Shown here piece by piece: positions 1 through 64,000 of a stretch of DNA of 64,000 nucleotides. This DNA comes from Beggiatoa leptomitoformis. Lineage in GTDB: Bacteria; Pseudomonadota; Gammaproteobacteria; Beggiatoales; Beggiatoaceae. Each line of letters opens with the position of its first letter. The first letter of the stretch is position 1. The stretch spans positions 3,234,261 through 3,298,260 of the forward strand of contig NZ_CP012373.2 of NCBI RefSeq assembly GCF_001305575.3, read 5' to 3'. Below the pieces are notes generated by a model. That model made no database searches. It was given only the letters and a program-made list of their open reading frames with translations, and was not told the DNA's origin. A program made the translations under genes and the position numbers.

Positions 1-1
1 T

Positions 2-67
2 GATTTAATTGAGAAGAAAACCGAAGACGGTAAAACGCTTATTATTGTGTTACCTAAACAAAATTAA
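2..67 (+). CDS. C-terminal end of an unknown protein (partial)
   Basis: The first bases of the window stay open in frame for 21 codons and stop at TAA 65-67, ending in the residues TLIIVLPKQN. The beginning lies outside the window and the family cannot be named. It stops 10 bases before the chosen start of the CHAT protein and so is probably the preceding gene of the same transcript. Its tail runs through the Shine-Dalgarno-bearing region of the next gene. Confidence 0.5.
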   Translation, partial: DLIEKKTEDGKTLIIVLPKQN

Positions 68-77
68 GGAATGTAAT

Positions 78-3000
78 ATGAATATCACGCTTATTACGAT
101 TACTGAAAAATCCTTTATTAATAATGGTTTTAGTGCCGAGTTGGCATTTAATCATCAACGTCGTTATCAAATCACGATTACACCGCCATTTGATGAAAAA
201 CAGGAACATAATTTAGCGTGGTATTTTGAAAAGTATTTAGCGTTTCCGTTTACCGATAACGTGCGCTTTAATGAAACTGCTCTCAGTATTAAAACTTATG
301 GCGAACAGTTATTTAAGCAAGTTTTTCATGAGCCTGATGCGTATAGCGATTATCGGGATGCTTTAAAAACGGGGTTTACCTTAGAAATTATCGGTTCGCC
401 TGCTTTTCACGCATTGCATTGGGAAAGTTTGCACGATGAAAAACGCCCCGCCCCTTTCGCGCTTCAGTTTGAAATTGTGCGTAAACCTTTGCATTTTAAT
501 TCACCTTATCAAGCCATTACTCCGCAAGTTTCCCCGACTTTAAATGTGTTGCTCGTTGTTGCGCGTCCGAATGGGCGTAATGATGTCGCATATCGCACGA
601 TTTCGCGTCCTTTGGTGGAAATGGTGAGAAATAGCGCAGACTTGCATGTGCATTTTGATATTTTGCGTCCTGCGACTTTTCAGGCATTAACTCAACATTT
701 GGAAGACGTGAAAAAGAAGAAAGGCGCGGGGTTTTATCAGATTGTGCATTTTGATGTGCATGGGGCTGTGTTGGATTATACAACGGCACAAACAGCGGAG
801 ACAGCGGGGCGCATCAGCTTTGATTATGGGCGGGGCGAATTACAGCCTTTTGAGGGTAAAAAAGCCTTTATTTTTCTAAATCATGAGCAAACAGGCAAAG
901 CTGCGCCCATTAGTGCGGAGAGTTTGACAGATTTATTGTTTCAGCATGGCGTGCCTGTGGTGTTATTAAATGCCTGTCAGTCGGCAAAACAAGAAAATAC
1001 CAGCACAGAAACCAGTTTAGCCAGTTATTTGATGCAAGCAGGCACGCAAGCGGTGGTCGGGATGGCGTACTCGGTGACGGTGAGCGCGGCAACATTGTTT
1101 ATGCAGACTTTGTATGAACAATTGTTTGAAGGTGCATCGTTAGCAGTAGCAATTCAGCGCGGGCGGTTTGAGTTAGACAAGCAAAAGGAACGGCAGGTTT
1201 ATTATAATCAATTGATTAAATTGGAAGATTGGTTATTGCCTGTGGTTTATCAGAATGTGCCACAAGTTCAGTTTGCTTTGCGGGCGTTTAGTGTAGAAGA
1301 AGAACGTACTTTTTATGAGCAAGATGCCTTGCGTTTTTCAGAGCCTAAAACGGCTTATGGCTTTTTTGGGCGTGATTTGGATATTTTGGAAATTGAAACC
1401 GCTGTTTTAAAGCGAAATAGCTTGTTAATTCAGGGCATGGGTGGTGCAGGAAAAACCACTTTATTAAAACATTTGGGCGCGTGGTGGCAAACAACGCATT
1501 TTGTGGACAAAGTGTTTTATTTTGGGTATGACGAAAAAGCATGGACACGCCAGCAAATCATGCGCGACATAGCGATTCAATTGTGGGGAAAATTAGAATA
1601 TGAACAGCGTTTTCAGGCTTTTAGTGAGGACGCGCAACAGAAAAAATTAGCTAAAGCTTTACGCAGTGAACGGCATTTATTGATTTTGGATAATTTGGAA
1701 TCGGTCACAGGTTCAGCGTTAGCCATTCAGCACGTTTTGACAGTGACAGAGCGCGAAAATTTACAGCATTTTTTACAGGAATTAGTCGGCGGGGCGAGTT
1801 TAGTATTGTTGGGGTCGCGGGGCGCAGAAACTTGGCTAAAAACGGGGACGTTTGAAATAAATCAGTTTATTTTAAATGGCTTAGATTCTGAAGCGGCTTC
1901 GCAATTGGTTAATGAGATTTTAAATAGACATCAGATTAAAACGGAATATAAACAACAAGATGATTTTAAAAAGTTATTAAAATTATTAGCAGGTTATCCG
2001 TTGGCGTTGCAAGTTGTTTTGCAAAATTTAACCACAAAAACCCCGACGGACATTTTAACCGCGCTGACTGCTGGCGACAGTGCAATTGATTTAAATAGTA
2101 CCGATAAAACCCAGAGTATTTTGCGTTGTATTGAGTATTCCCACAGTAATTTATCGCCCGATGCTCAGCAATTATTATTGTGTCTCGCGCCATTTGTGGG
2201 AGTGATTAATACTAATGGATTAGCCGTTTATACAGAGCTATTAAAACAACAACCCGCCCTTGCCCATTTACCCTTTGAGAAATGGGAAACTGTTTTGCAA
2301 GAAGCGAAAAATTGGGGATTGTTGGGACAGCATGAAAGTCATATTTATCTCACCATTCAGCCAACCTTACCTTATTTTCTACAAACGCAACTACAGAATA
2401 AAGTGGAAGTAAAAACGGCAATAGAAACTGCGTTTCGTTTGTATTATGAAAAAATGGCTGCTGGAATCTACCAACTCCAAAAATCCAAAGACCCAAAACA
2501 AAAACAACTGGGGCAGTTGTTCGCAAGTATTGAATTTGAAAATTTGCAACAATCCGTGCAGTTTGCTCTGACTGCACAAGTTTCTATTTTTTACCCATAC
2601 ATTGCGTTATCAAACTATTTTGACGCTACGCAAAACCTTCAACAGGGTTTAGTTTTTGGACAACAGGTATTAACACAATTAGAACAGTATTCGCCTGAAA
2701 AACTGGCTGGACAGTTAGGTGCAGAATTGGTGGGGGTGATTGATAATATTGCTAATTGTTTTTTACAAAGCCAAGAATATGCACTTGCAGAACAAACCTA
2801 TCAAAAAGCCTTAAAAATCTGGAAAAATTTAACTTTTTTTGAAAAAACAGAAAGAGCTAAACTCAATGCAAACACTTATCACCAGTTAGGCATGGTGGCA
2901 CAAGCACAAAGGCAATGGTCGCAAGCCCAAGACTATTATCAACAAGCCCTTGCCATTTTGATTGAATTCAATGACCGCTATTCTCAAGCCAGCACTTATA

Positions 3001-4889
3001 ACCAGTTAGGCATGGTGGTAGAAGAACAAAGACAGTGGTCGCAAGCCCAAGACTATTATCAACAAGCTCTTGCCATTTGGATTGAATTCAATGACCGCTA
3101 TGCACAAGCTGGCACTTATCACCAGTTAGGTAACGTGGCATATGAACAAAGGCAATGGTCGCAAGCCCAAGACTATTATCAACAAGCCCTTGCCATTTTG
3201 ATTGAATTCAATGACCGCTATTCTCAAGCCAGCACTTATAACCAGTTAGGCATGGTGGTAGAAGAACAAAGACAGTGGTCGCAAGCCCAAGACTATTATC
3301 AACAAGCTCTTGCCATTTGGATTGAATTCAATGACCGCTATGCACAAGCTGGCACTTATCACCAGTTAGGTAACGTGGCATATGAACAAAGGCAGTGGTC
3401 ACAAGCCCAAGACTATTATCAACAAGCCCTTGCCATTTTGATTGAATTCAATGACCGCTATTCTCAAGCCAGCACTTATAACCAGTTAGGCAGGGTGGCA
3501 GAAGAACAAAGGCAGTGGGTGCAAGCCCAAGACTATTATCAACAAGCCCTTGCCATTTGGATTGAATTTAATGACCGCTATTCTCAAGCCGGCACTTATC
3601 ACCAGTTAGGCAGGGTGGCAGAAGAACAAAGACAGTGGTCGCAAGCCGAAGACTATTATCAACAAGCCCTTGCCATTTGGATTGAATTTAATGACCGCTA
3701 TTCTCAAGCTCGCACTTATCACCAGTTAGGCAGGGTGGCACAAGAACAAAGGCAGTGGTCGCAAGCCGAAGACTATTATCAACAAGCCCTTGCCATTAAA
3801 ATTGAATTCAATGACCGCTATTCTCAAGCCTACACTTATCACCAGTTAGGCAGGGTGGCACAAGAACAAAGGCAGTGGTCGCAAGCCGAAGACTATTATC
3901 AACAAGCCCTTGCCATTAAAATTGAATTCAATGACCGCTATTCTCAAGCCAGCACTTATCACCAGTTAGGCATGGTGGCACAAGAACAAAGGCAGTGGTC
4001 GCAAGCCGAAGACTATTATCAACAAGCCCTTGCCATTTTTATTGAATTCAATGACCGCTATTCTCAAGCCAGCACTTATCACCAGTTAGGCATGGTGGCA
4101 CAAGAACAAAGGCAGTGGTCGCAAGCCCAAGACTATTATCAACAAGCACTTGCCATTAAGATTGAATTCAATGACCGCTATTCTCAAGCCAGCACTTATC
4201 ACAACTTAGGCATGGTGGCACAAGAACAAAGGCAGTGGTCGCAAGCCGAAGACTATTATCAACAAGCCCTTGCCATTAAGATTGAATTCAATGACCGCTA
4301 TTCTCAAGCCAGCACTTATCACAGTTTTGGTAGCGTGGCACAAGAACAAAGGCAGTGGTCGGAAGCCCAAGACTATTATCAACAAGCCCTTGCCATTTAT
4401 ATTGAATTCAATGACCGCTATTCTCAAGCCCGCACTTATCACAGTTTTGGTAGCGTGGCACAAGAACAAAGGCAGTGGTCGCAAGCCCAAGACTATTATC
4501 AACAAGCCCTTGCTATTTATATTGAATTCAATGACAGCTATTCTCAAGCTGGCACTTATCACCAGTTAGGCAGAGTGGCAGAAGAACAAAGGCAGTGGTC
4601 GCAAGCTAAAGACTATTATCAACAGGCCCTTGCCATTTGGATTAAATTTAATGACAGCTATTCTCAAGCCAGCACTTATCACCAGTTAGGTTTATTAGCC
4701 GAAGCGCAAGAAGACTGGGAGCAAGCAATAGAGTATTTATTACAGGCTTATATTATTTTCGCTGAATATCAGGACGAGCATAATTTACAAATCACTTTAG
4801 AAAACCTCGCCCGCATTTACCAACAACACCCCAACCTCGTCGAACAAAAATACAAGGCATTAGGCATTTCAATGAATGGGAATTCATAA
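78..4889 (+). CDS. CHAT protease - STAND NTPase - TPR repeat protein
   Basis: A 1603-residue multidomain protein. The N-terminal third is a CHAT (caspase-like) peptidase domain: candidate catalytic His228 sits in HFDVHG and Cys300 in LLNACQS. A STAND/NB-ARC-like ATPase follows, with Walker A GMGGAGKTT at 453-461 and a Walker B-like LLILDNLES with Asp538. The C-terminal part from about residue 933 is a run of 40-residue TPR units. The frame opens earlier with TTG at 9, but ATG 78 has AAGGA at 66-70 just upstream, so it is preferred. CHAT-STAND-TPR proteins are known or proposed signal-activated proteases; some related STAND proteins sense phage. A role in defence or regulated cell death is inferred. 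A flippase gene follows 29 bases downstream. Confidence 0.85.
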   Translation: MNITLITITEKSFINNGFSAELAFNHQRRYQITITPPFDEKQEHNLAWYFEKYLAFPFTDNVRFNETALSIKTYGEQLFKQVFHEPDAYSDYRDALKTGFTLEIIGSPAFHALHWESLHDEKRPAPFALQFEIVRKPLHFNSPYQAITPQVSPTLNVLLVVARPNGRNDVAYRTISRPLVEMVRNSADLHVHFDILRPATFQALTQHLEDVKKKKGAGFYQIVHFDVHGAVLDYTTAQTAETAGRISFDYGRGELQPFEGKKAFIFLNHEQTGKAAPISAESLTDLLFQHGVPVVLLNACQSAKQENTSTETSLASYLMQAGTQAVVGMAYSVTVSAATLFMQTLYEQLFEGASLAVAIQRGRFELDKQKERQVYYNQLIKLEDWLLPVVYQNVPQVQFALRAFSVEEERTFYEQDALRFSEPKTAYGFFGRDLDILEIETAVLKRNSLLIQGMGGAGKTTLLKHLGAWWQTTHFVDKVFYFGYDEKAWTRQQIMRDIAIQLWGKLEYEQRFQAFSEDAQQKKLAKALRSERHLLILDNLESVTGSALAIQHVLTVTERENLQHFLQELVGGASLVLLGSRGAETWLKTGTFEINQFILNGLDSEAASQLVNEILNRHQIKTEYKQQDDFKKLLKLLAGYPLALQVVLQNLTTKTPTDILTALTAGDSAIDLNSTDKTQSILRCIEYSHSNLSPDAQQLLLCLAPFVGVINTNGLAVYTELLKQQPALAHLPFEKWETVLQEAKNWGLLGQHESHIYLTIQPTLPYFLQTQLQNKVEVKTAIETAFRLYYEKMAAGIYQLQKSKDPKQKQLGQLFASIEFENLQQSVQFALTAQVSIFYPYIALSNYFDATQNLQQGLVFGQQVLTQLEQYSPEKLAGQLGAELVGVIDNIANCFLQSQEYALAEQTYQKALKIWKNLTFFEKTERAKLNANTYHQLGMVAQAQRQWSQAQDYYQQALAILIEFNDRYSQASTYNQLGMVVEEQRQWSQAQDYYQQALAIWIEFNDRYAQAGTYHQLGNVAYEQRQWSQAQDYYQQALAILIEFNDRYSQASTYNQLGMVVEEQRQWSQAQDYYQQALAIWIEFNDRYAQAGTYHQLGNVAYEQRQWSQAQDYYQQALAILIEFNDRYSQASTYNQLGRVAEEQRQWVQAQDYYQQALAIWIEFNDRYSQAGTYHQLGRVAEEQRQWSQAEDYYQQALAIWIEFNDRYSQARTYHQLGRVAQEQRQWSQAEDYYQQALAIKIEFNDRYSQAYTYHQLGRVAQEQRQWSQAEDYYQQALAIKIEFNDRYSQASTYHQLGMVAQEQRQWSQAEDYYQQALAIFIEFNDRYSQASTYHQLGMVAQEQRQWSQAQDYYQQALAIKIEFNDRYSQASTYHNLGMVAQEQRQWSQAEDYYQQALAIKIEFNDRYSQASTYHSFGSVAQEQRQWSEAQDYYQQALAIYIEFNDRYSQARTYHSFGSVAQEQRQWSQAQDYYQQALAIYIEFNDSYSQAGTYHQLGRVAEEQRQWSQAKDYYQQALAIWIKFNDSYSQASTYHQLGLLAEAQEDWEQAIEYLLQAYIIFAEYQDEHNLQITLENLARIYQQHPNLVEQKYKALGISMNGNS
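2873..4700 (+). repeat. About 15 tandem 120-bp repeats encoding TPR units
   Basis: The DNA repeats every 120 bases, each copy encoding one 40-residue TPR containing EQRQWSQAQDYYQQALAI. Copies differ at only a few codons (after ALAI: W, L, K, F or Y; before TYH: S, G, R or Y). A higher-order 240-bp duplication is visible: 3001-3240 and 3241-3480 differ at only two bases. Conservation at synonymous positions points to recent expansion or gene conversion. The outermost units (near 2760-2870 and after 4674) are diverged, as expected when only the middle of an array is homogenised. Confidence 0.95.
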
Positions 4890-4918
4890 AATTATTGCAG
4901 TATCAATAAACTCACACT

Positions 4919-6145
4919 ATGCCATCTCACCTTAACTGGACACTTATCGACCAAGCGATGGTTAGCCTTGTGAATTTTCTCACAGGGGTTTTAGTCGCTC
5001 GCTTGTTAGGGTTGGACGCTTTTGGTTTTTTTGCGTTACTCTGGACAATTCTATTTTTTTTTAGCGGGTTACAAATCGCCTTTATTCTGTCGCCATTACT
5101 GAGCCTAGGCACACAACAAACACCTGAACAAGCAGATAGCTATTACAGCATTGTTTTAATACAACAGCTTATTTTTGCAGGTTTATCCAGTGTTTTTATT
5201 CTGCTGGGTTTATACTTAAGCGATATTTTTTTCCCCACATGGCACACCGCACCCTACGCGCTATTACTCGCACTAACCAGCTTTACTTATCAATTACAAG
5301 ACTTTATCCGTCGTTATTTTTTCACCACAGGCAACACTCACAGCGCGTTTACCAATGACGTTATCAGCTATTTAGGACAATTAGCAGGTTTATTAGGCTT
5401 ATTCTATTGGCAAATTATCAGCATTAGCGCGGTGTTATGGGTGACTATGCTCAGTTCCTTATTCGCTGTGGGTGTTGGTTTATGCCAATTTCGTTGGCGA
5501 GCTTGGAACAAAACCTTTTTTTACCAAATTACACAACGTCATTGGCAATATGCTCGTTGGCTATTCGCATCAGTTCTATTAGAACGCTTGCACGATGCCA
5601 TAATGAAAGCGGTGATTACCGCCGTATTGGGCGTGCAGGCGGTTGGTGTGTTTCGCGCTTGCCAAAATGTCATCGGAATGAGTCATGTGTTATTACTTGC
5701 GCTAGAAAACTTCGCGCCTCCCCAAGCAGGACGGGAATATTTACAACATGGAATTGTCGGATTACGTCGTTATTTATCGCGGATTACGTTCAATGGCGGC
5801 GTGGTTATGGCGGGTATTGCTTTACTTTTGGGCTGTTTTCCAACAACGTGGCTATATTTATTTTATGGGGATGAATTCAGTGATTATGGCTATGTTTTAA
5901 CAAGTTATGTAGTTGTTTATTTTATTGTATTTTTCTTATCTCCCGTTAAAATCGGCTTGCGCGTGTTGGAAAAAACACGCCCGTTATTTCATGCGTTACT
6001 ATGGGCTGTCTTGATTAGTTTAGTGGTGATTTATCCGTTTACCGTGTGGTTTGGTTTGCAAGGAACTTTATTACAGTTGATGTTATTCAATCTGATACAG
6101 GTGGTCTATTTATTTTGGGTGTTACGTTTGCAGTTACGACATTAG
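4919..6145 (+). CDS. Polysaccharide/oligosaccharide flippase-like membrane protein
   Basis: A 408-residue, strongly hydrophobic protein with many predicted membrane helices and short charged loops. The start (SLVNFLTGVLVARLLGLDAF) is typical of the Wzx/MATE-like polysaccharide flippase superfamily, which moves lipid-linked sugars or similar amphiphiles across the inner membrane. Length fits the family (about 400-480). ATG at 4919 has no strong Shine-Dalgarno sequence. It lies 29 bases after the CHAT gene, and the following lipoprotein starts 11 bases after its stop, so the three may be co-transcribed. No glycosyltransferases are adjacent, so the substrate is unknown. Confidence 0.7.
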   Translation: MPSHLNWTLIDQAMVSLVNFLTGVLVARLLGLDAFGFFALLWTILFFFSGLQIAFILSPLLSLGTQQTPEQADSYYSIVLIQQLIFAGLSSVFILLGLYLSDIFFPTWHTAPYALLLALTSFTYQLQDFIRRYFFTTGNTHSAFTNDVISYLGQLAGLLGLFYWQIISISAVLWVTMLSSLFAVGVGLCQFRWRAWNKTFFYQITQRHWQYARWLFASVLLERLHDAIMKAVITAVLGVQAVGVFRACQNVIGMSHVLLLALENFAPPQAGREYLQHGIVGLRRYLSRITFNGGVVMAGIALLLGCFPTTWLYLFYGDEFSDYGYVLTSYVVVYFIVFFLSPVKIGLRVLEKTRPLFHALLWAVLISLVVIYPFTVWFGLQGTLLQLMLFNLIQVVYLFWVLRLQLRH

Positions 6146-6156
6146 GCAGGAATACG

Positions 6157-8622
6157 ATGCAATATCTCACGCATGGCTTAATAATCTTTATTTATCTAAC
6201 ACTTATCGCTTGTACAACTGCACCCATCCAACCGCCTAGCTCAACAAGCCTTTATCCGCCACAACCTGCTTATTTAGGCATTGGCTATGAACCTGTTAGC
6301 GAAATTAAGAAAAAAATCAGTGATGCACCGATGGATAGTGGTTTGCAAATCACGGGTATCTTGCCCAATTCGCCCGCTGAACGCAGTGGTTTAAAACCCC
6401 GCGATATTATTTTGCGCTTTAATGGACAGTCGTTAGAAAAAATAAAGTTTAGTGAATCTGCTCAAGCCTTTAGCCTATATATAGACCAAATGAAAGCAGG
6501 CGAGACGTTAACCTTGCAAGTGTTACGCATGGAAACGGTGATTAATGGCGAACGTAATCAGCAAGCATTGGATATTACGGATAGAGATGCGTTAGTAGAA
6601 ATCATGCGGTCGCAACAAATGGGTGAAACCTTAGCCTTTGAAATTAAAGAGCAATGGAAGCTGTTGGACATCACGGCAACGCTTGCACCGCGTGTGATAC
6701 AAGCACCTGTTCAATTGCCGTCGAATGCGCAATTGTTACCGCAGTTTGAAACCAGTACAAATCCATATCTCAATTTAATTGAAACCGTGATAAACGATTT
6801 TGCATTACGCCCCGCGTATCAAGATTTATTAGCCCGTTATGCGACAGATGAATTATGGGATGATAATTTTCGCTTGCGTTATATCCGTTATTTGCACCGT
6901 GACCCGTTAAAATTTCCTGTTGTTGCTGAAAATATGACGAATGCCTTGCTAACCGCTGGGAGTAGAACAGATGTTGATGCGTTACTTATGCAAGGGGCGG
7001 ATTTATTAGATATTAACGCAAATTTACCGCCAGATTTACCATATCCACCCGATACGCTAGACCCGCAAGCGCATATTGTTTATATACAAAAATTGCTTTA
7101 TAGCGCGTTACAAGCAAATATAAAAGCCTTTCAAGCCATTACGCCAGAAGAGCGCGCATTTTTACAGGATAATTTACCGCAACTTTTGCAGTTTTATACA
7201 ACGTTTTCCGCACCTGAATCGGTGCAAGCACAATTTCCGCGTGTGTTTGCACTGGCACATAAAATTGATTTTGTTGCTCTTTTTCAGTCTGCCTTGATTT
7301 TAAATCAGTTCAGTAATCCGCAATGGTTAGCGCGTTGTCAACAAGCCTTCAGCCAATTGCCGATTAATCCTGCTTTGCACGTTGCGAATGTAACAGGTGG
7401 ATTGCTTGCAGTGGTGGATACGGTCGCGGGAAAATTGTTAATTGGAGGGGCAGATATTAATCGCTATAACACGGATGTTGCCATGATTTTTGATGTCGGT
7501 GGCGATGATTTTTATATGGGTGACACAGGGTTAACTGGTTGGCAACGTCCAATTACAGCCATTATTGATATTGCAGGGAATGATGAATATACGGCTACCC
7601 GTTTGGGTGGACAAGGAGCAGGGGTTTTTGGCACGGCTTTTTTGTTAGATAGGGCAGGCGATGACCATTATCAGGGAATACGCTTTGTGCAGGGTGCAGG
7701 GCTAATGGGTATCGGTATATTATTAGATTTACAAGGAAATGATAGTTATAGCGGACAAACTTATGCACAGGGAATGGGATTATGGGGTTATGGTTTATTA
7801 TTTGATTTACAAGGAAATGAGCATTATAACGCGACTTTGTACGGGCAGGGCGTTGGGGGTGCAAAAGGCTTAGGTTTGTTGTTGGACATGCAGGGTAATG
7901 ATGCGTATATCGCAACTGGTGGTTACGAGAGTAGTTACGGTACATCGGGGATTTTTCATGGTAGTTCGCAAGGTTCAGGGTTTGGATTTCGTAATAATAC
8001 TTCTGGTGGTGTGGGTTTATTAGTTGATGGACAAGGGGAAGACCAGTTTAAAGCGGGGAATTTTTCGCAGGGTGGCGGTTATTTTTTCGCGCTGGGCATA
8101 TTACGCAATGCGGGGATTGAAAACGATGTATATATCGGCTCGCGTTATGGTCAAGGTTTTTCTGCCCATTCGGCACTGGGTATGTTGATGGATGATGGCG
8201 GTGATGACCACTATCAGGGCTATAAAGGCGCGTTGCAAGCCGCTGCATGGGATTTAGGCACGGCGATGTTAATTGATAAGGCGGGTGATGATATTTATGA
8301 CAGTCGTGACTTAATGTTTTCCATCGCGGCTGCGGCACATAATGGATTTTCTTTATTTTTAGATAATAATGGACGCGACCAATATTTTTTCCCCTTAGAA
8401 CCAAGGGTAGGGAAAAATGATTATCATGGCGGTGCTAGTTTATCGTTTTGGATAGACAGTGGGGGCGAACTTGACCAGTATAATGGAAGTACAGAGCAAA
8501 ATAATTGGATTGGACGGTCAGGCGGAGAGTTTGGAATTCAAGTAGATTTAAATCAGGATATTCAGGCCGTTTTGCATGAGCAACAATTTAAAACTTTGTA
8601 TTATCATCCAATAACGCCTTAA
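6157..8622 (+). CDS. Lipoprotein with PDZ domain and beta-solenoid-like repeats
   Basis: An 821-residue protein starting at ATG 6157. The frame is open back to 6046 inside the flippase gene, but only the 6157 start gives a clear lipoprotein signal (hydrophobic stretch, lipobox LIAC, Cys19). Residues about 38-125 look like a PDZ domain (ILPNSPAERSGLKPRDIIL). A helical-looking middle follows. From about residue 440 to 745 there are roughly eleven units of 26-30 residues with the pattern LLDxxGNDxY...QGxG...G, rich in Asp, Gly and aromatics, suggesting a repetitive beta-solenoid, possibly calcium-binding. The protein should be anchored in the envelope. No enzymatic motif was recognised. Function unknown; a scaffolding or surface role is a guess. 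Confidence 0.75.
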   Translation: MQYLTHGLIIFIYLTLIACTTAPIQPPSSTSLYPPQPAYLGIGYEPVSEIKKKISDAPMDSGLQITGILPNSPAERSGLKPRDIILRFNGQSLEKIKFSESAQAFSLYIDQMKAGETLTLQVLRMETVINGERNQQALDITDRDALVEIMRSQQMGETLAFEIKEQWKLLDITATLAPRVIQAPVQLPSNAQLLPQFETSTNPYLNLIETVINDFALRPAYQDLLARYATDELWDDNFRLRYIRYLHRDPLKFPVVAENMTNALLTAGSRTDVDALLMQGADLLDINANLPPDLPYPPDTLDPQAHIVYIQKLLYSALQANIKAFQAITPEERAFLQDNLPQLLQFYTTFSAPESVQAQFPRVFALAHKIDFVALFQSALILNQFSNPQWLARCQQAFSQLPINPALHVANVTGGLLAVVDTVAGKLLIGGADINRYNTDVAMIFDVGGDDFYMGDTGLTGWQRPITAIIDIAGNDEYTATRLGGQGAGVFGTAFLLDRAGDDHYQGIRFVQGAGLMGIGILLDLQGNDSYSGQTYAQGMGLWGYGLLFDLQGNEHYNATLYGQGVGGAKGLGLLLDMQGNDAYIATGGYESSYGTSGIFHGSSQGSGFGFRNNTSGGVGLLVDGQGEDQFKAGNFSQGGGYFFALGILRNAGIENDVYIGSRYGQGFSAHSALGMLMDDGGDDHYQGYKGALQAAAWDLGTAMLIDKAGDDIYDSRDLMFSIAAAAHNGFSLFLDNNGRDQYFFPLEPRVGKNDYHGGASLSFWIDSGGELDQYNGSTEQNNWIGRSGGEFGIQVDLNQDIQAVLHEQQFKTLYYHPITP

Positions 8623-8626
8623 AATT

Positions 8627-8653
8627 AACCCTGTCAGAAAATCTGACAGGGTT
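8627..8653. terminator. Bidirectional terminator hairpin
   Basis: A perfect 12-bp stem (AACCCTGTCAGA and its complement) closes a 3-base AAA loop between two convergent genes. On the minus strand the stem is followed by a T-rich stretch (AATTTTAAGG), so it best serves ppiD. It could also end the lipoprotein transcript on the plus strand. Confidence 0.85.
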
Positions 8654-8661
8654 AGTTTCGT

Positions 8662-10626
8662 TTATTGAACTTTATCGGTAATGCGGTCTTGATACACCAT
8701 CACATCTGTCCCTACTTTCATTTCAGCGACAATTTGTTTAAATCCTGCATCACCTAAAGCACGCTTGATTTGTGTTTTCGAGCGGTCTGCTTCGGGATTA
8801 GCGGTTTCCTTGCCATTCTCAACCACCACAGCGGGTATTTCGCCTGCTTTAACGGCTAATAGGATGACAATGGCATAATCCCCATTATTTAAACTAACCC
8901 CTTGATATAAAGCTTTAGTCTCTGTTGGGTGTCCCATTTTAAAGGCTTCTCGCACGATTTCAGGGTATCCTAAACGGGAATTTTGTCTTTCTATCCATTG
9001 CGCAGGTTGTGGTTGTAAATCTTGCTTTTTAAACAGTGCATCAGGTGCTTCACCTTTTTGCAAATCAGCTAACAGGGTTTTCCCCAATTTTTCTGCTTCA
9101 GCAGTGCTTTTTTCTTGTTTTAACTTAGCAATAATCTCTTCTTTAACATCCGCTAAAGGACGTAATTGTGCAGGTTGATGTTCTTTTAGGCGGATAACTG
9201 CGACATGTTGCGGTTTGTCTAGTTCTAATACTTCGCTGTTGTAGCGATTTTCTAACACTTGTTCACTAAAAGCGGATTCAATCACTTTGCGATTACTTAA
9301 GAAAGTATCTTTTTCACCTGTTTCTGTTTTGGCAAATAATGCGGTGGTTTTGATAGGATGTTTTAATGTATCCGCAATGGCTTGCAAACTATTAGGGTTT
9401 TCAAAAGCTAAGTCTGCCATTTGTTCTGCGTGTGTGTAAAAAGCCTGTTCTGCTTCTTCTGTTTGAACTTTTTTCAGCAATTCGTCCCGCACACTTTCAA
9501 ATGGTTTAGTAATCGTTGGTTTAGCATCAACGAGTTGGATAATGTGGAAACCAAATTGTGTTTTAACAGGTTTGTCGCTAATATCCCCAACTTTCATGCT
9601 TTTAATGGCTTCTTCAAAAGGTTTAACCATGAAGCCTTCACCAAACCAACCTAAATCCCCACCTTTGTCTTTATTACTGGTATCCGCAGAAAACGCTTTT
9701 GCAGATTCATCAAATGTTTTTTCTTGCGCTTTTATTTTCGCTAGAATGTCATTTGCTTGTTTTTCTGCGTCCGCCAATTTTTCGGGGCTGGCATCTTGGG
9801 GAACTTCAATAAGAATGTGTTTAGCCTGCCATTGTCCCGGTGTTGTAAAAGAAGCAAGACGTTCTTTATATTGTTCTTTCAGATGTTCTTCGGTAATAGC
9901 TTGGGCTGCGGCTAATTCTTCTTGTGAAAACTCAATGTATTCAAGACTGACTTTTTCAGGTGTTTTAAACGCATCTGGATGGTCTTGATAGTATTTATTG
10001 ATTTCTGCATCATCCACAACGACTTGTGCTGTAAAACGATTGGCGGGAATAGTGAGGTAGCTAACTGAGCGTTGTTGTTTTTCTAACTGCGTCCGTTGCG
10101 TCAGTTCCGCAGAACTAATAAATGCGGAGTTGGTAATGCCATCTTGCAGTTGAGATACCAATAAGGAACGGCGCATCTCTACTTCAAATCCGCTAGGATT
10201 CATGCCTTGTGAGCGGAGGGCTTGTTCATAAATCGGTTGGGAAAACATGCCCCCTTGTTGAAACATGGGGAATTGATGGATTTGTTTGGCTAACATCATA
10301 TCGCCAATTCGCATTCCATGATTTATTGCAGTCTGCATTAAAACTTCTTGTTCAATTAAGCGATTTAATGTTTCTTTGCGAATTTGCGCTTCCATGAAGG
10401 ATAAATCGGCTTGTTGCGTCATGCTTCGTAATTGACGCTTTTGTTGGTCGACCGCTTGTTCAAAATTTAAACTTGAAATTTCTACACCATTAACTTCTGC
10501 AACGGCTACCCCACGCGAGGGGCTGAGATATTCTTGAATACCCCATAGCGCAAAAGGAATTGAAATCAGGATGATTAATGCCCAGCCCAGCCATCCTTGA
10601 ATACCTGCACGCATACCTTGTAGCAT
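8662..10626 (-). CDS. ppiD: Periplasmic folding chaperone PpiD (SurA-like/parvulin)
   Basis: A 654-residue protein with an N-terminal signal anchor (about residues 12-31, WLGWALIILISIPFALWGI), a SurA-N-like chaperone region, and one parvulin PPIC domain around residues 265-370 (QAKHILIEVP ... GGDLGWFGEG ... TQFGFHIIQLVD). Length and order match PpiD, the inner-membrane-anchored chaperone that handles proteins leaving SecYEG. It belongs to the lon-hup-ppiD neighbourhood seen in many gammaproteobacteria. Here an acetyltransferase gene and two tRNAs lie between hup and ppiD. It ends at the hairpin 8627-8653. Confidence 0.93.
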   Translation of the reverse strand: MLQGMRAGIQGWLGWALIILISIPFALWGIQEYLSPSRGVAVAEVNGVEISSLNFEQAVDQQKRQLRSMTQQADLSFMEAQIRKETLNRLIEQEVLMQTAINHGMRIGDMMLAKQIHQFPMFQQGGMFSQPIYEQALRSQGMNPSGFEVEMRRSLLVSQLQDGITNSAFISSAELTQRTQLEKQQRSVSYLTIPANRFTAQVVVDDAEINKYYQDHPDAFKTPEKVSLEYIEFSQEELAAAQAITEEHLKEQYKERLASFTTPGQWQAKHILIEVPQDASPEKLADAEKQANDILAKIKAQEKTFDESAKAFSADTSNKDKGGDLGWFGEGFMVKPFEEAIKSMKVGDISDKPVKTQFGFHIIQLVDAKPTITKPFESVRDELLKKVQTEEAEQAFYTHAEQMADLAFENPNSLQAIADTLKHPIKTTALFAKTETGEKDTFLSNRKVIESAFSEQVLENRYNSEVLELDKPQHVAVIRLKEHQPAQLRPLADVKEEIIAKLKQEKSTAEAEKLGKTLLADLQKGEAPDALFKKQDLQPQPAQWIERQNSRLGYPEIVREAFKMGHPTETKALYQGVSLNNGDYAIVILLAVKAGEIPAVVVENGKETANPEADRSKTQIKRALGDAGFKQIVAEMKVGTDVMVYQDRITDKVQ

Positions 10627-10652
10627 GAGTGTCTCCCATAAGTTAGAAATAG

Positions 10653-11291
10653 TTAAACGGATGAATTTGTCTTGAGTTTATCAATATTGTTATTAACGAG
10701 ATGATGGAGATTTGCGGTTATTTTTTCTATATCCCAGTTCCACCATTGTATCTCTAATAATTCTTTAATTTGTTGCGTTGAAAAGCGTTTACGAATTTCT
10801 CTTGCTGGATTTCCACCAACTATAGCATAGGGTTCTACGTGTTTAGTAACGGTTGCGTTTGTGGCAATAATTGCTCCATCGCCAATGTGAACACCCGGCA
10901 TAATCGTTGCGTTTGTGCCAATCCACACATCGTTTCCTATAATCGTGTCACCTTTTAAGGATAAGTCGTTAAGTGTTGGTGTTATTGTTTCCCATCCGTG
11001 ACCAAAAATAGTAAAGGGATACGTTGTTATTCCATCCATTCGATGATTTGCGCCACCCATGATAAAGGTTGCGCCAGAGGCTATCATACAAAATTTACCG
11101 ATAATAAGTTTATCGCCTATAAAATCAAAGTGATACTTTACATTTTTTTCAAAGTTATGTATGTCTTCAAAATCATCATAGTAGGTATAATCACCTATAA
11201 GAATATTAGGATTTGTAATGATGTTTTTTAGAAAACACAATCTATTGTAATTTTTTAAGGGATAGATTGCGTTTTTATCAGGGCCTAGCAT
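10653..11291 (-). CDS. CatB/Vat-like hexapeptide O-acetyltransferase
   Basis: A 212-residue left-handed beta-helix protein of the xenobiotic acetyltransferase (XAT/CatB) type. Hexapeptide repeats are visible (VWIGTNATIMPGVHIGDGAI), followed by the typical NPAREIRKRF tail. The family moves acetyl from acetyl-CoA to hydroxyls of antibiotics or sugars. Family resemblance does not show drug resistance; many such proteins modify surface sugars. ATG 11291 is chosen because relatives begin close to the GPDKNAIYP segment; an upstream GTG at 11309 would add six residues. It lies 26 bases upstream of ppiD on the same strand, is AT-rich, and interrupts the usual hup-ppiD adjacency, suggesting later insertion. 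Confidence 0.8.
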   Translation of the reverse strand: MLGPDKNAIYPLKNYNRLCFLKNIITNPNILIGDYTYYDDFEDIHNFEKNVKYHFDFIGDKLIIGKFCMIASGATFIMGGANHRMDGITTYPFTIFGHGWETITPTLNDLSLKGDTIIGNDVWIGTNATIMPGVHIGDGAIIATNATVTKHVEPYAIVGGNPAREIRKRFSTQQIKELLEIQWWNWDIEKITANLHHLVNNNIDKLKTNSSV

Positions 11292-11374
11292 GTTTGTAAT
11301 TGATGCCACTTGAATGATGCTGATGCAAGTAACCTATGCTTAATATTAGGTTTTTATAGGAAATTAGCCAAAAA

Positions 11375-11401
11375 AAAAGGTGCATATAGTATGCACCTTT
11401 T
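11375..11401 (-). terminator. Rho-independent terminator of the tRNA-Val/tRNA-Asp unit
   Basis: A 12-bp perfect stem (AAAAGGTGCATA and its complement) with a 3-base loop. On the minus strand it is followed by a run of T residues (11371-11374 and beyond). It lies 10 bases beyond the 3' end of tRNA-Asp. Confidence 0.88.
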
Positions 11402-11411
11402 GACAAATCAT

Positions 11412-11488
11412 TGGCGGAGCGGACGGGGCTCGAACCCGCGACCCCCGGCGTGACAGGCCGGTATTCTAACCAACTGAACTACCACTCC
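11412..11488 (-). tRNA. tRNA-Asp (GUC)
   Basis: A 77-base cloverleaf on the minus strand. The acceptor GGAGUGG pairs with CCGCUCC (one G-U), the T loop is GGUUCGAGCC, and anticodon GUC lies in the loop CUGUCAC. The 3' CCA is encoded. It lies 41 bases downstream of tRNA-Val, and both probably share a transcript ending at 11375-11401. Confidence 0.96.
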
Positions 11489-11529
11489 AAGAAATCTATA
11501 CACAATTTTATTTTTCTTATTTTATTAAC

Positions 11530-11605
11530 TGGTGGGTGTTGAGGGGCTTGAACCCCCGACCCCCGCCTTGTAAGGGCGATGCTCTACCAACTGAGCTAAA
11601 CACCC
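11530..11605 (-). tRNA. tRNA-Val (UAC)
   Basis: A 76-base cloverleaf on the minus strand. The acceptor GGGTGTT pairs fully with AACACCC, the D arm is GCTCAGTTGGTAGAGC, the anticodon loop CTTACAA gives UAC, and CCA is encoded. It is located just downstream of hup. Confidence 0.96.
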
Positions 11606-11671
11606 ACTAACCAATCAATGAAGAACATATTATAGTACAAAAAAGCAAAACTACAAGTCTTTTTGTAAAAA

Positions 11672-11944
11672 TTAATTCACAGAATCTTTCAGGGCCTTGC
11701 CTGGTTTGAAAACAGGTACTTTTGCCGCTTTAATATCTAATGGCTTGCCTGTACGTGGGTTACGACCAGTACGTGCAGCACGTTCACGCACGGTGAAAGT
11801 ACCAAATCCAATTAACGTTACCGTATCATCTTCTGTTAAAGCTTTTTTAATGCTATCTAACACCGCATCGACAGCTTTAGCAGCAGTAGTTTTTGGAATG
11901 TCAATTGATTCAGCGACTGCCTGAACGAGTTCTGATTTGTTCAT
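11672..11944 (-). CDS. hup: DNA-binding protein HU
   Basis: A 90-residue HU/IHF-family protein, the usual length. MNKSELVQAVAES is the canonical opening, GFGTFTVRERAARTGRNPRTG is the DNA-gripping arm, and the end VPVFKPGKALKDSVN is standard. HU is a small dimeric nucleoid protein that bends and compacts DNA. It is closer to HU-beta than IHF by its arm sequence. It follows lon by 142 bases with a hairpin between them, so it probably has its own promoter in that gap. The start ATG has a GGGGGAAA stretch just upstream as ribosome binding site. Confidence 0.96.
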   Translation of the reverse strand: MNKSELVQAVAESIDIPKTTAAKAVDAVLDSIKKALTEDDTVTLIGFGTFTVRERAARTGRNPRTGKPLDIKAAKVPVFKPGKALKDSVN

Positions 11945-12048
11945 TATTTTCCCCCGTTTTACGTGGATTAAGAAGTTAAAATCAAGAAATGCTTAAGTTT
12001 ACCATTCAACTAGACACATAGGCAATAAACATGCCCTAAGACAAAGCA

Positions 12049-12072
12049 GGCAGACTGCTTTGGCAATCTGCC
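12049..12072 (-). terminator. Hairpin downstream of lon
   Basis: GGCAGA-x-TGC pairs with GCA-x-TCTGCC around a 4-base loop (one internal mismatch), 15 bases after the lon stop. Only a short T-rich stretch (TGCTTTGTC) follows on the minus strand, so termination may be partial and allow some read-through into hup. Confidence 0.6.
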
Positions 12073-12086
12073 GTCATTGTATCACG

Positions 12087-14531
12087 TTAATGTGTCTGTA
12101 CACTCTGCTTTTTTTGAACATTAGCGGCTTGATCTACCACTGTTTGTTCTTCTCCTACCGCTTCTTCACGTGCTTCTAATGGTGTAGGCATATGTTGTAA
12201 AGCGATTTCTAACACTTCATCAATCCATTTTACTGGACGGATGCTGAGACTTTTCTTAATGTTATCAGGTATTTCTTGTAAATCTCGTTTGTTTTCGTCA
12301 GGAATAATAACTGTCCGAATTCCGCCACGTAACGCTGCTAAGAGTTTTTCTTTTAAACCCCCAATCGGCAACACTTCTCCCCGTAAGGTTATTTCACCTG
12401 TCATGGCTACGTCAGCCCGAACAGGAATATTTGTCAGTACAGAGGCGATGGCTGTACACATGCTAATCCCCGCGCTCGGACCGTCTTTAGGGGTTGCTCC
12501 TTCAGGGACGTGGATATGTAAGTCATATTTTTGGTAGAAATCGCTGGTAATTCCTAAAGAACTGGCGCGACTTCTAACAACACTCATGGCAGCTTGAATG
12601 GATTCTTGCATGACATCACCGAGTTGCCCCGTGTAAGTCAGTTTGCCCTTACCAATCATCATGGCTGTTTCAATCGTGAGTAAATCACCACCTACTTCTG
12701 TCCATGCTAAGCCTGTCACTTGTCCGATACGGTCTTGCTCTTCGGCGCGCCCATAACGGAAACGTTGTACACCTAAGTATTTTTCTAGATTACGGGGGGT
12801 AATCGTGATTTTTTTCAAACTGGGTTTGAGTAAAATTTCTTTGACAACTTTACGGCACAGTTTAGCAATTTCACGTTCTAAATTGCGCACACCTGCTTCG
12901 CGCGTATAAAAACGAACAATGTCACGAATTGCCGCTTCATTAATGTTGATTTCTTCTTTTTTCAGACCATTACTTTTAATTTGCTTACTAACTAGATAGT
13001 TAATCGCAATATTGACCTTTTCTTCTTCGGTGTAACCTGATAGACGAATAACTTCCATACGGTCAAGTAAGGCGGCTGGGATATTCATTGTGTTTGCTGT
13101 TGCAACAAACATAATATCTGACAAGTCGTAGTCAATTTCCAGATAATGGTCGTTAAAAGTATGGTTTTGTTCGGGGTCTAATACTTCTAGTAATGCGGAC
13201 GCAGGATCACCGCGAAAATCCATCGCCATTTTATCCACTTCATCAAGTAAAAATAGTGGGTTACGGGTACTCACTTTGACTAGGTTTTGGATAATTTTAC
13301 CGGGCATTGAGCCTATATAAGTACGGCGATGTCCACGAATCTCCGCTTCATCACGTACGCCACCCAGTGCCATACGGATAAACTTACGATTCGTTGCGCG
13401 GGCAATGGATTGTCCCAATGAGGTTTTACCAACACCGGGTGGCCCTACGAGGCATAGAATAGGCCCTTTTAGTTTATTAACCCGTTGTTGTACAGCAAGA
13501 TATTCTAATATGCGTTCTTTGACCTTTTCTAAACCGTAGTGATCGGCTTCAAGAACTTGTTCCGCTTTCGCAATATCACGGCTAATTTTGGAACGTTTGC
13601 GCCAAGGAACATTTACTAGCACATCAATGTAGTTACGTACGACAGTTGCTTCAGCCGACATAGGCGACATGAGCTTGAGTTTATTCAATTCACTGTAGGC
13701 TTTTGCCTTCGCTTCTTTAGGCATACCCGCTTCTTCAATTTTGCGGGTCAATTCGTCAATTTCGCTAGGAACTTCTTCTAGTTCACCTAATTCTTTTTGA
13801 ATGGCTTTCATTTGCTCATTCAAATAGTATTCGCGCTGACTTTTTTCCATTTGTCCTTTTACCCGCTTGCGTATCCGTTTCTCGATTTGCAGTAAATCAA
13901 TTTCGGATTCCATGAGGGCTATCAGGTGTTCTAAACGGTCACGAATACTGGTGATTTCTAAAATCTTTTGTTTTTCTTCGATTTTAATCGCCATGTGCGC
14001 AGCAATGGTATCTGCTAAACGGCTGGGTTCTTCAATACTAGATAAGGAACTGAGAATTTCTGGCGGAACTTTTTTATTGAGTTTGATGTATTGGTCAAAA
14101 TGTGAGGTGACAGAGCGTGATAATACTTCAACTTCACGCTCTTCCCCATCAGAAGAGGCTAAAGGCATTACTTGTGCGGAGAACATATCATCTACAGACA
14201 AGAAATTGATAATCTTTGCCCGTTGTCCCCCTTCAACTAATACTTTAATCGTGCCATCAGGCAATTTTAGCAGTTGTAATATATTGGAAACCGTACCAAT
14301 TCGGTAAATATCTTCAATATTAGGTTCGTCTTCTGCTGCATTTTTTTGTGCCACTAACAGAATTTGTTTATCTGTGGTCATGGCTTGTTCAAGTGCATGA
14401 ATGGATTTTGCCCGTCCGACAAACAAGGGGATGACCATGTGAGGGTAAACAACCACATCCCGTAGCGGTAAGACAGGTAAAACCAAACGTGTGTCCTCAA
14501 TAACTTCAGAGGTTTTGTCATCGTATGCCAT
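12087..14531 (-). CDS. lon: ATP-dependent protease Lon
   Basis: An 814-residue LonA protease. An N-terminal substrate-recognition (LAN) domain starts with [19 protein letters not shown]. The AAA+ module has Walker [10 protein letters not shown] and Walker [12 protein letters not shown]. The C-terminal serine-lysine protease domain carries PKDGPSAGI with the catalytic Ser and [10 protein letters not shown] with the catalytic Lys. Length fits the family (about 780-820). Lon degrades misfolded and regulatory proteins in the cytoplasm. The gene stands 130 bases downstream of clpX in the conserved order tig-clpP-clpX-lon-hup. A sigma70-like promoter with a CTTGAA -35 region is visible in the gap, suggesting independent and possibly heat-responsive transcription. 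Confidence 0.98.
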
Positions 14532-14598
14532 AAAAAATCCTCTTACATTTAGGTGCTATTAATGCACCAAAGAAAAACAGTAAAAACCACTGTTCTTG

Positions 14599-14626
14599 AT
14601 AGTAGTGCTAGTCATAGACAATTCAA
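14599..14626 (-). promoter_or_regulatory. Candidate lon promoter
   Basis: Read on the minus strand, TTGAAT and TACTAT are separated by 16 bases, about 70 bases upstream of the lon ATG. The -35 overlaps CTTGAA, the sigma32 -35 consensus, but no CCCCAT-type heat-shock -10 is present at the right distance. Inferred from consensus only. Confidence 0.4.
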
Positions 14627-14661
14627 GACATTTAGGCATAGAAGGCTTTACCCAAACTGCA

Positions 14662-15945
14662 CTAATCAGATGCAACACGTTGCTTTTCTGTATTCTTGTA
14701 TAAAATAAGTGGTTTTGACTCGCCCTCAATAACGGTTTCATCTACGATGACTTTAGCCACATTTTCCATGGATGGTAAATCGTACATGGTTTCTAACAAT
14801 ATATTTTCTAAAATAGAACGTAAGCCGCGCGCGCCTGTATTGCGTGCTAGTGCTTTACGTGAAATTGCTTTTAAAACTTCATCGCGAAACTCTAATTTAG
14901 CACCTTCCATTTCAAATAATTTAATATATTGTTTTGTCAGTGCATTTTTTGGCTCAATCAAAATCTGAACCAGTTGTTCTTCGGTGAGTTCTTCTAGCGT
15001 AGTAATAATAGGTAAACGCCCGATAAACTCTGGAATTAAACCATATTTAATTAAATCTTCTGGTTCAACTCCATGTAGGAGTTCCGTAATGTTACGTTTA
15101 TCATCATTACTGTGTACTTCTGCGGAAAATCCAATTCCACCTTTTTCTGAACGGGCGCGAATAACTTTATCTAAACCCGCAAAAGCACCACCACAAATAA
15201 AGAGCATATTGGTCGTGTCAACCTGTAAAAACTCTTGTTGTGGATGTTTGCGTCCACCTTGTGGCGGAACTGATGCAATCGTACCCTCTATCAGTTTTAG
15301 CAGAGCCTGTTGCACGCCTTCGCCTGATACGTCACGGGTAATTGATGGATTGTCAGACTTACGGGATATTTTATCGATTTCGTCGATGTAAATAATACCC
15401 GTTTGTGCCTTCTCCACATCATAATCACATTTTTGCAACAGTTTTTGAATGATGTTTTCTACGTCTTCACCAACATAGCCTGCTTCGGTAAGTGTAGTTG
15501 CATCGGCCATTGTAAAAGGGACATTCAGAAGGCGTGCTAGTGTTTCCGCTAGGAGCGTTTTGCCTGAACCTGTAGGTCCAATGAGTAAAATATTGCTTTT
15601 AGCAATTTCTACTTCATTTTTCTTGTTCAGCTGGGTTTCAATCCGTTTGTAGTGATTATAGACAGCTACCGATAAAACTTTTTTGGCGTGTTCTTGTCCA
15701 ATCACATATTCATCTAAATGTTGATGAATCTCATGTGGCGTTGGGAGCTTGTGACGAGCATTCGCATCAGCGTTCTCTTGAACTTCTTCGCGAATAATAT
15801 CGTTGCAAAGTTCAACGCATTCATCACAAATAAAGACGGAAGGTCCTGCAATCAGTTTGCGGACTTCATGCTGACTCTTACCACAAAAAGAACAATAGAG
15901 TAAGCGGTCATCACTGCCATGTTTGGCTTTTCTATCATCACTCAT
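14662..15945 (-). CDS. clpX: ATP-dependent Clp protease ATP-binding subunit ClpX
   Basis: A 427-residue AAA+ unfoldase. The N-terminal zinc-binding domain has CSFCGKSQ and CDECVELC. Walker A is [15 protein letters not shown], Walker B is [10 protein letters not shown], and the GYVGEDVE pore loop and sensor segments are present. ClpX recognises tagged proteins, unfolds them and feeds them into ClpP. It starts 64 bases after the clpP stop on the same strand and is presumably co-transcribed with tig and clpP. Length and motifs are complete and nothing appears altered. Confidence 0.98.
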
Positions 15946-16009
15946 TGTGAGTCACCTCAATTAGGGACTGCATAAAACGGCATATATAGCAATGCCTCTT
16001 GAAATACAA

Positions 16010-16651
16010 TCAGGCTTTAGGAGCGGCAAGGGCTTGTCGCGTTGTTAATACGGCATCAATCAAGCCATATTTTACTGCTTCTTCACCAGACATAAAATTA
16101 TCTCGGTCGGTGTCGCGGGCAATGTTTTCTAATGGCTGACCTGTATGCTTAGCAAGGATATTATTCAAACGGTCACGGACTTTCAAGATTTCACGCGCAT
16201 GAATATCAATATCGGTTGCTTGCCCTTGGAAACCACCTAGGGGTTGGTGAATCATAACGCGAGAGTGTGGTAAACAAAAACGCTTACCAGGCGCACCACT
16301 AGCGAGCAGTAATGATCCCATACTCGCTGCTTGTCCAATACATAGGGTACTCACATTAGGCTTAATAAATTGGATGGTGTCATAAATAGACATACCCGCA
16401 GTTACAGACCCACCAGGTGAGTTGATATATAAATGGATATCTTTGTCAGGATTTTCAGATTCTAAAAACAACAGTTGCGCAACAATCAGATTTGCCATGT
16501 AGTCTTCAACCTGTCCTACAAGGAAAATCACGCGCTCTTTCAGGAGGCGAGAATAGATATCGTATGATCTTTCGCCTCGTGCTGTTTGTTCGACAACGAT
16601 GGGAACTAAATTCCCTGCCGCTTGAATATCAGTTATTAACCGGTCTTTCAT
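16010..16651 (-). CDS. clpP: ATP-dependent Clp protease proteolytic subunit ClpP
   Basis: A 213-residue serine peptidase that forms the tetradecameric barrel partnered by ClpX. With start ATG 16651 the catalytic triad is Ser110 (GQAASMGS), His135 (SRVMIHQP) and Asp184 (RDTDRDNF), matching Ser97/His122/Asp171 of the E. coli numbering by a constant offset of 13. A GTG at 16654 is the alternative start. It follows tig by about 10 bases, so the two are almost certainly one transcript. Confidence 0.98.
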
Positions 16652-16661
16652 CACGTGCCGC

Positions 16662-17981
16662 CTACTTGTTTTCGTGTTGTTCCATCACTGCATCAAATGA
16701 CATGGATTTTTCTGTCACTTGCGCTCTTTCAACTAACCAATCAACGATTTGTTCTTCTAAAACAGCGGATTCTACCTGTCCTAAGCGTTCGGGTTCAGCA
16801 TAATACCATTTGACCACGACTTCAGGTTCTTCATAGGTAGAGGCAACGGTTTCAATCATTTCCCGCACTTTGTCGGCACGTACATGAATATCATTCATCC
16901 GTACAAGCTCAGACATCAACATGCCCAAACGGACACGACGAGCAGCGCGTTCTTCAAACATAGCGGCCTCAGGTTGAATACTATTCATTCCTGATTTCTG
17001 TAGCTCTTCAAGCATGTTTTGTACCATGCGTTGCGTTTCTTGAGCAATCATGGCTTTTGGTACATCAACAGGGTTGTTTTGTAACAAAATTTCTAAAATT
17101 TGTTGTTTTACTCTTGCAGTAACCGCAAATTTCAGTTCGCGCTCCATATTGTCACGCACTTCTTTGTACAGCGCATCTAACTCGCCTGTTGCAATGCCCA
17201 GTGATTTGATAAATTCGTCGTTAATTTCAGGTAACTTGGCTTTAGCAACTTCAAGGATTTGCACGATAAAATGGACTGTTTTACCTGCAATTTCGCTATT
17301 GGTGTGTTCTGCTGGAAAGGTTATATCGACTTCGCGTGTATCCCCTTTACGAACGCCAATCATTGCTTCGCTGAAACCAGGAAGAATATTATTGGTGCGT
17401 TCATCCCCTAAAACAATATGTAATCCTTTAGCTTCATTGCCTTGGAAAGCATTGCCATCTACCGTACCCACAAAATCAACGGTAATTTGTGCATCATTTT
17501 CGGCTGGACTATCAATATTTTCCCATCCTTGCCGTTGCTTACGCAATTTTTCAAGCATGTTGTCTATATCTGCTTGGGTGACTTCAACAATAGGTTTTTC
17601 TATGTTCAAGCCATCAATATTGACGGATGTAATTTCAGGGAATACTTCAAAGTCAGCAGTATATGCTAAGTCTTGCGTTAAGTCGGTTAGACCGCTTTGC
17701 AAATCAATTTTGGGTTGTCCAACAGGGTGCAATTTTTCTTGTTCTAACGCTTCTTTAAAGCTAGTTTCGATCAATTCACCAATAACTTCTTGACGGACTT
17801 GACCACCAAACTTTTGTTCAACGACACGCAAGGGAATCTTACCTGGACGGAAACCATTCACCTTTGCAGTACGAGCCAGTTCTTTCAAACGGCTTTGAAT
17901 CTTTTGTTCAATCCGCTCTTTAGGAACTCCAATGGTCAAACGGCGTTCTAACGTACTGGTAGTTTCTACTGACACTTGCAT
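16662..17981 (-). CDS. tig: Trigger factor
   Basis: A 439-residue ribosome-associated chaperone and peptidyl-prolyl isomerase. The N-terminal ribosome-binding domain carries [17 protein letters not shown], close to the canonical GFRxGKxP signature. The central FKBP-like domain contains [13 protein letters not shown], and a long helical C-terminal substrate cradle follows. Usual length is about 430. It protects nascent chains leaving the ribosome tunnel. First gene of the tig-clpP-clpX run, preceded by tRNA-Leu(UAG) 46 bases upstream on the same strand. Confidence 0.97.
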
Positions 17982-18027
17982 GTTGTATCGTAACCTCTTG
18001 TTGGAATCGTGTAGAGAAGAAGGGGTA

Positions 18028-18109
18028 TGCGAAAGGAGAGACTCGAACTCTCACAGGTTACCCTACTGGAACCTAAATCCAGCGCGTCTACCAGTTTCGC
18101 CACTTTCGC
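18028..18109 (-). tRNA. tRNA-Leu (UAG), CCA not encoded
   Basis: A class II cloverleaf of 82 bases. Acceptor GCGAAAG pairs with CTTTCGC, the D arm region is GGCGAAACTGGTAGACGC, the anticodon loop TTTAGGT gives UAG, and the long variable arm is TAGGGTAACCT. The bases following discriminator A are TAC rather than CCA, so the terminus must be added enzymatically. The other complete tRNAs in this window encode CCA. Confidence 0.94.
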
Positions 18110-18334
18110 ATAAATTAAGACATTAGTAAATTAACAATAGCAATACAGTCGCTCTCTGTACACCTGAATATTGCACAGTGCGACATCGCTATGTCGTCAG
18201 GCAAACTTTTAAGGCAGGAGGACTTTCCTAAAAAGGATAAGTCGCATGTCGTATCTTGGTAGGAATACACAGCTTTTCTATATGAAAAAGCGTTGTTATT
18301 AAGCAACCATACCAATAATACTGGAAAAACAAAA

Positions 18335-18351
18335 CCCAGCGAGAGGCTGGG
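18335..18351 (-). terminator. Rho-independent terminator of tRNA-Lys
   Basis: CCCAGC pairs with GCTGGG around a 5-base loop. On the minus strand it is followed by TTTTGTTTTT. It lies 10 bases past the end of tRNA-Lys, so tRNA-Lys and the downstream tRNA-Leu are separate transcripts. The stretch 18110-18334 between them holds no convincing gene. Confidence 0.88.
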
Positions 18352-18361
18352 CGATAAATTC

Positions 18362-18427
<66 letters not shown>

Positions 18428-18437
<10 letters not shown>

Positions 18438-18562
18438 CTAGATGAAAGTCGAATGGTACTATATTTTTTTACAGGAAACAACTGTGTTTTAAGTTTTTCT
18501 ATTTCATCACTTGGGAGGGTGATATATACGTGTTTATATTGTTTATGTTTAATCGGTGGCAT
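18428..18562 (-). CDS. Possible small ribbon-helix-helix-like protein, probably truncated
   Basis: A 44-codon frame starting MPPIKHKQYKHVYITLPSDE and continuing IEKLKTQLFP. A strand (HVYITLP) followed by an amphipathic helix resembles the start of a CopG/Arc-type ribbon-helix-helix DNA-binding domain. The frame runs 10 bases into tRNA-Lys and stops there, so the natural C-terminus may have been lost. No clear Shine-Dalgarno sequence is seen before ATG 18562. It lies 82 bases from, and divergent to, the heptosyltransferase gene. It may be a remnant; the coding-like composition is the only evidence. Confidence 0.35.
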
Positions 18563-18644
18563 AATTTTTAATCATTTTTTGCGTAGATTATTGTAATATT
18601 AACCGATTAGCAGATAGATACTGCGTTTTATAAATACGCCCGTT

Positions 18645-19685
18645 ATGCACATTTTATTGGTTAAAACATCTTCTTTAGGTGATGTTATTCATACTTTACC
18701 CGCACTTCAAGATGCCTATACACATATACCAACTTTGCGGTGTGATTGGGTTGTAGAAGAGGCTTTTAAGGAAATTCCAACATGGCATCCTGCCGTTGAG
18801 CAGGTCATCCCCTCAGCAATGCGCCGTTGGCGTAAAAACATTAAGCAAACTTTGCACAGCGGTCAATGGCGATATTTTAAAGACAGTCTGCAACAACGTC
18901 ATTATGATTGTATTATTGATGCACAAGGTTTATTAAAAAGTGCTTTTTTGAGTTTGCAGGCGGTTGGAACACGGGCGGGTTTGAGCTGGTCATCTGCGCG
19001 TGAGCCACTCGCCAGTTTATGTTATCAGCGACGATATAAAGTCAATTTTAATCAACATGCTATCATGCGATTGCGCCAATTATTTGCCGCTGTATTGGGT
19101 TATCCTCTCCCCACTACAGCACCTGATTATGGCATTGCTACCTATTTCCAACCGTTCAAACTGGCTAAAGCTGCCCCAACCATCATTTTTTTACATGGTA
19201 CAACATGGGCAAGTAAACAATATCCTGAATCTTACTGGTTTACGTTAGCTGGGTTGGCAATACAAGCGGGGTTTCAAGTCAGATTACCTTATGGCAATGC
19301 CCGTGAACAAAATACAGCCGAAAAAATTCAAGCGGGTGATACTGAACATATTCATCTTATTCCACAAGGCTCGTTAACTGATATGGCAAAAGAATTGTTG
19401 CAAGCGGATATTGTTATTGGTGTGGATACAGGACTTGCACACCTTGCCGCCGCATTGGGCGTGCCTGCTATCACGCTCTATGGTGCAACCCGTCCTGCAT
19501 GGACGGGCACAATGGGATTACACCAAGTTCAACTCCAAACTGCATTTGCTTGTTCCCCTTGCTTACATAAACAGTGTACTTATACAGGAAAAACGCCTGT
19601 GTTTCCTGCCTGTTATGCAAAACTAGCTCCTCAATATATTTGGGAGCAGGTACAAACGTTATTAGCTTCTATGGAAGTGTTGTGA
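18645..19685 (+). CDS. waaC: Lipopolysaccharide heptosyltransferase I (WaaC-like)
   Basis: A 346-residue GT9 glycosyltransferase. The opening MHILLVKTSSLGDVIHTLPA is the hallmark of heptosyltransferase I, which adds the first L-glycero-D-manno-heptose to Kdo2-lipid A at the inner membrane. The C-terminal half has the ADP-heptose-binding segment VIGVDTGLAHLAAALGVPAI and GATRPAWTG. Length fits (about 320-350). The stop TGA overlaps the ATG of the next gene by one base, so the two are translationally coupled. No other LPS core genes are nearby. Confidence 0.9.
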   Translation: MHILLVKTSSLGDVIHTLPALQDAYTHIPTLRCDWVVEEAFKEIPTWHPAVEQVIPSAMRRWRKNIKQTLHSGQWRYFKDSLQQRHYDCIIDAQGLLKSAFLSLQAVGTRAGLSWSSAREPLASLCYQRRYKVNFNQHAIMRLRQLFAAVLGYPLPTTAPDYGIATYFQPFKLAKAAPTIIFLHGTTWASKQYPESYWFTLAGLAIQAGFQVRLPYGNAREQNTAEKIQAGDTEHIHLIPQGSLTDMAKELLQADIVIGVDTGLAHLAAALGVPAITLYGATRPAWTGTMGLHQVQLQTAFACSPCLHKQCTYTGKTPVFPACYAKLAPQYIWEQVQTLLASMEVL

Positions 19686-20569
19686 TGGAATCTTTATTTA
19701 TCCCTTATCAAGCGACCCAAATTTTACCATCTGGCACTGTTTTGGTGCTTGCGCCGCATCCTGATGATGAGGTTTTTGGCTGCGGTGGTGCAATCATGCA
19801 ACATGTTGCACAAGGGGATAAGGTGTGGGTGATTATTTTGACTGATGGCAGTGCTGCAACTCAGCATGTTGATGAAACGGCAAAGTTGCACTACATCCAA
19901 ACCCGTCAAACCGAAAGTCGTGCGGCTGCCAATATTTTAGGATATGGTGAGCCACTTTTTTGGGGAATTCCAGACCGTTATCTACAATGTGAACCAACAC
20001 TGGTAAAAAAATTACAATTATTTATTGAAACACATCATATTCAACGTGTTTACGCGCCATCTCTTGCCGAAATTCATCCAGACCATTATGCCTGCGCACA
20101 ATTAGCCTTAGCCTTGTTAAAACAGGTGGCGCTAACTTATGTGATGTATGAAATTGGTGTTCCTTTACAGCCCAATTGTTTGTTGGACATTACACCATAT
20201 TTATTGCGCAAACAACAAGCAACTAATTGCTTTTCATCACAATTATCTATACAAGATTATGGGCGACACTTACAAGGTTTAAATGTGTATCGTAGCTACA
20301 CGTTACCCGCAACAGTCATTGCGGCTGAAGGTTATTATGCGTTATCAACAGCGCGGTGGCGGGAAAATACGCTATCTCAATTCGGCGGGAGTCGTCAAAC
20401 AGAACAAATGTTACAGATGGCACAGCAACTTATAGAACAAACCAAATATATTGAAGAACTAACCGTTGAGCTACAATCGCTTTATCACAGCACCTCGTGG
20501 CGCATAACAAGCCCGCTGCGTGGTATAAAACGTTTTTGGCACACGGTAAAGCAATTATTGTTGCATTAG
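19685..20569 (+). CDS. PIG-L family deacetylase
   Basis: A 294-residue LmbE/PIG-L-like zinc-dependent N-deacetylase. The zinc/catalytic motif is APHPDDEVFGCGG with His25, Asp27 and Asp28, and IHPDHYA probably carries the third metal ligand. The family removes acetyl from GlcNAc-type sugars. The frame opens at 19574 within the previous gene, but ATG 19685 overlaps the waaC stop by one base and begins the conserved domain. The C-terminal 40 residues (a coiled-coil-like VELQSLYHSTSWRITSPLRG) are found attached to many glycosyltransferases in cell-surface loci. Coupling to waaC suggests action on LPS core or surface glycan. The 3' end overlaps the convergent cheB by 15 bases. Confidence 0.87.
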   Translation: MESLFIPYQATQILPSGTVLVLAPHPDDEVFGCGGAIMQHVAQGDKVWVIILTDGSAATQHVDETAKLHYIQTRQTESRAAANILGYGEPLFWGIPDRYLQCEPTLVKKLQLFIETHHIQRVYAPSLAEIHPDHYACAQLALALLKQVALTYVMYEIGVPLQPNCLLDITPYLLRKQQATNCFSSQLSIQDYGRHLQGLNVYRSYTLPATVIAAEGYYALSTARWRENTLSQFGGSRQTEQMLQMAQQLIEQTKYIEELTVELQSLYHSTSWRITSPLRGIKRFWHTVKQLLLH

Positions 20570-21676
20570 TCTAACGGGATGTTCACAAAGGGATAAAACT
20601 TTACCCGTAATGCTTGATAAAGGTAAAATAAAATCAACCCCTCCCCAATTAACCGCCTCTCCCGGCATTCCCCACACCACACTCGTTTCCCTATCCTGAG
20701 CAATGGTAAGCGCGCCTGCGTCGTGCATTTCTTTCATTCCCCTTGCGCCATCATCTCCCATTCCCGTTAGGATTATACCGATTGCATTAGGTCCAACATT
20801 TTGCGCGATAGAACGAAATAACACATCAACAGAAGGACGATGACGATTGACAGGTTGCCCATCATCTAAATGACAAACATAGCGCGCGCCATCCCTGACA
20901 ACCAGCAAATGATGACTACTTCCCGGTGCAATATAAACATGTCCCGGTAAAATAACGTCCCCATCTTTCGCCTCTAAGACTTGCATCACAGAAATCTGGT
21001 TCATTCTATGCGTAAATGAAGTGCTGAATACAGCAGGAATATGTTGACTAATCACAATACCGGGTGCATTCGCAGGCATCGTAGAAAGCAATACTTTAAT
21101 CGCCTCTGTCCCCCCTGTCGACGCGCCAATCGCTACAATTTTTTCTGTGGTTTTAAAATGGCGGGGGAATTTACTAATTGTATTTTCTAAAATAATATCC
21201 GCAGAGAATTTAGGCAATACTTTTAATGGCTGTGACGCAAGCGCGATTTTTTTATAATCCACCATCGGCTTTACTTTGGCTTCTGCCGCCATGCGAATTT
21301 TACCGTTGATTTCTTGCGCATATTCATAAAAGGTATCCGCAATATCAATTTGTGGTTTAGAAACATAGTCGATAGCACCATATTCCAATGCTTGCAAAGT
21401 AGTTTCTGCCCCTTTTTCTGTTAATGCAGAAACCATAACCACAGGCATAGGATGCAACCGCATTAAATTACGTAAAAAAGCCAGCCCATCCATCCGTGGC
21501 ATTTCAACATCTAATGTTAAAACATCTGGATTTAACTCTTTAATCTTACGTTTAGCAATATAAGGGTCACTAGCGGTGCCGACAACTTCTAAATCAGGTG
21601 TCGCATTAATAATTTTGCTCAACATCTGCCGAATTAATGCAGAATCGTCGACCACAAGAACCCGTATTTTATCCAC
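20555..21676 (-). CDS. cheB: Chemotaxis methylesterase/deamidase CheB
   Basis: A 373-residue protein with an N-terminal response-regulator receiver (phosphoacceptor Asp56 in VLTLDVEMPRMDG) and a C-terminal methylesterase domain. The catalytic Ser is in IGASTGGTEA, His in ISQHIPAVFS and Asp in LTGMGDDGA. Phosphorylated CheB removes methyl groups from receptor glutamates for adaptation. The start is GTG at 21676. It follows cheD by 21 bases in the order cheR-cheD-cheB. No cheA, cheW or receptor gene is in this window, so the kinase that phosphorylates it lies elsewhere. Confidence 0.97.
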   Translation of the reverse strand: MDKIRVLVVDDSALIRQMLSKIINATPDLEVVGTASDPYIAKRKIKELNPDVLTLDVEMPRMDGLAFLRNLMRLHPMPVVMVSALTEKGAETTLQALEYGAIDYVSKPQIDIADTFYEYAQEINGKIRMAAEAKVKPMVDYKKIALASQPLKVLPKFSADIILENTISKFPRHFKTTEKIVAIGASTGGTEAIKVLLSTMPANAPGIVISQHIPAVFSTSFTHRMNQISVMQVLEAKDGDVILPGHVYIAPGSSHHLLVVRDGARYVCHLDDGQPVNRHRPSVDVLFRSIAQNVGPNAIGIILTGMGDDGARGMKEMHDAGALTIAQDRETSVVWGMPGEAVNWGGVDFILPLSSITGKVLSLCEHPVRLMQQ

Positions 21677-21697
21677 TTGTCTGCCTCATTATTTTTC

Positions 21698-22321
21698 TTA
21701 AAATAAATCCACATCCCCACCAACGGGCTGTTTTTGTAAATCTGACTGATACACCTTTTCTCTTTCTAAAATAGCCTGTTCCATTGCACGTAATTTTTTA
21801 ATCCGTACCAACCCTGTTAAGGGATAAAACATAATTTTTCGTGGATAAATATCGCCCAAATCTTCTGCTACTAATTTTAAGCCTTCTAATTTAATATAAT
21901 TTCTCACAAAATCAATGTTTTGTTGTCCAATATTCGCCATATTTTTCATAATTTGTCCCCCCCCAAATAACTTAACTTCTAAATATTGTCGTTTACCACC
22001 ATATTTAAGAATCTCATTTACCACATGCTCCATTGCATAATTACCATAACGCATCGCCGCACTCACATGTGTTGTATCCCAAGGAGAGACATCCATTTGC
22101 TGCACAGGGAGCATAAAATGATTCATTCCTCCAATTTTATTAACGGCATCACGAACACATGCAGACACACAAGACCCTACCACTGTCGTGATAATTTCAT
22201 CATGACGAGTAACATAAGATTCTCCAGGTAATATCTTGGCAATGTGCGCATTTGTGTGATAATCCCAATAGCGTTTTATATGCTCATAACCTGGTAATGT
22301 GCGTGATGGTTCTGGTGGCAT
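21698..22321 (-). CDS. cheD: Chemoreceptor glutamine deamidase CheD
   Basis: A 207-residue CheD. The catalytic region TTVVGSCVSACVRD holds the nucleophilic Cys, GGMNHFMLP holds the His, and VKLFGGGQIM is the conserved later motif. CheD deamidates specific receptor glutamines and can also interact with CheC phosphatases. Sandwiched between cheR (92 bases upstream) and cheB (21 bases downstream) on the same strand, it is part of an adaptation operon. Confidence 0.96.
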   Translation of the reverse strand: MPPEPSRTLPGYEHIKRYWDYHTNAHIAKILPGESYVTRHDEIITTVVGSCVSACVRDAVNKIGGMNHFMLPVQQMDVSPWDTTHVSAAMRYGNYAMEHVVNEILKYGGKRQYLEVKLFGGGQIMKNMANIGQQNIDFVRNYIKLEGLKLVAEDLGDIYPRKIMFYPLTGLVRIKKLRAMEQAILEREKVYQSDLQKQPVGGDVDLF

Positions 22322-22413
22322 TATTTAATTTAAAAAGGTCACATGCAAAATGACAACGATGAAATGGAAAATGGCTGGTAATCAAACATATTTAACCAAA
22401 AAATATTATTGTT

Positions 22414-23238
22414 TCAGCATGTCCTAATATACATTGTTCTTTGTAATAAACGAAAACGTTGGCTTAACTGAAATAAATTCTCAGAGTGTCCGATAAATAA
22501 ATATCGATCTGCACCCAAAACATCCGCAAAACGACTAAATAACACCTTCTGTGTTTCTTTATTAAAATAAATCACCACATTTCGACAAAAAATCAAATCG
22601 AAAGGACCATGTATAGGCCAGCTATCCATCAAGTTAAGTTGTTTAAAAAGAATCATCTCTTTCAATTCAGGCACAACAATCACCCGCCCCGCATAACTAC
22701 CAACCCCTTTTTTAAACCAACGACGCAATCGCTCGGGTGATAAACCGTTTAAACGATCTTCCTCATAAATACCCTTATCAGCCTTCTGCAACACATTAGA
22801 ATCTAAATCGGTCGCCAGAATTTTGACATCCCATCCTTGTGGCATGGTTTCTTTAACAACCATCGCAATTGAATACGCTTCTTCACCACTAGCACAACCT
22901 GCTGACCAGATACGAATACGACGTGTTGCCAAATTTTTTATGCGCAAATCGGGTAAGACATTTTTTGCCAAATACTCAAAATGATATGGCTCGCGAAAAA
23001 AAGCAGTTAAATTAGTTGTCACTGCATTGACAAAATGAATCAACTCCTCCGTATTTCCCGCACGCAATAAATTGTAATAACTCGTAAAACTATCAATTTT
23101 TAACACCCGCAAGCGACGAGACAGGCGACTATAAAGCATTTCCTGCTTATGATCGGACAAACTAATCCCTGTTTCTTCATTTACCAATTCGCGCAACAAG
23201 TCAAAATCTTGCCGAGTAAAACGGAACTCTCGTTCCAT
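22414..23238 (-). CDS. cheR: Chemotaxis protein methyltransferase CheR
   Basis: A 274-residue CheR. The N-terminal all-helical domain (FTRQDFDLLRELVNEETGIS) is followed by a SAM-dependent methyltransferase fold: SAGCASGEEAYSIAM binds SAM, and DLIFCRNVVIYFN is the conserved post-motif. It methylates receptor glutamates using S-adenosylmethionine. ATG 23238 is preferred over the adjacent GTG at 23241. It lies about 20 bases downstream of a STAS-domain gene, making the order STAS-cheR-cheD-cheB. The length is normal. Confidence 0.96.
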   Translation of the reverse strand: MEREFRFTRQDFDLLRELVNEETGISLSDHKQEMLYSRLSRRLRVLKIDSFTSYYNLLRAGNTEELIHFVNAVTTNLTAFFREPYHFEYLAKNVLPDLRIKNLATRRIRIWSAGCASGEEAYSIAMVVKETMPQGWDVKILATDLDSNVLQKADKGIYEEDRLNGLSPERLRRWFKKGVGSYAGRVIVVPELKEMILFKQLNLMDSWPIHGPFDLIFCRNVVIYFNKETQKVLFSRFADVLGADRYLFIGHSENLFQLSQRFRLLQRTMYIRTC

Positions 23239-23257
23239 CACCCTCTTCTCCCGTTTT

Positions 23258-23587
23258 TCATAGCTTAGGTAAATTCAATTGTGCAGATAAATCTAACAAC
23301 ATTGCTGCCTCACAGATAACGGAAGAAGGTGATTGCCAGCCTATAGTGACGGTTGCTTGCGAGATAAACGCCAGTAATAATTGCAAAGTTGCCGTATCAA
23401 TGCGCTCTACCTCAGCACCATATAATTGCACTCTCCGCCCAACGTTCTGCTGAAGTTGTTTATGTAAATCAATAATATTCGTTAGTGTTGAGCTTTGACT
23501 TAAAGGAATTGTTACCCACTGCCGACTGTTGTCTGTCAATGAGGGGAGGGTGGGCAGGGTAGTATCTATATTAGGGACAGCATTCAT
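23258..23587 (-). CDS. STAS-domain protein of the chemotaxis operon
   Basis: A 109-residue single-domain protein resembling anti-sigma-factor-antagonist/STAS proteins (VTIPLSQSSTLTNIIDLHKQ ... VERIDTATLQLLLAFISQA). The usual phosphorylatable Ser site (D-S/T-A-G/T) reads DTAT here, so a Thr could be the target. In other bacteria small STAS proteins sit at the head of chemotaxis operons. The partner kinase or phosphatase is not in this window. First gene of the cheR-cheD-cheB block, about 20 bases before cheR. Confidence 0.75.
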   Translation of the reverse strand: MNAVPNIDTTLPTLPSLTDNSRQWVTIPLSQSSTLTNIIDLHKQLQQNVGRRVQLYGAEVERIDTATLQLLLAFISQATVTIGWQSPSSVICEAAMLLDLSAQLNLPKL

Positions 23588-23753
23588 ACTGAGTGGTAGG
23601 CATTTGAGTTTAATAGTGAATGGAAATAAATTTTATTCTAAGTCCAACAACCAGAAATCGCTAGTCAAAAACAACACAATGTAAAATAAAAACACGACAT
23701 GACACGGCTTTTTTTCAATCAAATAGCTGAATAAACATGACTGACACAAAAAT

Positions 23754-23788
23754 CATGGTGTACTACATACCTATTGTAATACACCATG
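23754..23788 (-). terminator. Terminator downstream of the Fae-like gene
   Basis: CATGGTGTA-x-TACA pairs with TGTA-x-TACACCATG (13 bp with one internal mismatch, 7-base loop). On the minus strand it is followed by ATTTTTGTG. It lies 12 bases beyond the fae-like stop codon. Confidence 0.8.
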
Positions 23789-23800
23789 CGAGTTTAAAAT

Positions 23801-24334
23801 TTATTTTACATCAGGGTCATACATCTCATGCTTAATCTTATGCCGATTAGCAATCAACGTATCGATGTCAGGCTCATCTTTTAACGCCCGCGCAATTGCA
23901 AGCTTAGTTGCCTCATAATTGGTGCGATACAAATCTTTCTCATCAGGATTTTTGACACACGCAGGATCAATCCAAACCATAATAATCATACAAAGATTAT
24001 TCACTTGATCACGCGGGATAACGCCCTCAATCACACAATCTAAAATCGCATCAGCCGTTGCCGCTTGTACAACGCCACCGTACAGATTCACATAATCCAT
24101 ACTTTTCATCGTTACTTTAGGCACTATTAACGCCGCAGGACGAATTTGCTGATTACACGCCCGAATCACAAACATCCGCGTATGACCTTCCGTCTGCCCC
24201 ATCAAATTCGCAAACGCATAACCAACAGGACCATTTACATCCCCAATAATAATTTCTGGCATTGCGTCTGTCCCCTGCTCATTAGACGCAAAAACGGTGG
24301 CTTCCCCTGTTTTAAATATAATTTTTTCAGACAT
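23801..24334 (-). CDS. Formaldehyde-activating-enzyme-like protein lacking the catalytic His
   Basis: A 177-residue homologue of Fae, which condenses formaldehyde with tetrahydromethanopterin in methylotrophs. GEATVFASNE, then GPVGYAFANLM, VIRACNQQIRPAALIVPKVT and a YEATKLAIARAL end match the family. In characterised Fae the catalytic His precedes DL-IIG by one turn. Here the aligned residue appears to be Met25 (DAMPEIIIG), and the preceding loop is three residues longer. It is therefore probably a Fae-like paralogue of changed or unknown activity rather than a true Fae. It has its own terminator and stands alone between che and sulfurtransferase genes. Confidence 0.75.
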   Translation of the reverse strand: MSEKIIFKTGEATVFASNEQGTDAMPEIIIGDVNGPVGYAFANLMGQTEGHTRMFVIRACNQQIRPAALIVPKVTMKSMDYVNLYGGVVQAATADAILDCVIEGVIPRDQVNNLCMIIMVWIDPACVKNPDEKDLYRTNYEATKLAIARALKDEPDIDTLIANRHKIKHEMYDPDVK

Positions 24335-24381
24335 TTACAATAAATCCCCTTTGGTTTTAAAAAATAACGTACAAAAACAAC

Positions 24382-25233
24382 TTATTCACCTTTTGCAATC
24401 GGACGTTGACTATCCGTAATCCATTCGCTCCAAGAACCTGCATACAACTTTGAACCCTGCAAACCAGCCGCCTCCATTGCCAATAAATTATGACACGCTG
24501 TCACCCCAGAACCACAAGAATGAATAATATGATCAGGTTTAATATTTGGATGACCATTCAAATGCGCAAACCGCTGATGCAACAAATCCGCAGATAAAAA
24601 ATTCCCCTCAACATCCAAATTACCCGAAAACGGCAAATTAATCGCACTTGGAATATGACCCGCAACAGGGTCTAACGGCTCTTGCTCCCCGCGAAACCGT
24701 TCAGGCGCGCGCGCATCAATTAACAACCACGCTTTTGTTTTTAAATGCTCTTCTAATACATGCGTTGTTACCCATAAACTATCATCAGGCTGCGCAATAA
24801 ATTCTTTTACTGTAGGATGGCTTGGTGTATGACTCACAGGCAACCCCTCTTTTTGCCAACGCGGAAACCCACCGTTTAACACCGCGACAGAAGAATGACC
24901 TAACCAACGCAATAACCACCACATCCGAACAGCAATACTCCCCGCACTATCATCATAAATAATTACCTGCGTATTTTTATCCACCCCCCACAAACTCAAC
25001 TTATGCGCCAACGTATGCGGTGTAGGTAAAGGATGCCGTCCTGTATCTGACGATTTTGCCGAAGCAAGGTCTTTATCCAAATCGGCATAACGCGCATGAG
25101 GAATATGTGCAGACAAATACTGTTGATGTCCTAACTCAGGCTGGGTCATGGCAAAACGACAATCGAAAATAACCCAATTCGGGTCATCTAAATGCGCAAT
25201 TAACTGCGCAGGCGTAATTAAAGTTTGATACAT
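24382..25233 (-). CDS. sseA: 3-mercaptopyruvate sulfurtransferase-type rhodanese
   Basis: A 283-residue two-domain rhodanese. The active-site loop CGSGVTAC, with the Cys in the C-terminal domain, is the mercaptopyruvate sulfurtransferase version; thiosulfate rhodaneses usually have CRKGVT. The N-terminal domain lacks the Cys loop, as expected. It transfers sulfane sulfur to thiols or cyanide. ATG 25233 is chosen because GAGGA lies just before it; the frame is open to 25323 but the upstream segment has no family resemblance. Single gene, 48 bases from the fae-like start on the same strand. Confidence 0.9.
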   Translation of the reverse strand: MYQTLITPAQLIAHLDDPNWVIFDCRFAMTQPELGHQQYLSAHIPHARYADLDKDLASAKSSDTGRHPLPTPHTLAHKLSLWGVDKNTQVIIYDDSAGSIAVRMWWLLRWLGHSSVAVLNGGFPRWQKEGLPVSHTPSHPTVKEFIAQPDDSLWVTTHVLEEHLKTKAWLLIDARAPERFRGEQEPLDPVAGHIPSAINLPFSGNLDVEGNFLSADLLHQRFAHLNGHPNIKPDHIIHSCGSGVTACHNLLAMEAAGLQGSKLYAGSWSEWITDSQRPIAKGE

Positions 25234-25505
25234 GACATTCCTCGACCGTTTAGGCAAGTGACTCGATAGAAATAGGGAATAGAAAATATAACCCTGCCAT
25301 TTTCTAACACATGCTACAGGCATTCAATGGATTTCGGCGAAGAATCAGGGAAAATAAGAAAAGGGCAAATAAATCCGATACGCTATACCCCATAGATACC
25401 TATATGATGATATATTAAAATAATGTCATGATTTACGACGTAAGATATTGTAATTTAATTAAAAAACAAAATAAAACACCTGAATTACTCCTGCTCATTG
25501 ATATA

Positions 25506-25705
25506 TTAGGAAGAATCAATATTCACCTGAATTTTTACATCACCAATAAACAAATCGTTACGAAAAGCATCACTAATGGGCAAATTAGCAGCAGGCAATG
25601 TATCTACTCCCCCGCCATTCTTTCCAATTCTTCCATCGTCAACTCGCCATCATCTAGTGCGGTTTCAGCTTGAAATTTATCAGATATTGTTATGGTTTTT
25701 ACCAT
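25506..25705 (-). pseudogene. Frameshifted double-glycine-leader peptide (RiPP/bacteriocin-like precursor)
   Basis: Starting at ATG 25705, the frame reads MVKTITISDKFQAETA, then LDDGELTMEELERMAGE and stops at 25604. One base added to the run of five C on the plus strand (25609-25613; G on the coding strand) turns the end into ELERMAGG and continues as VDTLPAANLP, ISDAFRNDLF, IGDVKIQVNIDSS to TAA at 25506, giving 66 residues. EELERMAGG is a typical double-glycine leader end recognised by C39-peptidase transporters, and the acidic leader resembles Nif11/CTB-type peptides. No Shine-Dalgarno sequence or transporter gene was seen. The core has no Cys. The break is either a real mutation, slippage, or a sequence error. 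Confidence 0.55.
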
Positions 25706-25800
25706 AATTAAAGTTATTGTTGGAAAATATAGGTAACGTTAAGTCTTTAAAAAAAGACAACACATAAGCCATAAAATTATGATGAATAATAACACCATTA

Positions 25801-26951
25801 TTATAAATCAATATCATGCAATCGTACCCATTCAGCAAATAAAGGGACGCGCATTTTCCAGTGTTTATCATTATCTTGCACGATATACGCATGACGCTTT
25901 AAACGGCGTAACGCCTCGCGATGACTGGGCGGTTCTTGGTTAATAAGTTGGCGCACGGTTTCGCGACAGGTTTCTTGCTCACAAAATTGCGTCCAAAAGA
26001 CTGATTGAGGCATTACACCAGAATCTAAGGCAATTTCTACCGCCTTATCTAAATCTGTTTGTGTCATTTGGCGACGATTATCACGATTTGCATAATCAAC
26101 TAAATTTTGACAAATGAGCTGTAATAAATGCGGATGTCCTTGCGTTAAATCATAAATTTTTTGCACTACTTCGGCAGGATATTGTAAGTTTTTAACTGGT
26201 TCAGTAAGTAAGCGTTTACTGTCTGTTTCACTTAAATAATCTACTGTTAGCGTTTGCGCTTGGACAAAATAATCGCTCCAGCGTGGATTCTCTAACTCAT
26301 CTAAATAAGCCGAACCAATCAATAAAAAAACAATACGGTTTTGTCGTTGTAAAAAACTCCGTATAGCGGCTAATAATCGCCCGCCAGTATCTGGGGATTT
26401 GCGAAAAATATCAGTATGCAACATTTCATATTCATCCAGCGCGAAAATGATTTTTTTCGCTTGGTGTTCGCTTTCACGAAATAAATGGGTTTCTAACGTT
26501 GCCCAATCGTCTAACCAGTCGCCTGTTGGTTGCCACGCTTTCGCCGTTGTCAGGTGCATTTTTTCATTAAACTGCTGATATAAATTAGCAAGCCAACTTT
26601 CTACAGTTGTAAATCTTGCGTAATCACCAAAAACCGACTGCCCAGTAAATCGGGCAAAAAGTTTAATAAACTGGTTTTTCCGACGCGCCGTTGTCCCCGA
26701 ATCAGAAAAAAGGGCAATTCTTGTGCAGTGAGTAATTTAGTTGTAATCGTATCGCGTAAATCTTCGCGCCCGAAGAAAACTGTCTGATTTTTATGTGGAG
26801 AGAGAGGATTACCCGCTAAATAAACATTAGGCGTAATCGGCTCAAGCTGGCGCATTTGCTCGGCTAATTCTTGCTGTTTATCTTTAGTCGCCGTGAGCCA
26901 TTGTTTTATTACAGGAATATAATAGTGATTCCAGTGCGGAGATTCGCGCAA
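25801..26951 (-). pseudogene. AAA-like ATPase, broken by a one-base frameshift
   Basis: Two frames together make one STAND/ATPase_2-like protein. 26601-26951 carries FFGREDLRDTI and Walker A IRGQRRVGKTSLLNFL, then stops. 25801-26559 continues with Walker B-like IIFALDEYEML, a NLQYPAEVVQKIYDLTQGHP segment and a winged-helix end (SHREALRRLKRHAYIV). Adding one A in the CAACT segment at about 26605-26609 gives DLQTVESWLANLYQ and joins them. No ATG start exists for the first part; it opens upstream from the TTG at 26951 to about 27050. These ATPases often occur next to small peptides. The leader-peptide gene follows 95 bases downstream. Confidence 0.6.
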
Positions 26952-27053
26952 AGTCAGTTCATAAAACTGCTGAAGTTGTTGCGCAAATTGCTTAAAAAAT
27001 AAGTTTTTTTGTGATGTAGCGTAGATTTTAGCAATTGAGGAGAAAAAAGATTA

Positions 27054-27737
27054 TTATTTATTCGTATAAATCTTTTTTAACCAATTGACTAAATATTTAT
27101 ATGAATCAGCATCTTTATCTATAAGAGGGGATTTTTGGTCTAGAACACAATCAACGTGGTATTTAGGTAAATCTTGCCATGCTAACCATGTAGCAACTTC
27201 AATTTTTGTTGTATGAATATCCTTAAATTTTTTAAAATGATGTTGTTCTAAATCAGCTACAGTTTTTTCTACGTGACAAAACAATGCTTGTTCGTCTTTA
27301 ACGATACATGACTTAATCCAATCTTCGAACATCCCATCTTTTTTATTGTCTGGCATAATCCATACACCAAAGTCGGATAATCCATCAGAATGTTTAAAAC
27401 TAAGTCCATTTAAATAGCTTGTATTGTCTCGTAATTCGAAGCCAAAAGGACTCATAATTTCTTTAATTTGTTCAAGTGTTTTTGTTGCACCAAGTCCATG
27501 ATGTTCAACATAATCAGCATCTACAACTATAGCTAAATGGTGAATACTCCCATCATTAAGTTGATGTAATAATGTAGGTAAGTGCTTTAGTACGCCTTGT
27601 TTAGTGTTATAGCGACCCCCTAAATCTCGAGGCGGAGCAACTGTCACCTTGAGAGATAGATTAAGGGTTTCACACAAGCGACTAAAAAAGCCTTTATCAG
27701 TATCACCTTCAACTAGCAACAAATTCTCTTGATACAT
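27054..27737 (-). CDS. DUF3226/TOPRIM-like protein, partner of the upstream ATPase
   Basis: A 227-residue protein with a TOPRIM-like layout: LLLVEGDTDKGFF has the conserved acidic Glu10, and LAIVVDADYVEHHG has the paired Asp73 and Asp75. This resembles DUF3226, a small TOPRIM family related to OLD nucleases. Start ATG 27737 overlaps the stop of the ATPase gene by one base (TGATG); a TTG just before is less likely. Coupling to an OLD-like ATPase suggests a two-subunit nuclease complex, as in PARIS (AriA/AriB) or Gabija-like defence. Those systems use different second families, so the assignment is by architecture only. Confidence 0.65.
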   Translation of the reverse strand: MYQENLLLVEGDTDKGFFSRLCETLNLSLKVTVAPPRDLGGRYNTKQGVLKHLPTLLHQLNDGSIHHLAIVVDADYVEHHGLGATKTLEQIKEIMSPFGFELRDNTSYLNGLSFKHSDGLSDFGVWIMPDNKKDGMFEDWIKSCIVKDEQALFCHVEKTVADLEQHHFKKFKDIHTTKIEVATWLAWQDLPKYHVDCVLDQKSPLIDKDADSYKYLVNWLKKIYTNK

Positions 27738-28900
27738 CAACGAACCTCAACATCTGATTGAGTGATGCTATAAAGTTGTTCCTCGTTAAAAACAGTCGCA
27801 ATAATTTGACCATGATTACTTTGTCGAACACTTTTACCAACACGAAAGAGAACCCCTTCTATATCTTTCTGTTCTCTCGCTACTTTTGAAAAACTCTCAA
27901 TACAATCCCAACTATGTGTTGTCGCAAAAATTTGTATATTTAATTTTTCTGATAACGTAAACAAAAGTGTCCAGATTTTTTCTTGAACACTATAATGAAG
28001 CCCATTCTCAAACTCATCTATTAATAAAAATCCGCCTTTAGCAGGGAAAGTTTTTAAAACCAACTGAAATACTCTTAACATGCCATCTCCTAAGCTATTA
28101 AGAGAAACTGGGCGTGACAAACCTGACATTTTAACTTTAGGTAAACGTTTAGAAATTTTACGCCCTGTAACTGATCTAAATTCATCATCATTGACGAAAG
28201 TAATATTTTGAAAATCAGGTTCGATAATTTGCATTGCCTTGATAACAATATCCTCTTCTTCTTGGCGAAATACAATTTTATCCCACTCATCAGCAAGTTC
28301 GTCGATTGACAGAAATTGTGTCGGAATAGTGCTACAAGGAATACTGTAATTGTCACGGGACATTAGCCTATTATAACGATTACGGTTATCAAGACTGATG
28401 ATGGTTGTCTTCTCCTCCTTTGTGACGAGCAAAGCAGGTCTGATAGGTTCATTTTCTATTTTTTCAAATTCAGATGGAGACACTACACGACGTTCCACTT
28501 TGGTGACTGATCCTGCTAGACTCTCGGTAATCGTAGTTTCTTCTTCCACAACAAATATATGTTGAATTTGTAATAACTGGGAAGAATTAGCATTAATCTC
28601 TCCAATTTCTATTTTTGTAGTATCGTCTTTTGGAAATTGTCTGCCTGTAAAAAAATCTTCAAATGGAAATATTGTATTAGCATTAATGCTATCTTCTTCT
28701 ATTCTAAACTTCTCATCATGGCTAGCAGCAATTTCTTGTAGTAATAGTGAATTAGCATTGCCAGCAAATATTTGTAATGCTTCGAGAACCGTACTTTTTC
28801 CAGAGTTATTTTTACCCACAATTAAATTAACGTGTCCAAGTTTATCAACTTGGAAATTTTGAAGTAGTCTAAAATTCTTTATTTTTAAAGAATGTAACAT
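27737..28900 (-). CDS. OLD-like AAA family ATPase
   Basis: A 387-residue ABC/SMC-type ATPase of the AAA_15/AAA_21 OLD-like group. Walker A is GKNNSGKSTVLEAL (residues 29-42), the signature region is around SLNSLGDGMLRVFQL, Walker B is FLLIDEFENGLH and the switch His is in IFATTHSWDC. It lacks a fused TOPRIM domain. ATG 28900 has AGGT upstream; a GTG at 28915 is the alternative. It overlaps the DUF3226 gene by one base. The pair resembles antiphage or abortive-infection modules. The 290 bases upstream (28901-29190) hold no gene and probably its promoter. Confidence 0.8.
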   Translation of the reverse strand: MLHSLKIKNFRLLQNFQVDKLGHVNLIVGKNNSGKSTVLEALQIFAGNANSLLLQEIAASHDEKFRIEEDSINANTIFPFEDFFTGRQFPKDDTTKIEIGEINANSSQLLQIQHIFVVEEETTITESLAGSVTKVERRVVSPSEFEKIENEPIRPALLVTKEEKTTIISLDNRNRYNRLMSRDNYSIPCSTIPTQFLSIDELADEWDKIVFRQEEEDIVIKAMQIIEPDFQNITFVNDDEFRSVTGRKISKRLPKVKMSGLSRPVSLNSLGDGMLRVFQLVLKTFPAKGGFLLIDEFENGLHYSVQEKIWTLLFTLSEKLNIQIFATTHSWDCIESFSKVAREQKDIEGVLFRVGKSVRQSNHGQIIATVFNEEQLYSITQSDVEVR

Positions 28901-29190
28901 AAAAATTACCTGCACAAAAAATTATAGTTTCATGGCTCTGTTTTGAGTTCTGAAATGTAGAAATTAAGCTCATTATACTAGGAAAAATACTACTCAACTA
29001 TTATTACAAATCTTCATAAAAATTATGCTGATTATCCAATGACTAAAAACCGAATACAACAAAAAAACCGATAAAATACAAGAAGCCCCACTTATTTGAT
29101 AATGCTTTATTTCCTGTCACAATACCGAAAACATAAGCCAGAATAGGCTTTACTCTTCAATAAACAATCAAAAAACGAGGAACTATAACT

Positions 29191-30558
29191 ATGTCAGTTT
29201 TCCGTGCCTATGATGTGCGTGGTATTGTCGGTGACGATTTAACCATTGAATTAGTAGAAAAAATTGGTAAAGCCATCGGCACAGAAGCCGCGCAAAAAGG
29301 CATCAAACAAGTCGTGATTGCCCGCGATGGGCGTTTATCAGGCGAACAACTGCAAAACGCACTCGCACAAGGGATTATCAGCACGGGGCGCGATGTGATT
29401 AACGTCGGACGTGTTCCGACACCTGTTTTATATTTCACCACGTATCATTTACAAACAGGCACAGGTGTTATGGTCACAGGTAGCCATAATCCACCTGAAT
29501 ACAATGGTTTAAAAATCATGTTGGACGGAGAAACTTTGTCAGGCGGGAGTATTCAAAGCTTACGTGAACGGGTTGAAAATGGCGATTTTATTCAGCAAGC
29601 ACAAGGCTCAATTTCTCAGTTTGCAATTGAAGATATTTATATTCAACGTATTGTTAATGACGTGACGTTAAAGCGACCGTTTAAAGTTGTCGTTGACAGT
29701 GGGAACGGGGTTGCGGGTGAAATCGCGCCAAAATTATTACGCGCTTTAGGTTGTGAAGTGATTGAATTATTCTGTGAAATTGATGGTAATTTTCCGAATC
29801 ATCATCCTGACCCGAGCTTACCCGAAAATTTACAGGATTTAATCAAGGCAGTGAAAACCCATCAAGCGGATATTGGGTTAGCATTTGATGGCGATGCAGA
29901 CCGCTTAGGTGTGGTAGATGTCAACGGGCAAATTGTGTTCCCCGACCGTCAAATGATGCTGTATGCTATGGATGTTTTAAAACGTAATCAAGGGGCTAAA
30001 ATTATTTATGATGTGAAATGTAGCCGTCATTTAAGCCGTGTGATTCGGGAACATGGGGGCGAACCTGTGATGTGGAAAACAGGACATTCTTTAATTAAAT
30101 CTAAGTTAAAAGAAACGGGTTCACCACTCGCGGGAGAAATGAGCGGACATATTTTCTTTAAAGAGCGTTGGTATGGTTTTGATGATGCGATTTATACCGC
30201 AGCGCGTTTATTGGAGATTTTGGCAAGCGACCCACGCACACCGACAGAAGTTTTAAGCGCGTTACCTAATGCGGTAAGTACACCAGAGCTAAAATTAGAG
30301 TTGGCGCATTATGGCGAACATTTCCAATTGATGGAAAAAGTGAGTAGCACTTTCCAGTTTGAAGGTGCAGAAGTATCGACCATAGATGGCGTGCGTGCGG
30401 ATTTTAAAGATGGTTGGGGTTTAGTCCGCTCTTCAAATACAACGCCTTGTTTAGTTATTCGTTTTGAGGCGGATACACAGGAAGCTTTGGAGAAAATTCA
30501 GGCAGATTTTCGTCGACAATTTATGGCGATTGATAGCGGGTTAAAATTGCCGTTTTAA
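29191..30558 (+). CDS. algC: Phosphomannomutase/phosphoglucomutase
   Basis: A 455-residue alpha-D-phosphohexomutase. The active serine is Ser98 in VTGSHNPPEYNG, the metal loop is AFDGDADRLG, the sugar-specificity loop GEMSGHIFF is GEMSG as in AlgC-like PMM/PGM enzymes, and the phosphate-binding end is RSSNTTPCLVIRFE. It interconverts mannose-6-P/mannose-1-P (and glucose phosphates), supplying GDP-mannose and LPS/exopolysaccharide precursors. ATG 29191 has a GAGGAA Shine-Dalgarno. It is 59 bases upstream of a cytochrome b561 gene. The AlgC/CpsG assignment is by the motif pattern; dual specificity is inferred. Confidence 0.92.
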   Translation: MSVFRAYDVRGIVGDDLTIELVEKIGKAIGTEAAQKGIKQVVIARDGRLSGEQLQNALAQGIISTGRDVINVGRVPTPVLYFTTYHLQTGTGVMVTGSHNPPEYNGLKIMLDGETLSGGSIQSLRERVENGDFIQQAQGSISQFAIEDIYIQRIVNDVTLKRPFKVVVDSGNGVAGEIAPKLLRALGCEVIELFCEIDGNFPNHHPDPSLPENLQDLIKAVKTHQADIGLAFDGDADRLGVVDVNGQIVFPDRQMMLYAMDVLKRNQGAKIIYDVKCSRHLSRVIREHGGEPVMWKTGHSLIKSKLKETGSPLAGEMSGHIFFKERWYGFDDAIYTAARLLEILASDPRTPTEVLSALPNAVSTPELKLELAHYGEHFQLMEKVSSTFQFEGAEVSTIDGVRADFKDGWGLVRSSNTTPCLVIRFEADTQEALEKIQADFRRQFMAIDSGLKLPF

Positions 30559-30616
30559 AAATTGCCTGCGTTACATTTTTAATGGCTAAAGTGACTAGAT
30601 AACTAAAGGAAACATC

Positions 30617-31183
30617 ATGATACCTTTATACAATACTGATGAGCGTTATGGTAGTGTAGCGATGTTTTTTCACTGGGCGATTGCGTTGTTATTTCTGATT
30701 TTAGTGGTTTTAGGCTTAACCATGACGGATATGGAAGATAGCAACGAAAAATGGCAGTTGTACAGTTTGCATAAGTCTTTTGGGCTGACATTGGCTTTAT
30801 TAGTAATTTTGCGGATTTTTTGGCGGTTTACCAATCCTGTCCCTTTATTGCCTGAGACTTTAAAAGCGTATGAAAAATTTTTAGCCCATGCGGTGCATAT
30901 TGGTTTATACGGCATTATGTTGATTATGCCAATTTCGGGCATTATTGATTCCTATGCGGGCGGTTATAAAGTGGATTTTTTTGGTCTTAGTTTATTGCCT
31001 AAATCCCCAAAGCGTAGCGAGTTAGGCGAATCCATTGCGTTAATGGTACATGTGTACGGTTCTTATGTGTTTTATGGCTTATTTTTTCTACATATTGCAG
31101 GGGTTATTAAGCATCATTTCATTTTAAAAGATAATACTTTAAGAAGGATGTTGCCTATTGCTTTAAGGTTAAAGATTAAATAA
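30617..31183 (+). CDS. Cytochrome b561 family protein
   Basis: A 188-residue integral membrane protein with four predicted helices. Candidate haem-ligand histidines are in MFFHWAIALLF (His19), LHKSFGL, HAVHIGLYG and FLHIAGVIKHH. This is the CybB-type di-haem cytochrome b561, which passes electrons between quinones and periplasmic acceptors, for example to superoxide. sodC lies about 860 bases further on, which could be relevant to superoxide handling. The length is normal for CybB. A weak hairpin follows it. Confidence 0.88.
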   Translation: MIPLYNTDERYGSVAMFFHWAIALLFLILVVLGLTMTDMEDSNEKWQLYSLHKSFGLTLALLVILRIFWRFTNPVPLLPETLKAYEKFLAHAVHIGLYGIMLIMPISGIIDSYAGGYKVDFFGLSLLPKSPKRSELGESIALMVHVYGSYVFYGLFFLHIAGVIKHHFILKDNTLRRMLPIALRLKIK

Positions 31184-31195
31184 ATTTATCACTAA

Positions 31196-31226
31196 ATTAC
31201 CTATTTGAAATAAAAAGGTAGGTAAT
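31196..31226 (+). terminator. Weak hairpin after cytochrome b561
   Basis: ATTACCTA and TAGGTAAT form an 8-bp stem with a 15-base A/T-rich loop, 12 bases after the b561 stop. No strong T run follows, so its terminator role is uncertain. Confidence 0.35.
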
Positions 31227-31328
31227 CTGGCTATGAAAGCAAGATTTATTGATGGCTGAGCTATATTTTCTTGAATATTTCATGCCTGACTTGATAAAAA
31301 CAGATTAACAAAGCGAGTTATTAATTTT

Positions 31329-32048
31329 ATGAAAGATTTTTATACAGATGCTCATGTAAAGATAGCGAGTGTTCAAAAGAACTTAAGTTGTTCTGAACAG
31401 GCAAAATTTACTCAGGAAATGAGTACTAAAGGGCACAGATATTTTTGTATTTTCGACACATTAACTGCGTTAAAAGAGTTAAATGCTGTGGAATTAGGAT
31501 TTGGTTATGTCAGTTTTGCAATGGCTTTGTCTTCTTTATTTAAGGAATATACCGCCGTTGATGTTGCTGCCAGCACTATCATGCAAGGATTTCCTACTGT
31601 TGACTTAACTTATAAAGATGCTGATCTTAATGAAGACTTTCCGTTTTCAGATAATCAGTTTGATGTTGTTATTGGTATGATGATACTTGAACATCTGTTT
31701 GATCCCTTTCATTCTTTTAAGGAGATAGCACGGATTTGTAAACCAAACGGTTACCTTTTCATAAACTTACCTAACATTACTTCGATGCGTTGCCGATTAG
31801 ATTTGCTTATGGGAAAAATGCCTTTTACAGGGGATAAATACTGGTTTGAACGACGCATGTGGGATAGTGCGCATTTGCATTACTTTGATATAAAACATGT
31901 CAAAATGGTTGCAGAACTATCAGGATTAACATTAGTGAATATTTATCCAGTTGGTCGGTTTTATGGGTTGAAAAAGTATTTTCCTAATCTCCTATGTCAT
32001 GAAATTAGCTACGTTTTTACTAAAAAAGAACATTTAAGGAAATTATGA
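31329..32048 (+). CDS. Class I SAM-dependent methyltransferase
   Basis: A 239-residue methyltransferase. The SAM-binding motif I region is [19 protein letters not shown] and the acidic partner is in [30 protein letters not shown] carries the motif II-like Asp, and MILEHLFDP follows. It has the UbiE/Methyltransf_11 layout, and the acceptor is unknown. The stop overlaps the start of sodC by 1-4 bases (ATGATG), so they are probably translated from one message. It appears complete. A role in surface glycan or lipid methylation is only a guess. Confidence 0.8.
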
Positions 32049-32581
32049 TGCAGAAATCATTACAAAGTGCGTTGATATTAGCAGGTTTATGTGTAGGTGC
32101 CGCAGCTTATGCTGCGGAAGGCACAAGTATCACGATGAATTTAATCTCTGAAACAGGGATTGGTGAGGATGTCGGGACGATTACCGCGACTGACAGCGAA
32201 TATGGTTTATTACTCACGCCGAATTTAAAGAATTTAACCGCTGGCGTACATGGTTTTCATGTGCATGAAAAACCTGATTGTAATGCAGGTGAGAAGGAAG
32301 GGAAACCCGTGGCAGGTTTGGGCGCGGGCGGACATTTTGACCCTGAGAAAACAGGTAAACACATGGGACCTTATGATAAAACAGGGCATTTAGGTGATTT
32401 ACCTTCTTTGATTGTTGGTAAAGACGGAACAGCAACAACGCCTTTATTGGCTCCGCGTTTAAAAGTGGCTGATTTAAAAGGTCGTTCTTTGATGGTGCAT
32501 GTGGGTGGGGATAATTTTTCGGATAATCCCGCCGCATTGGGTGGTGGTGGTGCGCGAATGGCGTGTGGTGTGATTAAATAA
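32045..32581 (+). CDS. sodC: Cu/Zn superoxide dismutase, periplasmic
   Basis: A 178-residue SodC. A signal peptide of about 23 residues ends AAYA-AEG. The copper-binding [10 protein letters not shown], the zinc loop [21 protein letters not shown], and the closing ARMACGVI with the second disulphide Cys are all present. It removes superoxide in the periplasm. Two in-frame ATGs at 32045 and 32048 are possible; AAGGA at 32037-32041 spaces better with 32048. The preceding methyltransferase overlaps it. A strong hairpin ends the unit. Confidence 0.94.
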
Positions 32582-32598
32582 GTTGATATTTGGTTCTT

Positions 32599-32629
32599 AG
32601 ATTGACAATCTTTGATAGATTGTCAATCT
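32599..32629. terminator. Bidirectional terminator, sodC and rnr
   Basis: A perfect 13-bp stem (AGATTGACAATCT and its complement) with a 5-base loop lies 17 bases after sodC and 10 bases before the convergent rnr stop. The arms are themselves nearly self-complementary. Confidence 0.8.
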
Positions 32630-32639
32630 TGACGCGGGT

Positions 32640-34838
32640 TTAATTGGCTAATTCGAAATCAATTTTTCTGTCGCCTAAGTCAACACGCATGACTTTTACT
32701 TTTAAGCGGTCAGAGAGACGATATATTGTGCCTGTCCGTTCGCCACGCAGGCATTGCCCAGCGGGGTCATAATGATAATAATCATTACGTAATGCGGTTA
32801 CATGAACCAATCCTTCTACATAAACACCTTCTAGTTCAACGAATAAGCCAAACGATGTAACGGCTGTTACTAGACCTTCATAGTTGTCGCCGACTTTGTT
32901 ACGCATATATTCGCATTTTAGCCAACTGACAACATCGCGGGTAGCTTCATCAGCACGCCGTTCTGTCATTGAGCAAACTTCGCCTAATCGTTCTAATTCA
33001 CCTTGATTATAGAAGAATTTTTTCGGGTCTTGTTTTTTAATGAGGTGTTTTAACGCACGGTGGACTAGTAAATCAGGATAACGGCGAATTGGCGAGGTAA
33101 AATGGGTATAACCCGTATAAGCTAAGCCAAAATGCCCTTTATTTTCAGGGCTATAAACCGCCATGCGTAAACTACGGAGTAAAACCGTTTGAATGAGACG
33201 CACGTCAGGACGGTCTTTTATTTTCTCCATGAGTTTGGCGTAATCTAATGCAGTCGGAATTTCTTTTCCGCCTAAACGTAACCCTAAACCGCCTAAAAAG
33301 CTGTGTAAATCCTTGAGTTTGTCAGGGGTAGGACCTTCATGATTACGATACAACGCGGGCATTTCGTGTTTTTCTAGCCATTCTGCTGTTGCAACGTTAG
33401 CTGCGAGCATCATTTCTTCAATTAAACGATGTGCATCATTGCGGGTAATTGCCACAATCTTTTCAATTTTTTTGTTGTCATCGAATAGAATTTTGGTTTC
33501 TACGGTTTCAAATTCAATCGCGCCACGTTTTTGCCGTCGGGTTAGCAATAATTGATAGAGTTTATGTAAGTGTTGAATATGCGGCAATAATTCTGGATAA
33601 CGAAATTGTGTATTTTCTCCTGCCAGTACGTTGCCCACTTCAGTATAGGTTAAACGGGCTTGAGAACGCATAACCCCTTCAAAAAAACGAATACGGCGTG
33701 TGCGACCATATACATCGATAAACAGTTCGCAAACCATACATAGGCGGTCAACATGCGGTTTTAGCGAGCATAAGCCGTTGGATAAAATTTCAGGCAACAT
33801 GGGAACAACACGATTGGGAAAGTAAACGGAATTTCCCCGTGCTTGTGCTTCCATATCTAATGCGGTGTTGGGTTTAACGTAGCTGGCAACATCGGCAATA
33901 GCAACTAATAATCGCCAGCCTTTGCCACGTGGTTCACAATAAACAGCATCATCAAAGTCTTTCGCGTCTTCCCCATCAATGGTTACTAAGGGAATATCAC
34001 GTAAATCTTCGCGGTCTTTGATAGCACTGGCGGGAATTTTTTCTTTTAAGTGCTTAATTTCAGATAAAACGTCGTCGCTCCATTCATACGGTAGGCTGTA
34101 AGAGCGGATAGCAATATCGGTTTCCATCCCAGGGGCTTCGTTTTTACCGATGATATCGACAATTTGCCCAATAGGTGGGTGGTGTTTGCTGGGTTGTTCG
34201 ATGATTTTAACGACGACGATTTGTCCTTCTTCGGCATTATTTTCATCAGCAGGGGGGATTAAGATGTCGTGAGTAATCCGACGATTCTTTGAGGTGACAA
34301 ACGCAAGTCCCTTTTGACGGAAGAAATGCCCGACAATTTCTTGGGTATTCCGTTCTAAAACTTCGACGAGTATTCCCTCGCGCTTACCGCGATGGTTAAG
34401 ACCGCCAATGCTTACCATTGCTCTATCACCATGAAAGAGGGTACGCATTTGCTTAGGCGGTAAAAATAGGTCTTCTCCGCCTGTGTCAGGAATTAAAAAG
34501 CCTGCGCCATCCGCATTTGCTGATACGCGCCCACAGATTAAATCCATTTTTTTTGCGAGTCCATAACCTTCACGACGATTACGGATGATTTGTCCATCCC
34601 GTTCCATCGCACGTAACCGACGGCTTAAGGCATCTAACTTGACTTCATCGTTATTTAATTTCAGCCGTTCAGCAATTGCTTGAAAGTTGAGTGGTTGCCC
34701 TGCTTCCGCAAGGTGTGCCATGATAAATTCACGGCTGGCGATGGGGTCTTGATATTTCTGTTGTTCGCGTTCTGCGTAGGGGTCTGCCTTGGGTATATCA
34801 GCAGTACGACGGGGATTTTTCTTTTTACGACGTTGCAT
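32640..34838 (-). CDS. rnr: Ribonuclease R
   Basis: A 732-residue RNB-family exoribonuclease. An N-terminal winged-helix (REFIMAHLAEAGQPLNF) and cold-shock domains precede the RNB catalytic core with its acidic cluster TIDGEDAKDFDDAVY. A C-terminal S1 domain (NYEGLVTAVTSFGLFVELEG) follows. It degrades structured RNA 3' to 5'. It is shorter than E. coli RNase R (813) mainly in the basic C-terminal tail, which is nearly absent here. ATG 34838 is preferred over TTG 34844. A Leu tRNA lies just upstream on the opposite strand. Confidence 0.95.
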   Translation of the reverse strand: MQRRKKKNPRRTADIPKADPYAEREQQKYQDPIASREFIMAHLAEAGQPLNFQAIAERLKLNNDEVKLDALSRRLRAMERDGQIIRNRREGYGLAKKMDLICGRVSANADGAGFLIPDTGGEDLFLPPKQMRTLFHGDRAMVSIGGLNHRGKREGILVEVLERNTQEIVGHFFRQKGLAFVTSKNRRITHDILIPPADENNAEEGQIVVVKIIEQPSKHHPPIGQIVDIIGKNEAPGMETDIAIRSYSLPYEWSDDVLSEIKHLKEKIPASAIKDREDLRDIPLVTIDGEDAKDFDDAVYCEPRGKGWRLLVAIADVASYVKPNTALDMEAQARGNSVYFPNRVVPMLPEILSNGLCSLKPHVDRLCMVCELFIDVYGRTRRIRFFEGVMRSQARLTYTEVGNVLAGENTQFRYPELLPHIQHLHKLYQLLLTRRQKRGAIEFETVETKILFDDNKKIEKIVAITRNDAHRLIEEMMLAANVATAEWLEKHEMPALYRNHEGPTPDKLKDLHSFLGGLGLRLGGKEIPTALDYAKLMEKIKDRPDVRLIQTVLLRSLRMAVYSPENKGHFGLAYTGYTHFTSPIRRYPDLLVHRALKHLIKKQDPKKFFYNQGELERLGEVCSMTERRADEATRDVVSWLKCEYMRNKVGDNYEGLVTAVTSFGLFVELEGVYVEGLVHVTALRNDYYHYDPAGQCLRGERTGTIYRLSDRLKVKVMRVDLGDRKIDFELAN

Positions 34839-34887
34839 TGACAAAACTTTTCTCTCTTTGTATTATGTTCGCTTCATTCTTGCACCT

Positions 34888-34974
34888 GCCGAGGTGGCGG
34901 AATTGGTAGACGCGCTGGTTTCAGGTATCAGTGGTGGCAACACCGTGAAGGTTCAAGTCCTTTTCTCGGCACCA
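34888..34974 (+). tRNA. tRNA-Leu (CAG)
   Basis: An 87-base class II tRNA. Acceptor GCCGAGG pairs with its complement in TTCTCGGC (one G-U), anticodon loop TTCAGGT gives CAG, variable arm is GTGGTGGCAACACCGT, CCA is encoded. Convergent with nothing; rnr is divergent upstream. Confidence 0.95.
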
Positions 34975-35077
34975 TCTAATTGATGTTTTCGCTTTTTTTC
35001 CCTTCTTAATAGTAACGCATTCTCTCACGTTTTCTTCAATTCTCACACTGAATTATAAATGTTCTTTAGAAGAAAAT

Positions 35078-35100
35078 AGGAAGTACCATTAGTACCTCCT
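35078..35100 (-). terminator. Terminator after gspD
   Basis: On the minus strand, AGGAGGTAC and GTACTTCCT pair (one G-T) around a 5-base loop, followed by ATTTTCTTC, 10 bases beyond the gspD stop codon. Confidence 0.65.
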
Positions 35101-35110
35101 AGTTTTGTTT

Positions 35111-37309
35111 CTATTGTTGTGTATTAGTTTGCGTGGTTGCTTTTGCGGGTATGTATTTACGCCCATCTTCTAATAGCACGTCGTAATCGCTTGCTAATAG
35201 TTCCTGAACTTTTTGCATCCGTAAGCGGAAATTCTGCACTATCACGCTGTTGTCTAAATCAGGATTAATGATTTCAGGGACAATAATCAGGACTAATTCA
35301 GTCCGCTCTCCGGAATCACTACGGGATGAAAATAAGGTTTCGCCGACTAAAGGAATCTTACTGATACCAGGAATTTCTTGCCGTTCATTCGAACCTTTAT
35401 TTTGAATTAAACCGCCTAACACAATAGGCGTTCTATCTCGTACTGCAACCACTGTTTCTAATTTACGTTGACTGAAGGATTGTGCGTTTTGTACAGTACT
35501 ACTTTCTGGACCAAGTTGGGTTAATTCTTGGGATAGTTTTAAATTAACAATGCCATCTTCACTGATGCGAGGCGTTACCTTTAAGGTAATCCCAGTATCA
35601 CGATATTGTATGGATTGGATATCACTTTGTCCTGAAACGGTAGCGCGGGTCACGTCACCTAAGTAGGGTTCATTGCTACCGACATTAAATGTAGCATCTT
35701 CATTATCCCGAATTAAAATTGAAGGGCGAGATAAGATACTAACCGCGTTAGTTGATGCGAGAAGGTTGAGCACGGCGAAAATATCGCCTGATAACAAGTT
35801 AACGCTAAAACCAGCGAGTGAGCCGATAGCGGTGTTACTACTTAAATCTGCACCTGGTAAATTGCCTGCTGGCAACTTGGCATTATATCCATAAGAACTA
35901 TCATGTTTTCCAAATAATCCACGCCAGTCTATTCCAAATTGGGTTGCTTCATTTAGGGTTACTTCAGCAATGACCACATTCACCATCACTTCTTTAGCGA
36001 CACGGTCTAATTGGGCAATTGTGGTTAAGAGCTGTTTATAATCGCGGGGTGTTGCTCGCACAATTAAACTGTTGGTTTTTTCATCCGCCACTAAATTCAC
36101 TTTTAATTTTGCGGAAACAGCCAAGACACTGCCTGTGGGTGCAGTGGATTTAGGTTCTGGTGTTGGTGTAGCAGGTTGCCCCGGTTGTGCTGGAATTGCA
36201 GCAACAGGAGGCAGTTCATCTGTACGTTTGGTGGTTTTGTCTTTATCTTTGGCATCATCGGTTTTAAAGACTTCTGCCAATGTTGCTGCCAGTTCTTTGG
36301 CTTCTAAATTTTTGACACGATAGATAAAGACCTGTTCAGCACTGTCTTCGCTCCGTTCATCTAAAACTTCAATCCAAGAGGCAACTTCAGTAAATGAGCC
36401 TTGTGGTGGTGCAATCACTAATACTGAATTAATTCTTTCTAAACCAATAACTTGATAGGCAGGTGCATTACCAGAAATGGCCTGTAGAATCTTTTCTAAC
36501 TCGGCTTGTACTTCGGTTGACTTTGAATTTGAGAGTCTGAATAAGCGCATACCACGATGTTGAAAGGGGTCGGCATCAACGACTGTCAGTAACCGATTAA
36601 TCCGTTCTAAACGGTCGGGAGAAGCAATAATTCCTATGACGTTCAAACTGGGTAAACTAATAATTCGCCCTTGTGGTTGGATTAATGGCGTAAGAACGGC
36701 TAACGCAGCGTCTGCATTGATATAGCGTAAGGGGGTGATTTGCATAGCTTCGGAAGCATCGCTTCCTATTAATCCTGAAGAAACGCCTACATTCGCGGGT
36801 AATCCTGTTCCTACGCCTGTTTTCTTCAGATGATACACACCCCCTTTTTTCTCCATGCTAATGCCTGTATCTGTCAATAACAGTTGCATCAATGGCCATA
36901 AATCTGCTTTACGTAAGGGTTTTTCTTTAGGTGTACGAATCGTTACTTTATCGCCGATAGTTGGGTCAATGACCATACTTACGCCTAATTCATCTGCAAT
37001 GATTTCTATGACTTGACGTAATTCAACCTGTTCAAAGTTCAATTCAAACGTATCTGCACCTTTGCTAGAAGCAGGTGTTGCAGGACTTTTGCTAGATAAA
37101 GTCTGCACATTGGGAAATTGTCCAACATGATTAATTTCTTTCAGCGCGACAGGTGTTGCTTGCGGTAATTCTGCAATAACTGGCGTTTCGCCATACGTGG
37201 GCAATTGTGTTGTGGCTAATTCCATTGCACCCATAGGATTACGCTCGGGCGGTGTGCTACATGACACGACCAAACTGGCACAACAAAGGATAAGACTGGT
37301 TTTTTTCAT
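35111..37309 (-). CDS. gspD: Type II secretion outer-membrane secretin GspD
   Basis: A 732-residue secretin. With the start at ATG 37309 the N-terminus is a lipoprotein signal (MKKTSLILCCASLVVSC, Cys17). An N0 domain (LNFEQVELRQVIEIIADELG) and several N1-type repeats (GMRLFRLSNSKSTEVQAELE) follow. A Pro/Thr-rich linker and the C-terminal beta-barrel region with VVAVRDRTPIVLGGLIQNK are also seen. It forms the multimeric outer-membrane channel. A longer start at 37324 adds five residues. It lies 51 bases after gspF in a T2SS cluster where gspC, gspG-L and others are absent from this window. Confidence 0.94.
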   Translation of the reverse strand: MKKTSLILCCASLVVSCSTPPERNPMGAMELATTQLPTYGETPVIAELPQATPVALKEINHVGQFPNVQTLSSKSPATPASSKGADTFELNFEQVELRQVIEIIADELGVSMVIDPTIGDKVTIRTPKEKPLRKADLWPLMQLLLTDTGISMEKKGGVYHLKKTGVGTGLPANVGVSSGLIGSDASEAMQITPLRYINADAALAVLTPLIQPQGRIISLPSLNVIGIIASPDRLERINRLLTVVDADPFQHRGMRLFRLSNSKSTEVQAELEKILQAISGNAPAYQVIGLERINSVLVIAPPQGSFTEVASWIEVLDERSEDSAEQVFIYRVKNLEAKELAATLAEVFKTDDAKDKDKTTKRTDELPPVAAIPAQPGQPATPTPEPKSTAPTGSVLAVSAKLKVNLVADEKTNSLIVRATPRDYKQLLTTIAQLDRVAKEVMVNVVIAEVTLNEATQFGIDWRGLFGKHDSSYGYNAKLPAGNLPGADLSSNTAIGSLAGFSVNLLSGDIFAVLNLLASTNAVSILSRPSILIRDNEDATFNVGSNEPYLGDVTRATVSGQSDIQSIQYRDTGITLKVTPRISEDGIVNLKLSQELTQLGPESSTVQNAQSFSQRKLETVVAVRDRTPIVLGGLIQNKGSNERQEIPGISKIPLVGETLFSSRSDSGERTELVLIIVPEIINPDLDNSVIVQNFRLRMQKVQELLASDYDVLLEDGRKYIPAKATTQTNTQQ

Positions 37310-37360
37310 CAAAATGGCAAACATGAAGAGATAACTTATAAAGTTGTATAAAGTGATTAA

Positions 37361-38560
37361 TTATCGACTTAGTGAAGTAATACTGAAAATCGCGGATAAC
37401 ATAATAATAACAATCGTTCCCACGATAACACCTAACACTAAAATCAAAATGGGTTCAACGGCGGCGACTAAACGCGCTGTTTGTTGTTTCACATTCGTAT
37501 CAAAGGTTTCTGCCAAACGGTCTAAAATCAGTCCTGTCCGTCCAGATTCTTCCCCAACAATAACCAACTGCGCTAATAACACAGGAAATTTACCTTCATT
37601 TACAAGGGCTTTACCCAAACTTACCCCACTACGCACGGCTTCTTCAACCCGTTTCAAACTATCGGATAAAACCTCATTCGTCATAACCCCACGCACAATA
37701 TTTAGGGCTTTTAGCAGTGGAATACCCGCGCCCAATAATGCACCCAAGGTGCGCGAAAAACGGGAAGACTCCGCTTGTAACAATAAACTCCCTAAAATTG
37801 GAATTTGTAAAATAAATTGGTCACGTTGCAAGCGTTTTTCGGGCGTGGTATCCATCTGTCGCCAGCCTATCCACGCCAAAATTGGTAAAAAGGGTAATGA
37901 CCACCAATAGGTTTTTAACCATTCACTGGTAGATAATAAAAAAGCGGCAGAATCAGGGGTTTTTGTCCCCATGTTTTTAAATAAATCGGCAAATTGTGGA
38001 ATAACAAAAATCATTAATAAGATAACACTGAGGACACCCGTAATCAGCAAAATAACAGGGTAAATCATGGCAGAAATAACTGTTCGTTTAGCATCATCTG
38101 CGGCGGCGAGAAATCCTGCTACTTTCGGCAATAATTGCTCTAAAATTCCACCTTCTTCACCCGCATGTACCATGTTGATGTACATTTTTGAAAAAACATC
38201 AGGATGGGCTTGCAACGCATCTGCAAGACTTTTTCCTTCTTTGACATCACGGTGTAAATCAGCAATAAGTTGTTGTACAAAGGGTTTTTCATTTAGACCT
38301 TCTAATAAAACTAAGGCTTTATCCAAAGGCACACGGGCTTCTACTAATGTGCAGAGTCCATTAGTAAAATCGATTAAATCGCGGTTAGAAATTTTCCGCT
38401 GTCCGAAAAAACTCCCGCCTTCACTGCCTAGCTCAATTTTTAAAGCGACAAGTTGCCGATTTTGCAAGGTCATGACGACTTCTTGCTCATTTTCCGCATT
38501 AAGTTTTCCTGTGTGAATATTTCCTTCATTATCACAGGCTTGGTAGGTGTAGGCGTGCAT
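37361..38560 (-). CDS. gspF: Type II secretion inner-membrane protein GspF
   Basis: A 399-residue GspF/PilC-like polytopic platform protein. The opening YTYQACDNEGNIHTGKLNAE is characteristic. Two T2SSF domains repeat (FTNGLCTLVEARVPLDKALV and FSRTLGALLGAGIPLLKALN), each followed by GEEGG/GEESGRTG, with three membrane helices. It couples the GspE ATPase to pseudopilus assembly. Length is standard (about 400). Just upstream is the decayed gene at 38569-38993, separating it from gspE by 445 bases. Confidence 0.95.
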   Translation of the reverse strand: MHAYTYQACDNEGNIHTGKLNAENEQEVVMTLQNRQLVALKIELGSEGGSFFGQRKISNRDLIDFTNGLCTLVEARVPLDKALVLLEGLNEKPFVQQLIADLHRDVKEGKSLADALQAHPDVFSKMYINMVHAGEEGGILEQLLPKVAGFLAAADDAKRTVISAMIYPVILLITGVLSVILLMIFVIPQFADLFKNMGTKTPDSAAFLLSTSEWLKTYWWSLPFLPILAWIGWRQMDTTPEKRLQRDQFILQIPILGSLLLQAESSRFSRTLGALLGAGIPLLKALNIVRGVMTNEVLSDSLKRVEEAVRSGVSLGKALVNEGKFPVLLAQLVIVGEESGRTGLILDRLAETFDTNVKQQTARLVAAVEPILILVLGVIVGTIVIIMLSAIFSITSLSR

Positions 38561-38568
38561 TATCTCGT

Positions 38569-38993
38569 CTAATTAAATAAAAAGGATTTTATCAGGGGAT
38601 GAAGTCGGTTTAATTCGTCACTATTATGTTTTAACAATTCATGTTCCCACAATTTATAAGCATTATCATGACATTCTTGTGCGAGTGCTTGACTAATTAC
38701 AGTAAAGGTCAAAGCAAGCTTTAAATCTTAAGGTATATACTTTCCTATAATATGGCTTTTTGTTATTATTTTTATTAAAATCAATGAGTAAAATAATAAT
38801 TTTCTGGAAACTGACCTAATTGAGTCGCATAATGTGTTTTAAAGGATTTCACAACACTTATTGAAGTGTCTTTATATTAGGCATCAGTTAGTTAAGATAA
38901 TTATTAATACGGGTATAACTAGCAGGATAAAGACTTAATAAATCCAAAAACCATTCGGCAAAATTTGTTTACATAAAGTCGTTGGAACATCAT
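38569..38993 (-). pseudogene. Decayed gene between gspE and gspF (frameshifted)
   Basis: The 445-base gap in the operon contains three coding-like stretches in successive order but different frames. The first (38919-38993) has a good AGGA site and begins MMFQRLYVNKF; dropping one T gives AEWFLDLLSLYPASYTR, INNYLN, stop. The middle stretch (about 38781-38876) reads SVVKSFKTHYATQLGQFPE, NYYFTH, stop. The last (38569-38727) reads LALTFTVISQALAQECHDNA, YKLWEHELLKHNSDELN, stop. All are plausible protein text with no family I recognise. A single gene of about 140 codons broken by indels is the simplest reading. The rest of the gap looks empty. Confidence 0.4.
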
Positions 38994-39005
38994 TTTTCCT
39001 ATTTT

Positions 39006-40466
39006 CTAAATTGCCCGTGTTACGCGCACGATTTCCTCAGGCGTAGTAATCCCTTGGTATAGTTTTTCTAACGCGTCTTGGCGTAAGAGTCTTAAACCTT
39101 CTCGTTGTGCTTGTTCACGAATTTTATTCGCATCACCACCACTGGTAATGACAGCGCGCACACTGTCGGAAATAATCAGCAATTCGTATAAGCCTAAACG
39201 TCCACGATAGCCTGTATTTGCGCAGCGTTCACAACCGCGACCGCGTTTAATAGTGGGGTGGTCTGCACGGCTAATGCCTAATAATTCCGCCTCGTCTTCA
39301 GTTAATTCATGGTCTTCAGCACAATGTAGGCAAATTTTACGCACTAAGCGTTGTGCCATAATTGCCATGACGCTGGAGCTGATTAAATAAGTATCCACGC
39401 CCATATCTTGCAACCGCGTGATTGCGCCCGCCGCATCGTTGGTGTGTAGCGTAGAGAAAACTAAGTGACCTGTTAGTGCGGATTCAATCGCAATTTCTGC
39501 GGTTTCATGGTCGCGGATTTCCCCTACCATGATAATGTCAGGGTCTTGTCGCACGATAGAACGTAAACCCGCCGCGAACGTTAAACCGATTTTCGCGTTG
39601 ACGTGAATCTGGGTAATACCTTCTAGTTGATATTCGACAGGGTCTTCAATCGTAATGATTTTTTGTGAACCCGTGTTGATTTTTTCTAGTGTGCCGTACA
39701 GGGTTGTGGTTTTTCCGCTTCCTGTTGGACCTGTGACTAAAATCATGCCGTGCGGTTGTTGGATAACATGGGCAAAGGGTTTTAAAATGTCCGCAGGCAT
39801 CCCCAGCTTATCCAAACTCACGGAAATATCACTGCGGTCTAAAAGCCGTAATACGATAGATTCACCATGCACACCCGGTAAGGTAGAAACCCGCATATCT
39901 AGGGTTCTATCACCCATTTGGTATTGAATACGTCCATCTTGGGGCAAGCGTTTTTCCCCAATGTCTAGCCGCGCCATGAGCTTAACCCGTGAGGATACGG
40001 CAGCTTGAACATTTGCGGGTAGGCGTTCAATGTTGACCATTACGCCATCTACACGACAGCGCACCATTAAATATTTTTCTTCGGGTTCGAAGTGAATATC
40101 ACTGGCGTTTAAATCTAATGCACGCTCCATTAAATGATTGACCATGCGAATCACAGGTGCGTCAGAGGCTAAATCTTTTAAGTATTCATTATCTAATTGG
40201 TCAGCCCGCCCACCATCGTTTGCACCGTCTAGTTCAGGCGATAATTTCGCGCGCCAGTGTTTGATTAATCGAGCAACTTGGTCAGTCGCGCCTCGTTCAA
40301 AACGAATGTATTGTCCTAATAAAAAACGGATTTTTGCGCGGTCTTCAATATCAGGTGGCGTGCTGAAGAGCAAACAAGGTTGTTCGGGGAAATTCTCGAC
40401 AGGTGCAATGCCTTTTTTTGCAAGTAATTGGGTAAAAATGGGAAGGCTTAAAGCGGTTGTCGTCAT
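39006..40466 (-). CDS. gspE: Type II secretion ATPase GspE
   Basis: A 486-residue secretion ATPase. Walker [14 protein letters not shown], Asp box ITIEDPVEY, Walker B IIMVGEIRDHETAEIA and the His box STLHTNDAAGAITRL are all seen. The C-terminal zinc module pairs CLHC with CERC, separated by about 29 residues. It drives pseudopilus assembly in the cytoplasm, anchored through GspL. It is close to the family's usual length (about 490-500). It follows gspM by 9 bases and precedes the decayed gene and gspF. Confidence 0.95.
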   Translation of the reverse strand: MTTTALSLPIFTQLLAKKGIAPVENFPEQPCLLFSTPPDIEDRAKIRFLLGQYIRFERGATDQVARLIKHWRAKLSPELDGANDGGRADQLDNEYLKDLASDAPVIRMVNHLMERALDLNASDIHFEPEEKYLMVRCRVDGVMVNIERLPANVQAAVSSRVKLMARLDIGEKRLPQDGRIQYQMGDRTLDMRVSTLPGVHGESIVLRLLDRSDISVSLDKLGMPADILKPFAHVIQQPHGMILVTGPTGSGKTTTLYGTLEKINTGSQKIITIEDPVEYQLEGITQIHVNAKIGLTFAAGLRSIVRQDPDIIMVGEIRDHETAEIAIESALTGHLVFSTLHTNDAAGAITRLQDMGVDTYLISSSVMAIMAQRLVRKICLHCAEDHELTEDEAELLGISRADHPTIKRGRGCERCANTGYRGRLGLYELLIISDSVRAVITSGGDANKIREQAQREGLRLLRQDALEKLYQGITTPEEIVRVTRAI

Positions 40467-40475
40467 ATCAATTTC

Positions 40476-41042
40476 TCATTTTGGGGCAAGTTCAGCATCA
40501 GTTAGCGGAATACGGCTAAACCCTGTTACTTTCACAGTACCACTCAATAGGTTATTCCCCCGCCCGATTCGAGCTTCAACAAACACTATGGCTAGGTATT
40601 CATGTGCTGTTTCAACTGCTTGAATAAAATTAAAAAGTGTTTGTGAGTCGGACTCAAACTGTACGCCTTGTGTGACTAATACCCATTCACCTGTGCGTGA
40701 AAATTCAGGTAAATCTAAGGCTCTAACGGTTAAACTACTCCGTTGGGCAATTTCGCGTAATACGCCTTGCATACGGGCGGCAACTAATTCACGGTTATTG
40801 CCTTGCAGTAATGACGTATTAAATTTATCGCGTTCTTGAATCGCCTTAACATGTTGTTCTTGCCAGTATTGTGTACCAACATCTAGCCGTTGATAGCGGT
40901 CGATTTCCGTTTGTAAGGCTTCCATCCGCACTTTACGGGCTTGATACATCGCATAGAGTTTAGGGGCTATTTCAAAGGGGATAGCGTAACCTAACAACAT
41001 GGCAAGAAAGAGGGTTAATAAACGTTTTTCTTGACGAGTCAA
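40476..41042 (-). CDS. gspM: Type II secretion protein M-like (GspMb/PilO-like)
   Basis: A 188-residue bitopic protein. It has a cytoplasmic start (TRQEKR), one membrane helix (about residues 7-25) and a long coiled-coil-like helix (LQTEIDRYQRLD). A ferredoxin-like end with VQFESDSQTLFNFIQAVE is typical of GspM/PilO. It links the inner-membrane platform of the T2SS. The start is TTG at 41042; no ATG fits. Nine bases separate it from gspE. The GspM-b assignment is by layout, not by strong sequence identity. Confidence 0.75.
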   Translation of the reverse strand: MTRQEKRLLTLFLAMLLGYAIPFEIAPKLYAMYQARKVRMEALQTEIDRYQRLDVGTQYWQEQHVKAIQERDKFNTSLLQGNNRELVAARMQGVLREIAQRSSLTVRALDLPEFSRTGEWVLVTQGVQFESDSQTLFNFIQAVETAHEYLAIVFVEARIGRGNNLLSGTVKVTGFSRIPLTDAELAPK

Positions 41043-41083
41043 GGGAGAGTCCTAAAAAGATAAAAAATGATAACTAATTGTGA

Positions 41084-41149
41084 TTATGCGGATTTTAATT
41101 TTTCCGCTATTTTCGCGCCTAAATTCAACTTGTCCAAGAGTTCACTCAT
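41084..41149 (-). CDS. Possible 21-codon peptide coupled to the phosphoribosyltransferase
   Basis: An ATG overlaps the phosphoribosyltransferase stop (ATGAGTGA) and opens a short frame MSELLDKLNLGAKIAEKLK... ending at TAA 41084. It predicts a single amphipathic helix. The same frame extends further upstream inside the previous gene; ATG 41209 would give 41 residues starting MLTPSEIEFLQKDKRES. Either a coupled micro-protein, or a remnant of a longer gene. Confidence 0.35.
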   Translation of the reverse strand: MSELLDKLNLGAKIAEKLKSA

Positions 41150-41897
41150 TTTGTAAAATGACTCCCGTTTGTCTTTCTGCAAGAATTCTATCTCGGATGG
41201 TGTTAGCATCCTTCTTTGAATTGATAATGTATTTTGCTTCTGATTCTGTGAGACAATCAAATTCATAACCGAATTCATTACACCACCATTCTTCGAGTTC
41301 ATGATATTTTTCCCTTAATAAGGTCAGGGTTTCATCTGTGATAGCCAAAGTAGATGAATAGCTTTTTCCTGTCAATGTTGTTGCCAACAATGTTTTAATC
41401 CCAAATTGAGCAATGTAACCACACAAATTTGCGAGTGTTCCCCCTTGTGTTAAGGCATCATCTAAAATAACAGCACTTTTAATATCTGAATTGCTGGGGA
41501 TACCTGCAAAAGGGGGCGGAAACGCTAATCTAGCGAATCCATTTGAGCCCGTTCTATTAACCTTTGCTGCTTGAACAATATTAAGTTCAACGGATGAGTC
41601 AAATTGTGTCGCAAGAATTATCGCATAAGCCAACGGAATGCGATTAATACTAATAGCTTCTTCTGCATGAACAGGAACAAATAACGGTTTTCTATCTTGT
41701 ATTATCGTTGCTATCTTTGTAATGGTTGTTTGACAAACCAAATCACTGACAAGGATTAATGCGGCACCAAGATTACCTTGTTTCACCTCTACATAACATC
41801 GATGTTTAGCCGCTTCACCTGATGCGGAATTTAAAATGACAGGGGGAAAATCTATTTGCCACGGATAGCGTTTGTAGCGTGTTACACAATTATTCAT
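41142..41897 (-). CDS. Phosphoribosyltransferase-like protein
   Basis: A 251-residue protein with a type I PRTase core. The PRPP-binding loop is AVILDDALTQGGTL, with the acidic pair Asp-Asp typical of the family. The N-terminal part contains NLGAALILVSDLV, a possible PPi loop. The acceptor base is not apparent; it does not closely resemble Apt, Hpt or Upp. The C-terminal 40 residues are charged and extend beyond the fold. It is located between valS and gspM on the same strand, so co-transcription with the T2SS genes is possible. Function unknown. Confidence 0.7.
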   Translation of the reverse strand: MNNCVTRYKRYPWQIDFPPVILNSASGEAAKHRCYVEVKQGNLGAALILVSDLVCQTTITKIATIIQDRKPLFVPVHAEEAISINRIPLAYAIILATQFDSSVELNIVQAAKVNRTGSNGFARLAFPPPFAGIPSNSDIKSAVILDDALTQGGTLANLCGYIAQFGIKTLLATTLTGKSYSSTLAITDETLTLLREKYHELEEWWCNEFGYEFDCLTESEAKYIINSKKDANTIRDRILAERQTGVILQNE

Positions 41898-41959
41898 ACT
41901 GTTCCGCTTTCAGTATAGCTTTTAATGAACACGCTAAAAATTACGCTAATTTAATAAGC

Positions 41960-41981
41960 TAATAGGTTTTAAGACCTATTA
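41960..41981 (-). terminator. Hairpin after valS
   Basis: TAATAGGT and ACCTATTA form an 8-bp stem with a 6-base loop, 12 bases beyond the valS stop. On the minus strand only an AT-rich tract follows, so it is a moderate candidate. Confidence 0.5.
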
Positions 41982-41993
41982 ACCTAATCCATA

Positions 41994-44762
41994 CTAAATC
42001 GCCCGAATCTTCTCTGCCTGCGTTTCTAATTCCTGCACCGCACTTTGCATTTCTGCAACCCGTTGGCGTTCTTTTGCCACAATGTCAGCAGGAGCGCGTT
42101 CAATAAACTGAGGATTTTCTAGTTTAGCGGTTAATTTGTCCAAATCTTTAGCGATTTTTTCAACTTCCTTCGCTAAGCGTTTTAATTCTGCCTCTTTATC
42201 AATTAAGCCTGCTAAGGGAATTAAAATCCGCATGTCACCGACTAATGCCATTGCTGATTCTGGCGCGTTATCTGTGTTGGTTAACCATGTAATTTTTTCT
42301 AAACGAGCAAGACTGCTGATTAAACCTTGATGCGCGTTTAAACGCTGTTGGTCGCTTTCTGTCCCATTTTGCAATAGAACAGGTAATAATTTACTCGGTG
42401 CAATGTCCATTTCAGCACGAATCCGACGCACGCCAAGAATAAATTGTTTAACCCATTCAATATCTTGCTCTGCTTGATTATCCACTTTGTCCATTTGTGC
42501 CTGTGGATAAGGCTGCAACATAATGGTGTTGCCTGTTTTGCCTGCGAGTGGGGCGATTTTTTGCCACAATTCTTCCGTCACAAACGGGATAAATGGATGC
42601 AGTAAACGCAGTAAGGTTTCTAATACACGCACTAATGTGCGTCGTGTCCCACGTTGGGCGGTTTCGCTAGCTTCACCACTTTGCAACACTGCTTTAGAAA
42701 ATTCTAAGTACCAATCGCAATATTCATTCCACGTAAAGTCGTAAACTGCATTTGCCGCTAAATCAAAACGGTAGCCTGTAAAATGTTGTTGCATCTCTGT
42801 TTCTAAGGCTTGCAAACGGGAAATAATCCAACGGTCTGCTAATGATAATTCTACAGGGGCATCACTCAAACCCGTATCTTTACCATCGGTATTCATCCAC
42901 ACGTAACGGGTCGCATTCCATAATTTATTACAAAAATTGCGATAACCTTCAATTCGCCCCATGTCAAAACGAATATCACGCCCTGTTGAAGCTAACGCCG
43001 CAAAGGTAAAGCGTAAAGCATCTGTCCCAAAAGCAGAAATGCCATTAGCGTATTCTTGGCGAGTACGTTTTTCAATTTTGGGGGCCATTTCTGGCTGCAT
43101 TAAACCTGTCGTGCGTTTTTGTACTAAGGTTTCTAAGTCTATGCCATTAATTAAATCTAAAGGGTCTAATACATTGCCTTTAGATTTGGACATTTTTTGT
43201 CCTTCAGAATCACGAATTAAGCCATGAATATAAATTTCACGAAAGGGTACTTCTCCATCCATAAACTTCATACCCATCATAATCATCCGTGCAACCCAGA
43301 AGAAAATAATGTCAAAACCTGTGACTAAAACGCTAGTCGGGTAAAATGTGGCTAACCGCTCAGTTTTTTCTGGAAATCCTAGCGTACTAAATGGCCAAAG
43401 TGCGGAGGAAAACCAAGTATCTAAAACGTCTTCATCTTGGGTTAAAATAGTTTCTGTGGAAAGATTATGCTTTATTCGTATATCTGCCTCAGAACGACCA
43501 ACATATACTTTGCCATCTGCGTCATACCATGCAGGAATACGATGTCCCCACCAAATTTGTCGACTAATGCACCAATCTTCAATTTTATGCATCCAATCGT
43601 AGTAGGTTTTATTCCAATTTTCGGGAATAAATTTAATGCGTCCATCTTCTACGGCTTTAATGGCAGGCTCTGCTAATGGTGCAGCTTTTACATACCATTG
43701 GTCAGTTAAAAAAGGTTCTAACACTGCGCCACTACGGTCACCACGTGGAATCGGTAATTTATGCGCTTTAACTTCCACCAATAAATCTAATTTTTCAAAG
43801 TCAGCAACGACTTGCTTACGAGCAACAAAACGGTCTAGCCCTTGATAGGCTTTCGGCGCGTTTTCGTTAATTTTGGCATCAATCGTTAAAATGTTAATCA
43901 TGGGGAGTTGATGCCGTTGTCCGATACGATAGTCATTAAAATCATGAGCAGGTGTGATTTTAACGCAACCCGAACCAAAACTAGGGTCAACATACTCATC
44001 AGCAATAATAGGAATTTTACGGTCTGTGAGCGGTAAAGCAATCATTTTACCGATTAAATGTTTGTAACGTTCATCTTCTGGATGCACGGCAACCGCTGTA
44101 TCGCCGAGCATGGTTTCAGGGCGAGTCGTTGCAACCACAAGGCTACCGCTACCATCCGCGAAGGGGTAACGTAAATGCCATAAAAAGCCGTTTTCTTCTT
44201 CGGCATTGACTTCTAAATCGGATAAGGCCGTGTGAAAAACAGGATCCCAATTAACTAAGCGTTTTCCACGATAAATTAAGTTTTCTTCATAGAGACGAAT
44301 AAAGACTTCTTTCACCGCATCAGATAAGCCGTCATCCATGGTAAAACGTTCTGTTTTCCAGTCAACGGACGCGCCCATAGCGCGTAATTGACGGGTAATT
44401 GTCCCGCCTGATTGTTCTTTCCATTCCCATATTTTTTCAACAAACGCTTCGCGCCCCAAATCATGCCGACTTTTGCCTTGTTGGGCTAGTTGGCGTTCTA
44501 CCACCATTTGCGTGGCAATCCCTGCGTGGTCGGTGCCGACTTGCCAAAGGGTATTGTGTCCTTGCATCCGATGATAGCGGGTTAAGATGTCCATTAATGT
44601 ATCTTGGAAGGCATGCCCCATGTGGAGCGTTCCTGTAACATTGGGGGGCGGAATCATGATGCAATAAGGCTTACCTTGTCCGCTAGGAGCAAAATAGCCT
44701 AATTCTTCCCACTGTTGATACCAATGTTTTTCAATATCTTGAGGCGCGTAGGTCTTTTCCAT
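41994..44762 (-). CDS. valS: Valyl-tRNA synthetase
   Basis: A 922-residue class I synthetase. The HIGH motif is in [15 protein letters not shown] and the KMSKS loop in [14 protein letters not shown]. The editing domain region has [21 protein letters not shown]-terminal anticodon-binding domain and a coiled coil ([21 protein letters not shown]) complete it. ATG 44762 gives the conserved [15 protein letters not shown]; the frame runs to 44801 but that extra segment is not family-like. It charges tRNA-Val, including the UAC tRNA in this window, and edits mischarged Thr. Confidence 0.98.
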
Positions 44763-44915
44763 ATTTTTTATATTTCTATTAAATAGGGCTGCAAAGGGCA
44801 AATTCTATCATTATACGTGAACTTGTCGAAAAGTATCTTGTTTTGCTTTTATGAAGGCATTTTGATGCAATGTTTTTAATTGCGTAAGATTTTAATTTGA
44901 TTTGGCGTTAAAAAC

Positions 44916-44954
44916 AAAAAACCTAGCAGATAGTAGATACTTGCTAGGTTTTTT
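44916..44954 (-). terminator. Terminator after the thiolase gene
   Basis: A 13-bp stem (AAAAAACCTAGCA with its complement) and a 13-base loop, 34 bases beyond the thiolase stop. The T run is part of the stem, and the structure is bidirectional. Confidence 0.85.
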
Positions 44955-44988
44955 AACGCTTAAAAAAGAAGATAGATATTTTATATGG

Positions 44989-46176
44989 CTACAACCGTTC
45001 TACAATCGCCGCAATCCCTTGTCCGCCACCAATACACATGGAGATTAAGCCGTAACGTCCGCCTGTGCGTTGGAGTTCGTATAAAGCTTTTACCGTGACA
45101 ATACAACCTGTTGCACCAATAGGATGCCCTAAAGAAATACCGCTACCGTTAGGGTTGGTCTTGTCCATGTTTAAATCTAAATCACGGCAAACTGCAAGTG
45201 CTTGAGCTGCAAAGGCTTCATTGAGTTCAATGACATCCATTTGGTCTATGGTTAGACCTGCTTTTGCTAATGCTTTTTGAATCGCGGGGACAGGACCTAT
45301 GCCCATATATTTGGGTTCTACGCCTGAATCTGCATAGGCAACCAAACGCGCCATGGGTTTTAACCCTTGTTTGGCAGCCGTTTCTTGTTCCATGAGGACA
45401 ACGGCGGCAGCCGCATCATTAATACCTGATGCATTGCCCGCAGTTACTGAGCCTGTTTTGTTAAAAACGGTTTTGAGTTTTGCGAGTCCTTCAAGGGTAA
45501 TATCCCCTCGAATGTGTTCATCTTTGTCAAAAATAGTTGTGCCTTTCCGAGAGGCTATCTCAATTGGCAGAATTTGGTCTTTAAAATAACCTTTTTCAGT
45601 TGCAGCGGCAGCACGCTGATGACTCATGACGGCTAATTTATCTTGGTCTTCACGAGAAATTTTCCATTTTTCTGCAATGTTTTCCGCCGTTACGCCCATG
45701 TGGCAGTCGTCAAATGGGTCAGTTAATGCGCCAACCATGGCATCGACAATTTGCCCGTCATTCATGCGTTGTCCCCAGCGTAAACCGGGAACCCAGTATT
45801 GTCCACGACTCATGCTTTCTGCACCACCTGCGACAGCCGCATCAATATTACCAGTTGCAATATTTTGTGCTGCACAAACAATGGCTTGTAACCCGCTGCC
45901 ACATAGGCGATTCAGGGTAAACGCTGGGGTTTCAACAGGTAAGCCCCCTTCAATCGTCGCCACCCGTGAGATGTACATATCGCGGCGGTCGGTATGAATA
46001 ACGTTACCGAAAACGACTTGTCCAACTTGTTTAGGGTCTATGCTGGCGCGTTTTACGGCTTCGCGTAATACGTTAGTTGCAAGCGTTGTTGTGGGAATGT
46101 CTTTTAATGTTCCACCGTAATCCCCAATTGCTGTTCTCACACCACTCAAAAAAACGACTTCACGTGTATTGGCCAT
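44989..46176 (-). CDS. Acetyl-CoA C-acyltransferase (thiolase)
   Basis: A 395-residue thiolase. Nucleophilic Cys92 is in LNRLCGSGLQAI, His is in GHPIGATG, and the second Cys is in MCIGGGQG. It condenses two acetyl-CoA to acetoacetyl-CoA or cleaves 3-ketoacyl-CoA. The sequence looks most like PhaA/AtoB acetyl-CoA acetyltransferases. It lies 142 bases downstream of citrate synthase on the same strand with a hairpin between. No phaB or phaC is in the window, so a link to polyhydroxyalkanoate is possible but not shown. Confidence 0.9.
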   Translation of the reverse strand: MANTREVVFLSGVRTAIGDYGGTLKDIPTTTLATNVLREAVKRASIDPKQVGQVVFGNVIHTDRRDMYISRVATIEGGLPVETPAFTLNRLCGSGLQAIVCAAQNIATGNIDAAVAGGAESMSRGQYWVPGLRWGQRMNDGQIVDAMVGALTDPFDDCHMGVTAENIAEKWKISREDQDKLAVMSHQRAAAATEKGYFKDQILPIEIASRKGTTIFDKDEHIRGDITLEGLAKLKTVFNKTGSVTAGNASGINDAAAAVVLMEQETAAKQGLKPMARLVAYADSGVEPKYMGIGPVPAIQKALAKAGLTIDQMDVIELNEAFAAQALAVCRDLDLNMDKTNPNGSGISLGHPIGATGCIVTVKALYELQRTGGRYGLISMCIGGGQGIAAIVERL

Positions 46177-46272
46177 TCTTTAAGTCCTCCAATGTATATT
46201 GCTTTTGTTATATTGCTGGGGTTGAAATGCGGATAGTGATTTTTTATGGAATTTTTAATAGCATCACTCAGT

Positions 46273-46311
46273 ATTGTGGGAAAGCAGTTATTTACAACCC
46301 CTTCCCACAAT
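46273..46311 (-). terminator. Hairpin after gltA
   Basis: ATTGTGGGAA and TTCCCACAAT form a perfect 10-bp stem with a 19-base loop, 8 bases after the gltA stop on the minus strand. It is not followed by a T run, so it may be an RNA-stabilising or partial termination element. Confidence 0.5.
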
Positions 46312-46318
46312 TAATTTT

Positions 46319-47614
46319 TTAACGCTTATCTATGGGAATAAGGTTGCGGTTTGCCGCACCGACATAAAGTTGACGAGGACGACCAATCTTCATGCTGGGT
46401 TCTTCTAACATTTCTTTCCATTGGGAAATCCAGCCAACAGTCCGTGCTACAGCAAACATGACGGTGAACATGTTGGTGGGAATTCCTAAAGCACTCAGAA
46501 TAATTCCTGAGTAGAAGTCGACGTTAGGATAGAGTTTGCGTTGAATGAAGTATTCATCTTCTAAGGCAATACGTTCTAATTCCAACGCGATTTCAAAGGC
46601 TGGGGTTTTGGCCGTATCCAGTTCTTTGAGTAAGTCGTGGCAAATACCACGAATGATTTTGGCGCGTGGGTCGTGATTTTTATACACACGATGTCCAAAG
46701 CCCATGAGACGGGTTGAAGAGTCTTTATCTTTTACTTTGGCTAAGAAATCGGGGATATTTTTCACATCTTTGATTTCATCCAACATTTTAATCACGGCTT
46801 CATTAGCACCACCGTGTGCAGGTCCCCATAATGTGGCAATGCCTGCGGCGATACATGCGAACGGATTGGCCTGTGAACTACCCGCTAAACGCACAGTGGA
46901 TGTGCTGGCGTTTTGTTCGTGGTCAGCGTGTAGAATCAGCATGGTTTCTAAGGCTTTAACTGCCGTTGGACTGATTTTGTATTCATCAGAGGGCATGGAG
47001 AACATCATTTGTAAGAAGTTCTCGGTGTATCCTAAATCGTTACGCGGGTAGGCGTAAGGGAAGCCCATGGTATATTTGTAGCTGTTTGCTGCAATAGTAG
47101 GCAATTTGGCAATCAGACGCATCGCACATAAATTGCGATGTGTAGGATTATAAATATCCATAGAATCATGATAGTACGCTGACATTGCGCCAACAACACC
47201 CAGTAACATTGCCATTGGGTGTGCATCGCGACGAAAACCATCAAACACATTGCGTAAGCCTTCATGCAACATGGTGTGATTTTTAATATCAGTGTTGAAC
47301 TGATCTAATTCGCCTTTTTTGGGTAATTCTCCGTATAAAAGTAAATAGCAGACTTCTAAATAACTGCTATTCTCAGCCAATTGTTCAATAGGGTAGCCAC
47401 GATGTAGCAAAATACCTTGATCACCGTCGATGAAAGTGATGGCACTTTCACAACTAGCAGTCGTCATAAACGCAGGGTCAAAAGTAAACAAGCCCAATTC
47501 TTTGGGCAGTGCTTGACAATCAACTACAGGCTGTCCATGTGTTCCATTTTTAATAGCACACTCAAAAGATTTTCCTGTTCTATTATCGGTAATAGTGACG
47601 GTTTCTTTGCTCAT
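46319..47614 (-). CDS. gltA: Citrate synthase
   Basis: A 431-residue type II citrate synthase. Active His in [15 protein letters not shown], the second His and Arg in [15 protein letters not shown] and the Asp/Arg end region ([18 protein letters not shown]) are all present. It condenses oxaloacetate and acetyl-CoA at the entry of the TCA cycle. Length fits NADH-regulated hexameric enzymes of gammaproteobacteria. The N-terminal domain [19 protein letters not shown] is also typical. Divergent from PPi-PFK across a 375-base gap. Confidence 0.97.
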
Positions 47615-47989
47615 GTTTTCCCCTTTAGGCTGGTCTTCCTAGAGCTAACAACAAACTAACAAGTGAATGAAAGCAGCTTTTGTTAAACCTAGCAGGGGCT
47701 TAACAAAGACTACCGAAAGACGCTATAAAACAGCTAGACATAAAAACAGCTAAACATATTAGTGAAGGTTAATTATATCAATAAGCCACTTTTATATGTG
47801 ACATTTTAACCTGTATGATACAACGCAACAATATTTAACTGTAATGAATAGCAGGCTGTGCAGTATAGCTGTTCAGAAATAGTAAAGGAAAGCGTGAATT
47901 TGTTAAGATCACATCAGTCAAATTGCCGAGTTATCTCTGCAATGCAATAACACATAATCTAAAAAATTTAAAGGAGTTATGTCTGCATT
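47615..47989. other. Divergent intergenic region gltA / PPi-PFK
   Basis: 375 bases without a gene, AT-rich, and presumably carrying the promoters of both divergent genes. AAGGAG at 47971-47976 is the ribosome binding site of the phosphofructokinase. A single TGTGACATTTT half-site lies near 47796, but without a matching half, so no CRP-type operator is claimed. No other structure stands out. Confidence 0.6.
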
Positions 47990-49255
47990 ATGCCTAAGAA
48001 CGCATTTTATGCCCAGTCGGGCGGTGTTACTGCCGTTATTAATGCAACGGCTTGTGGCTTACTGGAAACAGCTCAACAATATCCTGACAAAATCGGGAAG
48101 GTTTATGCAGGACGCAATGGCATCATTGGGGCGTTGACGGAAGATTTAATCGATACCAGTCAAGAATCGGCGGAGGCTATTGCTGCACTGCGTTATACGC
48201 CTTCTGGGGCTTTTGGTTCTTGCCGTTTTAAGCTTAAGGGTTTAGAACAGAATAAAGCAGAATATGAACGTTTAATTGAAGTCTTTAAAGCGCATGATAT
48301 TGGCTACTTTTTTTATAATGGCGGTGGAGACTCTCAAGATACTTCTTATAAAGTGTCGCAATTAGGCGATACCTTGGGCTATCCCATTATGTGTATTGGG
48401 ATTCCTAAAACGGTTGATAATGATTTACCGATTACAGATACCTGCCCCGGTTTTGGTTCTGTTGCTAAATATGTCGCGGTTTCTATTCGCGAAGCCAGTT
48501 TCGATGTACTTTCTATGGCAAAGACTTCTACTAAAGTTTTTATTATGGAAGTCATGGGACGACACGCGGGCTGGATTGCGGCGGCGGGTGGTTTAGCGGC
48601 TGAAAAAGAAAGCGATGGTCCTCACATTATTATTTTCCCCGAAGTCATTTTCGACCCTGAAAAATTTCTCGCAAAAGTTGATTTTTGCGTTAAAAAATAT
48701 GGCTATTGCTCCATTATTGTTTCTGAGGGTGCAAAAAATCAAGACGGTAAATTTATTTCTGAAGCGGGTACACGCGATGCGTTTGGACATGTGCAATTAG
48801 GCGGGGTTGCGCCTGTGATTGCCAATATCGTGAAAGACAAATTTGGCTATAAATACCATTGGGCTGTTGCCGATTATTTACAGCGTGCAGCACGTCATAT
48901 TGCGTCTAAAACCGATGTAGAACAAGCTTATGCAGTGGGTAAAGCGGCGGTTGAATTTGCGGTTGCGGGTAAAACAGCGGTGATGCCTGTCATCGTGCGT
49001 AAATCTAGCCAACCGTATCAATGGGAAATTGGTTCGGCGAATTTGGCAGATGTGGCAAACGTAGAGAAGAAAATGCCCCGCGAGTTTATCAGTGAAGATG
49101 GATTTGGCATTACGCCTGCCTGTCGGGAATATTTACAACCCTTAATTGCTGGCGAAGATTATCCCCCGTATAAAAACGGCTTGCCTGATTATGTAGAATT
49201 AAAAAATGTTGCCGTGCCGAAGAAATTGGCGACAATGTTTGAAGTGAAGAAGTGA
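47990..49255 (+). CDS. pfp: PPi-dependent 6-phosphofructokinase
   Basis: A 421-residue phosphofructokinase. The N-terminal AQSGGVTAVINATACGLL loop, the GGGDSQDT loop and GIPKTVDNDLPITD, TSTKVFIMEVMGRHAGW are family signatures. In the GGDG/S loop the residue after GGG is Asp114, the state found in pyrophosphate-using enzymes; ATP-type enzymes have Gly. It therefore probably runs fructose-6-P plus PPi reversibly in glycolysis/gluconeogenesis. An out-of-frame ATG at 47979 is closer to AAGGAG, but only 47990 opens this protein. Confidence 0.9.
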   Translation: MPKNAFYAQSGGVTAVINATACGLLETAQQYPDKIGKVYAGRNGIIGALTEDLIDTSQESAEAIAALRYTPSGAFGSCRFKLKGLEQNKAEYERLIEVFKAHDIGYFFYNGGGDSQDTSYKVSQLGDTLGYPIMCIGIPKTVDNDLPITDTCPGFGSVAKYVAVSIREASFDVLSMAKTSTKVFIMEVMGRHAGWIAAAGGLAAEKESDGPHIIIFPEVIFDPEKFLAKVDFCVKKYGYCSIIVSEGAKNQDGKFISEAGTRDAFGHVQLGGVAPVIANIVKDKFGYKYHWAVADYLQRAARHIASKTDVEQAYAVGKAAVEFAVAGKTAVMPVIVRKSSQPYQWEIGSANLADVANVEKKMPREFISEDGFGITPACREYLQPLIAGEDYPPYKNGLPDYVELKNVAVPKKLATMFEVKK

Positions 49256-49323
49256 TCTAAAACAGGGGGCGAGCAATTCGTTCGCCCTACTTTCTTTTTA
49301 TGACTATTATTTATAATAAAGAT

Positions 49324-49623
49324 ATGCGGGTTATTTCTCACAAAAAAATAAGAGACTTTTACGAGCAACATCCAACAGTAAAAAGCTCATTGGAAGCGTT
49401 TTATAATATTATAAAATATACTGATTTTGATAGCTTTAATGACTTAAGAAAAACATTTCCTAGTGCAGATATTGTTAATAAGTGTACAGTATTCAATGTT
49501 GGTGGAAATAAAGTTAGAGTTATTGCAGCTATTCACTATAACAAACACCGAATTTATATTAAGTGGGTGCTGACACATGAAGAATACGATAAAAATAGTT
49601 GGAAAAAAGAATGTTCCAACTGA
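49324..49623 (+). CDS. higB: HigB-type toxin (mRNA interferase family)
   Basis: A 99-residue HigB_toxin family protein, as in RelE-like toxins of type II modules. MRVISHKKIRDFYEQHP, DLRKTFPSADIVN, FNVGGNKVRVIAAIHYNKH and [18 protein letters not shown] are all characteristic, including the typical C-terminal HEEYDK. These cleave mRNA on the ribosome when the antitoxin is lost. ATG 49324 opens the conserved MRVIS; the frame also extends to 49300. It overlaps the following antitoxin gene by 47 bases, with toxin first, as in Hig modules. Confidence 0.87.
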   Translation: MRVISHKKIRDFYEQHPTVKSSLEAFYNIIKYTDFDSFNDLRKTFPSADIVNKCTVFNVGGNKVRVIAAIHYNKHRIYIKWVLTHEEYDKNSWKKECSN

Positions 49624-50065
49624 ACTTTTTCAAGGGATATTACAAGGATTACAGTCTTTGATGACGCTTATGACACCTGAGTTGATTGCTCAGATTAGTA
49701 AGTTGTGGTTAACCTCTATATTTACACCAGCACAAACAGAAGAGGATTACAAAATTCAAGTTGCTTTATTAGATATTTTGCTTGAAAGTGTTGATGATGA
49801 TCAACAACCATTAGCAAGTTTAGTAGAAATATTGGGTACGCTAGTGGCTGTTTATGAGGAAGAGCATTACCCAATTGGAAGTGTCTCGAATAATGTCGCG
49901 TTAACGTTTCTTATGGAACAACATTGCTTAAAAATAAGCGATTTATCTGAAATTGGAAATCAAAAAGAGATGTCGGAAATTTTGAATGGAAAACAGTCAT
50001 TAAATACACAACAAATTGATTTGTTAAGCCAACGCTTTCATGTATCGCCAAGTATTTTTTCTTAA
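49577..50065 (+). CDS. higA: HigA-like antitoxin with HTH domain
   Basis: A 162-residue partner of HigB. The C-terminal half has an XRE-like helix-turn-helix ([34 protein letters not shown]); the N-terminal half is an acidic helical region typical of the longer HigA variants. It should bind HigB and repress the operon. It overlaps higB by 47 bases and the convergent pth by 4 bases. The order toxin-antitoxin and size match HigBA. Confidence 0.85.
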
Positions 50066-50628
50066 CTATGCAAAACCTGCATTGCCTTAGCTATTTCATC
50101 TTTAAAAAGAAACGGTAATATTTTTAAAGCCGCATCAATCGATGCATCAATTGAGATTTGCTCATCACGACTTGGTGCATGTAATACGTAATTAACAACG
50201 TCTGCCCGATTGCCCGGATGTCCTATCCCAATTCGTAAACGGTAAAAATTCGCGCCTAAACTGGCAATAATATCTTTTAAACCGTTATGACCGCCATGCC
50301 CACCGCCTTGTTTTAACCGTGCAGTGCCAACGGGTAAATCTAATTCATCATGAACCACTAAAATCTGTTCAGGCAAAATTTTATAAAAATTTGCCAATGC
50401 AATAACAGATTGCCCGCTACGATTCATAAAAGTTGTGGGTTTGAGTAACCAGCCTTTCCAATCGGATTTTTCTAGGCGTGCCAGCCCTCCGTGAAACTTG
50501 GCTTCTTGACGAAAAACAACATTAGCTTGTTTTGCCAATGTATCTACTAGCCAAAACCCTGCATTATGACGAGTTGCCTCGTATTCTGCACCGGGGTTAC
50601 CCAATCCAACAATTAACGCAATTGGCAC
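50062..50628 (-). CDS. pth: Peptidyl-tRNA hydrolase
   Basis: A 188-residue Pth. The active His21 is in [13 protein letters not shown], with [10 protein letters not shown] before it and [10 protein letters not shown] and [10 protein letters not shown] after. It releases peptides from prematurely terminated peptidyl-tRNA. The start is GTG at 50628. It follows rplY by 17 bases in the order prs-rplY-pth, as in many proteobacteria. Overlaps higA by 4 bases at the 3' end (convergent). Confidence 0.97.
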
Positions 50629-50645
50629 GATACATCCTTTACAAA

Positions 50646-51269
50646 TTATTCTGCGGTTGCTTCATCATCCGTTGCACCGCGTGGTTTATGAATAGACACA
50701 ACGGCTGTGTTGTGTTCTTCATCACCATGCGTTAATCCCGCAATTTCTATCCCAGCAGGACATTTCAGGTCAGATAAGTGAACAATTTGATTTAACCCAA
50801 CGTGTTCTAAGTCAACTTCAATATATTCAGGTAAATCTTTGGGGAAACAATAAATTTCAATATCTGTTTGATGATGAGAAATAATGCCACCGCCTGTCTT
50901 AACAGCAATACATTTATCTTCATTGATAAAGTGTAAAGGGACATGCATGTGGATTTTTTCGGATTCATTAATCCGTTGAAAATCAACGTGCATAATGATA
51001 GGACGGTAGGGATGACGTTGCACATCTTTTAACACAGCTTTTTCAGTTTTATTACCATCAATTTGGATAGTCAAAACATGGGAATAAAAAGATTCATGTT
51101 CTAAATGTTTAGAAATTTCTTTTTGTGACAGCGTCAAAGAAATAGATTCTTGTGTTGCACCATAGAGAACAGCGGGTACTTTGTTGTCACGACGGAGGCG
51201 GCGGCTCGCACCTTTGCCAATATCCGCACGACTTTGGGCAATAATTTCGAAATTTTCAACAGTACTCAT
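50646..51269 (-). CDS. rplY: 50S ribosomal protein L25/general stress protein Ctc
   Basis: A 207-residue long form of L25 (TL5/CTC type). The 5S-rRNA-binding N-terminal domain ([21 protein letters not shown]) is followed by the C-terminal TL5 domain with [18 protein letters not shown]. The frame extends upstream to 51389 but ATG 51269 opens [12 protein letters not shown] with GGAG upstream. It is encoded 82 bases after prs, with a terminator-like hairpin between them, and lies before pth. Confidence 0.96.
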
Positions 51270-51290
51270 GAAAAGTAACTCCACTAAAAT

Positions 51291-51310
51291 AAAAAATCCC
51301 CATAACGGGG
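51291..51310 (-). terminator. Rho-independent terminator/attenuator between prs and rplY
   Basis: On the minus strand CCCC-GTTAT-GGGG is followed by ATTTTTTATTTT. It sits 42 bases after the prs stop and 20 bases before the rplY start, so it may reduce read-through rather than fully separate the genes. The stem is short but followed by a good T run. Confidence 0.75.
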
Positions 51311-51351
51311 CTATTGGCTCATCGCCCCCGCGACCAGAGGCGATAAATAAC

Positions 51352-52302
51352 TTAATCCATAAATAAAGAACTGACAGATTCTTCTTCATTAATACGTCGA
51401 ATTGTTTCTGCTAACAGTTCTGCAATGCTTAATTGACGAATACGAGAACAAGCTAAAGCGTCGGGTCTTAACGGAATAGTGTTAGTTACAACTAGTTCAT
51501 CTAGCTGAGAAGACTCAATATTTTTAACTGCCTTACCTGATAAAACAGGATGAGTACAATAAGCCATTACTTTTGCGGCACCATGGCGTTTTAATGCACT
51601 TGCTGCCTCACAAAGTGTGCCTGCTGTGTCAACTAAGTCATCAACAATAACACAGGTACGCCCCTCCACGTCACCAATAATATTCATTACGGTTGACACG
51701 TTAGGACGTGGACGACGTTTGTCAATAATAGCAAGTTCTGCATCATCCAATTGTTTTGCTAATGCGCGCGCACGCACAACACCACCCACGTCAGGGGACA
51801 CAACAATTAGATTAGGATGTTTTCTTTGCCAAATATCACTTAATAACACAGGGGATGCATAGACATTATCGACAGGTAAATCGAAAAAACCTTGGATTTG
51901 ATCCGCGTGCAAGTCAACCGTTAAGACACGGTCTGCACCAACAGATGTAATCATATTGGCAACGACTTTAGCTGTAATGGGAACACGTGCTGAGCGGGTA
52001 CGGCGGTCTTGGCGGGAGTAACCAAAATAAGGAACAACAGTTGTAACACGACCCGCTGACGAACGGCGTACAGCATCCACCATAACTAATAATTCCATCA
52101 AATTATCATTAGTTGGTGCACAAGTTGGTTGGATAATGAACACATCTTTACCTCGGATATGTTCTTGAATTTCAACCATGATTTCACCATCGCTGAAACG
52201 ACCAACAACAGCTTTACCTAATGCGATATTTAAATTAGTGGCAACAGCGGATGCTAAAGCAGGGTTAGCATTGCCTGTAAAGACAACCATTCGGTTTGAC
52301 AC
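51352..52302 (-). CDS. prs: Ribose-phosphate pyrophosphokinase
   Basis: A 316-residue PRPP synthetase. [18 protein letters not shown] opens the fold, [17 protein letters not shown] is the ribose-5-P/ATP region, [16 protein letters not shown] and [13 protein letters not shown] are the PRPP loops. The first two codons of the frame (TTG 52308) look poor; GTG 52302 has GGAG seven bases upstream. It makes PRPP for nucleotides, His and Trp. It lies downstream of tRNA-Gln on the same strand. Confidence 0.96.
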
Positions 52303-52362
52303 AACCAAACTCCAAAAGGGCAGATTCCAAAGGGATTTGCGTCTAGCGCAATGATGAGGGAA

Positions 52363-52437
52363 TGGCTGGGGTGCTAGGACTCGAACCTAGGAATGGCGGG
52401 ATCAAAACCCGCTGCCTTACCGCTTGGCTACACCCCA
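52363..52437 (-). tRNA. tRNA-Gln (UUG)
   Basis: A 75-base cloverleaf. TGGGGTG acceptor pairs with CACCCCA, D arm GCCAAGCGGTAAGGC, anticodon loop TTTTGAT gives UUG, T arm CTAGGTTCGAGTCCTAG, CCA encoded. Between ispE and prs, as in other gammaproteobacteria. Confidence 0.95.
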
Positions 52438-52474
52438 AAAATTTTGAACTGCAGGGACGCAACATTATAGTCGC

Positions 52475-53317
52475 TTATGTTAAACAAGCCAACTTTTTTA
52501 TTACAGGTGAGTCATTCTGACCTTTCGCCAAAAAAGCTCGCCATTGATTAGGCACAGTTGCTAAAACTGCTTGTGCTTGTTCTTGCTGTGCAAACGGTGC
52601 AAAAACACAAGCCCCAGTTCCTGTTAATCGTGCAGAACCATGACTTTCTAACCATTTTAATGCTTGTTTTACTTCAGGATAACGTCGTGTAACTACGTCT
52701 TCGCAAACATTGATTGTTCGCCCTGCAAGAAAGTCGTGCATTGTGACGATTTTTTGATTTCTTGTCAAGTCTGATGCAGTAAAAATTTCTGCTGTAGATA
52801 CGTGGCAATTGGGGTGGATAACAACAAACCATGATTCTGTCAGCGTAACGGGGATTAATTTTTCGCCGACTCCCTCAGCCCATGCCGCGTGTCCTTGAAT
52901 AAAAACAGGAACATCTGCACCTAAACGTAACCCTAATTGCATCAGTGTTTTCGTATCTAATTGACAACGCCATAATTTATTAAGTGCTAGTAACGTTGTT
53001 GCGGCATCTGAACTGCCGCCGCCCAATCCACCACCAACGGGAATATGTTTCTCAATCTGAATATCAACGCCATAATGTGTTTGCGTATGTTGTTGTAAAC
53101 AGCGCGCCGCTTGATAAGCCAAGTTGTGCTCCATAGGAACATCTATATTTGTCGTATCACAATAAATTTGCCCATCTTCACGCACTACAAATTGTAGTTC
53201 GTCGCTGTAGTCTAAAAACTGAAAAATAGTCTGTAAATAATGATAACCATCTGAGCGACGACCTGTAATATGCAGAAAAAGATTGAGTTTTGCAGGTGCG
53301 GGACAAGTAAAAATCAT
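52475..53317 (-). CDS. ispE: 4-diphosphocytidyl-2-C-methyl-D-erythritol kinase
   Basis: A 280-residue GHMP kinase of the non-mevalonate isoprenoid pathway. APAKLNLFLHITGRRSDGYH opens the fold, PVGGGLGGGSSDAATTL is the ATP loop, and LTGTGACVFAPF the third motif. It phosphorylates CDP-ME. ATG 53317 is preferred; upstream TTG/GTG at 53329/53326 would overlap ung. Followed by tRNA-Gln and prs in the order ung-ispE-tRNA-Gln-prs. Confidence 0.97.
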   Translation of the reverse strand: MIFTCPAPAKLNLFLHITGRRSDGYHYLQTIFQFLDYSDELQFVVREDGQIYCDTTNIDVPMEHNLAYQAARCLQQHTQTHYGVDIQIEKHIPVGGGLGGGSSDAATTLLALNKLWRCQLDTKTLMQLGLRLGADVPVFIQGHAAWAEGVGEKLIPVTLTESWFVVIHPNCHVSTAEIFTASDLTRNQKIVTMHDFLAGRTINVCEDVVTRRYPEVKQALKWLESHGSARLTGTGACVFAPFAQQEQAQAVLATVPNQWRAFLAKGQNDSPVIKKLACLT

Positions 53318-53322
53318 ATAAT

Positions 53323-53982
53323 TCACCAAATAATAGGCGTTTTACCTACACGGACTAAATAATCATTAGCTTGACTAAAATGATGATTACCAAAAAAATT
53401 ACGTGCAGATAATGGGGAAGGATGAGCAGAAGTTAAAACTAGGTGTTTTTTTCTGTCAATTATTTTTCCTTTATCTTGGGCATATTTTCCCCAGAGTAAA
53501 AAAACAATGTTTTCACGTTGTTGTGCAAGTCGTTGAATTACTGCATCCGTAAATTGTTCCCAACCTTGGTTACGGTGTGAAGCTGCTTGATTTGCACGGA
53601 CGGTTAAAATGGCATTAAGCAATAACACGCCTTGTTTTGCCCAGCGTTCAAGATTGCCATTTTGTGGAAAAGGCTGACCCAAGTCTTGTTGAATTTCTTT
53701 AAAAATATTAATCAATGAAGGGGGGATTGTGATGCCATCATTGACAGAAAAACAAAGACCATGTGCTTGTTTTTCCCCATGATAAGGGTCTTGTCCTAAA
53801 ATAACGACATTAACTGTCTCAAACGCACATTGTTCAAATGCGTTAAACATTAATTTTGCAGGTGGATAAACCACCTGTGTTTTATATTCATTACGTACAA
53901 ATTGAGCAAGCGTTTGAAAATAAGGTTTTTCAAACTCCTCTGCTAATGATGTTTTCCAAGATGGCGCAATTTTGACATTCAT
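53323..53982 (-). CDS. ung: Uracil-DNA glycosylase
   Basis: A 219-residue family 1 UDG. The catalytic Asp is in VVILGQDPYHG, the uracil-recognition motif is VFLLWGKYAQDKG, and the leucine loop is SAHPSPLSAR. It removes uracil from DNA at the start of base excision repair. It is 8 bases downstream of the small cytochrome gene and about 5 bases upstream of the ispE start, so the three are likely in one transcript. Confidence 0.97.
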   Translation of the reverse strand: MNVKIAPSWKTSLAEEFEKPYFQTLAQFVRNEYKTQVVYPPAKLMFNAFEQCAFETVNVVILGQDPYHGEKQAHGLCFSVNDGITIPPSLINIFKEIQQDLGQPFPQNGNLERWAKQGVLLLNAILTVRANQAASHRNQGWEQFTDAVIQRLAQQRENIVFLLWGKYAQDKGKIIDRKKHLVLTSAHPSPLSARNFFGNHHFSQANDYLVRVGKTPIIW

Positions 53983-53990
53983 AAGAGTTA

Positions 53991-54347
53991 TTATTCCTTT
54001 ATTTCAAAATGATAGTATTGCTCATTCAAATAATGCGATACATTATCAACCTCTTCCTCAAACCACATTAAATCAGTATTTGTAACACAACGTTGCACTT
54101 GGGTTTTAAGACTATCATATTGTTTAATAATCCGTTCTGGACGACTATAAATATCATCAGGTTTTTCAAAAGTCATAGATTGATGACATTTAACACAATG
54201 CGCATCATGGAGTTTCTTACCTTCGGGAAAGGCGGTTTGTATGGTTTCTGTTTTTGTGGGGGCTGGTTGAGCAGGTTCTATTGCAAACGCAGCAATATTA
54301 GTTAATAAACAAAGGAATATTAAAAACGTGCGAAATAATTGTGTCAT
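53991..54347 (-). CDS. Small periplasmic c-type cytochrome-like protein
   Basis: About 118 residues with a signal peptide (FRTFLIFLCLLTNIAAFA) and one haem c motif CVKCH near residue 52, preceded by EGKKLHDAHC. A second Cys (VQRCVTNTD) and an Asp/Glu-rich tail (WFEEEVDNVSHYLNEQYYH) follow; the distal ligand is not obvious. It should carry electrons in the periplasm; the partner is unknown. ATG 54347 is favoured over ATG 54353 because AGGG is better spaced. It precedes ung by 8 bases. Confidence 0.75.
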   Translation of the reverse strand: MTQLFRTFLIFLCLLTNIAAFAIEPAQPAPTKTETIQTAFPEGKKLHDAHCVKCHQSMTFEKPDDIYSRPERIIKQYDSLKTQVQRCVTNTDLMWFEEEVDNVSHYLNEQYYHFEIKE

Positions 54348-54501
54348 GAGCATAGCCCTAAAATTTAAATGGGTGATGGTGTTAAGTCTAGGATGAATAT
54401 TATGATTCTCTTATAAGCTATAAATATATTTTATTGTGCTATGCACAATAAAATTATTTCAGGCTATGATTACTGTTTATCGTTAATTAAGATGTTTCAC
54501 C

Positions 54502-55644
54502 ATGCAATTAAAAAATTCATTGATTGTCTTTTATATCACAGTATTATCTTTTTGTGCATTATACGCACCCCAACCATTACTACCTTTGTTCAGTCAGCAT
54601 TTTGGGGTCAGTACAGACCAAGTTTCTTTACTTATCAGCGTTGCATTGATTCCATTAGGTATTGCGCCTATTGCCTATGGGTTTATTTTAGAATCGATGA
54701 CAGCAACCAAATTATTGAAGATAACCGTTTTATTATTGGCTGTTGGACAGTTACCATTTATTTTTATAGATAATTTCTGGGTTTTGTTAGGTTTTAGGGC
54801 ATTACAGGGGTTATTGTTCCCTGCTATTTTTACCGCGCTAGTAACTTATATTTCAACCGTCAGCAATCCCGATACAATTAAACGCAATATTGCACTTTAT
54901 GTTGCCTCAAGCGTTTTGGGTGGTTTTTCTGGTCGTATGCTCAGTGGTTTAATGGCAACTTATTTTCATTGGTCGATTGCTTTTTTAGTTATTCTATGTG
55001 GTTTACTGATTGGATTTGTCTTATTAAATTATTTACAAGGTGATACACGTTTACAATTAGTCCGTCCAAACCTTAAAACTTTATACGAAACTATTTGTAA
55101 CCCTCTTTATAACAAAATTTATTTTGTTATTTTTCTCGTCTTTTTCTGCTTTGCATCTATTTTAAATTTTCTACCCTTTCGCATGATGGAGTTGGATGTA
55201 AACGTCTCCGTGTTGCGCATTGCATTGACTTACACTGGCTATTTAATCGGAATTATGGTGGCACTAAACGCGTTACATATCATCCAATGGTGCAGCGGTG
55301 AAATTAATACTGTTTTAGTAGGGTTAAGCATTTATCTATTATCTTTATCACTATTTCTTATTCCTGAACTATTCACAATTAGCATAACAATGTTTTTATT
55401 TTGTGCAGGTATGTTTTTAATGCATAGTGTGTTGTCAGGCTATTTAAATCAGTCAGCATTGGAAAATAAAGGAATTGTCAACGGGTTATATATTGCTTTT
55501 TACTATGCAGGGGGAAGTACAGGTTCGTATGTACCGGGTTTTATTTATCATGAATTTGGTTGGTCAATATATATTGTATTCCTACTCAGTTTAGCAGTGT
55601 TGGCTGTAGGAATAATGCTATATTTGAAACATCTTAAATTATAA
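54502..55644 (+). CDS. MFS transporter
   Basis: A 380-residue membrane protein with about 12 predicted helices. The loop after helix 2 is a degraded GF..D-R-GR-like sequence, and GFRALQGLLFPAIFTAL in the fourth helix is typical of drug:H+ antiporter-like MFS members. The substrate is not recognisable. It is divergent from the cytochrome gene and convergent to rplQ. The 148-base gap upstream holds no gene and has AT-rich promoter-like sequence. Confidence 0.85.
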   Translation: MQLKNSLIVFYITVLSFCALYAPQPLLPLFSQHFGVSTDQVSLLISVALIPLGIAPIAYGFILESMTATKLLKITVLLLAVGQLPFIFIDNFWVLLGFRALQGLLFPAIFTALVTYISTVSNPDTIKRNIALYVASSVLGGFSGRMLSGLMATYFHWSIAFLVILCGLLIGFVLLNYLQGDTRLQLVRPNLKTLYETICNPLYNKIYFVIFLVFFCFASILNFLPFRMMELDVNVSVLRIALTYTGYLIGIMVALNALHIIQWCSGEINTVLVGLSIYLLSLSLFLIPELFTISITMFLFCAGMFLMHSVLSGYLNQSALENKGIVNGLYIAFYYAGGSTGSYVPGFIYHEFGWSIYIVFLLSLAVLAVGIMLYLKHLKL

Positions 55645-55664
55645 TAAGTTGTTTTTGCCGCATA

Positions 55665-55694
55665 AAAAAAGCCGAGTAAAAACTCGGCTTTTTT
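55665..55694. terminator. Bidirectional terminator, MFS gene and ribosomal operon
   Basis: A 12-bp stem (AAAAAAGCCGAG with its complement) around a 6-base loop, with a T run on both strands. It ends the rplQ transcript and the convergent MFS gene. Confidence 0.93.
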
Positions 55695-55713
55695 AACTAA
55701 CACAGATTTCAGC

Positions 55714-56103
55714 TTATTCAGCTTCAACAGGTTCAATAGCAGTTTCTGGTCTATCAACTAACTCAACAATTGCCATTGGTGCTTTGTCGCCTGTTCTGAA
55801 ACCGCATTTTAAAATGCGTAAATATCCACCTGGACGCTCTTTATAACGGGGTCCCAATTCATTGAATAACTTGGTGACAATTTCCCGATCACGCAATCTT
55901 GCAAACGCTAAACGACGTTTGGCGACACTGTCTTCTTTCGCTAACGTGATTAAGGGTTCGGCAACACGGCGTAGTTCTTTCGCTTTGGGCAGAGTGGTTT
56001 TAATGATTTCGTGACGCATCAAGGAAGCCGCCATATTTTTAAACATGGCTTTTCGATGACTGCTGTTACGACTCAGCTGTCTGCCTGCATTACGATGACG
56101 CAT
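55714..56103 (-). CDS. rplQ: 50S ribosomal protein L17
   Basis: A 129-residue L17. [20 protein letters not shown] and the middle part [22 protein letters not shown] are canonical, and the closing segment [20 protein letters not shown] is complete. It is the last gene of the alpha operon, 36 bases after rpoA, ending 20 bases before the strong terminator. Confidence 0.98.
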
Positions 56104-56139
56104 GATTTTTATCCTAAATACAAATGTTCAGAACCAATT

Positions 56140-57138
56140 TTAAGAACCTGACGGTTGTTCGTCGTATAAACCCATAGGGGGCCAGTTCTCTAAACGCATA
56201 CCCAAAGAGAGTCCACGCGACGCTAACACATCTTTGATCTCTGTTAAAGATTTCTTCCCTAAATTGGGTGTCTTTAACAACTCGCTTTCAGTTTTTTGAA
56301 TTAAATCACCAATGTAATAAATACTTTCTGCTTTCAAACAATTCGCAGAACGCACGGTAAGTTCTAATTCATCAACTGGACGCAATAAGATTGGATCGAT
56401 GTCGACTTCTTGCTTTGGCATTTCAATTTGCGGTTTACCTTTTAAATCCGCAATAATTGACAATTGATCCATCAAAATAGAAGCCGCTTGTTTCACGGCT
56501 GATTCGGGATCAACAGTACCATTGGTTTCCAACTCAATAATTAATCTATCCAAATTGGTACGTTGTTCTACACGCGCATTTTCTACAGTGTAAGCAACAC
56601 GTTTAATCGGACTAAAAGAAGCATCAAGTTTTAATGCACCAATAGGGCTATCTTCTTCTTCTGAATAACGTTGGCTAGAGGGTTGATAACCACGACCAAT
56701 CTTAACTTTAAGTGTCATGTTCAACTCACCTGCTTTTGTCAAGTGAGCAATCTCATAATCACGATTGATAATCTCTAAATCATGATCCAACGTTATATCA
56801 GACGCACAAACAACACCAGGACCTTTTTTGTTCAGATGTAAAATAACTTCTGAACGACCATGCATTTTAATTGCAAGTCCCTTGAGGTTTAACAGGATTT
56901 CTACAACATCTTCCTGTACCCCTTCAATACTGGTGTATTCGTGTAAAACACCTTCAATGGTTGCCTCTACAACAGCAGAACCAGGTAAGGATGAGAGTAG
57001 AACACGTCTTAGGGCATTACCTAAGGTATATCCAAACCCTCGTTCCAACGGCTCCAACGTAATTTTCGCTATCGTTTCGGTAATGCGTTCGACATCAACA
57101 ATACGTGGTTTCAATAATTCCGTGACGTGGGATTGCAT
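56140..57138 (-). CDS. rpoA: DNA-directed RNA polymerase subunit alpha
   Basis: A 332-residue alpha subunit with both halves. The N-terminal assembly domain ([20 protein letters not shown]) and a C-terminal promoter/activator-contact domain ([18 protein letters not shown], then [13 protein letters not shown]) are complete. It nucleates RNA polymerase assembly. Alpha operon position after rpsD (24 bases). Confidence 0.99.
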
Positions 57139-57162
57139 AGCATGTCCTCTTAAGACAAAGGA

Positions 57163-57783
57163 TTACTTGGAGTACAATTCGACAACTAATTGTTCATTAA
57201 TGTCGCTAGGCAATTCCATCCGTGCAGGAGCTGCTTTGAAAACTCCTTGCATTTTACTCACATCCACATCAACCCATTCAGGAAAACCATATTCTTCCGC
57301 ACTGGATAAAGCACTTTTAATGCGCAGTTGGCTACGGCTTTTTTCACGTATAGCAACAATGTCTCCAGCCTTCACTTGATAGGAAGGAATGTTAACGCAT
57401 TGCTCGTTAATCACAATAGATTTGTGACTCACTAATTGTCTCGCCTCAGCACGTGTTGCGGCAAAACCCATACGATAAACAACATTATCTAAACGACATT
57501 CCAACAGATGCAACAAATTTTCACCCGTTGAACCTTTCATAGAACTCGCTTTTGCGTAGTAATTATGAAATTGACGTTCTAAAACGCCATACATACGGCG
57601 CAATTTTTGTTTTTCACGCAATTGTAAAGCATAGTCAGACAAACGTTGACGTCTATCCCCGTGTTGACCAGGTACTTTATCTAGCTTACATTTGGAATCC
57701 AGCGCACGAGCACGACTTTTTAAGAATAAGTCTGTCCCTTCACGACGGCTTAATTTACATTTAGGACCAAGGTATCTTGCCAT
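57163..57783 (-). CDS. rpsD: 30S ribosomal protein S4
   Basis: A 206-residue S4. Start ATG 57783 gives [20 protein letters not shown]; the frame opens further upstream to 57828 but that part overlaps rpsK. The S4 RNA-binding domain [20 protein letters not shown] is complete. In other gammaproteobacteria S4 represses the alpha operon translationally. Cysteines at residues 9 and 31 are not enough for a zinc site. Confidence 0.98.
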
Positions 57784-57797
57784 TTCGTTTCTCCTGA

Positions 57798-58187
57798 CTA
57801 GACGCGACGACGTTTGGGAGGACGACAACCATTATGGGGAATCGGCGTTGCATCAGTAATGCTCATGATTTTAAAACCACTTGCATTTAATGCACGTACT
57901 GCTGATTCACGACCAGGTCCAGGTCCTTTAATACGTACTTCTAAATTCTTTACACCATATTCCTTAATAGCGGCACCTGCTTTTTCAGCAGCAACCTGTG
58001 CTGCAAAAGGGGTACTTTTACGAGAGCCACGGAAACCTGTACCGCCCGCAGTTGCCCACGCTAAGGTGTTTCCCTGACGGTCGGTAATCGTAATAATGGT
58101 GTTGTTAAAAGAAGCATGAACATGTGCAATGCCATCTGTAACATTCTTTTTAACCCGTTTACGAACACGGGGGGCTACTTTTGCCAT
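57798..58187 (-). CDS. rpsK: 30S ribosomal protein S11
   Basis: A 129-residue S11. [20 protein letters not shown] and the end [20 protein letters not shown] are canonical. Part of the small-subunit platform. 14 bases before the rpsD ATG, 37 bases after rpsM. Confidence 0.99.
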
Positions 58188-58224
58188 ATTATTTCCTGTT
58201 TTTGTTAATTTTGGAGTTGTTTAC

Positions 58225-58581
58225 TTACTTCTTAATCGCTTTGCGTGGTCCCTTGCGGGTACGTGCGTTAGTACGGGTTCTTTGTCCATGTACCGTCAAT
58301 CCACGACGATGACGCAATCCGCGATAACAACCCAAATCCATTAAACGCTTAATATTCATGGCAACTTCGCGGCGTAAATCACCTTCTACGTTGTATTTAG
58401 CGACTTCTGCCCGCAAAACTTCTAATTCACCTTCTGTCAGGTCTTTTACTTTTCTATCAGGTGCGATGCCACTCGCTTCACAAATACTTTCAGCCCTTGT
58501 ACGACCAATCCCATAAATGGCGGTCAAAGCGATAACGGTATGCTTTTGTACCGGGATATTAATGCCGGCAATACGTGCCAT
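58225..58581 (-). CDS. rpsM: 30S ribosomal protein S13
   Basis: A 118-residue S13 with opening [20 protein letters not shown], the helix-two-turn-helix [14 protein letters not shown] and the end [20 protein letters not shown]. It contacts the tRNA P site and subunit interface. First gene of the alpha operon after rpmJ; the 61-base spacer upstream could hold the S4 operator but no fold was resolved. Confidence 0.99.
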
Positions 58582-58642
58582 AACTATTCCTCTAACCTAA
58601 ACTGTTGATTATCCGCTGTAATACTTTGCGGTTGCAAAATAA

Positions 58643-58756
58643 TTAACCTTGTCTTTGCTTGTGCCGTTTATCGCTACAAATTATCCGCACAGAGCCATTA
58701 CGACGGATAATCTTACAGTTGCGGCAAATCTTTTTAACAGATGCTCTGACTTTCAT
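58643..58756 (-). CDS. rpmJ: 50S ribosomal protein L36
   Basis: A 37-residue L36. [20 protein letters not shown] opens it and [13 protein letters not shown] closes it. The zinc ligands C-x2-C, then C and H, are all present (the C+ form). It lies between secY and rpsM, as in most gammaproteobacteria. Confidence 0.97.
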
Positions 58757-58764
58757 GATGAGTT

Positions 58765-58834
58765 ACCAGTTATCAGTGATGTTGATTACCAGCTATCCGT
58801 GCTTTACATAATGCTAAAGCCTCTGATAACTGGT
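58765..58834. repeat. Inverted repeat between rpmJ and secY
   Basis: ACCAGTTATCAG at 58765-58776 and its exact complement CTGATAACTGGT at 58823-58834, with a 46-base spacer that contains a partial copy (TTACCAGCTATC). The gene-free part is only 86 bases, so the repeat fills it. It could fold in the secY-rpmJ mRNA. Confidence 0.7.
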
Positions 58835-58842
58835 CATGTTGG

Positions 58843-60174
58843 TCAACGCAACATGGGGTTACGCCCATGTCCTTTTAAGTTCGCTTTCTTTAATAAGCCT
58901 TCATATTGGTGTGACATCAAGTGCGCTTGTACTTGTGCCATAAAATCCATCACAACTACAACAATGATGAGTAAGGATGTGCCACCAAAATAAAAGGGTA
59001 CGCTAAATTCCAAAATTAAGAATTCTGGGAGTAAGCAAACTGCTGTAATATAAACCGCGCCTGCCATAGTAAGACGTGACATTACTCTATCTATATAATC
59101 AGCAGTTTGTTTACCTGGACGTACACCTGGTACAAAAGCTCCTGATTTTTTCAGATTGTCGGCGGTTTCTTTAGGATTAAAGACTAATGCAGTATAGAAA
59201 AAACAAAAGAATACAATAGCGACTGCATATAGCATTACATAGAGCGGTTGACCTGGTGACAATGTTTGTGACAGGGTTTGTAACCATCCCATTCCTTCAG
59301 CACTACCAAACCATCCACCTAATGTCGCTGGAAATAAGATAATACTAGAAGCAAAAATGGGCGGAATAACGCCTGCCATGTTAAGTTTGAGCGGCAAGTG
59401 ACTGGTCTGTCCTGCATATAAACGATTGCCAACCTGACGTTTTGCATAATTTACAGTAATACGACGTTGACCACGCTCCACAAACACAACAAATGCAGTA
59501 ACAGCTAGAACAATCCCAAACAAGAGTAACACTGTCAGAATATGCAATTGACCCGTTCGTGCTAATTCCAATGTACCACCAACAGCAGCAGGTAAACCTG
59601 CGATAATACCAGAAAATATGATAACAGAGATACCATTACCAATTCCCCGCTCGCTCACTTGCTCACCTAACCACATAAGAAACATTGTACCTGTTACTAA
59701 TGCAGTGACTGTTGTAATACGAAAAGCATAACCTGGATCGAGAACTACATTCTGACTTTCTAACGCAATCGCTACACCTAAGGCTTGGAATGTCGCCAAT
59801 ACCAACGTACCGTAACGCGTATATTGTGTCATCTTACGTCTGCCAGACTCACCTTCTTTCTTTAACTGTTCCAACTTAGGATGGACCACACTCAGCAACT
59901 GAATAATAATAGAAGCCGAAATGTAAGGCATAATCCCAATTGCAAATACTGAAAAACGCGTCAACGCACCACCAGAAAACATGTTGAACATGTCAATGAT
60001 TGTACCACGTTGTTGTTCAAACATTTGCGCAAGTGCAACAGGATCAATACCTGGCACTGGAATGAATGTACCAATGCGAAATACTACAATCGCACCCAAT
60101 ACAAACAACAGTCTGTGTTTGAGTTCAGTAAGTCTGCCTAACTTACCCAGTTCGCTGATGCTGTTCGTCGTCAA
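58843..60174 (-). CDS. secY: Protein translocase subunit SecY
   Basis: A 443-residue, ten-helix translocon channel protein. [24 protein letters not shown], shown here only by its core PVPGIDP, and [41 protein letters not shown] and [15 protein letters not shown] are canonical. It forms the SecYEG channel for export, relevant to ppiD. Start is TTG at 60174, 5 bases after the rplO stop. Confidence 0.98.
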
Positions 60175-60179
60175 ACGAT

Positions 60180-60617
60180 TTAGCCCTCGATGCTACCACC
60201 CGCTGCTTCAATAGCCGCGCGTGCGCCTTTAGTGACAAGAATACCACGCAAACGAACCGCTTTATCTAATTGTCCTGATGCAATCACTTTTGCACGCAAG
60301 CACGCTTGAGGAACAATTTTAGCAGCCTTCAAATCCGCCAGTTCAATTGCGTCATCTTTTTGCACTTTCATCAGTTCATGCAGACGAACTTCAGCCGTTT
60401 CTGATTTTTTTAAAGAGACAAAACCGCGTTTAGGTAAACGTCTTTGCAAAGGCATTTGACCGCCTTCAAAACCAACCTTATGAAAGCCACCTGCACGCGC
60501 ATGTTGACCTTTGTGTCCACGTCCGCATGTTTTGCCCAGACCAGAACCCATACCACGACCAACACGTACAGCAGCTTTCTTCGCACCTTGTGCAGGCTTA
60601 ATTGTGTTCAAATACAT
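60180..60617 (-). CDS. rplO: 50S ribosomal protein L15
   Basis: A 145-residue L15 with the Gly-rich [19 protein letters not shown] and the [15 protein letters not shown] loop. It is an assembly-stage large-subunit protein. It follows rpmD by 2 bases and precedes secY by 5 bases, the usual spc operon order. Confidence 0.98.
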
Positions 60618-60619
60618 CT

Positions 60620-60802
60620 TTACACGTCCTCAACTTTTAAGAGGTAAGCCACTTTGTTAATCATGCCACGCACGGCTGGAGTGTCTTCCACTTGTACAGT
60701 ATGGTGCATACGGCGCAGACCTAATCCTGCAACACAAGCTCTGTGTTTTGGTAAGCGTCCAAATACGCTTTTAATTTGCGTTACTTTTAGCATCTTTTTC
60801 AT
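60620..60802 (-). CDS. rpmD: 50S ribosomal protein L30
   Basis: A 60-residue L30 with [20 protein letters not shown] and [18 protein letters not shown]. The start could be ATG 60802 or 60793. It ends 2 bases before rplO and follows rpsE by 41 bases. Confidence 0.97.
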
Positions 60803-60843
60803 ACAACACCCAGTCTTTGCAGAGTTGAAATAACTCTGTAATT

Positions 60844-61359
60844 TTAACCTTGGAGTTCTTCTAAGGTCTTACCGCGTTTTGCCGCAATATAATCAGGGCT
60901 AGAAACATCGGTTAATGCCTTAAAGGTTGCCCGCACCACATTCATAGGGTTAGACGAACCAAAACTCTTTGCTAATACATCACGAATACCAACGGCATCC
61001 AATACCGCACGCATCGCACCACCTGCAATGATACCTGTACCTTCAGAGGCTGGCTGCATATAAACTTTAGATGCGCCATGTTCCGCCGTCACTGGGTAAT
61101 ATAAAGTCGTTCCTTTTAGGGAAACACTTCTCATATTTTTGCGGGCACTTTCCATCGCTTTTTGTATAGCTGCAGGCACTTCACGTGCTTTGCCATAGCC
61201 AAAACCAATTTTGCCTTTACCATCACCAACAACGGTTAATGCAGTAAAGCTAAAAATACGTCCGCCTTTTACAACTTTTGCGACACGATTCACAGCAACC
61301 AACTTCTCGACTAAGTCATCGTTTTTCGTGGTTGGAATATCATAATTATTCGTTGCCAT
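60844..61359 (-). CDS. rpsE: 30S ribosomal protein S5
   Basis: A 171-residue S5. The N-terminal dsRNA-binding-like domain has [20 protein letters not shown] and [19 protein letters not shown]; the C-terminal segment [19 protein letters not shown] is canonical. It affects translational fidelity. 11 bases after rplR. Confidence 0.98.
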
Positions 61360-61370
61360 ATTGACCTTAC

Positions 61371-61724
61371 CTAGAAGTTCAGACCGCTTTCACGTGCTGC
61401 ATCAGCTAACGCTTTAACTCGTCCATGATATTTAAATCCAGAACGATCAAAAGCGATATCATCGATACCAGCTGCTTTTGCTCGCTCCGCAATTGCTTTA
61501 CCAACTGCAACAGCGGCCGCGATATTACCACCATAACCAACTTGCTCTCGTAATGTTTTATCTAAGGTAGAGGCACTGGCTAACACCTTATCACCTTCAG
61601 GGGTGATAATCTGTGCATAAATATGGCATGGGGTTTTATGGATACATAATCTGTGCGAACCGAGCACCTTTATTTTGGCACGAGTCCGTTGCGCACGACG
61701 TAAACGGGCAATTTTCTTATCCAT
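61371..61724 (-). CDS. rplR: 50S ribosomal protein L18
   Basis: A 117-residue L18, the 5S rRNA-binding protein. [38 protein letters not shown] and [20 protein letters not shown] are characteristic. It is 5 bases after rplF and 11 bases before rpsE. Confidence 0.98.
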
Positions 61725-61729
61725 AGCGC

Positions 61730-62263
61730 TTATTTCTTCTTCACTTCTTTCATAATGATGACTTCGTTTGCATAACGAACACCTTTGCCTTTGTAAGGTT
61801 CTGGCGGACGATAAGCACGAATATTAGCAGCAATCTGCCCGACTTTTTGTTTATCCGCACCTTTCACAATCACTTCCGTTTGTGAAGGTGTTTCAATAGT
61901 AATGCCTTGCGGAATAACAAAGTTGACTGGGTGAGAAAACCCCAATGTTAAATTAAGTGTTGTTCCTTGCACTTGTGCACGATAACCGACACCAACTAAG
62001 GTTAATTTTCTTTCAAATCCTTTGCTTGCGCCCGTCACCATATTGCTTACAATTGCGCGGGTTGTTCCAGCCAATGCATTGGATTCTTTGGTTTCTTTGC
62101 GTGGTGCGAAGGTAAGTATACCGTCATCGAACACAACTTGCACATCAGCATGAACCTCATGCTCCAGAGAACCTTTACTGCCATTAACCTTCAAGAACTG
62201 TCCTTGCAGATTAACATCTGTTCCTTTTGGCACGGCCACAGGATTTTTTGCGATTCTTGACAT
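61730..62263 (-). CDS. rplF: 50S ribosomal protein L6
   Basis: A 177-residue L6. Start ATG 62263 gives [17 protein letters not shown]; the frame runs to 62332 but that piece overlaps rps[20 protein letters not shown] and the conserved [14 protein letters not shown] are present. It sits at the large-subunit stalk base. Confidence 0.98.
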
Positions 62264-62279
62264 GTTATTCGCAGTCTCC

Positions 62280-62672
62280 TTATGACACAACACATAAGAC
62301 TTCACCACCGTGTCCATGCGTACGTGCAACATGGTCGGTCATCAAGCCTTTAGATGTAGAAATAATCGCGATACCCAAGCCATTCAACACACTGGGCAAG
62401 CTGTCTTTATCTTTATAAATCCGCAATCCTGGGCGACTGATACGTTTAATCTCAGAAATAACAGGCTTACTTAAATAATATTTCAATTCAAGCGTCAGAA
62501 TGGCCTTTACGCCGTCAGATATCTTATAGTCACTAATATAACCCTCTGATTTGAGAATTTTAGCAACTTCAATCTTAATTTTAGAAACGGGCATATCAAC
62601 AGTTTGTTTTCTAGTCGATTGCGCATTGCGTATGCGTGTCAGCATATCGGCAATAGGATCAGTCATGCTCAT
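62280..62672 (-). CDS. rpsH: 30S ribosomal protein S8
   Basis: A 130-residue S8. [20 protein letters not shown] and the ending [20 protein letters not shown] are canonical. In E. coli S8 represses the spc operon by binding the rplE leader; a matching site was not resolved here. It is 13 bases after rpsN. Confidence 0.98.
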
Positions 62673-62685
62673 AGCTATTTTCCCT

Positions 62686-62991
62686 TTACCAACTGGCTTT
62701 GACTAAACCGGGAATATAGCCCAGCATTGCCATTTCACGTAATTTATTACGAGCCAATCCAAATTTTCTGTAAAACCCATGTGGACGACCTGTAATACGA
62801 CAACGATTACGTATGCGACATGGACTTGAATCACGTGGTAACGCTTGGAACTGTTGACGTGCCAAATCGCGCTCTTCTTCGCTCAATTTCATGTCAACGA
62901 TAATTTCTTTCAATTTTGAACGTTTCACCGCGTATTTTTGTACTGCTTTTTTACGCTTTACTTCACGGTTAATCATAGATAACTTTGCCAT
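62686..62991 (-). CDS. rpsN: 30S ribosomal protein S14
   Basis: A 101-residue zinc-independent (C-minus) S14. [20 protein letters not shown] and [20 protein letters not shown] are canonical, ending GLVKASW. Decoding-head protein of the small subunit. 15 bases after rplE, 13 bases before rpsH. Confidence 0.98.
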
Positions 62992-63006
62992 AGCCTATCT
63001 CGTATC

Positions 63007-63543
63007 CTATCTAAACGGGAATTGGAAAGCACTTAACAGGGCGCGACCTTCTTCATCGCTCTGTGCAGTTGTGGTGATGGTAATGTTCATTCCACGAATG
63101 GCATCGATTTTATCGTAGTCAATTTCGGGGAAAATAATTTGTTCACGTACACCCATACTGTAATTGCCTTGACCATCAAATGCTTTCGCACTAAAGCCAC
63201 GAAAATCGCGAATACGCGGAATAGCAATAGTCACCAAACGATCTAAAAATTCGTACATACGGTCACTACGTAAAGTAACCTTACAACCAATGGGCCAGCC
63301 TTCACGAATTTTAAATCCTGCAATGGATTTTCGTGCAACAGTAACCACTGGTTTTTGACCAGCAATTGCTGTCATATCACCCACAGCTTTCTCGATAATC
63401 TTTTTATCGCCAACTGCTTCGCCTAAACCCATATTCAACGTAATCTTTGTAATGCGTGGCACTTGCATTACGTTTTTGTAGCCAAACTTTTCCATCAATT
63501 GCTTGATGACCGTTTCACGGTAATATGCCTGTAATCTCGTCAT
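63007..63543 (-). CDS. rplE: 50S ribosomal protein L5
   Basis: A 178-residue L5 with [39 protein letters not shown] and [19 protein letters not shown]. It binds 5S rRNA and contacts the P-site tRNA. 9 bases after rplX and 15 before rpsN. Confidence 0.98.
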
Positions 63544-63552
63544 GTTAAAAAC

Positions 63553-63873
63553 CTACACGTCAACGACTTCGCCAGTGGATTTAAAATAACGGACTTTTTT
63601 ACCGTCTTCTAAAAATTTAAAGCCAACCTTGTCTATTTTATTGGTATTGGCGTTGACAAGTGCCACATTGGAAATGTGAATTGACAACTCTTTATCAACA
63701 ATTCCACCAGGTTTATTTTGATATGGATTGCCACGTGTATGACGCTTGACCATATTGATATTTTCAACCACGAGACGATCGGCAGAAGGCATAACACGAA
63801 CGACTTTGCCACGCTTTCCTTTGTCTTTACCTGTGATGACTTCGACTTCGTCACCTGTTTTAATCTTACGCAT
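63553..63873 (-). CDS. rplX: 50S ribosomal protein L24
   Basis: A 106-residue L24 with the KOW motif ([20 protein letters not shown]) and [20 protein letters not shown]. It initiates large-subunit assembly. It lies 13 bases after the rplN stop and 9 bases before rplE. Confidence 0.98.
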
Positions 63874-63886
63874 TACCTAAGTCCTC

Positions 63887-64000
63887 TTACAGCACTTCGG
63901 GTGCCAGTGAGATGATCTTCATGAAACTTTCTGTTCTAAGTTCACGTGTCACGGGTCCGAATATGCGAGTTCCAATAGGTTGTTTTTGATTGTTTAATAA
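63887..64000 (-). CDS. rplN: 50S ribosomal protein L14 (partial, C-terminal)
   Basis: The last 37 codons of L14 run to the window edge on the minus strand: [20 protein letters not shown] and then [14 protein letters not shown], stop at 63887-63889. The N-terminal part lies beyond 64000. It is the expected gene upstream of rplX in the spc operon. Confidence 0.95.

Follow-up and report, generated by a model that had tools for sequence, protein, structure and literature searches.

An ATPase–Toprim gene pair of the PDC-M38 family in Beggiatoa leptomitoformis as a probable acquired defence module

Introduction

Two overlapping genes in the genome of the gammaproteobacterium Beggiatoa leptomitoformis encode an OLD-type ATPase and a small protein of the DUF3226 family. 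They lie in a window of 64,000 nucleotides (the whole stretch of DNA analysed; contig NZ_CP012373.2, positions 3,234,261 to 3,298,260 of the forward strand), and window coordinates are used throughout. The locus raises the question of whether the two proteins form a defence system, and whether such a system is one of the known associations of an ATPase with a Toprim protein. A sequence-only reading had proposed a possible undescribed defence module, which could represent a third organisation of the ATPase-nuclease principle.

Results

Gene pair and its overlap

The ATPase (protein A) and the DUF3226 protein (protein B) are encoded on the minus strand, with the following features at and around their junction:

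27737..28900, minus strand: ATPase gene (P0001, 387 aa; PDC-M38A), an OLD/AAA_15-type ABC ATPase, the proposed sensor/switch subunit
27054..27737, minus strand: DUF3226 Toprim gene (P0002, 227 aa; PDC-M38B), the proposed nuclease effector
27735..27739, minus strand: TGATG stop/start overlap in the sequence, the TGA of the ATPase gene and the ATG of its partner having one base in common
27740..27742, minus strand: codon of Arg387, the C-terminal residue of the ATPase; an Arg end is common in relatives
27744..27748, minus strand: GAGGT, Shine-Dalgarno-like, in the last codons of the ATPase gene upstream of the partner ATG

The ATPase gene starts with an ATG at 28900 and its stop codon ends at 27737; for the partner gene, the start ATG and the end of the stop codon lie at 27737 and 27054. 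The one-base overlap noted in the sequence-only reading is thus located at 27737, the base shared by TGA and ATG, and translation of the two genes is likely to be coupled through it. The mechanical list of open reading frames opens the ATPase at a GTG at 28915, against the ATG at 28900 used here.

The C-terminus of the ATPase is conserved among relatives. Among 34 sequences (window included; L017, L028, L059, L063, L080, L087 and L103 left out), 30 have Arg itself as the last residue, three finish with RG and one with RGE. This Arg is encoded by six different codons, so that the constraint is on the protein. The ATPase of L103, outside this count, ends in VEVR. The third-last residue is Glu in 27 of the 34 sequences, and 21 of those 27 use the codon GAG, which on average accounts for about 0.27 of the Glu codons of these genes; the excess, tested with a share of 0.28, gives 1.1e-7, a value overstated by the relatedness of the sequences. 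The codon preference fits a putative Shine-Dalgarno site for B. In the monomer model the ATPase tail is poorly ordered (residues 381-387, mean pLDDT 58), and its conserved arginine perhaps contacts the B nuclease. We have not seen this arginine described so far.

ATPase

Protein A matches Pfam AAA_15 over residues 1-334 (3.8e-29, 102.9 bits) and also AAA_21; no Toprim domain is matched at E<=1, in agreement with the OLD/AAA_15 layout without TOPRIM previously assigned to it. Defence models matched in PADLOC include PDC-M38A (6.9e-155), AbiLi (1.1e-57) and AriA (1.7e-30), and the NCBIfam model of MAD3 is matched at 1.4e-10. The following motifs, whose names are our own reading of the conserved residues, are invariant in an alignment of 31 ATPases:

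28793..28816, minus strand: Walker A, residues 29-36 (G29, N31, G34 and K35 invariant)
28013..28018, minus strand: Walker B, Asp295-Glu296
27914..27916, minus strand: His329, read as the H-loop histidine

Positions G300, H302 and R387 are invariant in the same alignment. The AlphaFold2 model of the ATPase (pLDDT 87.2) resembles PtuA (Z 17.3), GajA (16.4) and AriA (16.2), and SMC/Rad50 heads score in the same range, all these matches falling within Z 15-17.

DUF3226 partner

Pfam assigns residues 5-224 of the 227 in protein B to DUF3226 (1.1e-43); OLD-like_TOPRIM is matched weakly at residues 4-28 (0.014). DUF4435 has no Pfam match at E<=1 in B or in the ATPase, which upholds the assignment of the small protein to DUF3226 rather than DUF4435; B likewise has no Pfam match to RloB and no PADLOC match to AbiLii at E<=1. 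Its PADLOC matches include PDC-M38B (1e-84) and, weakly, mad4 (0.0098). The putative catalytic residues are encoded as follows:

27696..27710, minus strand: Toprim motif 1, Glu10 ... Asp14 (compare Bp OLD E400/E404)
27513..27521, minus strand: Toprim DxD, Asp73-Ala-Asp75 (compare Bp OLD D455/D457)
27324..27326, minus strand: Glu138 of the GxLED motif, third acidic site (compare Bp OLD E508)
27204..27206, minus strand: Lys178, located in the helical C-terminal part (model helix 173-186; compare Bp OLD K562)

Three of these residues, Glu10, Asp73 and Asp75, had been singled out earlier as TOPRIM-like acids, and they are kept in 32, 32 and 31 of 33 aligned B sequences, respectively (window included; identity to the window's B down to 16%). 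The alignment adds Asp14, kept in 31 and replaced by Glu in the other two, and Gly135, Glu138 and Lys178, kept in all 33. All elements of an OLD-type Toprim site are therefore conserved in B: the Glu, the second acid, the DxD, the third acid and the Lys/Arg. The residue set given for Bp OLD in PMC7049728 comprises E400, E404, D455, D457, T506, E508 and K562. Spacing and fold, rather than a printed superposition of residues, suggest that E10, D14, D73, D75, E138 and K178 of B match this two-metal set.

The AlphaFold2 model of B (pLDDT 94.6) has its best solved match in PH0156 (Z 11.9, rmsd 3.4, 191 aligned), followed by the C-terminal nuclease region of Bp OLD (Z 10.6, rmsd 5.0, 167 aligned) and by Xcc OLD (Z 8.4, rmsd 5.6, 172 aligned). 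AriB (Z 7.3, rmsd 4.7, 172 aligned) and retron Eco2 (Z 6.8, rmsd 4.4, 177 aligned) both rank under an unrelated fold (7.6), and PH0156 and Bp OLD are the only matches well above the background. Foldseek alone returned nothing for this model at E<=0.001, and the OLD match emerged only upon VIA re-ranking. PH0156 is an uncharacterised archaeal protein with a profile match to B at 0.019. By sequence profile B resembles AriB weakly (0.019) and in the first motif only, and its profile aligns with that of the AbiLii/RloB family over 100 columns (prob 94.2, E 1.2e-7). By motif and by modelled fold, B is a Toprim protein.

Comparison with known systems

In PADLOC-DB 2.0.0 the ATPase aligns over residues 1-387 with positions 1-383 of the 383 of the PDC-M38A model, and B over residues 3-224 with positions 3-218 of the 219 of PDC-M38B, at the E-values given above (models PDLC04611 and PDLC04623). 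By these sequence matches the pair belongs to PDC-M38, which is already listed as a defence candidate; it has the same two-gene make-up, and no difference from it was found. The 'M' in the name presumably stands for multi-gene. According to PMC12988326, where chiefly the single-gene ones are meant, PDCs are putative candidates obtained through guilt-by-embedding and mostly await experimental validation. We found neither 'DUF3226' nor 'PDC-M38', nor an experiment on a PDC-M38 member, in the open-licence literature of PubMed Central. An earlier description possibly stands in the PDC preprint cited by an archaeal paper, or in the 2020 survey of ABC ATPases.

The profile rule for PARIS in PMC9122126 combines AAA_15 or AAA_21 (cut-offs 32 and 27) with DUF4435 (PF14491, cut-off 27). 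The ATPase scores 102.9 bits with AAA_15 against the cut-off of 32, and DUF4435 is found neither in the two proteins (E<=1) nor in the whole genome (E<=0.001), which rejects membership in PARIS. The likeness to PARIS lies in the combination of an OLD-type ATPase with a separate Toprim protein and in the fold of A, which is near AriA; the difference is that AriB is a DUF4435 protein whereas B belongs to DUF3226, the fold match between the two being at background. AbiL is rejected in a similar manner: the ATPase fits AbiLi over its full length (PDLC02336), but B is neither AbiLii nor RloB. Two AbiLii relatives that were scanned are RloB proteins (PF13707), and in L091 AbiLii relatives of this kind are encoded beside an AAA_21 ATPase; the profile of B aligns with that of the AbiLii relatives, as described above. 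Gabija and the OLD fusion share with the pair the ATPase type and the two-metal Toprim set, and B resembles the C-terminal region of class 2 OLD. In both, however, Toprim is fused to the ATPase, and Gabija has a helicase too; here the genes are separate, the ATPase lacks a Toprim match (E<=1) and no helicase lies alongside, in line with the earlier statement that the pair is not a GajA fusion. HEC-01A is an AAA_21 ATPase whose partner belongs to a family other than DUF3226. MADS has more genes than the two of this pair; A matches MAD3 and B weakly mad4, and the partner families differ.

AbiL, MADS and PARIS are among the ATPase-Toprim associations listed in PMC12409363, and PMC12839542 credits Toprim-linked OLD-ABC neighbourhoods to a 2020 survey. 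An OLD ATPase with a Toprim protein in two genes is an established organisation. The proposal of a third organisation does not hold, since separate ATPase and Toprim genes already define PARIS.

The pair as a conserved unit

A homologue search with the window's B protein matches 15 of 57 genomes: its own and 14 of the 35 others searched in the same family. None of the 21 outside the family matches, which makes the clade partly lineage-bound. On a broader scale the distribution is patchy: the DUF3226 profile matches 6 of 274 genomes of the class, and the PDC-M38B profile 13 of 398 genomes of the phylum, own genome included in both counts. A scan of genome contigs gave a single locus, in the metagenome-assembled genome of a Candidatus Thiosymbion ectosymbiont (L022, 68% identity). 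DUF3226 is also present in Methanocaldococcus jannaschii, which served as a control.

Selection for a B match gave 33 extended loci, and in 31 of these the ATPase adjoins B. The exceptions are L048, with a fragment of B and no ATPase, and L080, with an ATPase and no B by the profile used; L079 carries two ATPase-B pairs in tandem. At three more sites, covered as short loci, B is short and the ATPase in two pieces (G017), the ATPase is a piece and B is absent by the profile used (G076), or B is a piece and the ATPase is absent (G371). Gene spacing was measured in 21 pairs: 11 overlap by one base, three by four bases, six are 0-3 bases apart, and in L041, where B starts late, the distance is 116 bases. 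Pairwise identities among the ATPases follow those among the B proteins (Spearman 0.76, n=31; none of 2000 permutations reached this value), and shared genome ancestry alone would raise such a correlation. The pairing of the ATPase with B is a real unit, occurring above chance.

Genomic contexts of relatives

Some relatives occur in defence loci. In L072 the pair is embedded in the order HmaA - PDC-S06 - A - B - HmaB - HmaC. B directly precedes a type IIG enzyme in L037, as does the fragment of B in L048, and directly precedes ZorD in L038; the pair adjoins a type I REase in L083 and HEC-01A, an AAA_21 ATPase next to a short DUF4276 gene, in L036. A reverse-transcriptase match of partial length in L082 was not counted as defence. 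Twenty hand-chosen neighbour proteins, including the gene remnant in the window and two genes of the sister species G001, were scanned individually, and 10 of the 20 had no match at the limits set. For a bulk PADLOC scan, 74 of the 119 near proteins and 46 of the 80 far ones were taken, those from L022-L048, the near set leaving out L035:10473-16052 (a first neighbour) and L042:3-2744. At 1e-25 it found 76 families in the near set against 10 in the far set, counts that refer to families rather than proteins, that have a poor control in a far set taken from the same loci and that do not demonstrate an enrichment. Among the 25 of the 76 families listed, HEC-01A, HEC-01B, type IIG, AriA and mad3 lead the near set with two members each; in the far set mad3 has two members and the other families one each. 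The individual defence loci of some relatives support a likely defence role at the level of the family.

Mobile elements carry the pair as well. The phage contig L103 contains an integrase, A (50% identity), B, two ORFs and a piece of a DNA methyltransferase, and continues with spanin, endolysin, holin and tail genes. This contig was the only match among viral contigs with the ATPase as query; B and the Citrobacter ATPase matched none, and the proteins of L103 itself matched only L103. Neither B nor the ATPase had a match in the phage collection. B is found on nine plasmid records, six of them typed mobilizable. One, from Citrobacter freundii, measures 6,449 bp, and its possibly incomplete gene table lists six genes (replication, traD, mobA, GTPase, ATPase and DUF3226); E. 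coli genomes gave no match to its pair. On two Acinetobacter plasmids B is next to a BrnT/BrnA toxin-antitoxin pair, and one Acinetobacter plasmid retains B while the annotation splits its ATPase gene in two. Several relatives, by contrast, adjoin core genes, identified by Pfam as purH, rpoB, ffh and lepA; by eye, L029 and L031 have purA- and purD-like neighbours.

The site in Beggiatoa leptomitoformis

Comparison with the same site in G001 delimits the segment that carries the pair:

27012..29016, no strand assigned: segment with the pair, absent at the same site in the sister species G001 (flank alignment)
25801..26951, minus strand: remnant of a STAND-type NTPase gene, shortened at its 5' end at the putative import site and frameshifted

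The flanks align to G001 at 25507-27011 (94.7%) and 29017-31156 (91.6%), and the protein encoded at 29191-30558 is 98% identical in that species, whereas 27012-29016 does not align. In its place G001 holds about 1.95 kb of other sequence, with an intact gene of a 756-aa nSTAND1-type NTPase and a 308-aa gene that has no Pfam match. The GC content of the pair is 33.7%, against 40.7% in the window, and its third-position GC is 0.22-0.23, against 0.32-0.39 in five neighbouring genes. The absence from the G001 site and the low GC point to import; most simply, the pair looks to have replaced part of a STAND locus after the split from G001.

The neighbours of the pair are the STAND remnant and a 455-aa protein, by eye a phosphomannomutase. 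No defence gene adjoins the pair according to PADLOC at 1e-10 across 56 other ORFs of the window. The lack of a defence-island association, named in the sequence-only reading as refuting its proposal, holds for the surroundings of the pair itself but not for some relatives, which lie in defence loci. The matches in those 56 ORFs represent seven families, including TPR, C3a156, BrxL, DolB, PD-Lambda-2_A and PD-Lambda-2_B. The PD-Lambda-2 matches are a HigB-type gene at 49300-49620 and the first part of the model at the ORF 49577-50062. Together they make up a HigB-type pair similar to PD-Lambda-2, roughly 20 kb from the ATPase-B pair. A promoter scan gave 5 sites, fewer than the 9.8 of shuffled sequences.

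Discussion

The pair is probably a horizontally acquired two-gene anti-phage module of PDC-M38, in which the ATPase would act as a switch that senses phage and B, as the nuclease, would stop the infection. This interpretation is favoured by the full-length matches to both PDC-M38 models, the pairing, the conserved motifs, the folds, the defence and mobile contexts, the patchy distribution and the import; it is weakened by the lack of defence neighbours at this site, by the relatives next to housekeeping genes and by the lineage-bound clade. Of the original proposal, the defence role stands as likely from the contexts of relatives, and the term 'undescribed' falls with the listing of PDC-M38.

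Under this mechanism A, as an OLD-family ABC ATPase, would oligomerise, bind ATP and sense a signal made by the phage. Coupled translation would supply B in a fixed ratio to A, and A would hold B, probably with the conserved C-terminal arginine tail as one contact. Upon sensing, the ATPase cycle would free or activate B, which would cut nucleic acid by its two-metal site (Glu10, Asp14, Asp73, Asp75, Glu138, Lys178) and so stop the infection, most likely via shutdown of the cell. Complex formation, triggering, the nuclease activity of B, its substrate and the protection against phage are all points that we infer. A bolder version, in which the pair forms a separate branch of ATPase-Toprim immunity, with the arginine tail plugging the nuclease as an off-switch and with a trigger or substrate unlike those of PARIS and OLD, appears rather unlikely to us.

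The effector step might also follow OLD and Gabija, with A positioning B as a DNA nuclease that nicks or degrades the invader DNA directly, and with no host shutdown. Among functionally studied structures B fits Bp OLD best and Xcc OLD next, its Lys178 lies in the C-terminal helical part as K562 does in the helical domain of Bp OLD, and A also resembles SMC/Rad50-type ATPases. The fold does not give the substrate, however, as the tRNA nuclease AriB shares this kind of fold, and no helicase gene lies alongside, unlike in Gabija. We hold direct attack on invader DNA to be a tentative possibility, and consider somewhat doubtful a course of events modelled on PARIS, in which A would sense an anti-restriction or other phage protein and release B to cut tRNA. 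The gene order, ATPase then Toprim, is that of PARIS, AriA is a structural neighbour of A, and the relatives located by restriction enzymes or within Hma would suit a back-up to restriction; but B is not a DUF4435 protein, and its likeness to AriB is confined to the first motif in sequence (E 0.019) and to background level in fold.

The small mobilizable plasmids that carry the pair, two of them with BrnT/BrnA alongside, recall a maintenance pair of the toxin-antitoxin kind, borne by plasmids or phages, in which B would be toxic and A its restrainer, with no specific sensing of phage. Such a role seems improbable, given that the ATPase motifs are intact and one copy is embedded in Hma, that PARIS, the nearest studied relative, is reported in PMC9122126 to be non-toxic upon deletion of either gene, and that B persists on the Acinetobacter plasmid with the split ATPase annotation, which a strict toxin should not allow. 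A housekeeping pair for DNA repair or the cell cycle, suggested by the relatives next to core genes and by the cell-cycle function reported for Cran1, an archaeal ATPase of the OLD family (PMC12796447), is very improbable in view of the patchy distribution, the absence at the sister-species site, the low GC and the plasmid and phage copies.

Through this analysis, a pair with a 'domain of unknown function' becomes a concrete nuclease hypothesis in which DUF3226 has the whole of an OLD-type active site. Of most use are this complete set of nuclease residues, the conserved tail, the comparison of the site with the sister species, and the carriage by phage and plasmids. The ATPase tail may represent a contact through which the nuclease is controlled, and compact natural copies of the pair exist, one of them on a mobilizable plasmid of 6.4 kb. 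Copies of PDC-M38 occur on plasmids and in a phage contig, and may be nested within a different immune system; the site in B. leptomitoformis suggests that the candidate can become established in a genome at the expense of part of an adjacent locus.

Further genes in the window

At the import site, where the sister species lacks the segment that carries the PDC-M38 pair (an OLD-type AAA_15 ATPase, A, and a DUF3226 Toprim protein, B), there is a broken STAND-type NTPase locus, of which the sister species has an intact copy.

window 25801-26951: STAND-type NTPase locus, broken copy, at the import site
L084 6589-9805: STAND-type NTPase locus, intact copy, sister species

The sister-species locus encodes a 756-aa nSTAND1-type protein, its N-terminal half hydrophobic as judged by eye, and a second protein of 308 aa that matches no Pfam family. 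PADLOC returned no match for either protein; despite this blank, the STAND-type NTPase locus may itself be a conflict system.

Other genes of the window were identified as follows.

23801-24334, -: formaldehyde-activating enzyme, Fae (PF08714, 9.3e-58)
49300-50062, +: HigB-type toxin gene (PF09907, 3.2e-28) and overlapping 162-aa ORF (PADLOC PD-Lambda-2)
55717-62672, toward the right end: ribosomal protein genes L17, S11, S13, L18 and S8 (Pfam)

The Fae gene is flanked by genes reading as chemotaxis-like and rhodanese-like. About 20 kb away from the PDC-M38 pair, the HigB-type gene matches PD-Lambda-2_A and the overlapping ORF matches the first part of PD-Lambda-2_B; the two likely form a toxin-antitoxin pair.

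Arrangement of related loci

Relatives of the PDC-M38 pair adjoin the core genes purH, rpoB, ffh and lepA (L040, L042, L045). In one locus (L079 9212-12580), two PDC-M38-like pairs follow each other in tandem on the same strand, in the order A-B-A-B. In another (L036 8047-11748), the pair adjoins HEC-01A, a further ATPase gene that is accompanied by a short DUF4276 gene; the two dyads, which are related, lie next to each other. On the Acinetobacter haemolyticus plasmid pAHTJR2 (L087 2014-3858), the DUF3226 gene is retained while the ATPase gene is annotated as two pieces, a gene arrangement which suggests that B alone would be non-lethal in this setting.
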